A DNA stretch of 64,000 nt from Sistotremastrum niveocremeum HHB9708 (taxonomy: Eukaryota; Basidiomycota; Agaricomycetes; Sistotremastrales; Sistotremastraceae): assembly GCA_001630475.1 (NCBI GenBank), contig KV419403.1, positions 536,009 through 600,008 on the forward strand, in the 5' to 3' direction. Positions 1 to 64,000 of this stretch are shown here, in pieces. The notes below the pieces were generated by a model. That model saw only the letters and a program-made list of their open reading frames with translations. It was not told where the DNA came from and did no database searches. The stretch's first letter is position 1; every line of letters begins with the position of its first letter. The translations under genes and the position numbers were made by a program.

Positions 1-2544
1 CGGCTACCTCCAAGGCCCCAGGTCTTCTTTGGGCGTTCCGGTCCTATTGAACTCCTGAAGTCCCACATCTGTGCGACTGAATCTCAAAACACCATAATCC
101 TTGGAATTGGCGGCATTGGGAAAACAAGCCTTGCACTATCGCTGCTTCATGACCCCGGCACTTGTGTTGTTTATGGGGAAAGCAGATGCTTCTTGTCCTG
201 CGAGTTTCTCTCTAACGCCAACGCCGTGCTGACGGGAATCGCCGGGTGCTACGGCATCGAAAGTGAAGGGGACCGTACTATTTTGGATTTAACGGAGATC
301 GTATCCGAAGCCAGCCGATCTTTCTTGGTCCTCGACAACTTCGAGACACCTTGGGAACATGATGCCGGGAGGGAAGAAGCAGAACTCCTGTTATCTAGCC
401 TGTCCGAGATCCCCGGTCTCTCACTCCTGGTGACCATGAGAGGCTCTGAGCGGCCGTCTGGCGTGAGGTGGGCTCACCCATTCCTGCCGCCATTATCTAG
501 CCTGGATTTGCGGGCGGCGAAAGCTACTTTCATGACAGTATCAGGATGTCAGTGTCCCGAAGATGATGTAGACAATCTTCTTGACGTCCTTGACAATGTC
601 CCTCTCGCCGTAACTCTCACTGCCAATCTCGCCCAACATACCCCTTGCTCAGAATTGCTCGCTTCATGGAACGAAGCTCGGACTGCCATGATCACTAAGG
701 GTCCGACATTCTCCGAAAACAAGCAGTCGAATCTCGACCGTTCGATCTGGCTTTCTTTGAACAGTGAACGGATGACGCGATCGCCGAAGGCTTTGGAGGT
801 CCTCCAGATCCTTTCTATATTACCGAGTGGTCTTTCCCCAGACTATCTCGTCGCGATGTCACATGATAAGCTTGAAGTACGACGCGCTATTTCTGTCCTG
901 CGTCAAGTCGCGCTGGTGTACGAAGACACGACTGGAACGCAATCAGGGGTTGCGGCGCCGCTCCGCGTTCTAACGCCGATACGAGAATACGTCGCTCAAC
1001 ATCATCCACTTTCATCTTCGACCGTCGCTTTTATTCATGACTTTTATCTCAACTTCGCCCACCGAACATCTGTTCAGCCGGACTCTCAGGAACCAACCTC
1101 GGAGTCGACGAATTTGAAATCACAACTTCACAACATCTCTGTCGTATTTATGAAAGCACTGTCCGACGATCACGAGATTGATCGCACTGTTCGTGTTATC
1201 TTGGAACTTGGACACCAACTCGAAGGAGCTTCCCGAGGGCTTGCTCCAGCAGCCCTCGACGCCGCTCGACGGATAGGTGATAAATCTCTGGAAGCCGACT
1301 GTCTCGTGGCCGTATCAGACTTTGCATGGTTCCCTGATCAAGACTTTTACAGAAAGAAGGAACATCTCGAGCTCGCTGCCAAGCTTTATCGAGAGCTCGA
1401 GGTGCCGGATGACGATGTCCGCATCGGAAGGTGTCTGAGTGGCCTGAGTGAGATGATCTTTCGATCTGGGGATTTCGAACAAGGCATCGCACTATGTTTG
1501 CAAGCGATCGCGAGCCTTGAGAAATCGTCCGCGACGGAGGAACACATCCTCGCATTGTACAAAGCTGGTCGTATGTGCGCTAGAACCCGGAAATTCCGGC
1601 CTGCCATCACGTATGCGAAAGAAGCATTGCGTCTTTGTACAAAACCCTCTCAGCATTATATCCTCCCTCGCCTTCATTCTGTCCTCGTGGAAGTATACCT
1701 GGGACGCTTTCAATGGAAAGCCGTGGATTATCATTTGCAGAAGCTGACTGCCGCACAAGGGCACACCGACAAAGAATCGAAGGATTCGGCGGAAGCCACC
1801 CAAATGAGAGCCGAGATGGCATTGCACCTATCCCGACTCGACGAAGCCCAAGAATTCTTTGATCAAGTTCACTACATATGGAAGAAGCTGGGTCGTCGAG
1901 AGTACATGCCCGATTGCCATTACTCATGGGGATTGGTGGCCCTGCGAAAATGGGACGTAGACACTGCTCTCAAGCATTTCAACGCTGCGTTGCATCTTTA
2001 TCGAGAGATGGGATATCATTGTCTCTCTCGCTGCCTCTTATATTATGCCCAAGCAGAAATCCAGCGAGGCAATTTCGCCACCGCCGTGTCTCATTTGCAC
2101 GAGTGTCGGCGACAATACCGGAAGCCTGGCGAGATGACCGTAGAGGTCGAAAGTGGCGCTCTTGCACTGTTCGGTGATGCCCATCTACACTTCGGCGACG
2201 AACAGGGAGCTTTGCGGTTCTACATACCTTCCCTGATCCTCAATCTGCGTGAAGACAACCTGCTGGAGGCTGCTCGTGGGATTCGCCGACTCGGTCAATA
2301 TATGGCGGCTGAAGGCAGTTTTGAAGAGGCGAAGGCTTGTTATACGGTTGCTGTCGAGATGCTGGAGCCTACCGAAATGTCCTTCTATGTGTCCGAATGT
2401 CACGTCAAGTATGCGGAGTGCGCCGTGTTGGCGAAGGATGTTGGAACGGCCCGTGCTCGCTTCGGCAAAGCCATGGCGTTATACGAAGAGATTGGAGACA
2501 AGCACCTTGTTACACAATGTCGGCAGAGCTTGGAAGCTCTGTGA
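1..2544 (+). CDS. NLR-like NB-ARC/NACHT-TPR protein, 3' part (5' end outside window)
   Basis: The frame is open from the first base, so the N-terminus lies upstream of the window; 847 residues are visible. A P-loop GIGGIGKTSLA lies near residues 36-46, preceded by the FFGRSGPIELL stretch typical of fungal NB-ARC proteins. A Walker B-like FLVLDNFETPWE follows at about residue 105. The C-terminal half consists of degenerate TPR repeats, for example EDDVRIGRCLSGLSEM and ALKHFNAALHLYREMG. In Agaricomycetes such NB-ARC/TPR proteins form very large families and are thought to act in non-self recognition or signalling as nucleotide-driven switches. The visible part is a single exon without disruption. 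The effector domain at the N-terminus cannot be read, so the downstream role is unknown. NACHT versus NB-ARC is not settled from sequence alone. Confidence 0.85.
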   Translation, partial: RLPPRPQVFFGRSGPIELLKSHICATESQNTIILGIGGIGKTSLALSLLHDPGTCVVYGESRCFLSCEFLSNANAVLTGIAGCYGIESEGDRTILDLTEIVSEASRSFLVLDNFETPWEHDAGREEAELLLSSLSEIPGLSLLVTMRGSERPSGVRWAHPFLPPLSSLDLRAAKATFMTVSGCQCPEDDVDNLLDVLDNVPLAVTLTANLAQHTPCSELLASWNEARTAMITKGPTFSENKQSNLDRSIWLSLNSERMTRSPKALEVLQILSILPSGLSPDYLVAMSHDKLEVRRAISVLRQVALVYEDTTGTQSGVAAPLRVLTPIREYVAQHHPLSSSTVAFIHDFYLNFAHRTSVQPDSQEPTSESTNLKSQLHNISVVFMKALSDDHEIDRTVRVILELGHQLEGASRGLAPAALDAARRIGDKSLEADCLVAVSDFAWFPDQDFYRKKEHLELAAKLYRELEVPDDDVRIGRCLSGLSEMIFRSGDFEQGIALCLQAIASLEKSSATEEHILALYKAGRMCARTRKFRPAITYAKEALRLCTKPSQHYILPRLHSVLVEVYLGRFQWKAVDYHLQKLTAAQGHTDKESKDSAEATQMRAEMALHLSRLDEAQEFFDQVHYIWKKLGRREYMPDCHYSWGLVALRKWDVDTALKHFNAALHLYREMGYHCLSRCLLYYAQAEIQRGNFATAVSHLHECRRQYRKPGEMTVEVESGALALFGDAHLHFGDEQGALRFYIPSLILNLREDNLLEAARGIRRLGQYMAAEGSFEEAKACYTVAVEMLEPTEMSFYVSECHVKYAECAVLAKDVGTARARFGKAMALYEEIGDKHLVTQCRQSLEAL

Positions 2545-3287
2545 GGCGATGGTAGCTAGACTGCTGTCAGTTTTCCGTTTCATCGACAGTGCTGGGATAA
2601 ATGGCAATTATTCCGTAAAAAATCATGTATTATGAGCATCCTGGAGCGTAGCACTACAGATGAACTCGAGTTAACATGATGACTATACAGTACAGCTAAT
2701 AAATTCCAAGACATCGCAAGAAATACTGAAAATATTGCCTGAGGTCGGATCGGATGCCGATGACCCCTCAACTTTGCAACCATCACCCTGGAAGTCAATG
2801 TCGACCTGCCTTATGCATGGGCTGAGCCTGAGCCTCTGCCACGTAATGGCGCCTTTGCTTTCTTTCTCATGGCTAATGTCTGAATTATGCCATTGGTGGT
2901 CTCCTAGTCCCTATCCCCTTCCTTCTGTTACCCCCGACGCTGTCTCGGTTGACTAAGATGCAACACCGAGTCTTAACCCTTTCGAGTGCATGTTAAATGC
3001 AACCTCTGCTCCGGTGTTCGGTGTGCAATGTGCTGCTTTATAGCGGGGTACAAAGAATACTTAAAGGGTGAGTACACTCGCTACAATATTGTTATTCGCT
3101 TTGAATGACATGGATATTGGATCAGTTGCTGCCTTCTGAAGCCTTCCTTTGCCCTGGTTCTTGCGATGCCGTCCCTACCGTCGGAGGCTCCAACGCCCTT
3201 CGGTTGACTGAGCTGCCCCGTGCTCCCCCGGGCGTATAGATACTTCCCAGCAGTCCTGATCAGCCTTGGTACTCTCTAGCATTCAAG
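2545..3287. other. Intergenic region upstream of the acyl-CoA ligase gene
   Basis: No supportable gene. It holds the 3' flank of the NLR-like gene and the promoter of the acyl-CoA-ligase-like gene. AT-rich TATA-like stretches occur near 3038-3065. No repeat was recognised. Confidence 0.5.
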
Positions 3288-5333
3288 ATGCCCATCAAAT
3301 CTCCACGCAATACCTCATACTTCCCCACCATTGATCTGTTAACCTGGGTCTTCGGTGAGTCGCGTATTTGACTGACGAACGTGCATAGCTGACGAAGCCC
3401 ATCCAGATGATAGGACCTACGAGGTTGACCGGACGCGACCTGTCTTTATCAGTGCTGCAGATCCAAGGCAATACGTGACTGGTCTTGCGCTCCGAGAGCT
3501 TACCAGGAAGATTGGACGTGGTTTGAGAGAGGTAGCAGGAGTCAAAGACGGGGATGTAGTGCTTTGCGCGTCCCAGAACCATATTCTCTATCCGGCATGC
3601 ATGTTTGGAACGATTTGTGCCGGTGCTATATTCACTGGGTCTAATCCCACCTATACGGAATATGGTGAGAAGTCTCCTTTATGGGATTCATTCCACGTTA
3701 AGTTTGCCTGACAGAACTGGCACACCAACTTAAGGATTCCGGAGCTCGAGTTGTCTTCGCATCCGCTGCTACTCTCCCAGTAGTACTTGCTGCTGCCTCA
3801 AGACTTCATATTCCAAAGCAATCGATTTTCTTACTTGATGGCCCAAAGGGAGACATCAGAGGTGTCGAAGATCTGCTTCGCAACGCAGGACAAGACTGGC
3901 GTAGACTCACTACGTTACCTCAGGTGTCTTCGAGGTATTTTATCTCCGTCTACCGGCCTCCAACCTCCCTGATTCCATGTTCAGAACAGCTTTGTTGCTG
4001 TATAGCTCCGGTACAACTGGGTTGTCTAAGGCTTGCGAGATCACGCATTACAACGCGGTCTCTCACAGCGTGTCAACTATATACACCTTAGATCAAGTCT
4101 GTGCAGTTCGCAAGAATCCACATTTAGAATTCCCGGAGCCCGTCTACCTCGCGTTCCTCCCTCTCTTCCATGCCAGTTCAGTGACTCAACTCCTTATTTT
4201 TCGACCGATCAGAGAATGACTCATGACGTCACAGTTGGCCTAACAATATTCTCGATCAACTGCTCCCGAATGGGCCGCAAAACCTACGTCGTAGAACACT
4301 TCACCTTCCCAACAATCCTCGAAGCCATACAGAAATACCGCATCAGTTTTCTCCTAATGGCACCTCCCATCGGCGTCCTCCTTGTAAAATCTCCTCTAAC
4401 GAAGAAATACGATTTGTCGTCTGTCCGAAAGGTTCTCTCAGGCGCCGCTCCACTAGGGGCGGACGTTGCTCTTGGAGTTGAAAAAGTTCTCGATCCAGAT
4501 GGATCTAAGCATCTGAAAGTTTATCAAGGATGGGGGTTGAGCGAGATGACGTGCGCTGCGGCTATCTGGGACTATGATGAATGGGACGAAGAAGGGCGAA
4601 GATTGGGTTGTGGACAGTTGGCTGCTGGTGCTGAAGCGATGATCGTTGACGACGACGACAAAGAGATTACGGACGGTAGTCCTGGGGAAGTCTGGTTGAA
4701 GGCACCGTTTCGATTTAAGGGTTATTGGAAGAACGAAGAGGCTACGAGAAATACGATTACTCCGGATGGATGGTTGAGGACGGGGGATATTGCGACTGTT
4801 GATCATAGAGGAGTGTTCTATATTGTGGACCGAAAGAAGGTGAGATCGTCTCACCGCTCAATATGATCAATGTACTGATCGGCTTGCAGGAGCTCATCAA
4901 AGTATGTCATCTGACAATCAAGGAGCGGCATGTCTGACTTTTTTTTATCTTAGGTGAAAGGCTTCCAAGTTGCGCCGGCCGAGCTCGAAGCTGCTCTTCT
5001 GCTCAACCAAGACATCGCAGATGCGGCTGTTATAGGCGTGCCACGGTATATCTATTCACCTACAAGAGCGCTACTTCACTAACTTATATCAGGGATGGCG
5101 GTGAATATCCCCGAGCATACATCGTACCAGCTCACCCAAACGTCACCGTCGCTTCTGTCGAAGCGTGGATCGCAAAACGATTGGCTGCGTATAAGCGCTT
5201 AACTGGAGGCGTCGAATTTCTGGAGGCGATTCCTAAGAGCGCTTCGGGGAAAATTTTGAGGAAGGTGTTGAGAGAGCGGGTTGCACAGGAAAGTGTCGCT
5301 AAGGCTAGGCTGCGAGAACAAGCGAAGCTCTAA
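3288..5333 (+). CDS. Acyl-CoA synthetase / 4-coumarate-CoA-ligase-like, PTS1 tail
   Basis: Eight exons: 3288-3354, 3407-3664, 3715-3934, 3985-4175, 4235-4839, 4890-4901, 4954-5045, 5093-5333. They sum to 1686 nt, giving 561 aa, the normal length for the 4CL branch of the ANL superfamily. The start is the ATG giving MPIKSPRN, followed by WVFDDRTYEVDR. Box I reads LLYSSGTTGLSKACEITH; later come YQGWGLSEM, GWLRTGD, VDRKKELIKVKGFQV and the catalytic-lysine motif PKSASGKILRK. The enzyme would adenylate a carboxylate and transfer it to CoA; the substrate cannot be told. The last three residues are AKL, a known PTS1 variant, so a peroxisomal location is likely. In Box I the usual PKGV after GTTGL is SKAC; the lysine is kept. 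Exon 6 is only 12 nt (ELIK). Confidence 0.9.
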
Positions 5334-5766
5334 GCTCTACTCAAATAAGCTCGTTTGGATGTTGGATGTGAAGGAGTGGCTCTGCAGCCTGCGGACATCA
5401 CATTTGTATTGACTGTATTCAAATTTTTCTACTTTTACTCTATCTTTTTGGGAATTTCCAATATTCAATAATCAAAGCCTGACTGCAAGTGCATCATATG
5501 AGTAGTTTAACACTGAGCACTCAGTATTGTAGAGGGTCTCAACGTTGCGCGCTCGGCTGCCGCGTCGGCGGCAACTCTCTACAAGCAACGTTCATCATCT
5601 TATCGCGGCACTACGTTCCCATGGCTCACAGCCACAATATAGCGCTCCTATTGATTTCGTGCATGGCTCAATAAGACACATGAGGCCTCCAACATAACAA
5701 AGATCAAGGGAAACGGCTCGAAGCCTGATACCATATCGAGCGAGCTTCATCCCTACCGTCCTATGC
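5334..5766. other. Intergenic region, promoter of TPR-DnaJ gene 1
   Basis: No gene seen. It contains the 3' flank of the acyl-CoA ligase gene and the presumed promoter and 5' UTR of the TPR-DnaJ gene. Confidence 0.5.
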
Positions 5767-8550
5767 ATGGCGAATGCTCTGGAACAACGGGCTAGTGCCA
5801 AACACTACTCGACCGCTGTATCGTTAATCTATGTCAACGACCATGCCTCTGCTATCAAGGAACTCGACAAAGCTATAGGTAGGCTGTGATTTTCGTCAAG
5901 CCTTTATTTCATCACTCAATTCCTGCGTAGAACTCAGTCCTCGAGAAGCAGCATATTGGGAGAAACGTGCAGAAGCACATATAGCACTTCGACAGTTCAC
6001 TCCGGCCCTTCGCGATGGCACTCAGGCGCAAGCTCTGCACCTAGCCTCAAATTCGGTCCCTGTCGATCTCAACTTGCTCATTGCTCGTTGCATGTTAGCA
6101 ATCGGTGATGGAGCATCTGCACGCGAACATCTCAGAATGACTGTGCTGAAGGATAATTCCCAGAATCCCGTTGGAGCGAAGTTGTTGGAGAGCGCGCGAA
6201 AGATGGCGGATACATGGGACGAGTATCGCGAGGCGAAGCAAGGGAAGAAGTGGGAGGTGGCGTCTCGTGCTTTGGATGATCTCATCTCACAATGTGAAGG
6301 CGGAGAGACTATCGAGTTGTTCGTTGCACGGACAGAACTTGCTGTGATATCCCGGGATTGGGAAACCGCTCTCAGGTACGTTTATGATCTCGTATTGCCA
6401 TGGCTCGTACTGACGAATCTGGTGTGTAGTCTTGCGCGCAAAGCCGAACAGGCCTCTCCAGAAGCACTTTATACAGCAGCTTGGGTCTTCTTCCTCACAT
6501 TCAATGCCCCGGAAGCCCTCGAATGCATGAATAGCATTAAGGCTCTCGATCCTCAGCACCAGAAGACCCTAATCCTACATTCCCGCCTGAACCTTCTATG
6601 CAAGCGACTTCTGGACCTTCAGACAGAACAAAACAGCAACGGCACAACCACTCAAGAATATTCGGAGCAGCTGGATCTACTCATTGATTTTCTCGGGGAC
6701 CGTGAGGAAGACGGACGAGGAGGCGCCTTGAGATCTACTCTTCTTACTGTCCGTGCGGAAAGATCAATACAAGTGCGTTCCCATCCCGAAGATTTCGATC
6801 CGACTCGCTGATTGGACGCTCAGCTAGGTATGCCTGTCGGCGCGTTCTTAGACATGGATGAAGCGCGAAGGATACATGCGCCCATGGACTCTGCGACGGA
6901 AGAGTCGAGTGTGATGCTCCGTTTCAAATCGAACAGCAACTTGCCGCTCTCACGTCCGCCGAAGATCGCTCCAAGGATGTTCTGTCGAAAGCTGTCGACG
7001 AGCGGATTCGAGTCACTAAAGCGGAGGCTCTCGCCGATGCGGAGAATTTCGGTAAAATCGGAGTTGGGTATTTCAAGAAGGGCGACCACGGTCTGGCCAG
7101 GAAATACTTCACCAAAGCGATTGGTGAGTTATCACACAATCAGTTTCGTCGTCGTCCTGGAATTTTTACTGAATGAACCGATATAGCATGTGCGCCGATG
7201 ACGCTGGTTTGGTGGGAGAGTCGCGCAGATACCTATCTCGCATTGAAAGAATTCGCCAAGGCAGTGTCTGATCTCGAGATCTTGCAGAAGTTTGGAGCCA
7301 CACCCTCCTCCTCTTTCTTTGTGAAGATTTCGCGATCCTATATGGCTACCGGAGACATCATGTCAGCTATCCAAAGTATCGACGCAGCCTTGGGTATCGA
7401 GCCTGAAAATACCTCGGCTCAGGATATCAAGAAGGAGGCTCTCAAAATGCGTGAACACCTAAACACGCTACACTCGGCGCAACAGCATAAGCAATGGACG
7501 ACAGTCAGGCACGAATTGAACCAACTCATGTCCCAATGCGAAGGACCCGGCGCTCCTGAGTGGAAGACTTTGCTTGTTCGTGCCGATATTGCGGAAAGCA
7601 AGTGGCATGATGCATTGGGGTGCGTATTCATCTTTTCCAACATTAAAGTTTGATACTGAAGAATTTAGTTCAGCCACTTGAGTCTACTAGATGAGACATC
7701 AGCAGATCACCTCACTCTTCGTGCCTTGGTTCTCTTCCTCGCCGATTCCAATCTAGATGCGATGACGAAAGCTCTAAACGACGCGCTGAAGCTGGGTTCC
7801 GAGTATACACCAGCTAAATCACTTCTTCATCGTTCGGAAGATGTATTGCGGCTTTTACAAGAAGCGATGAGCGCCTTTCAAGCTCAAGATTCCAGCACAG
7901 CTCTTCAGAAATATAATCAAGGCCTCGCCATACTGGGCGAAGAGGAGGCGGAAGGGAGAGGAGGTCTGATGCGAGCCAGATTTCTTTCGAACCAAGCATT
8001 CGTTTTCTATCAGGTAAAAAATTTACACGTTCGGCTCGTACAATGACCTCATTACGTAATCAAAGATCGGAAAATACGCGGAAGCCTTGAATAGCGCAAA
8101 CGCGTCTCTGACTCTAGGACCATCACGTTTTTATCCACTGTGGACGCGTGCTAGGGCACAGAACGTGCTAGGTCGCCATGATGCTGCTGTCGAAGACTAT
8201 AGGGCGGCTCTAGCGCTCGCACCCGATGACAATGCTCGTCGGAATGTCAATAACGGGTTGGTAGTTGCCAAGGGAGATCTACAGAAGTGTCTGCAGATGA
8301 ACTATTTTGATTTGCTTGGCGTATCACGCAGGTTCTCTGTGGGTGATCTGACGAAGGCATATCGAAATAAATGTCTGCTTCATCATCCGGACAAGGTAAG
8401 CAGTCCATCTGATCCTTTCCCGCCTCCACTTCGACTTATTGGTCATAATAGAGCAACGGAGTAGATCTTATCTTCAAGGCTGTACAAGAAGCCTACGCCG
8501 TTCTCTCCGATCCGCAACGTCGAGGGTTATACGATCAACAGCTCGATTGA
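5767..8550 (+). CDS. TPR-DnaJ co-chaperone 1, internally duplicated, one frame break
   Basis: Exons: 5767-5878, 5931-6375, 6430-6772, 6824-7123, 7187-7619, 7674-8013, 8066-8395, 8452-8550. The start MANALEQRAS leads into TPR helices. The protein has two successive TPR modules. Module 1 has SQCEGGETIELF and EEDGRGGALRS; module 2 repeats these as SQCEGPGAPEW and EAEGRGGLMRA. Only module 2 is followed by a C-terminal J domain, with LLGV, the HHPDK motif that stimulates Hsp70 ATPase, and AVLSDPQRRGLYD. Human DNAJC7 is the family reference, but it has one module. The exons sum to 2402 nt, one short of a multiple of three: exon 4 starts in the frame of LGMPVGAFLDMDEARR but must end in the next frame (KGDHGLARKYFTKAI). 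A 98-nt intron 6773-6870 would keep the frame but removes the segment matching module 2. So the gene is either slightly broken or misassembled near 6865-6935. Confidence 0.8.
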
Positions 8551-9902
8551 ATAAAGAGAAGAACTAAAAGTTTACTTCAACTGGACCAAGTTTACTTGTC
8601 ACCTACCCTGGTCGAGTCGTTGACGCAAATGATACAGTAAGAAAGTCACTCAAAGGGAGCGATCTTCTTTCGAAGCGACTGCCCAAGTGCATGTGTCGTC
8701 TCGCAACAATCTGCAGTGCGAAAGACATGTGTTCCAGAACAACAATGCATCCCTCTACATCAAGCACGATCACATCCCGAATCGATGTGGCTGGGTGTAG
8801 TCAGCATAATATCAGGATTTGAGATATAAACCGAGTCGCATATGATATCGTTTTGGCACGTGTCCTAAGATATGACTTTGCGGCTTCAACACAAGTCCAG
8901 GCTTTGTTTCCAGACCGAGCGTCTGGGAAACCCTTCGTATCAATGCCCCTGAGAAGAATACTCCCGTCTTCGAATCACATGGTCCGCAGCCTTGATCAGA
9001 GAAGCAGGTGGAGATCCGTTTCGATTTGTAAGGTAGCCTTGATTTGCTTCGATAAGACAGGGCACATCTACCGCTCCATCTGCTCCTCAATACTTGCCAT
9101 GAGCCATAGTCACAGCCAGTGAGTACTGACTCTACCTGCCACGAATGAATATATTTCTCATCAACTCACCCGGTTTGGAATCGACAGTCACCATTCGGGA
9201 CATCACTCCCACGCTACAGCTGGGCTTGCCAGTGATACCAGCACGGCAGCATCGGGTTGTCCGTGCAAACAAGACAAAACGAAGGGACAATGTGAGTGTA
9301 AGAATGGCAGGGTCGCAGCGTGTACGTGCAGGGGCATAGATCAGTGCGCCGGAGCGTCCCACTTGAAGGCAACAGAGGTTGTGATAAAGGCTCGACTCGT
9401 AACTGGAACCGTTTGTGAGCATGGGAATGTTTGGGGAGTTTGTTGCGTGGAGATTAAGGAAGAGCCTGAGGTCTTTTGTCCCTGCCATTCCCTAGTAGAC
9501 CCCGATCCAAAAGATGCAGCGTAGGCTGGTCATGCCCACTCGATCCATCATGCATCATACGTGAACGTTCCCAAGGCGCCTCCGGGAGGTGATACCGGTG
9601 CTGTAGGATGCTGTTACATTGCTGTAAGGTGTCCGATACTGTGGAGTGATTCCGAGTCCACGCATATTGTGTAATTGAATTTGTGTTTGGGGATATTCTT
9701 TGCCGGCGCCCAAGCACCAGGTGCCCTGACGAAGGGAATAACAGATCTCATACATTGCATTGGATACCATAACCAGCAACACGTACTCGCATATTTCGAA
9801 AAGTTAAAATACAGGCCAATGTAATAACTATTGTGAAACCATTATGAGGACCGCTAATAACTTTGCAATCACCGAGACATTTTCGAGCGTACTATCATAT
9901 TG
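8551..9902. other. Unassigned region between convergent genes
   Basis: Only short overlapping open frames on both strands are present, with no recognisable domain and no convincing exon chain. It separates the 3' ends of the TPR-DnaJ gene 1 (+) and the first MYND gene (-). Nothing else is seen. Confidence 0.4.
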
Positions 9903-11120
9903 TCACTGAGGACTACGGAACCCACCACGAGTCCTGATGATCAATGCTATCACATCCTGATCACTGGCTCGCCCGCTTCGACATAGAATGCGGCGCAGAA
10001 ATTGACGTTCGGCTTTGTTGCCCTTGAAGTTAGGACAGCCGCTTATGTACTCGTAAATTTTGTTGTTCTCCATGGCATCTTGCAGCTTTAGAGCTGAGAT
10101 TTTCCACTCTCTGAATGCCTTGGCATAAAGGAGTCGTAACCGCTTATGTTCTGCGTCATTCGAACAGTTGGCAAAACCAAATGAAATCATTATGTGATGC
10201 TCGGTCTCGATCATCCGACAGAGGCTGTAAGCTTTGAGACCCCAGACCGGAGGAAGTTCAGGGGTGGATCGACACATCAAAGATGTGAACTCGGGGTGGA
10301 TCTGGCTTCGGGCCCCTCTCAGACCTTTCCTGTCCATCAGGTCGAGGAGGGTGCCCATGATGTACGCGTTGTGGAATTCTTCAAACGTACAACGACTGAT
10401 GAGGAGGCGATATAGGTTGTTGAGTTGTCCCACCCTCGGATCCAGTTCGTCCAAGAAGACGCAGTAGCCGAAGACAATCCATGGCTCTCCCATAGCTATC
10501 ATGACAAGTCTTTCGTTTAGCAAAGACACATAGAGCATGAAGCAGATGCGCTTTGAATGAGGCCACGTCAAGTACGTTTCGTCCATGTCTTCAACCGTGT
10601 CCGTCCTCGGCATCCCGATGTACACCCATGCAACCAGTTCTTGCAACTGAGAGGCAGACGAGGCGCCTTCCTTGATGTCATCGGGATCGAAGACTGCGGC
10701 ATGGCTGCACAACCATTCAAGCGTGGTTTGAGATGCCCGGTCGCCGGCAGCTCTGAACGCTAGAACTAAGCTCTCGTGAAGCCTACCCTCAACACGCCAT
10801 TTGTGGACAGCGGCAGGCTTGACCCCAAGGTCTCGAAATAGTTCCCTATACATGTCTGTCAGTCGGTGTTGATTCCCAATCTCGCCAGCTTGTGGGAAGC
10901 AGTACTCGAACAGAGTCTCCTTGTGAGTTATGAAGTCTGGACTGAGAACTCCAGCCGCGAGGCGGTCTGCAGTAGTGATCTCGCGCCCCGGATTATCGCA
11001 CTCAACGACATGAAGAACCCAATGTTTCTTTTGGCATTCTGTAGAGCAGTACGGGGTGCATCTGCATCCGGTACAGGTCTTTCGGGTCCGGACATTGCAT
11101 ACTGCACAAGTGCGTGTCAT
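9903..11120 (-). CDS. MYND-type zinc finger protein 1
   Basis: A single exon of 405 aa. The start is taken at the ATG giving MTRTCAVCN because the frame upstream of it has no ATG and the tandem paralogue starts at the same place. Residues 5-41 form a complete MYND finger: CAVC, CTGC, YCSTEC and the final H-x3-C pair. MYND fingers bind proline-rich peptides of partner proteins. The remainder is an alpha-helical, tryptophan-containing region with no catalytic motif I recognise; there is no SET domain. It is the intact member of a tandem pair with the gene just upstream at 11663-12883. Such MYND-only proteins are strongly amplified in Agaricomycetes and mostly have no known function. Confidence 0.85.
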   Translation of the reverse strand: MTRTCAVCNVRTRKTCTGCRCTPYCSTECQKKHWVLHVVECDNPGREITTADRLAAGVLSPDFITHKETLFEYCFPQAGEIGNQHRLTDMYRELFRDLGVKPAAVHKWRVEGRLHESLVLAFRAAGDRASQTTLEWLCSHAAVFDPDDIKEGASSASQLQELVAWVYIGMPRTDTVEDMDETYLTWPHSKRICFMLYVSLLNERLVMIAMGEPWIVFGYCVFLDELDPRVGQLNNLYRLLISRCTFEEFHNAYIMGTLLDLMDRKGLRGARSQIHPEFTSLMCRSTPELPPVWGLKAYSLCRMIETEHHIMISFGFANCSNDAEHKRLRLLYAKAFREWKISALKLQDAMENNKIYEYISGCPNFKGNKAERQFLRRILCRSGRASDQDVIALIIRTRGGFRSPQ

Positions 11121-11662
11121 GCTGTCGTGAAACGGGAGGAGATCGTGTGGTGGATTGGGATGAGGAGAAGAAATAGTAGATTGAGTCGCAAGCGTCGAGG
11201 TATATGAGGATCGTCTCAGAACAGAAATGGGGGGAAGAGACAAGATGACGGATGCCTGTGCTTTCCGACGTGTTTAAGTACTATTTGGATGACCATGCCA
11301 CCGAGACGAAGACAAGACAAGGTGGCAGAGCAACAAGACCAGAGAAGTCAACGGGCCAATTGTCAAGTCCAGACCATTCAAGTCATTTTATGCAAGAATA
11401 CAACAGACACAATAGGGTCTCCAACGCCATGCCTATCTCGAATCTTTGTCGATGGGTCAAATCTTTCCTGACAGCCTGGTGACAGCCTGAGGGAAAAGGA
11501 CTCGGATTTATCGGCTTTTCCGGCTTTTCCGGCCTTCTGGTACTACAACATATTGATTCTTATACAAGGCGATGTACTTGTATATCACGAGACAGATGTT
11601 AACGGACTTGAAGGCTTTTAATCAGCCGTCATCTGTGCTTCCTTGGCCAAAGTCTGATCAAT
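11121..11662. other. Spacer between the tandem MYND genes
   Basis: Promoter region of MYND gene 1 and 3' flank of the broken MYND copy. It contains a short direct repeat of the unit CGGCTTTTC near 11513-11532. No gene seen. Confidence 0.5.
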
Positions 11663-12883
11663 TCACTGCGGGCGTTGAACCCCAGCAAAAGTCCTGGTGA
11701 TCATGGCATCCACCTCGCTATCACTGATTCGCGAGCTCTGGTTTAGAACACGGCGTAGGAATTGACGTTCGGTCTTGTTGCTGTGGAAGGCAGGACGGCT
11801 GCTTATGTAGTCATAAGTCTCATTTCTCTGCGCCGCCGCTTGCAACGGCAGCGCGGAAATCTTCCATTCCTTGAACGCCTTCGCATAAAGGAGTCGTAAT
11901 CGATTATGCTCTGCGCTGTCACGGCATTTGAGGAATCCAAAATGGGTAAGCGTAAGAGGATCGACTTCGAAGGTCGGAGAAAGGCAATAGACTTTCAGAT
12001 TCCACACAGAGAGAATCGCACGAGGGGACTGGGGCATGAAAGCTGTAAAGTCCGCGGGCATTTGGCTTCGGGCGTCTTGTAGACCTTTCCTGTCCATCAG
12101 GTCGAGGAGGGTACACGTGCTGTACGCGTCACAGAACTCTTCGAATGTGCATTTGTTGATGAGATTTTAATAAAGTTCGTTGAGGCGTTTGACCGTCGGG
12201 TCATCTTCGTCCAAGCAAACGCAATAGCCGAGGGTGACCCATGGGTCTCCCATCACCATAGCTGGACTTAATGTAAGGAGAGCCACGTAAAATTGGAAAC
12301 AGAGTTCCATGTCGTGATTGTCGTCAGCCCACATCGAGCGTGTCCTGAGCATATCCTGAGCAGTATCCGTCATCGGCTTCCCAATGAAGATCCATGCCAC
12401 TCGCTCTTCCACCGGAGACTCATGGAGTGCGTCTCGATTGACATGAGTCGCGAATATTTCTGGATGTCTGCACAACCATCCGAGGGTGTCCTGATTCGCC
12501 CTGCCCCTCGCTTCCCTGAAGGCTGCGATCAAGCCCTCATGAAGCCGCCTCTCGACACGCCACCTGTGGATGGCAGTGGGTTTGACATCGAGGTCCCGAA
12601 TGAGTTCGATATACATAGCTTTCAGATGCTCGAGGTCCCCAGAGCGGTTAGCTTGTAGAAACCCATAATCAAGCAATGTTTGCTTGTGTGTTATGAAATT
12701 GGGGCCGAGAAGTCCAGCCGCCAGACGGTCAGCAGTAGTAATCTCGCGCGGCGGATGGTCGCACTCTACGATGTGAAGAATCCAATTTTTCTTCTGGCAT
12801 TCTTTGGAGCAGTACGCGGCGAATTTACATCCGTTGCACGTCTTTAGTGTGGTGGCATTGCAGACTATACAGGTACGTGTCAT
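11663..12883 (-). pseudogene. MYND-type zinc finger protein 2, broken by one in-frame stop
   Basis: This is a tandem copy of MYND gene 1, with the same length (407 codons) and frame throughout. The start MTRTCIVCN and the full finger (CIVC, CNGC, YCSKEC, H-x3-C) are intact. A single TAA at 12167-12169 interrupts the frame after LNELY; the paralogue has an arginine codon there (LNNLYRLL). After the stop the frame continues without a break as NLINKCTFEEF, then LLDLMDRKGLQDARSQ, to the normal C-terminus. With no other lesion, the copy is either a very young pseudogene, a truncated but expressed protein of about 238 aa, or a base error. A slightly longer start exists at 12934 (MTQSFCHY). Confidence 0.8.
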
Positions 12884-13592
12884 ATTCTTGTAGCGTGGAA
12901 GACGGAGGATGTAGTGGCAGAAACTTTGGGTCATGTCAGTGGGAAGTTACGTTAAGATTTTGCATCAGCGCAAAGGCCATCATACCTTTTGAAACCACTG
13001 TTTGTGTCAGAGGCTCGTGATTTGGATCGTGTTTGAAACGATTCTGCAGGTCTCAGAGTTCGGGTTGATTTACGGTTGACACTTGTGGGCGTACGTCGAC
13101 GTTTCAGAAAAGAAGGTAAGTAACGCGTGACGTCACAAGCACTTAGTAAATACCTGTTGTCCGTTGGCAGGAAACTACGCGCACATGTACGCGCACCTCG
13201 TCGCGCGGACAAGACGCGTCAAAATCACAACGAAACTCCTTGTATTGCGTTGTAGAGGCCAAAAAAACGGCTTCCCGCCAGCTCGGAGGCCTTGTGTATG
13301 GGTTCGGCCGACGTTTCGGGATTCGGCCGACGAATCCGAGTCTGCCACGACAGGCACGGCATCCCGCATCCGCTCCAGATGATCTGAGGAGAAAGAACTA
13401 GAACGCGTCCATATGGCATTATCTCACATTAGGAAAGACAACAAATGACCATAGCACGAGAGAACATAAAACTTTCATCGACGTCGAGAAAGATAGCATT
13501 TTAAAAGTATATACTGTAGAATCGTTCACCAAGAAAGGGTTCATTCATACACCATTAATACAACGGGAAATGAAAAGCAAGTGGCGTCAAGA
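12884..13592. other. Intergenic region
   Basis: Promoter of the broken MYND copy and 3' flank of the FAD oxidoreductase gene. The 11-mer TTCGGCCGACG occurs twice within 13302-13332. No gene supported. Confidence 0.45.
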
Positions 13593-15503
13593 CTAACGCG
13601 GACGACTCGTAGTGAGGTAGTGTTGAGGCAGCCAAGCGGGTCTCGTCCAGCTTTCTTGTCGCATATCCGCGATGATCATTTGTGCGACGGCTTCCGCGCT
13701 ATATTCACACAAATCATTAGAGTCAACTTAAGATAATGGGATGCAGGGGACGAACCATGCGTAGGCACGAGGCATGCCGTGACCGTGATACCCTGCTGCG
13801 ATGAATTGACCTTCGTATTTATTCAAGCGTGAGCTTGCGGGATCTATCACAGGCCCGACCTGTTTGTGATACCGTTAATGACGGAGGCATAGAGGGGACT
13901 GTTGAAACTCACGAATGGATCGCCGATTTTTGTATACCCCAATATTCCGGTCTATCGAAATCTTTGAGTGATGCGAAGGTCGGAAGAGAAGAAACGACGT
14001 ACCCATTCGCCTTCGGGTTCTCTTCCCTCCTTATATTTCCCGGGGAACAAAGGAGGCAGGAACCCTCTGATAGCCCGTCCAACAGCCGGATTAACAGTAG
14101 AATCATCCGTCTGATGGAATTCGAAATCTCCAGTAACCTCCCTCCCGCCTCCAAGAATAATTAACGGCGGATCTTTCAAGTTCTTCGGCGGTCTAGGGAA
14201 CCAATATTCGAATCCACTGTTCGAAGTCCATCCGGAAGAAGTTATCTCAGCAGCAGGAGCATTAGCTCGCAGAGCGACGACTTGGCCTCGGGTGGGGACG
14301 ATTCCTTTTGGACCTGCCATGTGTGGGAGGAGGTAGGAGGCATAACCGTTCGTGGCGTGGACGACGTAGTTACATGAGATATCGCCACGGGGAGTACGAA
14401 GGCGCCAACGTGGACCTGATCCTGACGATGATGTCGATATGGGTGCCATGGCGGTGACAGGTGTTGATGTGTGGAGGCGAACGAGCATGTCTTTTGGCGC
14501 ATTGGTAGCGGCTTTTTGGTAGAGTTTTGTAACGAGCTTGAGTGGCCATAAGTTACTTCCGGGTGTACGAACAGCAGGGTAGTTGGCGCCGTATCTCTGA
14601 GGCAGAATAATATGAAGTGAGACGAGTGTGCCTGATTGACGTAAAAGAAATAAGAAGCGCACCTTCTTGACTTCCTCTTTCCTGAGCCATTCGACGCGTC
14701 GATTTTCACCAGTTAATCCTGGTAATCCTGCTGCTACTGCTCTGTTGAAGTCGATCCAAGCGTTCTGGTGGTCGTCTTCGGTCAGGAACATGATCGTACG
14801 ACCGCTCTCGATAAAGTCGATATCCTTTCCCCACTTATTATCGCGACAGAGTCGTCGGATACCATTGAAAGTGTGCTCTTCCAAGGCAGCGTTCGATATG
14901 GCTTCGTGAGTTCCGTATTTCTGCTCGTTGGTCATGAAGCCGAAGAAGGAAACTGGAGTAAGATGGCCGCCATTTCTTCCTGAGAAACGTTAACAAGAAA
15001 CTCTTATCAGCTCACATTCTTTGGACAGATAAGACCGCAGAGCGGTCAACAGGAAAGCAATTGACCTGTAGCACCCGAACCTGCAATAATACTCCATGAA
15101 AATCTCGCACACGACGACGGGAAGCAGAAAAGACGAAAATGGCGACGGGGAGATAAGGAAATGGATAAGACATACAAAAATCCCGAGCCTCGAGCACGAG
15201 CACCTTGAGCGGCCCGCCGTCGTGGCCAGGCGCGCCATCTCCACTCCTGATGATTTCTGAAAGGTGGAAAGCGGTACTGACGCCAGTGATCCCTGAGCCG
15301 ATGATGCAAATGTCGGCTTCAGAAGTAATCGGCCCTCGCGAGCCCTCTTTCGCCAACGGGTTCGCCGTCGGCTCGGAATGAAGCCAGAAGGACTTTGTAG
15401 GGTTGGGAACGGGTAGAGACGCTGGAGGACCTGGCGGGAGAGCGGCGAGTACGCTGTCGTGCTTTCTATGCAGACCAAGCGGCACTGAAATATTCGCAGA
15501 CAT
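13593..15503 (-). CDS. FAD-dependent oxidoreductase (DAO family)
   Basis: Seven exons read from high to low coordinates: 15503-15176, 15080-15066, 14979-14663, 14596-14003, 13951-13913, 13859-13756, 13698-13593. They sum to 1503 nt (500 aa). The start is MSANISVPLG. The Rossmann motif is ADICIIGSGITGVSTAFHLSE near residue 60, followed by LEARDFCSGATGRNGGHL, the second FAD-contact motif of the glycine-oxidase/DAO fold. Later come CNYVVHATNGY, EYWFPRPP, LGYTKIGDPFVGPV and the C-terminal GQFIAAGYHGHGMPRAYA. The family oxidises amines or amino acids with FAD and releases H2O2; the substrate is not predictable. Exon 2 is a 15-nt microexon that supplies the GATG motif, and exon 5 has 39 nt. No targeting tail is seen. 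Confidence 0.9.
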
Positions 15504-16003
15504 TTTTTGATGGATCGCTCCGTCTGAATTAATTAAGAGATCTGATGCGACGACGACGAACGGGGATGAGCAGGGAATGAAGTGAATGTACTTTGAAGAT
15601 CTTGATATTTCTAGCAACTCGGGCTGTCTCGCTCCCTCTTTGGGACTAGTCTTTAGCGACACAACGCGGCGTGACGACAGAGCATTCCCTGAGGGCCCCG
15701 AACGATCACTTTATATTCTCCCCGCACCCCAGGAAATATCCCGGGGAATCAACAAAAATACATCAAAATGCTGAAACAACCCCAGACCCTTTATCTCTCC
15801 TTGGCCAACATATGCCAAGTTCCTCGTTCACCTTGACCATCCCAAATATCGAGCAAGCTAGGAACGGTAATAGCGATGCGCAGTGCTCGTGTGTAGGGAC
15901 TCAGGAGTGCTTACCCCGTAAGTCCACAGAACCCCGAAACACGAGTCCAACACTTTCCTGTTCCCAGAAGAATGAAAGTGACGCCCCGGATCGCCAGATT
16001 TCA
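15504..16003. other. Intergenic region between FAD oxidoreductase and TGS1
   Basis: Both neighbours lie on the minus strand. The stretch holds the oxidoreductase promoter and the TGS1 3' flank. No gene seen. Confidence 0.5.
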
Positions 16004-17512
16004 TCACCATGGATAAATGTCGCTTTGGCCCTCCACGAGTCCGCCAAAGTAGCAGGTCAGGGCTTTGAGCTTCGATCCCATCCACTCTTCTTCAATTTCG
16101 ATCATCTCCCTCCTTGTCGAATTTGGCGTCGGCGAGGAAGCCGACGTCGCAGGGTCAGGCTCAGATTCAGGGGTTGTGGATCCCGACGATTGGACCAGTT
16201 CGGAAATTTCTTTGAGGTCTACGTTTTTTGGAAGGAAAAATGCAATGTTCGGCGTTATCCGTCGAGTGAGGGTGAAGAGCTCGGCACCGGGAATGGGGAG
16301 GAGCGCTGCGAGGTTGTATGAGGGGTGACTTTCTTCTGGCTCTGATCCAGTCCCAGGCAGTGACGCATGTGTCGAGTCATTTGTGCCCTTGATGGGCGAA
16401 GACGATAGCACGAGCGCGTTGCTCGAGCTGACAGCTCTGTTGGTGTTCGTACCAACTTGGGAGGTGAGATAAGAGGGGCCACCCCAGGGCGGACTCAGGA
16501 ACACGACATCGATTTTACGTCGTGGCTGAGAATTGCTTCCGTCTTCCTCAGGAGTCATCAGGGATTTCGCGAACGAAACGTAATCGCCTAGTATAAATTC
16601 TATACGGTCTTCAACTCCATATATTGCCGCATTGTGCCTTGCCAGAGCCAGTCGAATGGGGGAAATGTCCATCGCTATGACTAACTCGTCGTAAACATGC
16701 CATCGCGAATGAATTGGTTTTGAGTTTGAGTTATAGAGTTGGTCGCAAGCGAAGGTGTAGTGATAGGGGTATGAATGAGAAAAAAGATGCGTCAGTCTCA
16801 TGTACGCAGAAAGAGCCCTGAGATGAGTCGAAGGCTTACCTCGTTCGCATGTTTGAGCGAAAGCAATAGCGTTTCCGCCCACTCCGCAAAAAGCATCGAG
16901 GATGGTATCACAACGGCATCGTTCGGCAATCTGTTGTGCTAATGCTTCCGGAGTGACGCTGTACCAGCCTTCTTCGTCTAATAGACATCCTTGATCGTAA
17001 AGGCTAAAGTACCGGTATCGTTGTGCGAAATCTAGAGAAGGTCCGAGAAGGAAGCGAAAAAGACTGGAGTCAATAATGGGTTAATATGCTTTCGAACGAT
17101 AACAAAGATGGCATATGGGAATTGATGGGTTCGTAATTGACCACGTACATTTTTTGAGATGTTCGGGAACGTGTGCCTCGTTCGTATAACGCGTCACTAG
17201 ATCGCTAGCATCGTACTTTCCCCGCACGGAAGACCGTCTCTCCTTCTGCTTCTCCTTCTGACTCCTCTTCTGTTTCTTATTCGGAGGGCCTTCGTCATTT
17301 TGAGCTACACGGTCCGACGCTAAGTATCCCTCATATGGATCTGAAACTTGTAGCGTAGTTGCCGAGCTCGACGCGATTTGTAGCGTGTTTGACTGGGCTG
17401 AAGGTCCAGGCTCGGCATTGCTTGGACCTGAGGACTTTATAGAACTCTTGAGCGTGTCAGCTAGCTCCTTCGGTAAGGCTGAGAACAAAGACGAAGGACC
17501 GCGTTTGCCCAT
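16004..17512 (-). CDS. TGS1: Trimethylguanosine synthase
   Basis: Three exons: 17512-17149, 17031-16840, 16680-16004, summing to 1233 nt (410 aa). The N-terminus is low-complexity and carries the basic stretch NKKQKRSQKEKQKERR, likely nuclear or nucleolar targeting. The core reads [30 protein letters not shown], close to the TGS1 signature (shown here in part), then the SAM-binding motif LDAFCGVGGNAIAFA, acidic-loop VIAMDISP, and catalytic motif FLSPPWGGPSY. The enzyme converts the m7G cap of snRNAs, snoRNAs and telomerase RNA to the trimethylated form. A serine-rich insert of about 45 residues lies after the SPPWGGP motif, which is unusual for the compact core. The second intron (159 nt) is long for this region. 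Confidence 0.93.
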
Positions 17513-18697
17513 CGTTAGAGGTCGAGTTGAGATTTTATTTCAAACTCCGCTCCATCGCGCTCTGATGCTGGCGGCGACGACGTTTGTGATTCTGGTCCAC
17601 GCTCAAAGCAATCCTGACCATAGCAATGATTTTTCGAACTGCCAAGAGGTTTTCATTGTAAAGGCCCCTCAATGAACAGCTGAAATAGGCCCGATAGGTC
17701 CAGCTACGGCGACGCTAGCTCTCACTCCATGGGCTTTGGAAACAACACAAACGACTGGACCCAAATGCGTCTCGGATCTCGGTCTATTCGCTAGCTCGTT
17801 TTGTGCCTCAATCAGTTTCGTTTTGTCACGCCAGTAAGTTTATCCGTCTGCCTTATCCTATAATAAAGGCATGCTCAGTTTCTCTTACTCATCCTCTTTT
17901 TGTGAAGGTGGAGACAGTCGATGCATTGTCTCCATGTGCCAAGACAAATTTACTTTGCAGGAGCAGTTTTTGACCGGAATGTGTGGTTCACCGTCAAATA
18001 TCAACTTCGGCACGTTCTGTCAGCTAAAGCCCACGGCCACTTCCGGGATCTGAGATCTGCTGCTATAGCACTTATTTGCGAGGCTCTGTATCGATCGTAC
18101 GCCACTATTGGACTCGCGGTCTTGATTTTGCTCCAAAAAATCTCCTTTTGTGCTTCCTGGTCGAACCTTGTCTTTCCCTGGCCTCCGAATCGGTCTCCCT
18201 TGTCGGACTAGCTGGTGCAATACAGTCTTCCCTTGATGAAACATAATCGCTTGTTCAAACTACTGGAACTTCCCTGTCTGTAATCCTTTTTCCCTATCCC
18301 AGGGTCCACCAGGTCAGCCTATTCTTGATACGTAGTGTGCAAACATTGACATCATTGGTTACTCAGATCGTCACTCATCGCCCACAGCACTTTTTTCAAA
18401 GCGAAATAACGAAAATCCAAGCGTACAACCTTCAAAACTCGATTCATACTCCTCAAAAGCCACCGAAGAGCGCTCCAACTCCTTAAATATCGATTTTCGA
18501 TGCATTCGACCTGCTAAAATGCAAGGATCATTTCGCTATGTATTCCAGAGTCAAAGCGTGTCGGACGCGGTGTAGGAACGTGTTGTTTCATCTGTATTGT
18601 AGTTACGGCTAAAAATCTAATGGATATAATACGATGCCATTGTTCTACATCTGACACTCGGTCCCAGCGCTCCCACTGGATTCTTAACCGCTCGAAC
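17513..18697. other. Divergent promoter region between TGS1 and the RCC2-like gene
   Basis: A 1.2-kb spacer between divergently transcribed housekeeping genes. A short + frame at 17564-17675 begins like a signal peptide (MLAATTFVILVHAQ), but no consistent continuation could be spliced, so it is not called a gene. Nothing else recognised. Confidence 0.45.
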
Positions 18698-21248
18698 ATG
18701 TCTGAGGCTCCTCAAACTGAGACACATCACAACGGCGAGGCCAAGTCAACCGAAGTCAAGTGGGGAAGAGGTGAGTAGCTGTAATATGAGTGCTAGAAAT
18801 TATCAACTGAGAGCGGGTCAAGTTCTGGTTTGCGGCGGAACCAACTGGTAAGAGCGACGCTCTTTCTTACGCTCCTCACACTTACTCTTGGCTGCCAGGG
18901 CCAAACTCGGCAAGAAGGATAAACCAGGAGCAGCTATATCAGAAGAGGACCGGTAAGTTCACCTCTTTCTCATCATCAGCGCTCTCGCACTCCTCGTCGT
19001 TCGTCGTCCATCAAAACTCGAACTGACCCTCTTCCACCTCCCCATCCAGTCCAGACCTCCTCGAGCCGCATATCCTTCGCTCTTTAAGTAACGTCAAAGC
19101 AGTCTCTATCCATACATCATGTTGTTCCTGTCATTGTATCGTTCTCGACGTCGACGGCACAGCATGGATGTTCGGTCGCAACACCCCACCTGCAATGGGT
19201 CTTCCATCCAATTCATTTGGAGAGATATCGGAGTGTGCGCCTAGAAGTATAACAGCGAGGGAATTGGGAGCGGCTGAGGGCTCGAAATTCGTTCATGCGG
19301 CCTGTGGGAGGGGTCATTCTTTACTTGTTGGAAGTGGAGGTGAAGTTTGGGCTTGTGGGGCGAACCTCAGTGGACAAGTGAGTCTTTCTTCAGTGCTTAT
19401 TGTCGCTATCTCATGAACATGGCTGGGTAGTGTGGACAAAACCCCTCGCCTGAAGTGCCGCACTGGAAGCTCGTCGATGGACCGTGGTCTCGTGGGGCAA
19501 ACAAGCAGAAGGTCGTCCAGGTCGGCGCTGGTGTTTCGTTCTCCCTAGCCCTGACCGACGAGGGAAAAGGTGAGCAATGCTCTGCCCATGTATCAACAGC
19601 GAGTGTGTCTAACTTGATGTGACCCAGTATATGCGTTCGGCAGCGCCGAGAAGGGACAGCTAGGAAACGGCAAGACGGGAGAACACATAGCTACAGGAAA
19701 CAAAATCCTCTTTGACCTCCATTCGGACCCAAGTACGCATCCTTTCCCCTCTGTTCCGACCAAACCTCATACCACATATAGTCCTCGTTCGCAACCTTGA
19801 AAGTCATAAAATCGTTTCACTATCGTGTGGAAATCAGCATAGTATTTTATTGGATTCGGAAGGGTATGTCGCGAGAACCAACCTGCGATGTGGACTCTGA
19901 CATACGTGCAGATATGTTTATACCTTTGGATACAACGGATATTGTCGCCTCGGCCATGGCGATCAAGTCGATTGCCTGACACCTAAAGTGGTCGCTCAGG
20001 TCTGCCAGTTCCCCGCAATTTCACGCGATGACATCCTGACTTTTCTCTATCCCCTTTCCTTATCCTCTCAATCTGTTCCGACATAGTTCGCAAATTCGAA
20101 AGAATCCTTGAGAGGAGGCTTCGTCGTGGCTGGACCGACATGTTCGATCGTAATCGATCGGCAAAAGATGTTATACCTCTGCGGGAAGGTATGTCACATC
20201 TTCCCCGTCCTTTCTCGGATCATTCCAACGTGATTTGTTCCCCCTAGTTCAAAAATTCCGGCGATGGATCGAGCGGTCAACCTTGGAGCTCGTTCAAATA
20301 TGTGCCTGATATCATGTATGATCTTTCTTCCCGTTCTCCTGCCGTTGTTGATATCCTACAAAAGGTCCTGCAAGATCGATTTCGCCTCCTTGGGAGGTGT
20401 AACAATATGGGCTCTTACGGCCGACGAAGATGGAAGTATGATGACAGTAGCATGGTACGTATTTCATCTCTTTACATCTGAGTCTCTTGACCGAGTTGTG
20501 TAACCGTAGGGGTCAAAATGCCCATAACGGCGAACTCGGCATGGGCGCAGATCAGCCCAAAAGTGCAACAAAGCCCACTCAAGTCAATCCTCTCAAGGGC
20601 ATCGAAGTCTTTGCGTCCGTTCTTTCTTCTCATGCACTATCCGGCAATACTGATCCTTGATGTGGATCTATTACAGCGTCGCCGCTGCTCAGAATACGAC
20701 ATTTATGCTGGCGCTCCCGAACGACAAGCTATCCGATCTTCCAAGACACCCCGATGAAGTGGGTCCAGCTGATGAATGCAATGTATGCTCCAAGGACAAG
20801 AAAGATGACTCGCCGATTGTCTGCGAAAAGGTATCGTAGTATCTTCTTACGTGCCCTCATGCACTTACCCGTGGAAACCTTTAGTGCGATCAACCCTACC
20901 ACCTATCTTGTCTCAATCCACCCCTCTCCGAAGTTCCCACAGGAGAGTGGTTCTGTGCACCTTGTGAAGCGTCCCCTGGCGCCCCGATTTTCGCCATCGA
21001 CACTGATAAGAGCAAATACCTCGTCGAGGCGCTGAAGAAGAGTGCCGCCGCTGGTGGTGGTGGGAGGGGAAAGAAGGCCTCTGCGAAGCACGTGGAAGAA
21101 GGCGAGGATGATGAGGATGACGACGACGGAGCGAAGACGGGTACAAAGAGGAAAGCTGGAGCTGTGGGCAAGGCTGGAGGTACGTCTCGAAATATCTACT
21201 CTTCGTCTCGGCAGCTGATGGTGTATCATAGCCAAGCGCAAGAAGTAG
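18698..21248 (+). CDS. RCC2/TD-60-like RCC1-repeat protein with C-terminal PHD finger
   Basis: Fifteen exons: 18698-18770, 18823-18847, 18899-18952, 19050-19377, 19431-19569, 19628-19732, 19782-19863, 19912-19999, 20087-20188, 20248-20315, 20365-20454, 20510-20614, 20677-20830, 20885-21179, 21232-21248. The sum is 1725 nt (574 aa). The N-terminal VLVCGGTNWAKLGKK resembles the RCC2 entry strand. RCC1-type blades follow: WMFGRNTPPAMG, GRGHSLLVGSGGEVWACG, VYAFGSAEKGQLGNG, YTFGYNGYCRLGHG, TIWALTADEDGSMMTVAWG. After the propeller comes a complete PHD finger with CNVC, CEKC, HLSC and CAPC (C4HC3), then an acidic run and a basic tail ending AKRKK. RCC2 proteins act on small GTPases and the mitotic spindle; PHD fingers read histone tails. 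The combination suggests a chromatin-bound propeller protein. Confidence 0.88.
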
Positions 21249-21502
21249 AGGCCGTCTGTTGCTTAAGTTGGACTTCTCTAAAATTATAATGCAGTACATG
21301 TTCGTGATGACAGAACACCCCATCTCCCTCGCCATCTGTGTTTGCCCCGGATAAAATGTATTCATTACTAGCATAAAATTTGAAACGAATAAGAAAAATG
21401 TACATATAAGCTATCCATTCAAAGCACAGTCCAAGTTAGCGAGTAGCAAGAAGGTTTGTAAGGTATCATTTTGGTGGGAAAGACTGGACAAGCTCTCCAG
21501 TC
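21249..21502. terminator. Shared 3' region of convergent RCC2-like and ERG9 genes
   Basis: A 254-bp spacer between two convergent stop codons. Both transcripts must end here. No distinct terminator motif is claimed. Confidence 0.4.
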
Positions 21503-23233
21503 TTACTCTCCGAAGTAGCGGACAGCTCCCCAAACGAAGAGCCCCGAAAGACCGAACATCACGCACACACCGCCGGCAACGAATAACAACAGCTCCCAAG
21601 GGATAGGTTCCTTCTCCACCTGGCCCAACGGAGGAGCCTGACCGCCGAATCTCTTTTGTAGATTGATCTCTTTCTCGAGGACGTCATTGCGCTGCGCGAT
21701 ACGTACACGTGCGTCTTTTGAGGGGTCAGTGAGGGCGATCGTTTTGGTTTCTCCTGAGGACGCGGAGATGTTGACGAAGGACGGGTAGTGGTGTTCAGCC
21801 CATTGCTCAATCTATTGTTACACGCCGTCAGCATACTCGTCAAGAAAAGGAGGAAGAGAACGAACTTTTCCGCACGCAACACAAATTTTCATGAAGTTGG
21901 GATCGCGAGGTGTTGCTTTTGCGTGGATCGCGCGAGCGTAGTCACGGAAGAGATATGCTACGTCACGAGGGTTTTTAGAGGCCATGATGAGCTTTGTATA
22001 GAGTCAGCAAGGGATAAAAGAAAAGAAGTGAAGGAGTACATACCTTGACAGCCTGTCCTCTCCTGATTTTCACGTTCTTATGCAACACATCCCGGTTCAT
22101 GAAGCACAGCGCCAACGTAGCGAGAGCCATGACAGCGGGGATCGCGCAGAAGTTGAAAACGGTCTGGTTCCGGAGAAGAACCAGATAGTCCAGCGCATCG
22201 GTGGCATGTCTGAGAGCATCTAAAGTCATTCCGCTCAAAGCCCAAAGGCCCTCATCTTCTCTTTTAGGGTCATACAGCTCTTCGAGTTTCTCGAATCCAT
22301 ACGCGCCCCAGATTGCTTTAGGCCAGAAGTATCGTCGTTCGTCGACATCTTCACGGTAGTCACGGAGAATGTTAGTCTTTTGAAGGAGTAGTCCCATGGA
22401 GTTGGAGAGCGTGGGTTGTTCAGCGACGAAGGGTGCTTCTTTGCCAGAAGCAGAGAAGATGCGGGAGAGACCTTCGCCGACGAGTCCGGCAACGTAGTGG
22501 CAATAAAGGTCGAATTCTTCAACCGATGTGAGGTAGTCCGGGACAGAGGGGTCTGATATGGCTGCACGATGGGCGAAATCTGCCATACCGATACCCATTT
22601 TATGGGAGATGTCGACGATGATGTCCCGGTATCTGTGTCGCCGTCAGGTTCGTTCGCCGTTGTAGACTTAAGAAGAAAACGCACTCAGGTTTGAGAAGAT
22701 TCATTTCAGCAGTGACGGCGTCATACTCGACGAGTAGCTGTCGGTCCTTCTCATTGGGTCCACTCCCATCAAAAGTCCAGCCTGGCTCCACGAGCTTCTG
22801 GTAGAACGTCCTCAATAGAGGCTGCTTGACCTCGTCAGACAGAGTCATATCATCCTCGATAGTATCCAATCCTCTCAATGCCAAGTAGAACATGCATATC
22901 TACAGGCCATGAGTTATGATAACGTGGGGAGAGCAGAGGGGCTTACTGTTCTCGCCAGGTCTCCATCCAACTCCTTGATGACGGCCGCGAAACTGCGGCT
23001 CGTCAGGTCCAGGAATTTCCAACAGGTCCTCATTGACTCTCTATCCCATCCTGAATTGGCTATCTCTTTCTTCGCAGTGATGTCTCTCGCATCGTGCCAT
23101 AGCCAGTAATTGACCAGATTCCTGTCGTCCTTGATCAGTCTCTAATACTCTCTATTTACCAGTATTCTGTGAAGCGTTACCTGAATTCATTTGGGTGCGT
23201 GAAGAAAAGAATAAAATATTGTTTAGCACCCAT
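21503..23233 (-). CDS. ERG9: Squalene synthase
   Basis: Six exons: 23233-23181, 23121-22947, 22899-22685, 22632-22044, 21991-21866, 21811-21503, summing to 1467 nt (488 aa). The start is MGAKQYFILFF. The two aspartate-rich Mg-diphosphate motifs are present: ALRGLDTIEDDMTL and LLLQKTNILRDYREDVDE, followed by FWPKAIWG. The active-site segment YCHYVAGLVGEGLSRI is also typical. A hydrophobic C-terminal anchor of about 25 residues (WELLLFVAGGVCVMFGLSG) puts it in the ER membrane. The enzyme condenses two farnesyl diphosphates to squalene, the committed step to ergosterol. The sequence is intact and single copy in the window. Part of its promoter is repeated upstream of F-box genes A and B. Confidence 0.95.
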
Positions 23234-23260
23234 GATGATAATGGGAGGTCGTCAATGAAC

Positions 23261-23330
23261 TCGCTGGCGTCGAACGGTCCGTTCTGAGGAAAATGCTCTA
23301 AGCGGGAAGAGCGCCTCTCGCTGTTGTGGC
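23261..23330. repeat. ERG9-promoter segment, copy 1 of a dispersed repeat
   Basis: Lies 28-97 bp upstream of the ERG9 start codon. It shares TCGCTGGCGTCGAACGG and GGGAAGAGCGCC..CGCTGTTGTGG blocks with segments at 25685-25877 and 28266-28341, each just 3' of an F-box copy and 5' of the next minus-strand gene. Confidence 0.7.
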
Positions 23331-23641
23331 TTGCTTGGCTGTAGCCTATTATAGTAACTCCGTAGTTGACACCGTCGGAAGATGGGGGACATGCTACTTG
23401 CACTAATAGTGCAGCAATAAAACCTTGACAGAAGCAATCATTCTCTATACGCGCACATACGACCCGCGGAAGCTCCCCTTTTACAATATTACAAGAGGAC
23501 TACCCTTACGTTGGAGTGCACAAACACCCTATCGTCTTACAGACACCAAAGTCAAGGTGCTAAGTAAGCAATTGAACGCAGTCTGCATGGCAGTATCGAA
23601 TCACGTAGCGGTATGAAAGCAGGCTCTCCTGACTTTAGATA

Positions 23642-25514
23642 CTATCCCATCCTCCATAATTTTATGAATTTGCGGTTAGGTCCTGCATCAAGCTGATGTT
23701 CCGGATTCTCGTCATCATCTTCGAGGTCGGGATCGAGGTCAGGCTGCTCATGTAAAACACCTTATCAGTGGACAAATCAAGCAAGGACCAAAATAATGCA
23801 CCTGAAGCGCTATAATATGGTTCTGGTCCAAGAAACAATCTCCAAAAAGCGAAAATGTGTGAATAACCTTGACGCTTATTTTCAACCGCTTTACAGGTGG
23901 ATTGGACTCCTCGAAGTCAAGCAGAAATTCAGATTCAGCACTGGTGCACATAGGTGCAGGACGACCAAAAGGCCTCTCATCTTGTGCCCCCGAATCGTCA
24001 AATATTGTAGCAACGTAACGCGAAGCCACATCTCGAGCATCCCAATCAAACTCGGTGAAGATGATTCGTTGGCCATGCATTCGTCTATACCACGTGAGTT
24101 ATTTCGAATCAACAAGAAAGGATAGTAATAACCCAGGAGAGTACTCGAAAAATCCAATGATCTGGTCATCTGACTCCAAGATCGCCACCTCGCTTTGAGC
24201 CCACTGAAACCACGGGTAAAAAGGAATGTTGTCTCGCGCCAGGGGCGGGTTAATGCAAATTTCAGAGAGAAGGCGAAGGATGCCTGAAGTCTTGAATACC
24301 AGAACGAATGCGAGATCGTGGCGAGTTCCGCCTTGGAGGAGCCTCTCGCACGGATACCCAACGAGAAGCAACCCATTCTCCGGAGAAGTAAGAAATGGTG
24401 CTGTCGAACTAGACCCTCCTAAACGAGGCGCTTCAAGACTGATTTCTCTCCGACGCAGTCTAAATACTCCGTCGTTCTCTCTTCGGTGCGGAGGGAGAAG
24501 AAGATAAGCGATACAAGTGGCCGTCCTGTCAATGTGATAAAGCTCGAGGCGTATCTCGGCAGCCATATGGATATTTATACTGATGCAAAGACTTGGAGAC
24601 AAGAATGCAAATCCGTTGCTGTACCGGCATACCTGGAGTCCTAATAAGTGATAGCGTCTGCATACAAGGATGCTATTTGACGACGTACCCATACGAGAGA
24701 GCCCATCTGCCAGTCCCACACCGCGACGGACAGAGCTTTTGGACTCGAGACGGCTACGAGACAACCAGCTATTCGAAGGTCTTCCGGCTCGGGGAGACCA
24801 CGGACCATTTGCAGGCGGGGTTCTTTTGCTCGAGGATGAGGATTCTGTGTGAAGAGGGTGCTAAAATTCACAAAGTATCTTGGAAAACGAACAAGAGTCA
24901 TCAGATCAGTCGTCAGGAGGCAGGAAGGTTTAAATACCCAGGATCAGGATCGGAGTCACGGTCCAAGACCAAGAAGATCTTGTGCAGGATCTATCGCGAG
25001 TGATACGATGTTCTTCCAGCTTCTAGACCTGGGCAATATGTCCCGAACGCGATCATCTCCGCTGGGCAGCAGCAGAAGTACGATGCAGGAGGTATCAGGA
25101 CTTGGTCCTGGAACGACCCGGGCGAAAACTCCCCCTATTAGAGAGCAAGGGCCTGGAACAAACGGGATAGAAAGTGTTACGACAGAAATGGGATCGAAAT
25201 CTCTCCAGCGTCGTCTCCTATCAAGCAATTTCTCAAGCTTTACTAGAGTAGTGAGCGTTGAGAAGCCATCAATGAGGCCATTGCGTTCAAGTTCACGCTG
25301 ATACGTCCATAGAATTGAGTCTTTCAATAAGTCTCGTAACCTCCTGCGGACCTAATGATGGCGCGTGTTCATTTCCTGTCACGGAATCAAAATTTACGTA
25401 GCGCCTTACCAACATGCAGTTGAGCAGATCCCGACATCCAATGATCGGGCTCTCAACAATATGGAAAAATATTTCTGTAGGCAGTCCGAGAAGACCACAG
25501 GGCCCCAGGTGCAT
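23642..25514 (-). pseudogene. F-box family copy A, one-base frameshift
   Basis: Same six-exon plan as copies B and C. Exon 1 (25514-25410) encodes the F-box start MHLGPCGLLGLPTEIFFHIVES. Exon 2 (25351-24938) has LRDLLKDSILWTYQREL, KLEKLLDRRRRWRDFDPIS and LIGGVFARVV. Near 24969 an extra base puts the frame into a stop after LGLGP; one base fewer would give LDRDSDPDPG, matching FLDWDPVTG of copy C. Exon 2 is 414 nt, not the 413 the phase requires. Downstream exons are still readable, with STLFTQNPHPRAKE, TSGILRLLSEI and WAQSEVAILESDDQ, and a proper last exon ending RKFIKLWRMG. Family members would be substrate adaptors of SCF ubiquitin ligases, with a propeller-like C-terminus. A is either newly broken or a base error. 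Confidence 0.7.
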
Positions 25515-25684
25515 TGATGATGGTCGCTAAAGGTATCGAAGTGCGAGGCAGCGTTGAAGACTTGACTTGAGACTTGGAGTCGCGGGCTGAAAATACGTTG
25601 CCTTCAGATGTCGAGTGAGAGAAGAAAAAAAGATAAGATAGGACTAATGAGAAAATATGAAGAGAACTGACGCCAAAAATGCAA

Positions 25685-25877
25685 TCGCTGGGGTCGAACG
25701 GAACGTTTTGAGGAGATGCTTTCAGTCGTATGCGGCAACGTAATCCTACGTGGCACGCATGTGGGCTTCGGCTTGCGTGACGCGGACCCTGTCGTTCTCC
25801 TGCAGGACCCATGGCAGTCTACTTACTACTACTACTACTTCAACGTGAGCGGGAAGAGCGCCTGCCGTTGTTGTGGT
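25685..25877. repeat. ERG9-promoter-like segment, copy 2, with an internal insertion
   Basis: Upstream of F-box copy A and downstream of copy B. The left block (25685-25725) and right block (25848-25877) match the ERG9 segment, but about 120 bp (25726-25847) is inserted between them. A further match to the B-side flank is CGATACAGATCGGAACACGG at 25920-25939. Confidence 0.65.
25824..25839 (+). repeat. Short (TAC)n microsatellite
   Basis: Five TAC units plus one base, inside the insertion that splits the ERG9-like segment. Confidence 0.8.
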
Positions 25878-26141
25878 TTATTTGCTCACTTCCTACTGTA
25901 ATACAGGAAAACCGTCCCTCGATACAGATCGGAACACGGGCAACCTATCCACCCCACCTACCAGGCACAAGAGATCCAGGAATGCAAATATGAGAGAATT
26001 GGTTTGCAACAAGCACATGATACCCGCAGAAGGATCTTACTAACATTATTGTGTACTTCCATACAGAAAGCTACAACGAACTCGCAACATACCCAGCACC
26101 ATGAAGCACCAGCAAGTGAACCAGAACCGAACGGCTCAGGC

Positions 26142-28061
26142 TTATCCCATTGTCCATACTTTTACCAGTCTGCGGTTAGAATCTGCTTCATGCTCGTGTC
26201 CCAGAGCGCAATTTTCAGGCTCATGGGAATTAGGCTAGTCATGAACCACATCTCGTCAGTAGACTGGGACAAATGATAGGCTGACTGACGAACTTCAAGA
26301 GCCAATATATGGTTCTGATCCAAATAATACTCTCCGGAAGGAGCGAACGCCGAAATAACTTTCAGGCCAGTTTTCAGCCGCCTCACCGCTGGTTTTGAGT
26401 CCAACTCAAGCTTGAGATCGTGTGCACCTAAAGAAATAGGTGCTGGGCGTCCTAGAGGTGTCTCTTCCGCGTCATCGGACTGGCGGTAAATTGTAGCCAC
26501 ATGGTGATCCGAGTCATTCGTGTACCACTCAAAGTCGCCGAAGACTATTCGGGAGCCGTGAACCCGCCTGGATCATATACATTAACAATTCAGAGACAGA
26601 GACAGAGACATATATTCACCCTACTGAATATGCGCCTTCCGAAAACTCATCATTGTCCGATTGCAAGACGGCGACTTCGTTCTGGGCCCATTCGTGCCAC
26701 TTGTATACCGGCACCTTTTCTTGCATTGAATTGACTTCTGATGAAGCAATTCCAGAGGCGAGGCGAAATATCCCTGAGGTCCTCAGAATAACAGCGTATA
26801 CGATGTCGGTGAGCGGAAGATAGAGCTTCGTCAATTGGACCTCGCAACAATAACCCAAGAGGAGTAAACCGTCTCTCGGAGAAGATATGAATGGGTTCCC
26901 TGTTGCGGGATCTCCCAGAGGAGTTGTTTGGATCACAATATCCATGCAAGCCAACGAGAGGCCGTTACCACTCGTTTCCTTTTCAAGCTGAGGGAGAAGC
27001 AGGTGCGCAATGCAGCTGGCGCGTTCCGGTGCTCGATTGACGCGGTATAAGTCAACCGTTGGCACAGAAGGGCTGTTTTTGTTCCTCACTACAATGTAAA
27101 GGCTCGGGGACAGGAAGAAAAACTGGGTTTTACTGGAGATGCCTTCCTGTCATACTAGTCAGCAAGGACGAACGTGGACGTGAATGAAAGGTCGGATGTA
27201 AAGAAAGACACGTGCCCATAATATAACACCAGTCTTCCAATTCCATACCCTTGTCTTGTTGTGTTGATGAACAGCTATGAGATCACTACCCAGCTTCATA
27301 TCGGATTGCCTGTCAATGAGATGCCCGCGACCACTGGAGAGTGCGATGCGGGATTGGGCTGCCGAAGGGTGAGGCTCTTGTGCGAAGAGGGTTTGGATAT
27401 TTAAGTGGCATTTTCTGAGATGAAAAGTATCAATAAGCGCGGACATCCTAAACTGGACAAGTATTACGACTTACCTCGTGAGCGGATCCCAGTCAAGAAA
27501 GGCGAGAAGATCTTGAGCAGGATCTATTGCCAATGATTGGACGCTCTTCCAGCTGTAAGAATCTGGCAATATGTCTCGAATGTGGTCATTTCCACAAGTA
27601 TTGGGCAGTAGTGCAACTGCGATGCCGTATGTGCCAGTATCCGGTCCCCGGACGACTCGCGCGAAGACGCCCCCTATTAGAGAGCAAGGGCCTTCATCAA
27701 ACGGGATACAAAGGGTCTCGACAGAAATGGGATCAAGATCTCTCCAGCGTCGCCTTCGGTCAAGCAATTTTTCAAGCTTTGCTGCAGTGGTGAGCGTCGA
27801 GACGCCGTCAATCAGACCGTCGCGCTCGAGTTCACGTTGATAGGTCCATAGCATCGAATCTTGCAATAAGTCTCTTAAATGCTTGCAAACCTGAGGATAT
27901 AATAGCGTGTTTCATTTCCATCGAACTGACGGCAACGAGACAGTATAACAGCTTACTAGCATGCAGTTGAGCAAGTCCTGACATCCGATTATTTGGCTTT
28001 CGACAATATATAAAAATATTTCGGTAGGCAGTCCGAGGAGACCATAGGGCCTTGGGTGCAT
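26142..28061 (-). CDS. F-box family copy B
   Basis: Six exons: 28061-27957, 27890-27475, 27414-27216, 27146-26620, 26567-26294, 26234-26142; sum 1614 nt (537 aa). The F-box is at the N-terminus (MHPRPYGLLGLPTEIFLYIVES, then CQDLLNCMLVCKHLRDLLQDS). The rest is a repeat-like beta region with SLAIDPAQDLLAFLDWDP, IQTLFAQEPHPSAAQSR, AVILRTSGIFRLASGI and a C-terminal KVWTMG. F-box proteins recruit substrates to Skp1-cullin-RING ligases; here the substrate is unknown. The third intron needs a GC donor (27215-27214) where A and C have GT; with that, the model is in frame. Intron 4 contains three CAGAGA repeats (26591-26610). It sits between A and C in the same orientation. Confidence 0.82.
26591..26610. 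repeat. Short CAGAGA tandem repeat
   Basis: Three and a third units inside intron 4 of F-box copy B. Confidence 0.7.
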
Positions 28062-28265
28062 TGATAGTGACCGCAAAGGATGTTTAACTTGAAGCTTGAA
28101 GTGCGAGGCAAGTTACTCAGGCAACGTTGAAGTCGGGGCGTCGCAGACTCAAAATACGAAAGTCAATTGACGAAAGTTCCTCTTCTAATGTCGACTAAGG
28201 GGAGCAGAATTAGCAAACAGAACTGATCAGCACATATCTTGGAAAATCCCCTGACACAGATGCAA

Positions 28266-28341
28266 TCGCTGGCGTTGAACGGTTTGTTGTGACGAAGATG
28301 CTCAAAGCCGTAAGCGAGTTCGCGCCTCCCGCTGTTGTGGC
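28266..28341. repeat. ERG9-promoter-like segment, copy 3
   Basis: Upstream of F-box copy B and downstream of copy C. It is collinear with the ERG9 upstream segment without the insertion found in copy 2. The match to copy 2 continues near 28379-28399 (CGATACAGGTCGGAACACGG). Confidence 0.7.
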
Positions 28342-28706
28342 TGATTTGTCGGATGCCTAATGCAGTATCTCCGTGCTTCGATACAGGTCGGAACACGGGT
28401 AGACTGCTGCGGACTTGCAATGCTAATCGAACTATCTCATCCCCTAAATACACGAATTCAAGAACGAGAGAGTTGCTTTGCGACAAGAAAATGCCACCCC
28501 CAAAAGTATTATAATATTATCATGAACCTCCATACACGAAGCCACAACGAAGCACGGAAGATAGCCCGGGCCAGCACCAATGAGCCATGCTGCCATGGCC
28601 TATAAGCATCAGCAACTAGTGCCGAGTACACCGAAAGCCAAACGCACTTTACGAACTCGAATCAGTTCACTCCAAGGGGTGGAAGCACTCTCGGAGGTGA
28701 ACAAGC

Positions 28707-30613
28707 TTATCCCATTGTCCATACTTTCACGAGTTTGCGGTTAGGACCTGTCTCATTCCCATGTCCCGGAACCACATTCTGAGGCTCATGTGGGTCAGGC
28801 TGGGCATGAACCACATCTTGTCAGTAGAATGGAATGGACGATAGGTCAATTGACGAACTTCAAGGGTCAATATATGATTCTGATCCAGATAACACTTTCC
28901 GGAAGACGCGAACGCCGAGATGATCTTGAGGCTAACTTTTAGCCGCCTCACAGCGGGATCTGACTCCAACTCAAGTGTGAAATCGCGTTCGTCTTCTATG
29001 AATATAGGTGCTGGGCGACGCAAAGGTGTCTCGTCGACATCGTCAGACTGGCGGTAGATCGTAGCGAAATGGCGACCGGATTCATCCTCCGTGTACCAAT
29101 CAAAGTCGTTGAAAATTATCCTTGAGCCGTGAATTCGCCTGAAAAATATGTATCAAGGATTCATGGAGAGAGCCAGATATTCACCCTGCTGAATGCGCAG
29201 TCCCTCCAATTTCATCATTGTCCGATTCCAAGATGACGAGTTCGTTTTGAGCCCATTCGTTCCACGTGTATGTAGGAATATCTTTCTGCGTTGAATCCGG
29301 TTGTGAAGAAGAAATCTCGGAGGCAAGGCGAAATATCCCTGATGTTCTCAGAACAACAGCGTATACGCCGGCGGTGATGGGAAGACCGCCCTCACCCGGC
29401 CGCTCAGTGAGTTCGACCCGACAGCGATAAGTGAGGAGCAGTAATCCATGGCTCGGAGAAGAGAGGAATGGATTGTCTGTCGCGTGATCTCCTAGAGGAG
29501 TCAACTCGACCAAGATATCTGCGCAATCGAATGAGAGTCCTTCATCGCTCGTTTCTAGCGGAGGGAGCATCAGGTGGGCAATGCAATCGGCGCGTTCTGG
29601 CGGTTCGTTGACACGGTATAAATCAATCATCCGCTCAGGGTTTGTTTCTATTTCCTTCAAGCCGAAGAAAAGAGTTGGAGACAAGAAGAAAAACTCGGTA
29701 TTGCGGTAGTACCCTTCCTGTCCTGCAAGTTAGCAACAACAGACGTCGATATAATCAAAAGTTCGCACCCATATTGTGATACCAGTCTTCCAATTCCGTA
29801 GCATTGTCTTATTGTATCTGTGAATAGCTATGAGATCGCTACCCAGCTTCATATCATAATCCCAGTCATAGGGATGCCCACGACCATCATAGAGTGCGAT
29901 GCAGGATTTAGCCGCCAAAGGGTGAGGCTCTTGTGCGAACAGTGTTCTAATATTTAAATGGCTATCCCTTCAATGAACGGAAGCCATCAGAGCACATATC
30001 GTAGAACTGATCGGGCATCACGACTTACCCAGTAACCGGATCCCAGTCAAGAAAGACAAGTAGATCTTGAGAAGGATCTATAGCTAAAGCTGTGATGCGC
30101 CTCCAGCTTTTAGAAGTCGGCAATGAGTCTTGAATGTGATCATTTCCATTGGCACTGGGCAGTCGCGCGACTCCGATGCTATATGTGCCAGGATTTGGTC
30201 CCGGAACGATTCGCGCGAAGACCCCGCCTATTAGACAGCAAGGACCTTTAACAAACGGAATAGACAATGTCTCCACAGAAATGGGTTCGAAGTCTTTCCA
30301 GCGTTGCCTTCGGTCCAGCAGTTTCTTAAGCTTTGCTGCAGTAGTGAGAGTTGAGAAGCCATCAGTCAGGCCATCGCGTTCAAGTTCACGCTGATAGGTC
30401 CATAGCATCGAATCCTTCAATAAATCTCTTAACCTTCGGCAGACCTATGTATATATATAGCATGTTTCATTGCTATCGATTGGACGAAAACGAGATGTAG
30501 CGACATACCAGCATGCAGTTGAGCAGGTCTCGACATCCAATGACTGGGTTTTCAACGATGTGGAAAAATATCTCAGTAGGTAGACCGAGGAGACCATCGG
30601 GCCTTGGGGTCAT
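28707..30613 (-). CDS. F-box family copy C
   Basis: Six exons: 30613-30509, 30444-30029, 29961-29769, 29717-29185, 29138-28859, 28799-28707; sum 1620 nt (539 aa). The start MTPRPDGLLGLPTEIFFHIVEN is in the F-box. It continues CRRLRDLLKDSMLWTYQREL, KLKKLLDRRQRWKDFEPIS, IDPSQDLLVFLDWDPVTG, IRTLFAQEPHPLAAKS, YAVVLRTSGIFRLASEI, WAQNELVILESDNDE, and ends KLVKVWTMG. All splice sites are canonical; this is the clearest intact member of the triplet. It is the most distal copy from ERG9 and lacks an ERG9-like segment upstream of its own start. An F-box adaptor role in SCF complexes is inferred from the N-terminal motif only. Confidence 0.85.
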
Positions 30614-30804
30614 TGATGGTGGCCGCAAAAGCGCGCGCTCAAAATACGTAACCGTCACCCCATTCCCGGATGTCGAGTGAGTAGAAGGAAATAATAAAAT
30701 AGAACTATGCAGCAAGAATGACAAGAACGTATCAGAAAAATGCAATGCACGATAAATCCAACAGGACGATGAAGAAATTATAAAACGACATCACAGGCTC
30801 GGAC

Positions 30805-32895
30805 TCAGAACGAGAAACCGCCCCTTCCGCCGAAAGGATGCTCATGGAAACCCCCTCCACCAAATCCGCCTCCAAATCCAGCCCGTCCACCTCCATGCAT
30901 ACTGGCAAATATCTCAGCGAGATCGGCTTGTGACATTCCCATTCCTCCTCCCATACCGCCGCCGGATGACTCGGTTTGACCATCTTCGTCGAAACCTTGA
31001 TCGTAGCGGTCTCGACGTTGTGGGTCCGAGAGGACAGCATGAGCTTCTACTACAAGCTTGAATTTCTCTTCATCTCCACCCTATTGATATCCGTCAATCG
31101 CGAATTATAACGAAGAAGATGAACGAAAACAGACCTTATCAGGATGGTGTATCAAACTCTCTCTCCGATACGCTTTCTTGATCTCAATCTCGGAACAAGT
31201 CTTGGACAGTCCAAGAATCTTATAATAGTCTTTTGATTTACTCCTCTTGAGGAGTACTTCAGCTTTCTTCAACTCGTTCTTCAGGTTCTTTCTATCGCTC
31301 TCGTCCACATCCGTCAGTTCTAGGGCGTTCTTGAAATCAATGACGCAGGACTCGTAGTTCTCGAGGGCTTGGTGTATTCGAGCACGTGTGCGGATTGCTT
31401 TGAAGAAGTTAGGGTGTAATTCGATCGCCGCGTTTGAATCAAGGAGTGCTTTCTCATATTGGTCCAGCTGCACGCATTAGAATGAATCGATCAGGTCAGG
31501 TAAATGAATGAGAAAGAAGCGGAAGCGTACCTTGAACAAAGCGGTAGCCCTATTCGAAAGCAACGTGGCTCTAATGATTCCTCCGTGGCCTTCTTCCTCA
31601 TTATCCCCAATCACCTCCAGCGTCTCGCCGTATTTCTCAACAGCAGTAGCCAACCTTCCCGACTTGAACGCCGAATTACCCTCCTCTTTCAGTCTTTCGA
31701 CTTCTTTTATTCGTCGGATCAGGAGACGGGCTTTGGAATGTTCAGGATCGAGTCGGAGGGTTGATTGCGCGTGCTGGAGCGCTTGGGGAAGTCGGTTCGT
31801 GAGGAAAAGAACAAGGGCTCGAAGAGCGAGTGCATCGGGCGAGTTCTCGTTGATCCTCAGCGCGTCACTATGCCATCCATTAATCCAACGTGTCTGACGC
31901 AGAATGATCACCGAAAGTGACGTACCTAGCGGATTGTGCAGCAGCTTCCCATTTGCCCTTGACAATCTCCATTTCCACGCTCCAAAGCCTCCATTCAGGT
32001 GCACCTCCACCCTCACACTCTGAAATCAATTGATTAAGAGCAAGTCGGGCCACACCCCAGTCTTTACGCTCGCGAGCGTCGAGGCAGGTTTTGAGATAAC
32101 CATCTAGTTTCTCGGCTCCTTTCTTGGCTGTCAGCGCTGCCGAATTGGTGGGTTCAAGTGATAAGGCTTGTCGGAGAGTCGAGAGTGCGGTATTGGGACT
32201 ACCAAGTGCTAATTGACATCGCGCGAGACGGATGAGTGTCTTGGCCTGGGGCGATGATTTTTGGAGAGAGGCGGCTTGGAGGGAGTCGGAAAGGGCGGAT
32301 GAGAAGCGTTTGAGCGAGATATAGGCTGCGGCGCGATTGTTCCAATAATTAGGTTCTGAGGGCAGTAACTCTGGTGGCACGCGTCAAAGGGACGTCGATC
32401 GATGAAGGAACACGGTGGCATACCGATGGCCTGGGTGTAGTATTCGATGGCTTGCGGGTACTGCTTCGCCTTGAAACATTTATTTCCCTCCTCTTTGCAC
32501 TCTTCGGGATCCTTAGGCTTAGGAGGCTCCTCAAAGGCATCCTCCGGTGGAGACCCCCTGCCTGAGCCACCGTTCAGATAAGCCTGCTCCTCCTCATCTA
32601 CGTCCATATCCATCGGTCCCATCGTCGGCGTCTCGAAAGGACTCGTAGGTCTAAAAATACGATAGTCAATACGAGCTCGTTTAGCGTACAGTCCATAGTA
32701 AGGGTTATAAGCTGACGTTGAAGATGACGGTGGCACGGTCGTAGTCGTAGTACTCGTCGTCGAACTAGTCGTTTTAGTCGTAGTTGTCGTCGTCGTCGTA
32801 CTAGACCCGTTCATCGTGCCAGCCTGAGAGTGATGGGGACCAGCACCGGAGCCGGCTCCTCCTTTCCTTTTGACCTGTTTTTTCTTGTTGCCCAT
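30805..32895 (-). CDS. TPR-DnaJ co-chaperone 2 (DNAJC7 type)
   Basis: Five exons: 32895-32424, 32370-31926, 31867-31531, 31467-31135, 31080-30805; sum 1863 nt (620 aa). The N-terminus is basic (MGNKKKQVKRKGG), then a Thr/Ser homopolymer-rich linker of about 30 residues and an acidic stretch. TPR motifs start at EECKEEGNKCFKAKQYPQAIEYY and run through SEPNYWNNRAAAYISLKR and EGNSAFKSGRLATAVEKYGE. The J domain has DYYKILGLSKTCSE and HHPDK, followed by EAHAVLSDPQRRDRYD. The C-terminus is a Gly/Met/Phe-rich tail ending GGRGGFSF. This matches DNAJC7/Tpr2, which bridges Hsp70 and Hsp90 in the cytosol or nucleus. It is the canonical, intact member of the four TPR-J genes in the window. Confidence 0.93.
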
Positions 32896-33941
32896 TGCCC
32901 TGGCCAGTGCTGGTGTATCCGCGCCGGTGAATTGATTTAAGGAGATGTAGAGTAGGTGGTGGCTCGGAAGAGGAGAGGATTGGGTGAGGCAGCGAAGAGC
33001 TGAGGCTTGTTTGCGCGTTGCAAATTATTTCTTCTCTTACCTTCTTTAGCCTTCGATGACCTCGGCACGCGACAAGCGCCTCGTCGGCTGCAGCTGCCTC
33101 TTGCTCACCGTCAACCACAACGACCACCATCTGCATGTCTGTTCTTGAGAACTTCCATATTCAAAGCCATCGAAATCACGATCGACGGGAATTTGTTCTC
33201 CGTACATCGAGTTCAACGAATCACAGTTTTGATTATATTAGGCCCTTATTGCTGAGCTCACCCTGTTTTGAGAACGAATGCGTCCGTTTTCTGGCAGCCT
33301 CTCTGGTAAGTCCAAATAAATCGGATCACATTCTCGTTTACAACGTAACGACCTTCGTTGATTTGTCCCTTCACGCTCTTTCGCGTCAAATTAAAGAACA
33401 CAGCTTCTGTAAACTGAAGGGTAAGTCGAACTGGCAGACTTTCGAGTGCCATTATACAAAGATTACACTATGTCAGCATCTTTAAACCTTAAACGGTACG
33501 AGAAGTCTCCCAACACAGGCTCACCTCAACACCGAGCTCGACTCAAAGTACGTTTCGCCGATGTTTTATGTCTGAATGCTTCTTCTAGGATACGAATTGT
33601 CGTCCACGCAAGAGCGTTCAACCTACATCGAATGGTATTTTTCGAAAGAGGCAGCTGACGTGTTCGTTCTCGTTCGTCCTCGGACGATCTTGAACTTCAG
33701 TCTCGATGGAACCTTCTACAATATCAAACAGGGTCTCCAACACGGCATCTTTCAGTCGTTTTCGAGCCTATGCGCATACGTCTGACTACATGGACATTAC
33801 AAGCGGTACGGGGACGTAAAACGAAAGTCCATTAGGATACTAGCCCAATGCAAGGGATCGGCTCCCAAAAATTCAAAGGCGGAAGGAGCAGCGAAACAGG
33901 GTCAAAAACTCTAGGTCATCTAAAGTCTGGACTTCAGTGGC
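32896..33941. other. Unassigned region
   Basis: Promoter of TPR-DnaJ gene 2 and about 0.9 kb without a supported gene. A + frame at 33576-33785 (YELSSTQERSTYIEWYFSKE in part) looks coding and follows an acceptor-like site, but no upstream exon in phase was found. Confidence 0.4.
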
Positions 33942-34414
33942 CTATCGATTCTTGGTAGCGCCCTGAAGAAAATCAGAAATGACGCTACGCATTTCATTTG
34001 GGCCGTACCTGATTGCTTCCGCTGCAAGGTCAAAGAGATCATCCTCGTTATCCGGGATTGCGTAGTTTCGTGCCGCGCATGCCTCTCTGAGAGCCTGTAA
34101 AGCTCGCTGTTCGAGTACAGCCTCGGATACGGGGATATCCATATTTAAGGACCCTACGTCATAGACAAGTTGAGCGCAATGAGTCTACGGAAACGTTGTG
34201 TCGGAGGTGATAAACATACCAGAAGTAGGACTGGACTCGCTTAACAGTGTGCAAGGAGGTTCGATTGCTTGAATTTGTGAAGACATGAAAGTGCGGAGTA
34301 AAGCAGTCGCGACAACAGCATATCGGCTTCAAGGGCGTATATAACGTGTAATTCGAGAGAATTTCAACCGTCGGTCCACACTGTCGGCAGACCAAGCATT
34401 CATCGTGACGGCGC
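33942..34414 (-). pseudogene. Fragmentary cysteine-rich gene, unresolved model
   Basis: Two minus-strand segments look coding. The upstream one (about 34414-34208) has paired cysteines, ECLVCRQCGPTVE and CCCRDCF, suggesting a metal-binding module. The downstream one (34142-33942) encodes MDIPVSEAVLEQRALQALRE and ends DFLQGATKNR. A good donor (GTATGT) and acceptor lie between them, but joining them does not preserve the reading frame, and no ATG precedes the first segment in frame. I do not recognise the family. It may be a gene remnant or two unrelated exons. Confidence 0.3.
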
Positions 34415-37400
34415 GCTATAGTGTTACCATCATGAGCTCATGAGTTCTGACCACAGACCGTTCAAACACTGCCACAGCACAGATTGCTCCGCTGAGTCCG
34501 CTCCCGGCCGGAATCCTTCCGTAGTCACGCTTTCAAATCTCTCTTGTGCCCAGTAGTGACAGAGAATCAAGGGTATATCGCTGACTCAATGAACTGTCTA
34601 CATTGAACTCTTTAATACCCGTCAAGAGATTACTGTGGCAGACGATCCGTTGGCTAAAAGAAAATACAGTATTACTTTCCACTTGAATCGGCTTGATGGC
34701 AGTCCCCTAAACGTATGCCAGACGGCGCATCATATAATTCGTTGGCCGATTTCTGGAAATAAGGTGTAGAGGCTACAGTAGAGCGACCCTTGGAGCGACC
34801 TTGAGGGTTGAGAAGGGCATATACCTGAAAATACGTAACCTTCGGGAATAGCGATGTTGTTGTTTCAGTTTCAAGGGTGGAAAGCATTGGGATCGGGCCT
34901 GATTGCGGGGAATGGAACAAAGACTGGAGATCAAGTCAGAAGCATGTTGGGGATGGTGTCAGACCCGAAGATAGAGTTGAGTGAATGAGGTCCGCGTACC
35001 CGTCTCGTTCCAGATTCCCGCGGAAACCATAAATCGGCCATTTGTCACAGGGATCACGGTCATATCGGCGATACGTCGCACTCATCATGAGTTCATGAGC
35101 TCATGATATGATCCATCCTGGGCTGCGCCGTCGCAACATCGTATCATGAGCTCATCCTGTCACTTGGCTATCAACCTATCATGAGCTCATGAGAAGAACT
35201 TTTCGTTCTCACTTCGAGTCATCTGTTGAGCAAAGTCTGTCGGACCGCTCTGCCATGTGCACAGCTTCAAGTTGATGCACGGTCATGGATAGCATGCTGT
35301 ATCACAGTACATTCGAGAAACTAAGTGAGAACTCGAAGTTCATCTTCATACCATTGCTATAGAGTCTCCGTGTGTTTTCTCCGGGTGGACCAAGTGTATG
35401 CTATCAGTGACTGTGGCGCCGGCGCCCTGCCTCCGCCCTTGATCATTTGATCATCAATGATCTCGAGGCACGCACCGAGGTATGTGAGATTGAAAAGAGC
35501 TCAGGATGTTTGGAGACTGACAGATCTTTAGTATGCCGTCGTTTGCCGCAGTCCTCTGCGCATTCGAGCCTGAACTTCTTCTCGGCCACTGTGTTTCGGA
35601 TTTTCGATTACGCCGTTATACTCATAAAGTCGTCAACCATGTCTTGCTGCTGCCTTGGTTCCATCGATAGGTGATGTCATAGTCTCACTTAACATCTTGA
35701 GGTACGTCTTTCCCCGAATCTAGTTCGTTCAGAATTTTCTATCTTTGCTTTGCAGATCGCCTGTAATGCCTCAAGCAACGTGCTCCCGTTCTACGAACTT
35801 CTACCGTCACTGTTCTCTCCGTCAAAGGAAGGGAAATCTTCATAAGATGGACTTGATGATGAGTTGTTCTTTTCCGTCATCTGTGCAAAGAAACCAAGCG
35901 GCTCCATCGGCACGACGAGACTTTAGACTACCAGAAGTGAATCTTATTTTAGGCAAAACCGGGGACGTAATATGGCTGTTAACCGAATATTCTTCCATAT
36001 GTCCGCAGTCATGAAGGCTAGTTTTCTTAAGTTCCTAGGACCGGGCCCTCGCAGCTCAAAATATTGCGTAGTCCGCCATGGAACTTTACCGAGTGACAGC
36101 ATGAGCTCTTCCTTGGATTGATTGAGAATGCTTCCGACGCTCGTACCTGGGCGAAGTCGGGAATTTCCACACTCCGGCAGGGGTGGACGAAGGAGCGTCG
36201 AGATCTCAGGTAACAAAGGTGGCACCATGAGAGTACGCACGCGCTCAGGCAGACGACGGTAAGCAAAAAGGCCGAGTGAATACGGCTTAGGCAGGCTCCG
36301 GTTGATCATACATCATCTTGCCATGACATCCGCACTGCAGCACTTTAATCGACCATCCTCCCCTCCTGGTGGTCGGCGCAGCAACGGCATGCATAGGCTC
36401 GGTTGTATTGCCTTTTTCGAACCTTGGACACACTTTTGCGCGCGCCTATGCCCGGAAGCCAATAGCTTCAAGCTTCAAGTTCGGGATATGCCAGCTGCCC
36501 ACGGCAACTTTGAGGAAGGCAGGCGCAAAGGTTACAGAGAGATGCTGTACAGAGCGTCATGAGCGACTACTGAGTTTTGTTATAAAAGCCCGCTTCCCCT
36601 CAGGCCCATCCACCTCCATTGTGTCGATCCACCATGAAAACAGTCAACATCGTAGACCAGAAGATGTCACTCAAGTCCCTCAGACGCGATAGTCGCGAAG
36701 CCGGCGACGACGCCAGCAATCCTCGGACCACCGGTAGAGTCACCTTCCACCATAAGTTTTCATCAACTCAATGAAGCTTTCTTAGACCCTCTTGGTCCGT
36801 TCACTGTCTGTAAGTTAGCGTCATATCGTCTGGTGTCATTCTCTCGTTCGCTTATCCATCTCACAAGGCGCTTCCACAGCCTCTTTGGATGAGTATCTAC
36901 CTCGTCGAGCAGCCACTGGCCCTCAATTTGGAAACGCTCGTCATAGGATGAGGGATGAATTATCTGGTCAGTCAAGATGAGCACATTCGAGACAACTTGC
37001 TGAAAGAAACAAGATCTCGCTTCCACCCCGCTCACTTGCAACTTTGAAGGTCGCGCGGCTGCATACGAGGTGGACCTCAGGTCTGATTCCAATCAATTGA
37101 TGCCAGGCTCTGGGATACTCGGTTCGTTTATTGCCTCTCAAAGGTCTTCTGCGATTCTTTTGGTTGAAATATTGTCCTAGATGTGGAAAGCTTCAGCAAT
37201 TGTATCGATGCTCAAGGCCAAAGTCAAGGCGGATCTGAAGGTGAGCGCAACATTCTTCTGGTCAAGGTTCCTGTGCTTAATTTTGGCTTTCGTAGATGGC
37301 GATGTTGATCCACATGACGCAGAGGATCTCACCCCTGTGGCGGCACACAACATCGGCAACTTCCAGAGCGCTACTCAAGAATCATCCTCCCAAGCTCGGC

Positions 37401-38203
37401 TTGAAGGACCCATACAGGCAAACATAGGACCTCATCGGTACAGGGTTTCCCGAGTGCTTGATGACATGCCCACTGACATCAATGGGACGCTAGACAACGC
37501 CCTTCTGCTCGGGTCACGGCCTCGGACCCATATTATGTCCCGGACAACAATCGTAATGCCGCTGCGCGTTATCGGGGAAGCGTGAAAAAGGGTTTTCACA
37601 GTCTCAAACGGTCTCTTATTGAACGAGGAACTCTTCCTGAGAGCCAAGCTGACTCCTTTAGCAGAGGTCAGATCTTGGAACTGGCGGCCTTGACGCTCTG
37701 TCCGCCTCGAGATATTTGTTGATCTTTCTGGTAATGGGACGTCTAAGCGACGAGCATCCGCCTGTTCAATTTGAGGTTCTCAATCTGCCATATTTCCGCC
37801 CACGCTTTGCATTCCCTATTTATACCCATCATATTTCTTATTTTCGTTCTGTTTCTGCTAAAATATTAGTACTAGTGTCAGCTAGGATACCTTTCCCCCA
37901 GAGATTGAGGGTTTTAATGGTCCTTTCGTAATATACTGGTAATTTCTTGGTCTCAACATTGTCTGAGCGCCTAAGAGGTACAGTACTGGCGAGTCAGTAC
38001 AGTATCCACACAATCATCACCAACTCAAGTGGCAACAGTGTACGCTCCTTCGGCTTTCATATACGTGTATGATAATTAAAATAAAACTACTTACTCAGTG
38101 TCGACTATACTAGTATCGTAAGTTGGCGCAACAAACGCTTTCCGAAGTCCGACTTCGGACATCTGCAGGTTGAGGAACTTTTATTTTCCAGTTCTGTCTG
38201 ACC
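34415..38203. other. Long unassigned region with a palindrome cluster
   Basis: About 3.8 kb with no supportable gene. Short open frames exist on both strands (for example minus 37092-36763 and plus 37181-37585), but none shows a known domain. A set of TCATGAGCTCATGA palindromes occurs at 34430-35192. A perfect 9-nt inverted repeat with a one-base centre lies at 38141-38159, upstream of cytidine deaminase. Confidence 0.4.
34430..35192. repeat. Cluster of TCATGAGCTCATGA palindromes
   Basis: Full or nearly full palindromic copies lie at 34430-34443, 35093-35106, 35143-35155 and 35179-35192. A half-copy variant, TCATCATGAGT, precedes the second. Each contains ATGAGCTCAT at its core. No gene model spans them. 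Confidence 0.75.
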
Positions 38204-38805
<602 letters not shown>

Positions 38806-39134
38806 TCGATGATACTGTATTCCGGTAATCAAATTTTCTCAGTCCGCTCGATCATGCTGATAACTGCTATCAAGTATCAATATTGGCACCAATAGAAGTG
38901 CTTTCGAGATGTTCTTTGAACGATCTTTCGATATCAGCGAGAAGGACTCTCTCCAGCCTCCGCTTGGTCGACTTCTGAGCATGTCACCTGTACTTCCAGA
39001 GTACGAAATATATGATTGGATACAGCAATGAGAAAGATCCTTGGAAAGATCAGAAAGATGAATACAAACACAATTATGAGTACGGTACAATCTATAATAC
39101 AAATACCAGATCAAATCCATCTCCGTGATTTTCT
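38806..39134. other. Convergent 3' spacer
   Basis: Shared 3' region of cytidine deaminase (+) and the HUA1-like gene (-). AT-rich; no gene. Confidence 0.5.
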
Positions 39135-40564
39135 TCACATCAATCGACCAACACCATTACAAGCCGGACAAGTCTCCTCATCGAAAATAAGGAAAGAAAC
39201 CAAGCCTGAGCCATTACACCTGTATGCATCCTCATCAATCCGCATAAAGGGCGATTTGAAAGGAAACATACCTCCAACAAAGTGTCCCTCCAATCCTAGG
39301 ATCTCCAGGTTGAACAACCAACGCACCCGGCGGCGGCCGATTCGTATACGCAACAGGCGGACTCGAAGGCCCAAACATCCCTCTCGACCCCGGCGATAAA
39401 AGTGATGGCTGGGATTGCCACGGTGCAGCTCCCATCCCCATCGGTGAAGGCACAGGTGGAGGTGGTGCATAAGAAGCAGAGGATGATAGAGGAGGGGGAG
39501 CGCGGAATGTTGGGAGGGGACGTTGAAAGTTTGATCGGGCGTCACGATCTGAGGGGTTCCAGGGTGCGTAGAGGAGTGCGCCTTCGTAGGGTTTTGAATA
39601 TCTGTCCCAGCATTTTGAACAGGGGTGTGTGGGATCGAAGGATTTGTAGCCGGTATTGTTACCTGTGGCATACGTCTCTTAGCATCCGTGTTTTATGGTT
39701 CAGGGAAGGATGTTATGACGAACATTTGTGGCATGTGTAGCCTGCGGGGTATACGAGGACTTTCCCATTTCGTAAGAGAGGATGTCCAGGTTGTGGGTTC
39801 GTGGTAGGCCGTCCATCGTTTTGATCATTCGTAGCTCTAGATGATGATGAAGGAGAGCTCTCTGCGGGCCGACTCGGCGGCAGACCAGGCGGCGGTGCAT
39901 AGATCGGATTGGGTGATGAACTGCTAGCGGGTAAAGGAGCACCAGGAGGAGGGGCGTATAGTGATGAAGAGGTGGCGGAGAGTGGTCTTTGAGAGTTGGA
40001 TGTTGAAGGACGGCCAGGGGGTGGTAAGTAACCCGAACTCGAGCTTGAGCGAAAGCTCCCTCCCGTCCGTGAAGGATGCTGAGGTGGTGGCATTGGCTTC
40101 AAATAATGGCAGCAGTCAGTATCTTGGGCTAATTGATAAGGATGGACGATCGTGCTCACTGGAGGTGCGTATCCACTCCGTCCCGTCCCCTGCGGCGATA
40201 AATATCCCATATTCTGAGGCGGCGGCCGTGGTGGTGGTTGAAAAGGTCTCGCAGGCCCAAAATCAATCGATTGTTCGCCTTCAAATACATCCGGTCCAGG
40301 CGTATACGCAGGAGGCAACTCTTCATTCAAAGCATCTCCATCGGATTCAGGTACTTGGACAGCAGGTGGATTAGGATCCTACGATACACCTTCAGAATCA
40401 AACATCCAACAGCAATAGAGAAAACATACACATACTTGAGTACGAAACGATGGTGCAGCAGTCGATGCATTCGACATCCCAGTACTCTGCGGGCTCAAAT
40501 GCGATTGACCCCGATTAGGAGGATTGCGAAAGGGATTCGTAGAGCTCTCAGCCGCAACAGACAT
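39135..40564 (-). CDS. HUA1: HUA1-like proline-rich zinc protein
   Basis: Five exons: 40564-40436, 40378-40160, 40096-39724, 39662-39272, 39219-39135; sum 1197 nt (398 aa). It is proline/serine-rich throughout, with PPAYTPGPDVFEGEQ. A first zinc-ribbon-like pair is CHKCNNTGYKSFDPTHPCSKC. At the C-terminus comes RPPPGALVVQPGDPRIGG, then CWRCNGSG and CPACNGVGR. This CxxCxGxG pair resembles half of the type I DnaJ zinc finger, as described for yeast Hua1. Yeast Hua1 is a cytoplasmic protein linked to actin-patch and ubiquitin-ligase partners, probably through its proline motifs. The last exon is 85 nt, the same as in two other genes of the window. Confidence 0.8.
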
Positions 40565-42565
40565 TTTATGAAACCGAGATGGTTCAGAAGAAAGAGTCGT
40601 GAGATGTCTTCAGGCGTTGTCCTGGATATATAAGCTCTGCCCGTCGCTGTGCTCGGCGTCGGTGTCGGCAATTATTCTTGTCGCGGCAAAGATGCATCCG
40701 GGCTGCGGGGTGCAGAGCACGGGCTTACTATATTTGGCAATACCGACGATCTCGGAAGTAATAACACAGCCACTGGGCCTTTGAGTTTGTCATCTTCGAT
40801 GACTCACCTACAGCAGCGTAATTTCCGACGTTGTTTATTCCTCAGTCTGTGGTTGAAGTTAGATGGAGGGCATTTGGTTCATATAATCGCATAGGGAGGC
40901 CCTCTTTTGCTGAATCCGTGAGTTTGATGTACGAGTCATCGGTCGCTTTTCGATTTTGACTTCTTTGATCCGCAGAAATGCGTCATGCCTGGACCGTACG
41001 ACGGTGAATTTACTTCCCGGATCAATCGTATTTTATCGCTCGGACGCGAGACAGATGTCGGGGGAAATGGTTCTACAGATAGATCCGCCTTCGTGATCAT
41101 GCAGTATCGTTGAGCGGTCGAAATCCTGAAAATCGGCCGGCTCGATTGAAGATATCAGAGGGGTTGGCAGGTCGAGAAACATTGAATCAGTGCAGTCTTG
41201 TATACCGTAAAAGGGCCAGAACGATCGTCTGGATCCAGTAATAGAGGGCGAGTACATAGATAAACGTTTGTATCCTTTTTGGGATAGCTGAAAGACAGAC
41301 CCAGACAACGCTTATCTTCGTACCGTCGAGTTAGGCGCTCCATGAAAGGGTAGAACAGGGCCCGAAGCTTGGCCTACGTAGTGGCTAGCTGACGAGTCAG
41401 TATGAGAGGCGATGGTAAGTGCCGATAGTACAGTCAAGTTCTAGATCCTCCAAAGCACATTGTTGAGCGTCCGCAGAGTCAGTGGATTCAGCTTATAGAG
41501 ATGTATGAGAACATCGAGCTGCAATTACGTTGAGCGTCGAAGGCGTATAAACAAGCTGTCTTCGGACCATCGTCGAAATGCGGGGGCTGTCAAGGTCTTT
41601 GGCGTCTAGGATCCGATCGACGTGATATGATAGTGTGGGCTGGACTTTTTGATAGAGCATAGAGACGCATGGAATACTGTAAAGTAGACAGGACGTGAGA
41701 GGCCGAGGTTTTGGATTAGCCAGTGCTCCCAATGAGGGCAGGACCATATAGCGGACTCAAGTCGTTTTTGACCGGCGAAATCCACACATAGACCTTTCCA
41801 GTGGGCCCCCAGGACTGATCTGCTTAAGGTAGCAGCAAAACTGGGCGAGGCAATGAGAAGCATGTCGTTTCAACTTGTTGACAGACCAAAAAATGTCCCG
41901 GTCCGCTTCGCGTTTCTACAGGATCGAGAAAATATTGAAGCCGCTCGGAACTTGGAACACGTTGTCTTTATCAACATAAGTGTATCGCTATATCCTCAAA
42001 GATAAATTATTCGGAGATTTGAGGAGCTTTTGAGGGTGGCCACCTGCGATTCGGGGCTGAACGGGAAGTCGAGATACCATAAAGAGTGATTGAAGGGGAG
42101 ATACAAGGTTCGCGGCATCATTCGGCTAGGTTTATATAGGCCGAGAGGCAAGCTCATTGGCAGGAGAAACTCTCCAGGTTCGGAAAATGTCAGAGCTCCA
42201 GTGACAGCGACAGCGGCAAATATCCGACAGATTGGCGCGTCGAATCGGAGTTTGAAACCCTGTCACGCACTTAGCGGGCTCTGCTTCCGAGATCTCTTCT
42301 GCCAAAACGTAGATACCGAGCTCGGCAGTGTTCTGATGGGCGCACATGGATTACTTATTTTGGCGAATATTGATGTGAATTTAGTTTAGCGAAGATCGGG
42401 GGGCTCGATTTGCACGGCTCCTGTGTCTCGGAGTTTACCGGCGCTCCCTCTCGTGCGAGACGGCCCAGGGGAATATGGTCAGACGTTCCCTCTGTGTTCT
42501 GCAAGACTCGCTGCGTTGAGCAGCCACTCAAGCCTCCGCCATCGTCCACGATTAGCGTGCACCAA
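40565..42565. other. Unassigned region
   Basis: Promoter of the HUA1-like gene and about 1.8 kb without a supported gene. Several overlapping minus frames (41863-41033) give protein-like stretches in different frames, but no consistent spliced product or domain. Could hide a fast-evolving gene. Confidence 0.4.
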
Positions 42566-43926
42566 ATGGCCCCGGACTCGGCTCGCGACGAGCTGCTAGG
42601 CACACTCTTATCCATGGGAGTGGAATGCCTCGGCAACACCAAAGTTAGCGACGCTGAGCTCAGCGATCGACTTAGTAAAGCACTCGACTGCTCTCAGCTG
42701 CTCTCTCCCTCATCCGTATCGGGCTCTTCTTTATTAAATCTCGATCCTGCATCGTTGTCGCCCTGGGATGACCAACCTCTCCGGAAAAAATTGGGTCCAG
42801 AAACCCCGCAGGAGTCCCTCGAGAGCCTCTGCCGCAGCCCTGGGCCTTGTCAATATGAAGATGCTTTCAAAACCCTGCGCGAGACAATTGCATTCATGAG
42901 TGACGTATGGGAAAGCGAGGCCAAGATGGTGGTTGTCGAAGACGAAGCCAAGTCGGCTCAGATTGTTATTCGAGTGAGTCATCAAGCCGCTTCGCCTTCA
43001 GAAGATCTGACGCAAACGACGATCAGGTCCACGATGTCGTCAAGCTAAACAGTAATACTCCCGTGGTCGTCGTCTTATATAAGCACGTACTCTTAGACCA
43101 GGATACACCGGCAGGACAGGAAAGATCAGACCACGAAATCGTATCGGCGCTTATTTCGAAGCAGTCTTCACTGCGCTACCGAGCGTCTCTGCAGGAGCAG
43201 CGTTTGCTGCTTCGACTTCTGGATCTTAATTCTCCGAGGCTTTCGCCTTCATATCGACCGAGACGACGAGCTTGCGAAGGACATCACGAACGATCCTTCC
43301 TGCTTCCTCTGCACCCCCTATCTATAGGGGACGTGAACCACTTGAGTCGAGAGCCTGGATGTCCTCGTTGCGGTGATCGCAATGCGAAAACGTGCACGTT
43401 CTGTGACTATGGCCAATATTGCTCACCAGGTGCGATAGAACCATCTCACTGTGTAGTCCGTTCTAACGAAATTTCAGTTTGTCAAAGCGGAGAGAAAGCG
43501 CCACATAAACTATTCTGCAGACCTGTGGCTTTCGGGACATGGCAGATCTTCACTTTCCATCAACTCCCAGTCCTAGGTCTTTCCTACCTCAGCGTCTCAG
43601 CCTTGACAGCAATCGACGACGAAGCAATCCCCTTCGACGATTACTTCAAACCCACAACCCAAGAGCCTCCCTCAAATATCTACTCCGATCGTCCATTCAT
43701 GGCACGCATCGAAGGAAACTCAGTTTCCGTCCGTGTCTACGATCGACTCATCACATGCGATTTTTACATGTTCAGAGATCAAGATGCGAAGAGTTACATG
43801 GATCTTTGTAAAGCGACTGGAATGGGCTGGCAAGGGATGTGGTGTTATCGATGGGTTAAAAGAGTCAGCGATTGGCAATTGGCAATTTGTGTGGACGTTT
43901 TGCCAGAGATGGATCCTTCGTGGTAG
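42566..43926 (+). CDS. MYND-type zinc finger protein 3
   Basis: Three exons: 42566-42973, 43027-43429, 43478-43926; sum 1260 nt (419 aa). The start MAPDSARDELLG is the only in-frame ATG. Splicing of the second intron joins YCSP to VCQSGEKAPHK and completes a MYND finger in the middle of the protein: CPRC, CTFC, YCSPVC and HKLFC. The N-terminal 170 residues are helical and unassigned. The C-terminal part has no catalytic motif I recognise. It is unrelated outside the finger to the tandem MYND pair at 9.9-12.9 kb, which carries its finger at the very N-terminus. Role unknown; MYND fingers mediate protein-protein contacts. Confidence 0.8.
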
Positions 43927-44649
43927 GACCCGTCTTGTATCTTTATTCCTCTTGTTATCAAATATCTTGGCTTATTTGTGTTAGTACTGTTTGATTGAAT
44001 TTGTACAAATGTGGAGCAACGATGTAATTTTCTGGATATACAAGCTCATATGATCTTATCTTTGGCTTTCAGTCAGTGCAAGGATCGGCACCCGATGTGG
44101 CCGAAAGCCGGCCGAAGCGGAAGACCTCGGCATCGGGCGCCTAACTTCGGCTGCCTCTTTCGGAAGGACGTCACGACTCAGCCAGCCTGGCCCAGCCACC
44201 GTTCACTCGAGCTTCGATTTGTCAATCATGTAAAAGCGAAACATCTGCGAGGGAAATGGTTGGATTCTCTTTTATCAGTGTGGGCTCTATCTCGCATCAT
44301 TTTTCCGAAAACCGACTGGCCGTCGAAAGCAAAACTGTTCTTCTCAGGAAGCCCGCATCATCATGCATGTTGGGGTTGGACCCAACTGGCGTCGTTTCCG
44401 GTTATAGATGTGGTAACTTGCCTTTCAATTGGTCATGGGATCACCCCACCGCCAACTTATACACGCCGTGGCGTCATACTCCAGCCTTCGTCGTCTCATG
44501 ACCAGGTCTAGTATTTTCTTCGAGCAACGAGAAAGCATCTGGCTCATCCGACGCTCTAAAAATGGCAACTAATCGTTCTAGAGTTTTCCCCTGTCCAGAT
44601 TCAATGAACGAAGCCCGTGTCAGGCCCCACTCCATCCCCGTGCCGAAGG

Positions 44650-44662
44650 TTCCAGAATGTTC
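44650..44662 (+). promoter_or_regulatory. Heat-shock element
   Basis: TTCCAGAATGTTC is a perfect three-unit nTTCnnGAAnnTTCn array, the binding site of the HSF1 trimer. It lies about 150 bp upstream of the small heat-shock ATG. A TTCGAA follows at 44673-44678. Confidence 0.85.
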
Positions 44663-44704
44663 GCCGACCGTATTCGAACATCCAATTCCATCCTGCTTCA
44701 AACA

Positions 44705-44713
44705 ATATATAAA
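44705..44713 (+). promoter_or_regulatory. TATA box of the small heat-shock gene
   Basis: TATATAAAG lies 97 bp upstream of the ATG and about 50 bp after the heat-shock element, the usual arrangement for inducible fungal promoters. Confidence 0.75.
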
Positions 44714-44801
44714 GACCAATCTTAGGTCGTCAAGCTCGTCAGAGAAAACATCAGACATCTCTTACACAGTCTTTTCACACTTCAACACTTCCACTTAAAA
44801 C

Positions 44802-45380
44802 ATGTCTCAGTGGTTCTACACCCCTTTCAGCGTCGAAGACTTCAACGAACTTTTCGACGAAGCCTTCGACAACCGTCATCAATCTTCCGCGGGTGGGCGC
44901 GCAGTCTCCCGACCCAATAGGCAGCGCGAACTTAGCACTCGATTCAACCCAAGGTAAGTTCCGCTCATTCCATAAACAGGCAACGAATATTAAATACGAA
45001 ATAGATTGGATCTCCACGAGAACGCGGAAAAGAACATCGTCACAGCCACATTCGAACTCCCCGGCTTGAAGAAGTCAGACGTGAACATCGACGTTCACGA
45101 TAATCGTCTGACAGTCTCCGGAGAGAATACCGTCTCGAGTGAACATACTCAAGACGGGTACGCTGTGCGCGAGAGACGCTTCGGAAAATTCAGCCGGTCT
45201 ATTCTTCTTCCTCGCGGTGTTCAGGTAAGCATTCTAGTGTAATAATTAGTCACCTTCGTGCTACTGACTGAATCTGCGCAGCCCAATCAGATTAACGCGA
45301 AGATGGAGGACGGTGTTTTGACCGTTACTTTCCCTAGGGCTGGGCCCGAACAGGAGCCCTCCAAAATCAACATTGCTTAA
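44802..45380 (+). CDS. Small heat-shock protein (Hsp20/alpha-crystallin)
   Basis: Three exons: 44802-44953, 45005-45224, 45282-45380; sum 471 nt (156 aa). Start MSQWFYTPFSVEDFNELFDEAF. The alpha-crystallin domain runs from ATFELPGLKKSDVNIDVHDN through RLTVSGE, FGKFSRSILLPRGV and GVLTVTFPRAG. The C-terminal INI tripeptide (SKINIA) is the IxI anchor that docks between subunits of the oligomer. It would be an ATP-independent cytosolic holdase. The promoter carries a perfect heat-shock element and a TATA box. It is convergent with the orphan gene at 45833. Confidence 0.95.
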
Positions 45381-45832
45381 GGCTGCAAAAATTTCACTAT
45401 CCGTTCCCTCCTTTCATTGAGCTAACAAATGTATATGCTTTCCATGGCTATTGATGTAGTATAATAAATGCAATCTTTTGTTCTTCGTTAAATCTTTTGT
45501 TCGGTCCCTTCCGTGTGGAAAATCGAGACATACGAAGCCTCCCGGTTCCCAAGCGGATAGTGGCGCGGTCGCAGACGAAGCGTACGGAATAATGAGGAAA
45601 AGCTGAAATAACATTGAACGGACGTTTACGGAAAACAAAAATACACAAGAGAACAACAAGTCGATGTGAACTTTGAAGGACAGAATTCCAAAGGAACAGC
45701 GTGAGGTCTACAATTAAGGACGTGTGGTATAGGAACGGGATGAAAGTAGCATGAATGGCTGCGAATGAAAGCGGCGAGAGTAAAAGTTGAGACGGAAACG
45801 AGACCAATGGGGAGAAAATAAGCCATCAAGAA
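45381..45832. other. Convergent 3' spacer
   Basis: Shared 3' region of the small heat-shock gene (+) and the orphan gene (-). No gene seen. Confidence 0.5.
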
Positions 45833-46644
45833 TCAAGATCGACGAGCTCGTTTGGCTTGACCTTGTTCAGCTGCTTCTTCCTGCTCTCGGCGCTTTCTTT
45901 TATTCCAAGCGCTGTCGATATAAGAGTCCCATCCTCTAGATTCCGCATACTCTACCCACTCATCATGCGCCTTCTGCGCCTTCTCCTTCGAGTCGCGTAA
46001 AGGAGCGTCTTCCTCGAGCATCACTGTCTTCTTCTCATCGACCGTCATAAGAAACCATGCTTCATGTTTCCTTTCGAAAGAGCTGTACACTCTGATAATA
46101 TGGTCCAGAAAGACTTCACTGGCGTCGTCGAAATTACGCTCGGTATCGGTACGTTCGCGAATGGGTGCAGGAGGGAGGATATCTTTCAAAAGTCTAGCTG
46201 ATCGACGGAGTGGCTTTCGAGGCGTGGAGACTTTGATGACTTTCTTGGATTTGGGATCGGGAGTGGGAGGGCAGGGTGTAAGAGTGCTCTCCCGCGAGGG
46301 AATAGAGGTCGCGGGCGTCATGCGACCATCTTCCTCCAAGTCCGAGTCTAGAGTGGACCCAGAGCCGGTGGATGAAGTGGATGCCGATCTTTCATCTGAT
46401 CGGAGTAGGCCCGGGGGCGTAGCAAGTGGTTCCGCCTTAGGCTCTTCGATGACCTGCATGAAGAGGTGGGGCCAGAGTCCAGGGGCTACAAAAAAGGGAA
46501 CGTTCAAGTCAGTCAATCCAGAACCACAATGATTCAATTGTGATCTGAAATCATACCTTTCCAAGCCATCCTTGGGTGAAGAGGTGGCAAAGTACAGCCC
46601 GGTCTAAGGACGAAGTTTGCGTACGGCATAACAAAGGGGGGCAT
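45833..46644 (-). CDS. Hypothetical nuclear-type protein
   Basis: Two exons, 46644-46557 and 46485-45833; sum 741 nt (246 aa). The ATG gives MPPFVMPYANFVLRPGCTL. The middle is Ser/Pro/Thr-rich and acidic. The C-terminal third is helical and looks conserved: FLDHIIRVYSSFERKHEAWF, then EYAESRGWDSYIDSAWNK. It ends with two basic clusters, NKRKRRE and AKRARRS, a likely bipartite nuclear signal. I do not recognise the family; it is probably a basidiomycete-specific conserved protein. A longer single-exon reading from 46564 ignores a good GTATGA...TTGTAG intron and starts without an ATG, so the spliced form was preferred. Confidence 0.7.
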
Positions 46645-47453
46645 TGGAATCGCGAGAAGAGGGATGAAGGCCTTGTAGAGAGCTCAAGGATTGTTATATA
46701 CAGAGTTTTGAGTCGCCTTGGTTCCGAGACCTGGAAGAATAAAAACGCTTCCGAAACAAAACAAAGGTTGGTTGCCTCTTCGGGCGCTTCCGACTGCTCC
46801 TTTGTCTTGGAGGAACCAAACAGTGCCAAACAAGCCTTCTGAGTCTCCTGCCATTCGAGTCAATCATAAGAATTCAGAATTCATTCCTGCACATATCCAC
46901 ATCCTCAGAAATGGGTGGTATCATTGCTCTTGAATAGCTCAGCTTCACTCTATAAATGCTGTTTGAAACTCCAACTTCTGCATATAATTATTGCAATTAT
47001 TCGGTTTCACGAGCTTTGAAGTCGATCTTTGTCTTCTGATTTACGACTTCTCACTTGATCTACATGCCTAAGAAGCGTCAAGCTTCAAGGTTCTACACCC
47101 TATGATTGTATCTCTAACATCGCCGATGGAACTGGATTGTTTTGAAGCGGAAACAAAATGTCGGAGTTCCGACGATAGCTCCGGGTCTCGGAAACCTTGT
47201 CCACTAAAATATTCGTCGTGATCCTTCTGTCTCGCGACCCAAAACTCACTAATAAAGTCAATGATTCAGATAGCGATCAGCAGCTCGATATCATCGACGC
47301 CCTCATTCCCATGCAATTAGAACCAGCTCAAGCAATCTAGCACGACGAAGCCCCACTAATATTCGCAGTGAGACCTCCGTAGTGTCGCAACGTGAAGACC
47401 GAGAACGCGATTCACGGCTCCGGCTGCATTTGAAGCAACGAAGATGCATGGTG
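46645..47453. other. Intergenic region
   Basis: Promoter of the orphan gene and 3' flank of the truncated HUA1-like copy. Only short shadow frames; nothing recognised. Confidence 0.45.
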
Positions 47454-47879
47454 CTATAAAAGACGTCCGATTCCATTGCACATCGAACACTTTTCTTCGA
47501 ATACGAACAAGAACGTCTCCACGCCTAAACCTCCGCACCTAACATACCGATTAGCTCAAATCGAAATCGAGTATCAAAGAAAGACATACATCCAGCAAGG
47601 GATCCCACCAATCCTAGGGTCTCCAGGAAGAACGTGAAGGGCGTTTACAGGAGGCCCATTGACGAATATGACAGACGGCAGCGTAGGCGCTGGAGGAAAG
47701 TACAGTGGATCGGGCGGGAGCCAGTGCAGAGGGGTGTGCGGAATGGAAGGTGAGACTGAGGGAGGACCACGATTGAACGACTTCTTATTAGTCGTACTAG
47801 AAGTCTTCGAGTGAGTGCTAGCATTCGTCGGCTTAGGTTTGGAAGGTCCGGAAGACTGAGGCTTGGATTTCTTCTTAGG
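47454..47879 (-). pseudogene. HUA1-like C-terminal copy, 5'-truncated
   Basis: Two exons in phase: 47879-47590 and 47538-47454 (85 nt). They encode a Ser/Thr/Lys-rich segment, then VNALHVLPGDPRIGG, CWMCGG and CSMCNGIGRLL before the stop. The CxxCxGxG pair and the GDPRIGG block match the full HUA1-like gene at 39135-40564. The first cysteine is followed by CGGLG, keeping CxxCxG. The frame closes (TGA) just upstream of 47879 and no start or upstream exon was found, so the copy has lost its 5' part or begins in an undetected exon. The zinc module itself is undamaged, which suggests recent loss or continued use. Confidence 0.65.
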
Positions 47880-50355
47880 CTCATGTCACAAAAACGGCTT
47901 GAGTCTTGCAATGCATTGCAGCATTATAAGTCCACGGGAATATTTTACTGCAAATGTACCGCCAGTATGATGGACTTATATTGGAAGCTTTATATTGAGG
48001 TCGATTAGCAGGTCGGGTCCACGTTCTCTCGACATTCTGTGTGATTCTCTAGATTGTCTCGTCCTTGTAGTTCGTCTTTGATCTTGTTGGATCAATGCAT
48101 GGACTATATCAGAGGCATTTGAAACGACAGTGATATCGCAGAATCAATGCGACTCGCAATAAGATAGTAGGTGCATGATACGGTGCTGGAAATGCGTGGC
48201 AAGACCTTTGAAATATTATTATACCGTACGCCGAGAGCCTAAGATAACTTGCCTAGTGCCGTGCAGATATGAGACATATCTAATATTTTAAGGAGATGAT
48301 GATCTCACTATATGAGTGACCCAATATTTCAATGGTATCATTGTTGCATTATAGTAGAGGCGCAGTATTATACTGGTCTTGCAATGACATTATAGCATGT
48401 CCCGAGTGTTTCGGAGCCCTCACAATGCTGATACAACATACCGACAACCTCTCCTTCCCATTATCGAAGTGGTGTTGTCGGCGTTTCAGAATTCCATGCA
48501 TCCCTCGACGACTTTGTAGAAGTGTATCCTCACGGCTTTCGTAGACGTCGTGATCAATTCAAGCTCCAGGGTTTGATGATCGCGCAAGCTCTTCTATGGA
48601 TGCTCAACGGCACGGTAACATTTGTGTACAATAAGATTTGATGATGCGCAGTGGAACGAGATCAGTTACAACGTTCAAACTCAAGCTGAACTTTGAATGC
48701 TCGACACCTTTGAGGTTTGAAGATAGACAAAGACTTGTCTGCCAATGAGCCTCCACCATGTGAATCACGTCGTCTCTTGACAGCGCTCCTTCGATCCTTG
48801 TCGGTCATCGATCTTGGCATGATGTCATTGATGACATGTCAATAGAGGAAACACAGAGAAAAGTCGCCGATGTTGAGAGATTGAGGACTCGAAGGACTCG
48901 AAGTCTCAGAAGGGCAGAACGAGGCATGTGATTCTCGATCCAACTCCGACGATCGACTCTGTTCGCGATCGCGGTCGACGAACGAATTCCACACTTATAG
49001 TCTCGTCCTTTGGCACCAGATTCCCCACGCCCTCTTTCTCTCTCCCCCACCATCATCAGCTCGTCTCGCCTCCGACAACGCGCCCACCCCGTCCACAAAA
49101 TTGAACAGTCTCAAAGACTCAAACTGGGGGCTCAATTGTCAATGCTTTCCCGATAGTCAAGTCGCTTGCAAGACCTGACTGATGTGACACGAGAGGTAAG
49201 TTCCTTTTTTCACTTGGACACAGTGTGATTTAACTGCAAATGTAGAATACTCGACACTTGTCATCGTCGCCGATGGGGAGAAACTGACACTGTGTCGTAC
49301 CCAAGTGCCTTCTATCTCAAGTGAGTCGTGTATTGTTCTTTACGATTACCGTGCTTATAGGACGCATATAGACCCTCAACTTCATTGAACAAGAAGCCAG
49401 CGGCAAGCTAATGGGGCATGGTGTTATTCTGCGCACGAAAACGGTTCGTATGGCACCATTCTCTCTGCTTTTCAACGACTAAATAACAATCGACCCAGTG
49501 CCAATCATAGGCGTCCGAAGAGGTTGCTACAGTTCAAGCATAGCAAGTGATATAGGTGTGTCGTTATGCATAGTTTGACTCCTGCTCACTGATTCCTGGC
49601 AAAGTCGTCGCCGCCACCAGTCCGACTCGACAATTTACGCGATGCAATGCTCAATCCATTCGGTCTAGATATCAATTTGTCAACATCGAGACCTGAAACG
49701 AATCTCAACCAGCCTCGTTTCAATGTCAATGTCGTATCCCTTTCACTTTGGTATGTGGGTCCTTTACTTCGCCTCCCCGAATTTTGATCTGATCTCTCCT
49801 TTAAGTGTCTGTCCTTTCCTCTCACCGATTTGCCAGATTCGTGTTTGCGGTCATGGACTTTTCGGGACATTCTGTAATGTTGTACCGCTAGAAATGAAAT
49901 TTTCTCTGGCGCATGCCATATGAATAAATCCCGCAGTCAAATATGATAGAACACTAGATGAAATGGCTGAAAGACGGTATGTGGCTGACAATGGCCTCTC
50001 AAGGCGTTATAAGGCGCCCGTGCGTTGCAAGACAGCTATAATGTTAGACTCGCTCATGAGGCCTCGGCAATGTCTTATTCCGACTGCAATGCTTTCCTAA
50101 CGTGGCAGCGTCATCGCAATCCATCCACAATCTTGACGTCGGCGTATTCGGCCAACCAAATATTGAGTCACTCTTATCGGATCACGCAATATCCCTTCTG
50201 TCCTGCAATGGGACGCAATATCACAGTCAGCTTAAAAGACACCCGGAATATCATGGTATGTTCTGATGTGTTCGCAACATTGTAGATAAAGTATATTCAC
50301 TTGTTGTCTGATAATGCCATTCCAAGGCCCCTGGGTATTATCGCATTATACTGCC
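47880..50355. other. Long unassigned region with exon-like pieces
   Basis: About 2.5 kb without a supported gene. Around 49190-49890 (+) several short stretches are bordered by good GT and AG signals, for example TLNFIEQEASGKLMGHGVIL (49377-49442) and a stretch with LNPFGLDINLSTSRPETNLN near 49650-49705. No continuous in-phase model was found, so this may be a decayed gene. Confidence 0.4.
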
Positions 50356-51686
50356 TTACAATGCCTTGTGAGACACGCTGCGTTTTTGGGACACATCCTT
50401 GGAGTCATCTTTGTGGGGTGACGCGGGCGTCTTCGCTGCACTACCAGGCTTGGGAGCGGTTGAACTTGCAGTAGCCTTCTCCTTCTTTCCGCTTTCTTTT
50501 GGGGCTTGTCCACCTGCATGAGCATCTCCTTCTCTCGGAATCGCAGGTTCTTTCGGAGAAAACTTCCGCGGTATTGGCTTTTCGGCATCGTATCGCGAAC
50601 GAGCAGGCGGTTCGGAAAGAACGGCATAAGCTTCGCCGATCAGCTTGAACAATTCCTCATCCCCGCCCTAGTGAAGATTGTGAGTGGAAGACGATGACGG
50701 GACTTAAACAATCTCGTACTTTGTCAGGATGGTGGGCCAGTGCCTGCGCTCTATAGGCTTTGCGGATATCTGCTTCAGGGCATCCCTCCGATACCCCCAA
50801 AATCTTGTAATAGTCTTTGCGTATGCTTTCTGCGAGGAGATTCAGAACTGCATTCGCTTCTTCTCGCAGGAGATCTCGTTCTGCTTGAGTGCTGGTATAC
50901 TGGTATGCGGCTTCGTAATCTTCCATGGACGCTTCGTACAGTCTCAAGGCCCTTCGACTTCGAGCTCGAGTGCGGAGGGCTTTGAAAGCGTCTGGCTCAA
51001 GCAGGAGACATGCATTGCAATCTTTCACTGCTTCTTCGTATCTCTTCAACTAAAATAATTCGGAGGTTGTCAATAAGGGTCACGAATAAGAGACGAGATT
51101 GACGAACTCTGTATAATGATAAAGCGCGGTTGAGCAGGAGGTTTGCTCTGATTATCCCTCCCATGCCTTCTGATTCACTCTCGCCAATGGGACCGAGACC
51201 CTCGGTGAATTTCTGAATCGCCTCAAGAAGCCGACCGGTGTTGTAAGCCTCATTTCCAAGAGATCTGAGCTCCTGTACGCGTTTGATTCGTTGAAGCAGC
51301 TGGAGAGCATCTTTATGGCTGGGAGACAGTTCAAGTGCCCGTTGCACTTCGCCCGTCGCCTTCACGAGTGCACATGAGAGAAACGAGACGAGTGCCTGAA
51401 GGGTGAATGCATCCGCAGAGTACTGGTTTTCAGGATGGGAAGCTCTAGATCGAACATGATTTTAACGCTCGTCGAAACGCCCAAGATTGAAGGACATACC
51501 TCCTCGCCAAGGCCCACTTGCCGGCCAGCATGGCCACCTCTACTGTCCACCACCTCCATTCCTCAGGCGCGTCACCTCCACAAGCTTGGAAGCCTTATCC
51601 AATGCATCCAGTGCACTCTCCCAGTTCCGTTCGCCACGTGCCTTGTGATAAGCACGGATGAGAGCTTTCAAGTCCTGCGGAGCCAT
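50356..51686 (-). pseudogene. TPR-DnaJ co-chaperone 3, one-base frame break in exon 1
   Basis: Four exons: 51686-51500, 51444-51108, 51049-50720, 50667-50356. The exons sum to 1166 nt, one base short of a whole number of codons. The start is MAPQDLKALIRAYHKARGER; exon 1 begins in this frame but its second part reads in another (ACGGDAPEEWRWW, then AMLAGKWALARR), with the change near 51586. From exon 2 on the gene is clean: TPR repeats LGNEAYNTGRLLEAIQKF, a J domain with KDYYKILGVSEG and HHPDK, and LSEPPARSRYD. The tail is Lys/Ser/Pro-rich and ends VSHKAL, without the Gly-rich or zinc tail of genes 2 and 4. It is a head-to-tail neighbour of TPR-DnaJ gene 4, from which it probably arose by duplication. 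Confidence 0.75.
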
Positions 51687-52414
51687 CGTCGCATTGGCAG
51701 AGAATTGATAGTGGAAATGAATATAACGATCTCCTTGTGCCTACTAGGACTGAGGCTTTCGTTGATCAAAGGAGAATCATGCCTTTTTCACGAACGAGTT
51801 TGGATCGTCGATATTTTGGGAAAGATTATCCTTAGCGCCGAGGTTGAGTTGCTCCTGGCCTTATCCAAGCGGCCGCACTCAGCGCAAACAGTCGGACGCG
51901 TCTGGATGTATCATATGGGAAGACGAGGTTGGCAGATATATATCGTCGCGTGGATTGGCAGTCCGAATACACGGTTTTTAAAGGTCAGGCTCGATGGGAG
52001 AGACTCAGGGCAGTTCCCAGCATCTGCGGGACTTTGGGACGATTGGATGTGAGACACAAGCACGACATACGAAGAAAGGTCATACCTGGAGAACGGTCAT
52101 CAGGCAATACAAGATATGCTTGACATCAAGGCTCGAGCAAGGGTCGGAAAACACAGCAGCGCTGAGCGGAGTTTGATCATTATTTTCCTCAAGGCGACTT
52201 TCGAGTTTCAAGTTTGACGTATGATAGTATGTAGAAAAATAATGCGTGGTGACAGAGGTCGTAGAGAATGAAACAAAAGTAACCCAGTAAACAATACAGG
52301 AAGCAAACAAAGAAACATCCAATGAGCAAGCTTACATCAGAACTCCGTGATCCTGCAGGCCGCAGCCATCCAGGAAAACTGACATCGATCGCCCCAAAGA
52401 CTCCTAATGGTGTA
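51687..52414. other. Spacer between TPR-DnaJ genes 3 and 4
   Basis: Promoter of gene 3 and 3' flank of gene 4, both minus strand. No additional gene seen. Confidence 0.5.
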
Positions 52415-54338
52415 TCAAAACACCCGTCCAATCCCATTGCAAGCACTACATGTTTCTTCGAAAATCACTAAAAAGGAATCAAGGCCAGTCCCATGACACC
52501 TGCACCCTCAATCAGTCAATCTCCCACTACATAAGAAAGAAATGACATACCGCCGACACTGCACACCTCCAATCCTAGGATCTCCCGGAAGCACACGAAG
52601 CGCGCCAGGAGGAGGTTGATTGACGAACATAGGTTGAGGCTGGTAATATGGCATTGGTGCCGGGGGAGGTCGAGGAGGTTGCGGCACGACCCTAGGCCTA
52701 GGATTGGGATTGGGACTGGGATTTGGTCGGGGACGAGGACGGGCATCAGCTCGGGGAACCCTCCGATTCGCATTTGGGTTCGGGTCCGGATTGACGTTTG
52801 GTCGAGGTTCAGGTTGAGGAGGGGGAGGAGGGCGAAATGGATTTGTTCGTGGTTGTGGTTTATGATCTGCAGCGGGAGTAGGAGCGGGTCGAGGAGTCGG
52901 AGTCGACTTCTTCTGAGAAGCCCTTCGGGAAGAAGAAGGTCCAGCATCCGAACCTGAAGGACGAGGAGATGTAGGGGGAGGGGTGGGAGGTCCCGTTCGT
53001 CGGAAAGGATTCTTCGAATCAGTGGGAGGTGTTTGAGATGGTCCCTCGTCATCTCGATCGTCGATGTAGCTCGGTGGAGGATCTTCTGGATATTCCGAAT
53101 CGACAAATGGATTGTCGTTCGTTCTGGAGGAGCTCGGTGTGGGGATCGGGTCTTCCTCTGGAACCGTAAATGTGTGGTCTACGTCACTTCCATGTGCTGT
53201 GGCGTCTTCTTCGGGATTGTACTGCCCATTCTCGATTTCTCCGGCGTCGTATCGGGCACGACGAATAGGATCAGAGAGCACAGTATGAGCTTCGTTAATA
53301 AGCTTGAATTCCTCTTCGTTACCGCCCTACGTAGTATCAGCACATGCTATCTCGTGGAGCGAGATAAAGCAGGAGAACTTACTCGATCGGGATGATGAGT
53401 GAGCACCATCGACTTATACGCTCTCCTGATCTCCGCATCGGAACATTCTGGTAATACTTCAAGAATCCCATAATAGTCCTTCCACAAGCTCCGACGAAGT
53501 AACTGTATAGTTTCGTTGCCCTCTTCGAGGACGACTCTCTTTTCCCCTTCGTTCTCGGCGGTCTCGGCGGCTGCTGCGTAATCTTCGATTGAGGCTTCGT
53601 ATAGTTCAAGAGCACGACGTAATCGAGCACGAGTACGGAGGGCTTTGAAGGAGGAAGGTGAAAGTAAGAGGGACTCGTTGCAATCTGCGATTCCTTGCTC
53701 ATGTTTCTCGACCTGACCATTGTATCAGTTTGTGAACGGTCGGCGCGAACCAATGATACGTACTTTGAGAAGGGCTGTAGCCCGATTGGACAGTAATATA
53801 GCTCTCATGATACCTCCTTTGCCTTCATTCTCATCCTCCCCGACTTCTCCCAAAGCCGCAGTATATTTCAAGATAGCCAATTCGTAATCTTGGGCCTTAA
53901 ATGCGGTGTTTCCCTCTTCTTTCAGTCGGTGAACAAGGTTGATTCTCCGAAGCAAAGCCCGAGCAGGCGGATGATTAGGAACGAGTTTCAATGCGTATTG
54001 AACCTGATCCTGGGCCTCAGGAAGTTGTGCCGATAAGAACAATACGAGGCCATAGATTGTGAACCCGTCATGAGATTTCTGATTAACGAGGAGCGCAGAT
54101 CTGGGAGTCATGTCATTGGAGTAGGCATGTCCGCCAGAAGATGAACGTACCTAGCAGCCAAATCCCAATCACCAGCAGCCATAGCTATCTCGACCTTCCA
54201 TCGCTTCCATTCCACTGGACCTGCTGTCCCAGCTATCTCGATAGCCTCATCCAATGCGTTGTACGCCCCTGCCCACTCTTTCTCGCTTCTCGCTGCATTA
54301 TATTCCTGGATAAGACTCTGGATTCTTGCCGCATCCAT
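52415..54338 (-). CDS. TPR-DnaJ co-chaperone 4 fused to a HUA1-type zinc tail
   Basis: Five exons: 54338-54151, 54100-53764, 53712-53393, 53336-52551, 52499-52415; sum 1716 nt (571 aa). TPR repeats begin near the N-terminus (MDAARIQSLIQEYNAARSE; GNTAFKAQDYELAILKYTA). The J domain has DYYGILEVLPECSD and HHPDR, with LSDPIRRARYD at the start of exon 4. The same exon continues without a break into 190 Pro/Arg/Asn-rich residues and then QPPPGALRVLPGDPRIGG. The 85-nt last exon completes CRRCHGTG...CSACNGIGRVF. So one polypeptide carries an Hsp70-binding TPR array, a J domain and the CxxCxGxG tail of HUA1. The fusion lies inside a continuous 786-nt exon, so an assembly join is unlikely. An Hsp70/Hsp90 co-chaperone with a substrate- or ubiquitin-linked tail is inferred. 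Confidence 0.88.
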
Positions 54339-55142
54339 GACCGTAATCGCTGAGTGACGATATGATCGAAGAATCTCTTCTGGTTCACTTCAGGCAGAGA
54401 CAAGGTTGCGAACAGCTTCTCTGAGGATGGGAGGTCCTAGTCAAACTGGGCAAGAGCATGAGCCTGGTTGCCTGCGGAGAGGCGCTGAGTTGATTTACTC
54501 ACATTTTCGGTAAGATTCCGCTATCCGCGGCATCAAAGGTAATTCAGGGCACCTCATGAATTGGAAATAGTCGGAAAATTGGTCGGGCCTGGTGATCCTA
54601 GACCTGTGCAGCTATATCATAGTATATGAGATACCGTTTGATGGTCCAGATCAAGAAAAGAAACCGACAAGAAACCGATGGAAGAGACTGAACTTCACTG
54701 AAGTCATTGGAATCGTCCAATAGCCCCGAGCGCAGGCGTTCTGCCGTATTGCAAGCTAGAAAATGAGCTCAACACGACAAGGAGTCCCTGAGTTGCACGA
54801 CGCCCTAATAGGCTGATCAATCTTCAAGTTGACAGGAATGGAGGCCAGGGAAGAGATGGAAAACGTGGAAGAGGCTGAGGTCACGGCATATATTTCCGCT
54901 ATCTCCGTCCTGCCCTGGACTCAGCGAGCTGCCTTGCGAGCTGCTCAATCTGCTCAGCGCTCAGCGGATTAGCCCAAGATACTCACGACGTTCAACAAAA
55001 CCACATCTCAGAGCGAATGCCGGATCTGCTTAGCCTGACCACCTCAAATATCAAGAGAAAGAGATGTACTGCTTTTCACTATGCATCTTTAACAACGTTG
55101 TACTTATTAGCACTGGTTTTAGAACGTACTGCTTAGTACGCT
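54339..55142. other. Divergent intergenic region
   Basis: Promoters of TPR-DnaJ gene 4 (-) and the F-box/LRR-like gene (+). No gene seen. Confidence 0.5.
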
Positions 55143-56814
55143 ATGGCCCAATGGAACGCACAAACCGGGGTTAAAGCATTTTGGGCCATTCCAGAGCTTG
55201 TTGCGATAGCAGTGGATTTTTTGGACGTGCAAAGCTTATCACAGTGTGCACGCGTCAGCAGAGCGGTCTCTGAACACGCCCTCAACTCTCTATATCGCAA
55301 AAGTGCAAGATTGACAGATATTTTTGGTCTACTGTGCCCGATGAGAACCGATGCAACTACAGGTACTATCGTAAGTTTCTTCACTGCAGTCGAAAATAGT
55401 TCTTATCACAGAGCAGAGCTTCATCGTACCCCTCCGACCCGCCCATTGGACGCGATTTCGACACTATAATCACAGAATCCAAGAAGTCAGCGTCGAATTC
55501 TTCGACCCTCAGACGAGAAGCATATCCCAGAAAGCCATCATAGACCTTCTAGGGACACAGCCCCGGCAAGAACCATTCCTCCCGTCTCTCAGAAGATTGG
55601 ATTGGCAAGATGTTCACCCCTCCCTCAACCATCTCGTGATCCTACTCTTCCATGAAGGGCTAAGGGAACTCAGAATCTCTCTCGACCCCAGTTCCTCCAC
55701 GAGCATCATGGATTTCCTACCGCTCAGAGCGCCCAATCTCAAATTTCTTCAGGTTTGGACCACGCGAATGGCAGAACATGACTCTCAGTTTCACAATGCC
55801 ACAATGGAGGCTATTCAACGCCTTCCCTTGGTTCGTCTAAGAATGCCCCCAGACCCTCTATCGCCGGGGATGTTGAGCGTCATAGCGCAAAAACGAGAAT
55901 TACAAAGCTTTTGGGGCTATTTTTTCGGACCCGAGACATTCCGACCTTCAACATCAGAGTCATACGGTGACTCTTCGGATATGACATTCCCAGTACTTCG
56001 CGAGTGCTCTGTCAATTGCGGAGATTTTTTGTCCGGGTTGGATTATTTCATATCCGCCCCTCAATTGGTATCATTACATATCAATTACGGGATTCAGGAC
56101 AATATCTCCACAGGGCTGTCGATGCTTTCCAGCCTTCGGTTAAAGGACCTCATGATCGCCATTCGTACATGGAACATTGGAGGGAACCAAGGTCCTCCAC
56201 CCTCACCTACGATTGATGTACTTCGCCCGATACTTGCCATGTCATCCCTAGAGATCTTGGTGATAGTGCATCCGAGGCCGCCAGGACTCAGCGACGAAGA
56301 TATCGCGGAGCTCGCGAGGAGCCTTCCTGAGCTTAGACACATCGAGCTTTGCGGTCACGCCCGCGAAGAGCCGTCGGAAAAGGTGCCCACACTGGAATGT
56401 TTCAAATCCCTCGCGCAGTACTGCCGGAAATTGATTTCCATCTCAATTTGGATCGACGCTTCCGATCCACCACCGCCGATCTCACCCAATGAGATGGCTT
56501 TCAGCTCGACTCTCGAGGTTGTTTACTTTCATTCCAGCAAAATCGATAGAGTCTGGGACGTCATGGCATTCCTGGTCTCTATCTTACCGCCCTTGACGAT
56601 ACTAGAATGGTCCCCGGTCTCACGCCATCTACGACCTGTCATCGGTGCTTCGGAAGTTCACTTCCACAGTTTACCTTCGGCGGCGATGAATTCATGTCGG
56701 TCGAAATGGCAAGAAGTATCAACTTTGTTATCTTCTCGCGCTCAACACCGGAGGGCGATTCAATCCCAGCGTTCAAGGATCGAGCGAGAGCGAGAAAACA
56801 TGGCACACCATTGA
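55143..56814 (+). CDS. F-box protein with LRR-like C-terminus
   Basis: Two exons, 55143-55370 and 55414-56814; sum 1629 nt (542 aa). The N-terminus FWAIPELVAIAVDFLDVQSL, then CARVSRAVSEHALNSLYRKS, is an F-box. The remainder has leucine-rich segments typical of fungal F-box/LRR-like proteins: LRELRISLDPSS, LPLVRLRMPPDPLSP, LEILVIVHPRPPG, LRHIELCGHAREE. It would be a substrate adaptor of SCF ubiquitin ligases; the substrate is unknown. A second donor (GTACTA at 55362) with an acceptor two bases upstream of mine would also keep the frame. This gene is unrelated in sequence to the A-D F-box family. Confidence 0.8.
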
Positions 56815-57115
56815 TCATCCTACGATCATCCTCATCGAACTGATGATCAGGGGTTAGCATTTGCAGTATATTTCCGTAGTGCGCGTCTGAAAAGCATTCC
56901 GGGATTTCATTCGATAGTAATTGTCCAAAGATTCTTGAAAAACGAGGTGCTCAGCTTGAACGTGGGAATGTCGACCATGCATTCTTTTACGTATCATCGC
57001 ACATGGGAATTCTGGGTCAAGGGATCATCTTGACAGCCAAGATCGGTCAACATCGATCTGACTACCACACGAGTTACACTCAAGTTAGTTCAACTATCAC
57101 AAGTGACGCAGCACC

Positions 57116-59010
57116 ATGGCTTCTGGGACTCCACCACCCACTTTCTTAGGAATACCCGTCGAGCTACGCCTTCGTATACTTGAGTTGCCGGCCTTGGATA
57201 TTCGCGATATCATCAGATGCATGCTTGTATGTGTTCCTTCGTCAGTGTAATGACGATTTGCGCACTAAATAATTCAGGTCTGTCGGGATCTACGAGATCT
57301 ACTCAATGGATCAACTCTATATACCTACAAGCGTGAACTCGAACGATGCAGCATGGTCGATAACTCACCCGACTATCCGATTTCAACCAAGTTGGAGAAA
57401 TTATTGGATAGAAATCGGCGTTGGCGCGATCTCGATGCATTCTCCGTGAAAACACTGGAGGTCCCTTTCGTGTCTGGTCCCATCTCTCTGCTAGGAGGGA
57501 TCTTCGCACGTACTGTTCGCGGATCAAATAAGAGAGATCTCGATATTGGACTTCTAGTCCTTCCGAAGGGAGATGGGGATGTTGAGGATATAATTCCCGA
57601 AGGCCAAAACTGGGGTGAAGTCATTGAGGCTATTGCGATCGATCCCGAACAAGATTTATTAGTCGTGGTGAATGGTGTGCAGCAAGAGTAAGTGATCTAT
57701 ACTGCGCTGGTACCATGACAGCCTAAAGTTACTGTTAAGTTACTATTTGCACTTGAGAACCTTATTCTCGCAAGATCCCCATCCTCTCGCGGCTAATGCT
57801 CGACTCGCACTTCCACCAAGCAGACAGGGAAGCTATCAAGTGAAACTTGCAGGAGATATAATCGTCGTCGAACGCCCTGAGGATGGCAAAGCAAGCATCT
57901 TCAATTGGCATACGGGTCATTTCTACTGGGTGAGCATCAACCCATTCGATTCATATTCTCGTGTCCTTAAACTAGTTCCAACGCTCGTATTACAACAGGA
58001 CTCAACGTGCTACAACGATACATTGGCACTATTATCTTCCGAACTATTCGTCATCGTTCGCACAGATTATATTGGCAAGCTAAACCTCTTCGCCATCGAT
58101 AAAGAAGAGGAGTCCGTCAGCTGCATCGCTACACTCCTACTGCCAGAATTAATCGAAGAGAACCAACTCGAAGATACTTTTGAATTGGAGAGTATCAGTG
58201 TAGAATCAAGCCCGGTGGGTGGACCAGGCCCTGCCGCAATGTTTAAGGCATCACCGAATCATGGCTTGCTTGTCTTCACGTACGAAGGCGAAAGTTATCG
58301 TGGTCATCACGGGTTCAATGATGGACGAGCATTGATTTACCTTTTGGTTGGGACTGATGGTCTCTTTCGCGTTGCGGAGGAGCTCTTGAAGGCACCAGGC
58401 AATCAGACTATTCCACCATTGACTCCACCTGCATACAAATGGACTGAATGGGCTGTGAATAATATAAAATGTTTTGATGTCGTGGAGCATCGCTATCAGG
58501 AAATAGGAGAATATAAACGGTTAGTTCTTCTTAATTCCTCCTCCAGGTGTTAGGACTTGACTTCTTTCATCGTAGACGACTTCAAGGCCTCAGAGCCATC
58601 TTTGACGACGTCACATGGGATGGCAGTTGGCAACACACAGACGCATATGTAGCAACCTTTACTCGCCCTACTGCTTTGGACGAGGCAACTGCATCCGATC
58701 AGCTGCTGTTTCGCGAGGCGGAAGACAAGTTCAAGTTGGCCTCTCGCATCAAAGTCAAGAAGAATGCACGTCAAAGCCGGACGCTACCTCTATGTACCAG
58801 GCCCCTTCAGTATCACGTAAAGGAGTTCAAGGAATTCGGATATCACCTACTGGATGAGAATCATATTTTTGCTATCAAGGTATGGACCGCGCCTGATCAT
58901 CGAGTCACTTCTCACTAAGTTATTATCAATCTCAGGAAAATCCTGACTTCGGAATTTCCGGACCAGCTGAGCCAACAACTCACGTTGTCCAAATTTGGAG
59001 TCTGAACTAG
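57116..59010 (+). CDS. F-box family copy D (dispersed, inverted)
   Basis: Six exons: 57116-57226, 57278-57687, 57740-57929, 57999-58519, 58576-58879, 58936-59010; sum 1611 nt (536 aa). The start MASGTPPPTFLGIPVELRLR opens the F-box, then CRDLRDLLNGSTLYTYKREL, KLEKLLDRNRRWRDLDAFS, LLGGIFARTV, IDPEQDLLVVVNG, LRTLFSQDPHPLAAN, KWTEWAVNNIK and a C-terminus ending VVQIWSLN. Exon count, phases and conserved blocks equal those of copies A-C, but the gene is on the opposite strand 27 kb away and clearly more divergent. Intron 3 (69 nt) is free of stops in frame and could be retained. Intact. Confidence 0.85.
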
Positions 59011-59691
59011 CCACGTCTGCAGTATGATGAGATGACGGCTCCACCAGAGGTTGCGAGGCACTGGTGATATTGCGGCTGTGTGTGATTGTATACGTTCTGA
59101 AATCGCGGATATAACATAGTTCAAGAAGAAATGAGTAAATACAACTCCCATCGTTCCACCACTTCTCCTCAATTGTATTCCAGTTTCGCTCTGCCCAAAC
59201 AGTCCTAGACTAGTCCAACCGGATGTCTCAAACGCTTCCATTTTTGTCTCTCGAACTTGCCGGTACCCTGACTGAGTTGGACCACTGACTCAATCGACCC
59301 GACTTGTCACTTGAAAAGTGTCATCACAGCCATGCGTTGCCCACATACCGCTTGGGCGCTTGGATATAGTACATGAGGAGAGAGCGGTTCTCAATCACAT
59401 CGATGTCGAAAATATTCAATCATGTGTCTCATTCTGCCCCCCATATGGTGCCAGGCAGAGAGAAGAGAGACAAACAATAACAATAACGAGATTCGAACAA
59501 ACAAGGCATGGAATCGGAAGTTAAGTCCGATCGCCGATTGAGCGACGTCCAGTGCCAAACGCAGGAACTCCGGAAGCCAAAATGGAAGCCGAAGCATCGG
59601 AATTGTGGACCGGAGCGGAACTCGGAGTCGCTCGCGTCAGTGACGCCCAAACTGGGGTCAGTCCCCCGCGATAGCCTCAACCATCCCCACA
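59011..59691. other. Intergenic region with a uORF before CDC4
   Basis: 3' flank of F-box D and promoter of the CDC4-like gene. A 66-codon upstream frame (ATG at 59508, stop at 59706-59708) overlaps the CDC4 start in another frame. Confidence 0.5.
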
Positions 59692-62380
59692 ATGCTCGAC
59701 ATCGATGACGACCACGAGACACCAGCCCCCGCCTCTTTCTCGTATATGCGAATCACTTCACCACCGACGCCTGAGCCGTCGCCATCGCCGCAGCTTTTCT
59801 TGAACATCCCAGCTGGACATCCTACGTCCTATTCATCGTCTGACACACTCCTCGCTATGTTCGCTGGACTTGATACGACGTCCAGAGGACAATTTCTGTC
59901 CTCGTTACTGCCATTGTTGACAGCGTCCGAACTGTCGCTGCTGTCTGCGGAACTTGCACCTCGTTTAAAACGAGATTTTCTCACTGAGCTTCCCACCGAG
60001 ATTGCCCTCCACATTCTCTCATTCGTCGATGATCCAAGGACGCTGGCGCGTGCGAGCGAGGTTAGCAGGTCCTGGAGGGTCCTGCTGACCGACGAGCAGG
60101 TGTGGAAGAGAGAGTGCGAGAAATACGCCTTTGCGAGTTGGCTGCTCAGCGACAAGGAGGCTACTGTGGCCGATCGCCCAGGGGGATCAAGCTCCCATTC
60201 GAGTAGACCGTCATTCTCTTACCGAGAACATTTGAAGGAGAGCTGGTTGACGGAGCAAAGTTGGCGGCGAGGAGGTCACATCAGTCGCACATATCAGTCC
60301 CCAGGTCTGTTCTCATCCTATTTCATTTGATCTGAACTAATGAAACCTATTTCTATCGATTTTTATTACCAATTCTCAAAATCACTAGATGGAGGCATTG
60401 TGACTTCTGTAGCGATGGATTCCGAATGGATCGTGGTCGCTCTGGCCAATTCCCGCATACATGTCTTCTGTGCTGACACTGGTGTTCTCACTCGTACTCT
60501 CGTTGGACATGAATCCGGAGTCTGGGCGGTCAACCTCGTTTCAAGAGGTGGCTATATGCGCTTCCCGAAATCACAGCCACAATCACCATCACACTCTCGA
60601 TCGACCTCAGAACCTCGTGTGTCATCTGCAATCCCGGGATCGACAGCCGAAGGGACCGAACCGCGCATGATCGGGCTGCGCGTCGTTCATCCTCCTGCAT
60701 CTGCGGGGGAAAATATCCCCACGACTTTGAGGGCTTCGCTTGGACTTACGGGGCTCTTGCAGAGAGACGTCAGGGGCGTTTTCGAGCAAAAATCAGATCG
60801 GAAACCTAAGCCTAGTGATCCTCGATGTGCCAGTCAAGGCTGGGGCCAGGGCGGGTCAATCGTTGTCAGCGGTGGATGTGACAAGGTTCTCCGAGTGTGG
60901 GATCTGAAATCTGGGTATGTGTCCCTATCAGCGAGTCTGGATATATACTGATATGGAGTCAGATACTGTCTTTACATCTTACATGGACATCGATCAACTG
61001 TTCGCTGTGTGAAGGTTCTTCATAATCGGCCTATTGCAGTCTCTGGTTCGAGAGATACTACGCTGCGCGTGTGGGATGTGATGCGTGGGAAATTATTGCG
61101 AACATTGACCGGGCACGAAGACAGCGTTAGATGTTTGGACGTCTGTGATGATCAGGTTGTCAGCGGAAGCTACGATTGCACGTGCCGAGTAAGCTCCTCG
61201 CTGACCCAATTGCATAACAACACTGACCTCCGATCTAGTTATGGGATGTCGATACCGGAGAATGTTTGAGGGTATTCAAGGGGCACAGTCACCAGATCTA
61301 TTCGGTCTCGTTTGACGGGGTACGGATTGCATCTGGTGGGCTCGATACCTTCATATATGTGTGGTCTGCTGCTACCGGGTACGACCCTGGATCTCGTTCA
61401 TAATTCGCCAGCCTTAATAACCTTTTATCAGACAATGTGAAGCTCGGCTCAGCGGTCATACCGCGCTCGTCTGCCAAGTCCAGTTCACGGGCAACAGTCT
61501 TGCAAGCGGCGGCGCTGATGGCCGAATACTCTCCTTTTTACTTCCTCCCTCAACCCCACCTACCAAATCCATATTCGCTGCCCTTACCCCATCTACATCC
61601 TCAACCACAACTCCACCTTCCCCGATTATTCTTCCAAATCCAGACCCGGACTTGAAACATCCCGCATTCGAGGTGCTTGGCGTCTGTGCAGCTCACGAAT
61701 CGAGTGTCACAAGTCTTCAGCTCGAGGATGGATTCCCGTTCGTTATCTCTGGAGGTAACGACGGCCGCGTACGAATCTTCGAAAGATACCTATCGCCCCA
61801 GAGTTCAGGCGCCGACTATTCGGCGTCGGGATCGTCTCAGCCTTCTCGTCGTCAACAGTTCCGCTTTCCTCCCAATCAGCCCCAATCATTCGCAACACCT
61901 GGACCTGGCGGGTCTCGTTACGGAACGGGCGTCTTGGTGCGCGATCTTGGTGAGAAGTGTGAAGCTGTCTGGAAGATTCTCTTTGGGAGGAACGGACGGA
62001 CGTTGGTCGTATTCTGCAAGCGGCAGGGGAGAACTGTGATGGAGATCTGGCGATTCGGTCCCGGTCCAAATGATCACACTTCTGATCCCAAACCTGCGTT
62101 TAGGCCCAAGAAGGCCATGAAGCGACGATCAGTATCTTTGAAGGAGGCTACACAAATGGAGTCGGAGAAGCCTGGGTCGTCAGTGATGCCGCTACCGCCT
62201 CATATTCCGACCGCGGATGCAGATGTCGATATGGACGTTGACCACGATGAAGGGGCGGAGGGCGTAGGAAACATCGCTATTGAGTTGGAACATCCTCGCA
62301 CAGATCCTGCACCCGTGGATCCAGATTTGGATTCAGAAGATGAAGAAGCTGATGAGATCGTCATCCACGATCTTCAGTGA
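59692..62380 (+). CDS. CDC4: CDC4-like F-box/WD40 ubiquitin-ligase subunit
   Basis: Five exons: 59692-60304, 60389-60914, 60963-61188, 61239-61378, 61432-62380; sum 2454 nt (817 aa). The F-box starts at DFLTELPTEIALHILSFVDD, after an N-terminal helical dimerisation-type segment (FLSSLLPLLTASELSLLSAE). WD40 repeats follow: GHESGVWAVNL, SGGCDKVLRVWDLKSG, GHRSTVRCVKV with SGSRDTTLRVWDV, GHEDSVRCLDV, SGSYDCTCRLWDV, GHSHQIYSVSF, GHTALVCQVQF and AHESSVTSLQL. Two long inserts interrupt the propeller (Ser/Pro-rich, near residues 285-360 and 590-630). The protein recognises phosphodegrons for SCF ubiquitylation and controls G1-S exit; nuclear. The acidic tail ends IVIHDLQ. An overlapping upstream ORF may limit translation. 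Confidence 0.92.
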
Positions 62381-62889
62381 AGTTCCCTCTTCACCCTCTT
62401 CACCTACTTTATTCGCCCATTCGACATTTATCTTAGATCATCACTTATGGATTTCGGGCACGCTCCTTTCGTTCATTTTCTTGGTCTGTTATTTTGCTAT
62501 CCTCGCGTTCTTTGCTGTCTACATCCCCTTCATTCTTACATCGGACTGTACAATCCAAACAAACCTGCATCGTTATCATCCCGGGACACCATTATCGTAT
62601 CATTCTGTTGTATTTTTTACGTGGTAGATGTTAGTTCCATTTGGGCCTTCATACTACAATCATAGTTTGAGCGAATGATTCTTCACCGGTTTTGTACAGT
62701 ACAGCCGTAGTCGGATTCAGTGACTATTAAATATCTGCGGATTCCGAGGCGCTGCAGTTGCCCAGCGCTAGCAGAGGATTACATAACGAAAGCTCTGTTC
62801 ACAGCTTCGGTGAGTCATTCACGTGGAAACTGACAATTATAAGTCTGCATGGCATGATCATTCCCCTTGAGGCATCTTCGCATTCCACA
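62381..62889. other. Intergenic region
   Basis: 3' flank of CDC4 and promoter of the DUF4291 gene. T-rich; no gene. Confidence 0.5.
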
Positions 62890-63555
62890 ATGGAGACGGA
62901 AGGACCTACAACCCCATACCGTCAAATCCGTGCCTTGTACGACGAAGAAACCATCACAGTGTACCAAGCCTATTCTGCATCTATCGCCATTCCCTCTGTC
63001 AGGGAACAGCGGCTCAATGCATCCTCAGATTTTCTTCTGGGACGAATGACATGGATAAAACCCAGTTGGCGTTGGATGATGTACGTCGGTCAAGTTAGCA
63101 AAGGTGAACTTGAAAGCGACTTATTTTCTGGAAAAAGGTACCGATCAGGCTACTCAACCAAAGACGATCGGCAAGCGCACATCTTAGCCCTGAAGATGAA
63201 ACACGAGAATTTTGAGCGTTTACTCTCCCAAGCTGTCCTCACTCATGGCGCCCTAACCGAAGAGGAGAAAGCCATGCCAGTAAGGGTACAGTGGGATCCT
63301 GAGCGCAATCCCGCCCTGGTGGTGCTGCCTTACCGCAGTATTCAAATTGGAATTTCAAGGATTTTAAGTCAAACTTGGGTTGAGGAGTGGATAGAAAGTA
63401 TCGAAGACGTCACAGCACGAGCACTCGAATTAAAAAAGACGCTGGAAGAGGAACCGGACGTCACGGTGGACGTATTAGTGAGCCGGGGATTGATGCCTCT
63501 TGAGAGAGCGTATGGATTACCAGAGGCTTTGATGAAGAAGCTTGGGATGGAATGA
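62890..63555 (+). CDS. DUF4291 family protein
   Basis: A single exon of 221 aa. The start METEGPTTPYRQIRALYDEE is chosen because family members begin close to the YRQIRA block; an in-frame ATG lies 36 nt upstream (62854). Conserved blocks are YRQIRALYDEETITVYQAYS, RMTWIKPSWRWMMYVG and QVQWDPERNP-type (here VRVQWDPERNP), all hallmarks of DUF4291. The family is widespread in bacteria and fungi and has no established biochemical role. No signal peptide or membrane segment is seen. The lack of introns in an intron-rich region and the mainly bacterial distribution of the family fit an old horizontal acquisition, but this is inference. Confidence 0.85.
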   Translation: METEGPTTPYRQIRALYDEETITVYQAYSASIAIPSVREQRLNASSDFLLGRMTWIKPSWRWMMYVGQVSKGELESDLFSGKRYRSGYSTKDDRQAHILALKMKHENFERLLSQAVLTHGALTEEEKAMPVRVQWDPERNPALVVLPYRSIQIGISRILSQTWVEEWIESIEDVTARALELKKTLEEEPDVTVDVLVSRGLMPLERAYGLPEALMKKLGME

Positions 63556-64000
63556 GCATGGAAGTCTCTTATTCAATCGACTACTGCGGTCTATATCGCG
63601 AATGTTAGTGTGTTGAGTGATCACTGTTTGTTGAAGGATGATAATCCATTCATTATCCAAGGATAGAGAAATTGAACCTTGGTTTCCGCCATTATCTTCC
63701 TCGGCAATATAGCCCAAGACGAGCTGAGATGAGCTCTTTGCGCTGGTGCAGAAAACTCGAACAGGTGTAGTATTCAGTATAAGTAACATAGTTTGTATTT
63801 GACTAAGAGTATCACGGCTAAATGTAGCTTTGAAAGGTAGATTGACTGGCTACTCTTTTCCGAGCCTCATCGTATGGCGCGGAGTCGCGGACAACTAAAA
63901 ATCAGATCTACAGAGCTTCCTCCGCCTATCAGGCCTGCTTCAGGCAGGAGAGCGTAGAAGGATGGGAGGAGAGGTGGTGACAACTTGTCAACACCTCCGG
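63556..64000. other. Unassigned window end
   Basis: 3' flank of the DUF4291 gene. Only a short minus frame (63789-63517) overlapping it; no gene supported. Confidence 0.5.

What the first reader, a model, noticed from the sequence alone, without database searches (positions are those of the whole stretch)
52415..54338. TPR-J co-chaperone fused to a HUA1-type CxxCxGxG tail
A single polypeptide joins TPR repeats, a J domain with HPD, a long proline-rich linker and the GDPRIGG-CxxCxGxG module otherwise seen in HUA1. Yeast Hua1 is noted for similarity to type I J-protein zinc fingers; here that module sits physically behind a J domain. The junction is inside one 786-nt exon. This could be a type I/III hybrid co-chaperone that delivers HUA1-type clients or ligase partners to Hsp70/Hsp90.
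Basis: partly seen in the sequence, partly recalled or inferred. Interest (0 to 1): 0.75.

Follow-up and report, generated by a model that had tools for sequence, protein, structure and literature searches.

The report
Chaperone helper fused to Hua1 tail
In this fungal genome a helper of the Hsp70 chaperone has been joined to the zinc-binding end of Hua1, an unrelated protein whose yeast relative works with a ubiquitin ligase, and the joined gene looks old and kept by selection, so it may link protein folding to protein disposal or sorting.

Summary
The reported gene is real: a five-exon minus-strand ORF (54338-52415, 571 aa) with TPR-type repeats, a J domain with HPD, a proline-rich linker and a GDPRIGG-CxxCxGxG tail. 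It is a true chimera. Residues 3-320 match the DNAJC7-type gene at 32.9-30.8 kb (45%), and residues 519-571 match the one full HUA1 gene found in the assembly, at 40.6-39.1 kb (66%). Exon lengths and intron phase carry over from both. A tandem paralogue (51.7-47.45 kb) has the same order but is split by a 2.5-kb transposon. Synonymous sites between the two are near saturation while TPR, J and tail stay conserved, so the fusion appears old and selected. The tail is HUA1-type, not a type I zinc domain: two of four motifs, below the Pfam cut-off. HUA1's middle CxxC module is missing. The linker's one PPxY is expected by chance and is absent from the paralogue. Best reading: a DNAJC7-derived co-chaperone that brings Hsp70 to partners of the HUA1 tail, possibly the Rsp5 ligase or endosomal sorting. 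The fusion is well supported; the function is inferred. No fungal collection was searchable, so spread is untested.

The parts
52415..54338 (-). Target fusion gene d (571 aa): exons 54338-54151, 54100-53764, 53712-53383, 53326-52551, 52499-52415
53479..54338 (-). TPR region (residues 1-253), equivalent to TPR2a/TPR2b of a DNAJC7-type protein; no TPR1 found upstream
   Evidence: blastp d 3-320 vs b 243-564, 45%; alignment; tblastn of b's TPR1 finds only b itself and, weakly, the target's own later TPR at 53931-53746; PDB relatives SPAG1, RPAP3, TOM70, DNAJC3
53246..53478 (-). J domain (residues 254-312, HHPDR), split by the phase-0 intron 53382-53327 that is at the same place in paralogues b and c
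   Evidence: Pfam PF00226 66.8 bits; genome hits; models
52607..53245 (-). Proline-rich linker (residues 313-525) with NPF at 53113-53105, 53011-53003, 52843-52835 and PPSY at 53077-53066
   Evidence: NPF x3 reached in 0.0001 of 20000 shuffles, one PPxY in 0.36; no significant similarity to HUA1 1-374
52415..52606 (-). HUA1-type tail GALRVLPGDPRIGGVQCRRCHGTG..CSACNGIGRVF, interrupted by the phase-2 intron 52550-52500
   Evidence: last exon 85 nt, as in HUA1 and the paralogue
50394..51686 (-). 5' part of the tandem paralogue (c): exons 51686-51500 (187 nt, 1 nt shorter than the target's, so frame broken), 51444-51108, 51049-50720, 50667-50394; TPR-J
47884..50393 (-). 2510-bp inverted-repeat transposon without a long reading frame, inserted in the linker of the paralogue; TG on both sides
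   Evidence: relatives on C24, C28, C67; length and longest frame 116 aa
47454..47883 (-). 3' part of the tandem paralogue (e): linker plus HUA1-type tail, exons to 47590 and 47538-47454; no in-frame Met before the tail
39135..40564 (-). HUA1 gene (419 aa as modelled; NPF, PPAY, middle CxxC module, GDPRIGG tail). The middle intron has a weak GTTCGT donor and is uncertain
30805..32895 (-). DNAJC7-type TPR-J gene b (620 aa; TPR1, TPR2a/2b, J, Gly-rich end): the parent-type paralogue of the target's 5' part

Best explanation
The gene is a genuine, old chimera of two gene families that sit side by side on the same strand. A copy of a DNAJC7-type TPR-J co-chaperone lacks the first TPR block and the Gly-rich end, and is joined through a proline-rich linker of unknown origin to the last part of HUA1, including HUA1's last intron. 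Shown: the architecture, both source families, the shared exon structure, a second diverged copy with the same order, and conservation of TPR, J and tail against near-saturated synonymous change. Inferred: the J domain and TPR2-type repeats engage Hsp70 (and perhaps Hsp90 or clients) while the zinc tail binds whatever the HUA1 tail binds, so the protein brings chaperone activity to HUA1's partners, most likely the Rsp5 ubiquitin-ligase and endosomal-sorting machinery. The linker PPSY could touch Rsp5 directly, but that is the weakest step.
For: d 3-320 vs DNAJC7-type b 45% (E 5e-88) and d 519-571 vs HUA1 66% (E 4e-21). Exon lengths 188/337/330/776/85 in d, 187/337/330/(transposon)/85 in c-e, 337 and 333 for b's matching exons, 85 for HUA1's last. 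The last intron falls in phase 2 in the same codon in d, e and HUA1. Tail d-e: 29 of 46 identical, pN 0.25 vs pS 0.74, Fisher 2e-6; exon 3 d-c pN 0.32 vs pS 0.74, Fisher 1e-10. The flanks of the transposon are both open, their frames agree if the TG is counted once, and the 3' flank has no Met before the tail, so it was part of a longer ORF. J domain with HPD above the Pfam cut-off. Four of the five carboxylate-clamp positions as I recall them (K, N, N, K) are kept. Possible partners exist in this genome: three WW hits and HECT hits within 2 kb on one strand at C1:718398-720355 (not modelled as a gene) and six EEVD-stop sites against one for the reversed pattern (not checked to be Hsp70 or Hsp90). 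Yeast Hua1 is a PY-containing Rsp5 adaptor needed for Rup1-Rsp5-Ubp2 with Hse1 (PMC9105457, passages). The Hsp40 Ydj1 is described as substrate adaptor for Rsp5 in heat stress (PMC8698790 and PMC5059457, passages).
Against: There is no transcript or protein evidence. The linker has no significant similarity to HUA1 1-374 (best E 0.85) or to the paralogue's linker (best E 1.2); a PPxY is expected by chance (36% of shuffles), and PPxY and NPF are absent from the paralogue. HUA1's middle CxxC module is missing from d and e. The fifth clamp residue is Thr flanked by Arg, as in b, and a paper on human DnaJC7 says its TPRs differ from HOP at EEVD-recognition residues, bind EEVD weakly and bind a client directly (PMC8429438, passages). 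What the HUA1 tail itself binds is not stated in any passage seen here.
Confidence: 0.5

Rival explanations
1. The tail is a single zinc site that acts as a simple client-binding or dimerising module for the J-protein, much as part of a type I zinc domain would, and has nothing to do with Rsp5 or sorting.
For: The tail resembles the DnaJ CxxCxGxG domain weakly (Pfam 21.3 bits; E. coli-type DnaJ 1exk and MAS5 1nlt at E 0.04 and 0.35). The PPxY is not in the paralogue and is expected by chance.
Against: The only strong similarity of the tail is to HUA1, and the tail query found no type I locus in the assembly at E up to 10. The two PF00684 matches over cut-off lie elsewhere (C1, C15).
Confidence: 0.28
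2. The fusion competes with full HUA1 for its tail-binding partner (a decoy or regulator) without delivering Hsp70.
For: The fusion keeps the HUA1 tail but lacks HUA1's middle CxxC module.
Against: J domain and TPR exons show pN well below pS, as the tail does, which a pure decoy would not need.
Confidence: 0.1
3. Two separate genes or transcripts: a TPR-J gene and a HUA1-like gene that only look fused.
For: No transcript data; the parent-type genes are separate genes in the same window. A neighbouring frame of the linker is nearly open too (1 stop).
Against: No stop over the 776-nt exon. After the J domain the first Met of d is at 510, so a separate tail gene would be about 60 residues; in the paralogue the tail frame has no Met between transposon and tail. 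Unbroken linker frame p = 0.0035.
Confidence: 0.05
4. The target is itself a decaying duplicate with no present function.
For: Its tandem twin is broken by a transposon and a 1-nt shorter exon 1.
Against: The target has an intact 571-aa frame, four GT-AG introns, HPD and all four tail cysteines, and pN well below pS across TPR, J and tail; those values average over time, so recent loss is not excluded.
Confidence: 0.07

Closest known systems
DNAJC7 / TPR2 (class C J-protein)
   Same: TPR blocks followed by a J domain with HPD; 45% identity to the local DNAJC7-type gene over target residues 3-320; same or nearly same exon lengths and the same intron phases in the TPR-J part
   Different: The first TPR block and the Gly-rich end are gone; a 213-residue linker and a HUA1 tail follow
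HUA1 (fungal Rsp5 adaptor)
   Same: C-terminal GDPRIGG-CxxCxGxG...CxxCxGxGR tail, 66% identical, with the same last intron; PPxY and NPF motifs occur in both
   Different: The middle CxxC module is absent; no significant similarity in front of the tail; TPR-J is in front
Type I J-proteins (Ydj1/DnaJ)
   Same: J domain and CxxCxGxG zinc motifs in one chain
   Different: J domain is internal, behind TPRs; two instead of four zinc motifs; no DnaJ C-terminal domain among the Pfam hits; tail scores below PF00684 cut-off
CHIP/STUB1 (TPR plus U-box)
   Same: Works-like comparison only (recalled): a TPR co-chaperone tied to ubiquitin ligation
   Different: CHIP carries its own ligase domain (recalled); here a ligase could only be recruited, and that is not shown

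Membership tests
J-domain protein | J domain above family cut-off with HPD | tested here: met
   PF00226 66.8 bits vs 27.8, HHPDR
Type I (class A) J-protein | Four CxxCxGxG motifs (PF00684 above cut-off) | tested here: not met
   Two motifs; 16.3 bits (whole protein) / 21.3 (tail) vs 32.7
Type I (class A) J-protein | N-terminal J domain, G/F region, C-terminal client-binding domains | tested here: not met
   J at residues 254-312 behind TPRs; no DnaJ C-terminal domain among the Pfam hits at E up to 0.1
DNAJC7-type (class C) | TPR blocks followed by J domain, homologous over the length | tested here: met
   45% identity over residues 3-320 of the target, E 5e-88; Pfam TPR models themselves stay below cut-off in the target
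DNAJC7-type (class C) | Three TPR domains (TPR1, 2a, 2b) | tested here: not met
   Match starts at residue 243 of b; no TPR1 found near the target or its twin
DNAJC7-type (class C) | Binding of Hsp70/Hsp90 EEVD tails | not testable with these tools
   K, N, N, K of the clamp kept, R replaced by T between two R, as in b (clamp recalled)
HUA1 | GDPRIGG-CxxCxGxG tail | tested here: met
   66% over 53 residues; 6 matches at 3 loci in the assembly, all in this window (a lower bound)
HUA1 | Middle CxxC module before the tail | tested here: not met
   Absent in d and e; found at one locus in the assembly, HUA1 itself
Rsp5 adaptor | PPxY (PY) motif | tested here: inconclusive
   One PPSY in d; at least one in 36% of shuffles; none in c/e
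Rsp5 adaptor | Binds Rsp5 and directs ubiquitination | not testable with these tools
   Three WW hits and HECT hits lie together on C1; binding cannot be computed here

The most novel reading that the evidence does not exclude
A built-in Hsp70-to-Rsp5 bridge. In yeast the Hsp40 Ydj1 and the PY adaptor Hua1 are separate proteins working with Rsp5; here evolution fused a J-protein to the HUA1 tail, giving one chain that can take a client from Hsp70 and present it to Rsp5/ESCRT-0 for disposal or sorting.
Probability: 0.27. Interest if true: 0.72.

Novelty: new variant of a known kind. Interest (0 to 1): 0.5.

Why it matters
Natural fusions often join proteins that act in one pathway (general knowledge). 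A kept TPR-J-HUA1 fusion would be genetic evidence that HUA1, whose zinc tail has no assigned function in any passage seen here, acts together with Hsp70, and it would suggest that the weak likeness of HUA1 to DnaJ zinc fingers reflects shared working partners. It makes testable how Hsp70 clients reach the Rsp5 ligase, now ascribed to Ydj1 and to exposed PY motifs (PMC5059457, passage). The locus also holds both parent-type genes and a transposon-split twin within 24 kb.

Tried and rejected
Scans for relatives of the tail in other collections gave nothing real. In viral contigs, 64 stretches matched a pattern and 0 encoded a relative. In bacterial and archaeal genomes, 176 stretches matched and 3 loci passed; by my reading of the ORFs, two of these (L010, L012) are a GDPR-like stretch inside proteins that look like glutathione transferases and one (L011) is the wrong frame of an enoyl-CoA-hydratase-like gene. 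Rejected as chance.

The idea that the whole of HUA1, with NPF and PPxY, was carried over: rejected for lack of significant linker similarity. NPF x3 exceeds shuffles (0.0001 of 20000), but I picked the motif after seeing it.

An origin of the tail from a type I J-protein: rejected, because the tail matches HUA1 strongly and the tail query found no other locus. A PF00684 search of the assembly listed 6 matches on C1, C15, C17, C47 (two) and C9 and none at this locus; that search scores a few best candidates exon by exon, and the tails here are split by an intron, so their absence from the list says little.

My first alignment of the e piece started in a wrong frame; corrected. The tail and exon figures were taken from in-frame ends and were repeated. 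dN/dS as a ratio: not relied on, since synonymous sites are saturated in several pairs; pN and pS with Fisher tests are given instead. The transposon's flanking dinucleotides match in the window (TG) and on C24 (TA) but not on the C28 copy (AT and TA), and only one end of the C67 copy was seen, so a fixed 2-bp duplication is not established. NCBIfam gave only J-domain and distant TPR matches far below their cut-offs.

Papers: Fang 2014 and Ren 2007 are not held and are known here only through citing papers. Ten paper searches were made; none of the listings shows this architecture: Hua1 + Rsp5 (3 papers), Ydj1 + Rsp5 + misfolded + ubiquitin (38, 12 listed), DNAJC7 + TPR + Hsp90 + Hsp70 (50, 15 listed), Hua1 + J-protein (0), J-domain protein + PPxY + NEDD4 (1), HUA1 + zinc finger + yeast + ubiquitin (12, 11 of them apparently on other HUA1 genes or topics), J domain + Hsp40 + Basidiomycota + TPR (0), Hua1 + Hse1 (1), Hua1 + DnaJ (7), Hsp40 + Rsp5 + PY motif + adaptor (1). 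Six of these papers were opened, as passages only: and PMC8429438 makes seven.

Full report
Observation. On the minus strand between 54338 and 52415 there is a five-exon gene: 54338-54151, 54100-53764, 53712-53383, 53326-52551, 52499-52415. All four introns begin GT and end AG, and the product is 571 residues. Pfam places a J domain at 254-312 (66.8 bits, cut-off 27.8; HHPD). TPR models match within 124-233 and the DnaJ_CXXCXGXG model matches the tail, all below their curated cut-offs; the TPR reading rests on homology to gene b, where the TPR models score far above cut-off, and on solved relatives.

Two sources. blastp of the product against the modelled genes b and HUA1 gives two clean blocks: residues 3-320 against residues 243-564 of the DNAJC7-type gene b (32895-30805; 45%, E 5e-88), and residues 519-571 against residues 367-419 of HUA1 (40564-39135; 66%, E 4e-21). 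The linker between has no significant match to HUA1 1-374 (best E 0.85). Gene structure agrees. The target's exons 2 and 3 are 337 and 330 nt, b's matching exons are 337 and 333; the target's last exon is 85 nt, as is HUA1's. The last intron cuts the same codon in phase 2 (CG|G in the target, AG|G in HUA1). So the tail came with its intron from a HUA1 gene, and the TPR-J part from a DNAJC7-type gene. In the 34.7-Mb assembly the tail query found 6 matches at three loci, all in this window, and HUA1's middle CxxC module was found at one locus, HUA1 itself; both are lower bounds by the tool's own statement. b's first TPR block has no match near the target or its twin.

A second copy. At 51686-50394 lies another TPR-J gene with exons of 187, 337 and 330 nt and a fourth that is cut off, and at 47883-47454 a linker stretch with the same tail and an 85-nt last exon. 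The 2510 bp between (50393-47884) begin TGTCCCAAAAACG and end CGTTTTTGTGACA, are flanked by TG on both sides, and have relatives on C24, C28 and C67, the C24 copy matching at both ends at 81-84% and in the middle at 71%. It is a transposon without a long reading frame (longest 116 aa). Flanking dinucleotides agree here (TG) and on C24 (TA) but not on C28. Both flanks in the paralogue are open in frame; the frames agree if the TG is counted once (a one-in-three chance otherwise); and there is no Met between the element and the tail. Hence these were most likely one gene with the same TPR-J-linker-HUA1 order. Its first exon is also 1 nt shorter than the target's, which breaks the frame. The two copies share the missing first TPR block and the HUA1 tail, which favours one fusion event followed by duplication; on identity alone the three TPR-J genes are about equally distant (exon 2: d-b 52%, d-c 46%, c-b 46%; exon 3: 41%, 51%, 47%), as are the three tails (d-HUA1 67%, d-e 63%, e-HUA1 59%), so two independent fusions are not excluded.

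Age and constraint. Between target and paralogue, 76% and 74% of synonymous sites in exons 2 and 3 differ (near saturation) while nonsynonymous sites differ at 39% and 32% (Fisher 6e-9 and 1e-10). For the tail, 24.3 of 33.0 synonymous and 26.7 of 105.0 nonsynonymous sites differ (Fisher 2e-6); 29 of 46 residues are identical against at most 12 in 20000 shuffles. The fusion therefore appears old, and its TPR, J and tail parts have been kept. These averages cannot exclude recent loss in the target. For the linker itself the coding evidence is weaker: the frame is open over 231 codons (0.35% of 2000 simulations), but two other frames have only one stop each and codon usage favours the coding frame only slightly.

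How it may work. Shown here: J domain with HPD, TPR blocks whose closest solved relatives include SPAG1, RPAP3, TOM70 and DNAJC3, and a tail with four cysteines in two CxxCxGxG motifs. Four of the five carboxylate-clamp positions as I recall them (K, N, N, K) are kept; the fifth is Thr between two Arg, as in b. [quoted passage not shown] Yeast Hua1 is a PY-containing Rsp5 adaptor required for the Rup1-Rsp5-Ubp2 complex to meet Hse1 of ESCRT-0 (PMC9105457) and is proposed to act late in the endocytic pathway (PMC7860119). Rsp5 recognises heat-misfolded proteins through the Hsp40 Ydj1 and through exposed PY motifs, with Ubp2 and Rup1 in the same pathway (PMC5059457; PMC8698790). This assembly has three WW hits and HECT hits within 2 kb on one strand (C1:718398-720355; not modelled) and six EEVD-stop sites against one for the reversed pattern (not checked to be Hsp70 or Hsp90). 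The inferred mechanism is a co-chaperone that carries Hsp70 to HUA1's partners.

Weak links. At least one PPxY occurs in 36% of shuffles of the linker; three NPF motifs do not (0.0001), but I chose that motif after seeing it; neither occurs in the paralogue's linker. No transcript, protein or interaction data exist here. No fungal collection could be searched, so it is unknown whether other Agaricomycetes share the gene; the organism's class itself was not tested.

Origin (inference). Read along the minus strand the order is target, broken twin, HUA1, DNAJC7-type gene. A tandem duplication of a HUA1-DNAJC7 pair would put a DNAJC7 copy just upstream of a HUA1 copy on the same strand, where read-through or deletion can fuse them.

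Verdict. A real, apparently old and conserved gene fusion, not found in the ten paper searches made (listings only, two of them capped). It is a variant of DNAJC7-type J-proteins, not a type I protein. The chaperone-to-ligase function is a good hypothesis, not a result.

Noticed in passing
window 5879-8550 (+): A fourth, diverged TPR-J gene (tblastn with b, E 2e-46 and 8e-22 over two TPR stretches) whose frame ends right after the J domain (no Gly-rich end, no HUA1 tail); with the target, its split twin and gene b the 64-kb window holds four TPR-J genes. Its exons were not modelled.
   Followed up: partly
window 47884-50393: Inverted-repeat transposon (TGTCCCAAAAACG ends) without a long reading frame, TG on both sides here, TA on both sides of the C24 copy, unequal dinucleotides at the C28 copy; relatives on C24, C28, C67. 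Family not determined; the longer C28 copy holds a withheld stretch.
   Followed up: partly
window 39663-39723: HUA1 needs an intron with an unusual GTTCGT donor to keep its middle CxxC module in frame; this intron is uncertain.
   Followed up: no
window 55137-56814 (+): Next to the target's 5' end, on the other strand, lies an ORF that reads like an F-box-type protein (my reading of the translation, no family search).
   Followed up: no
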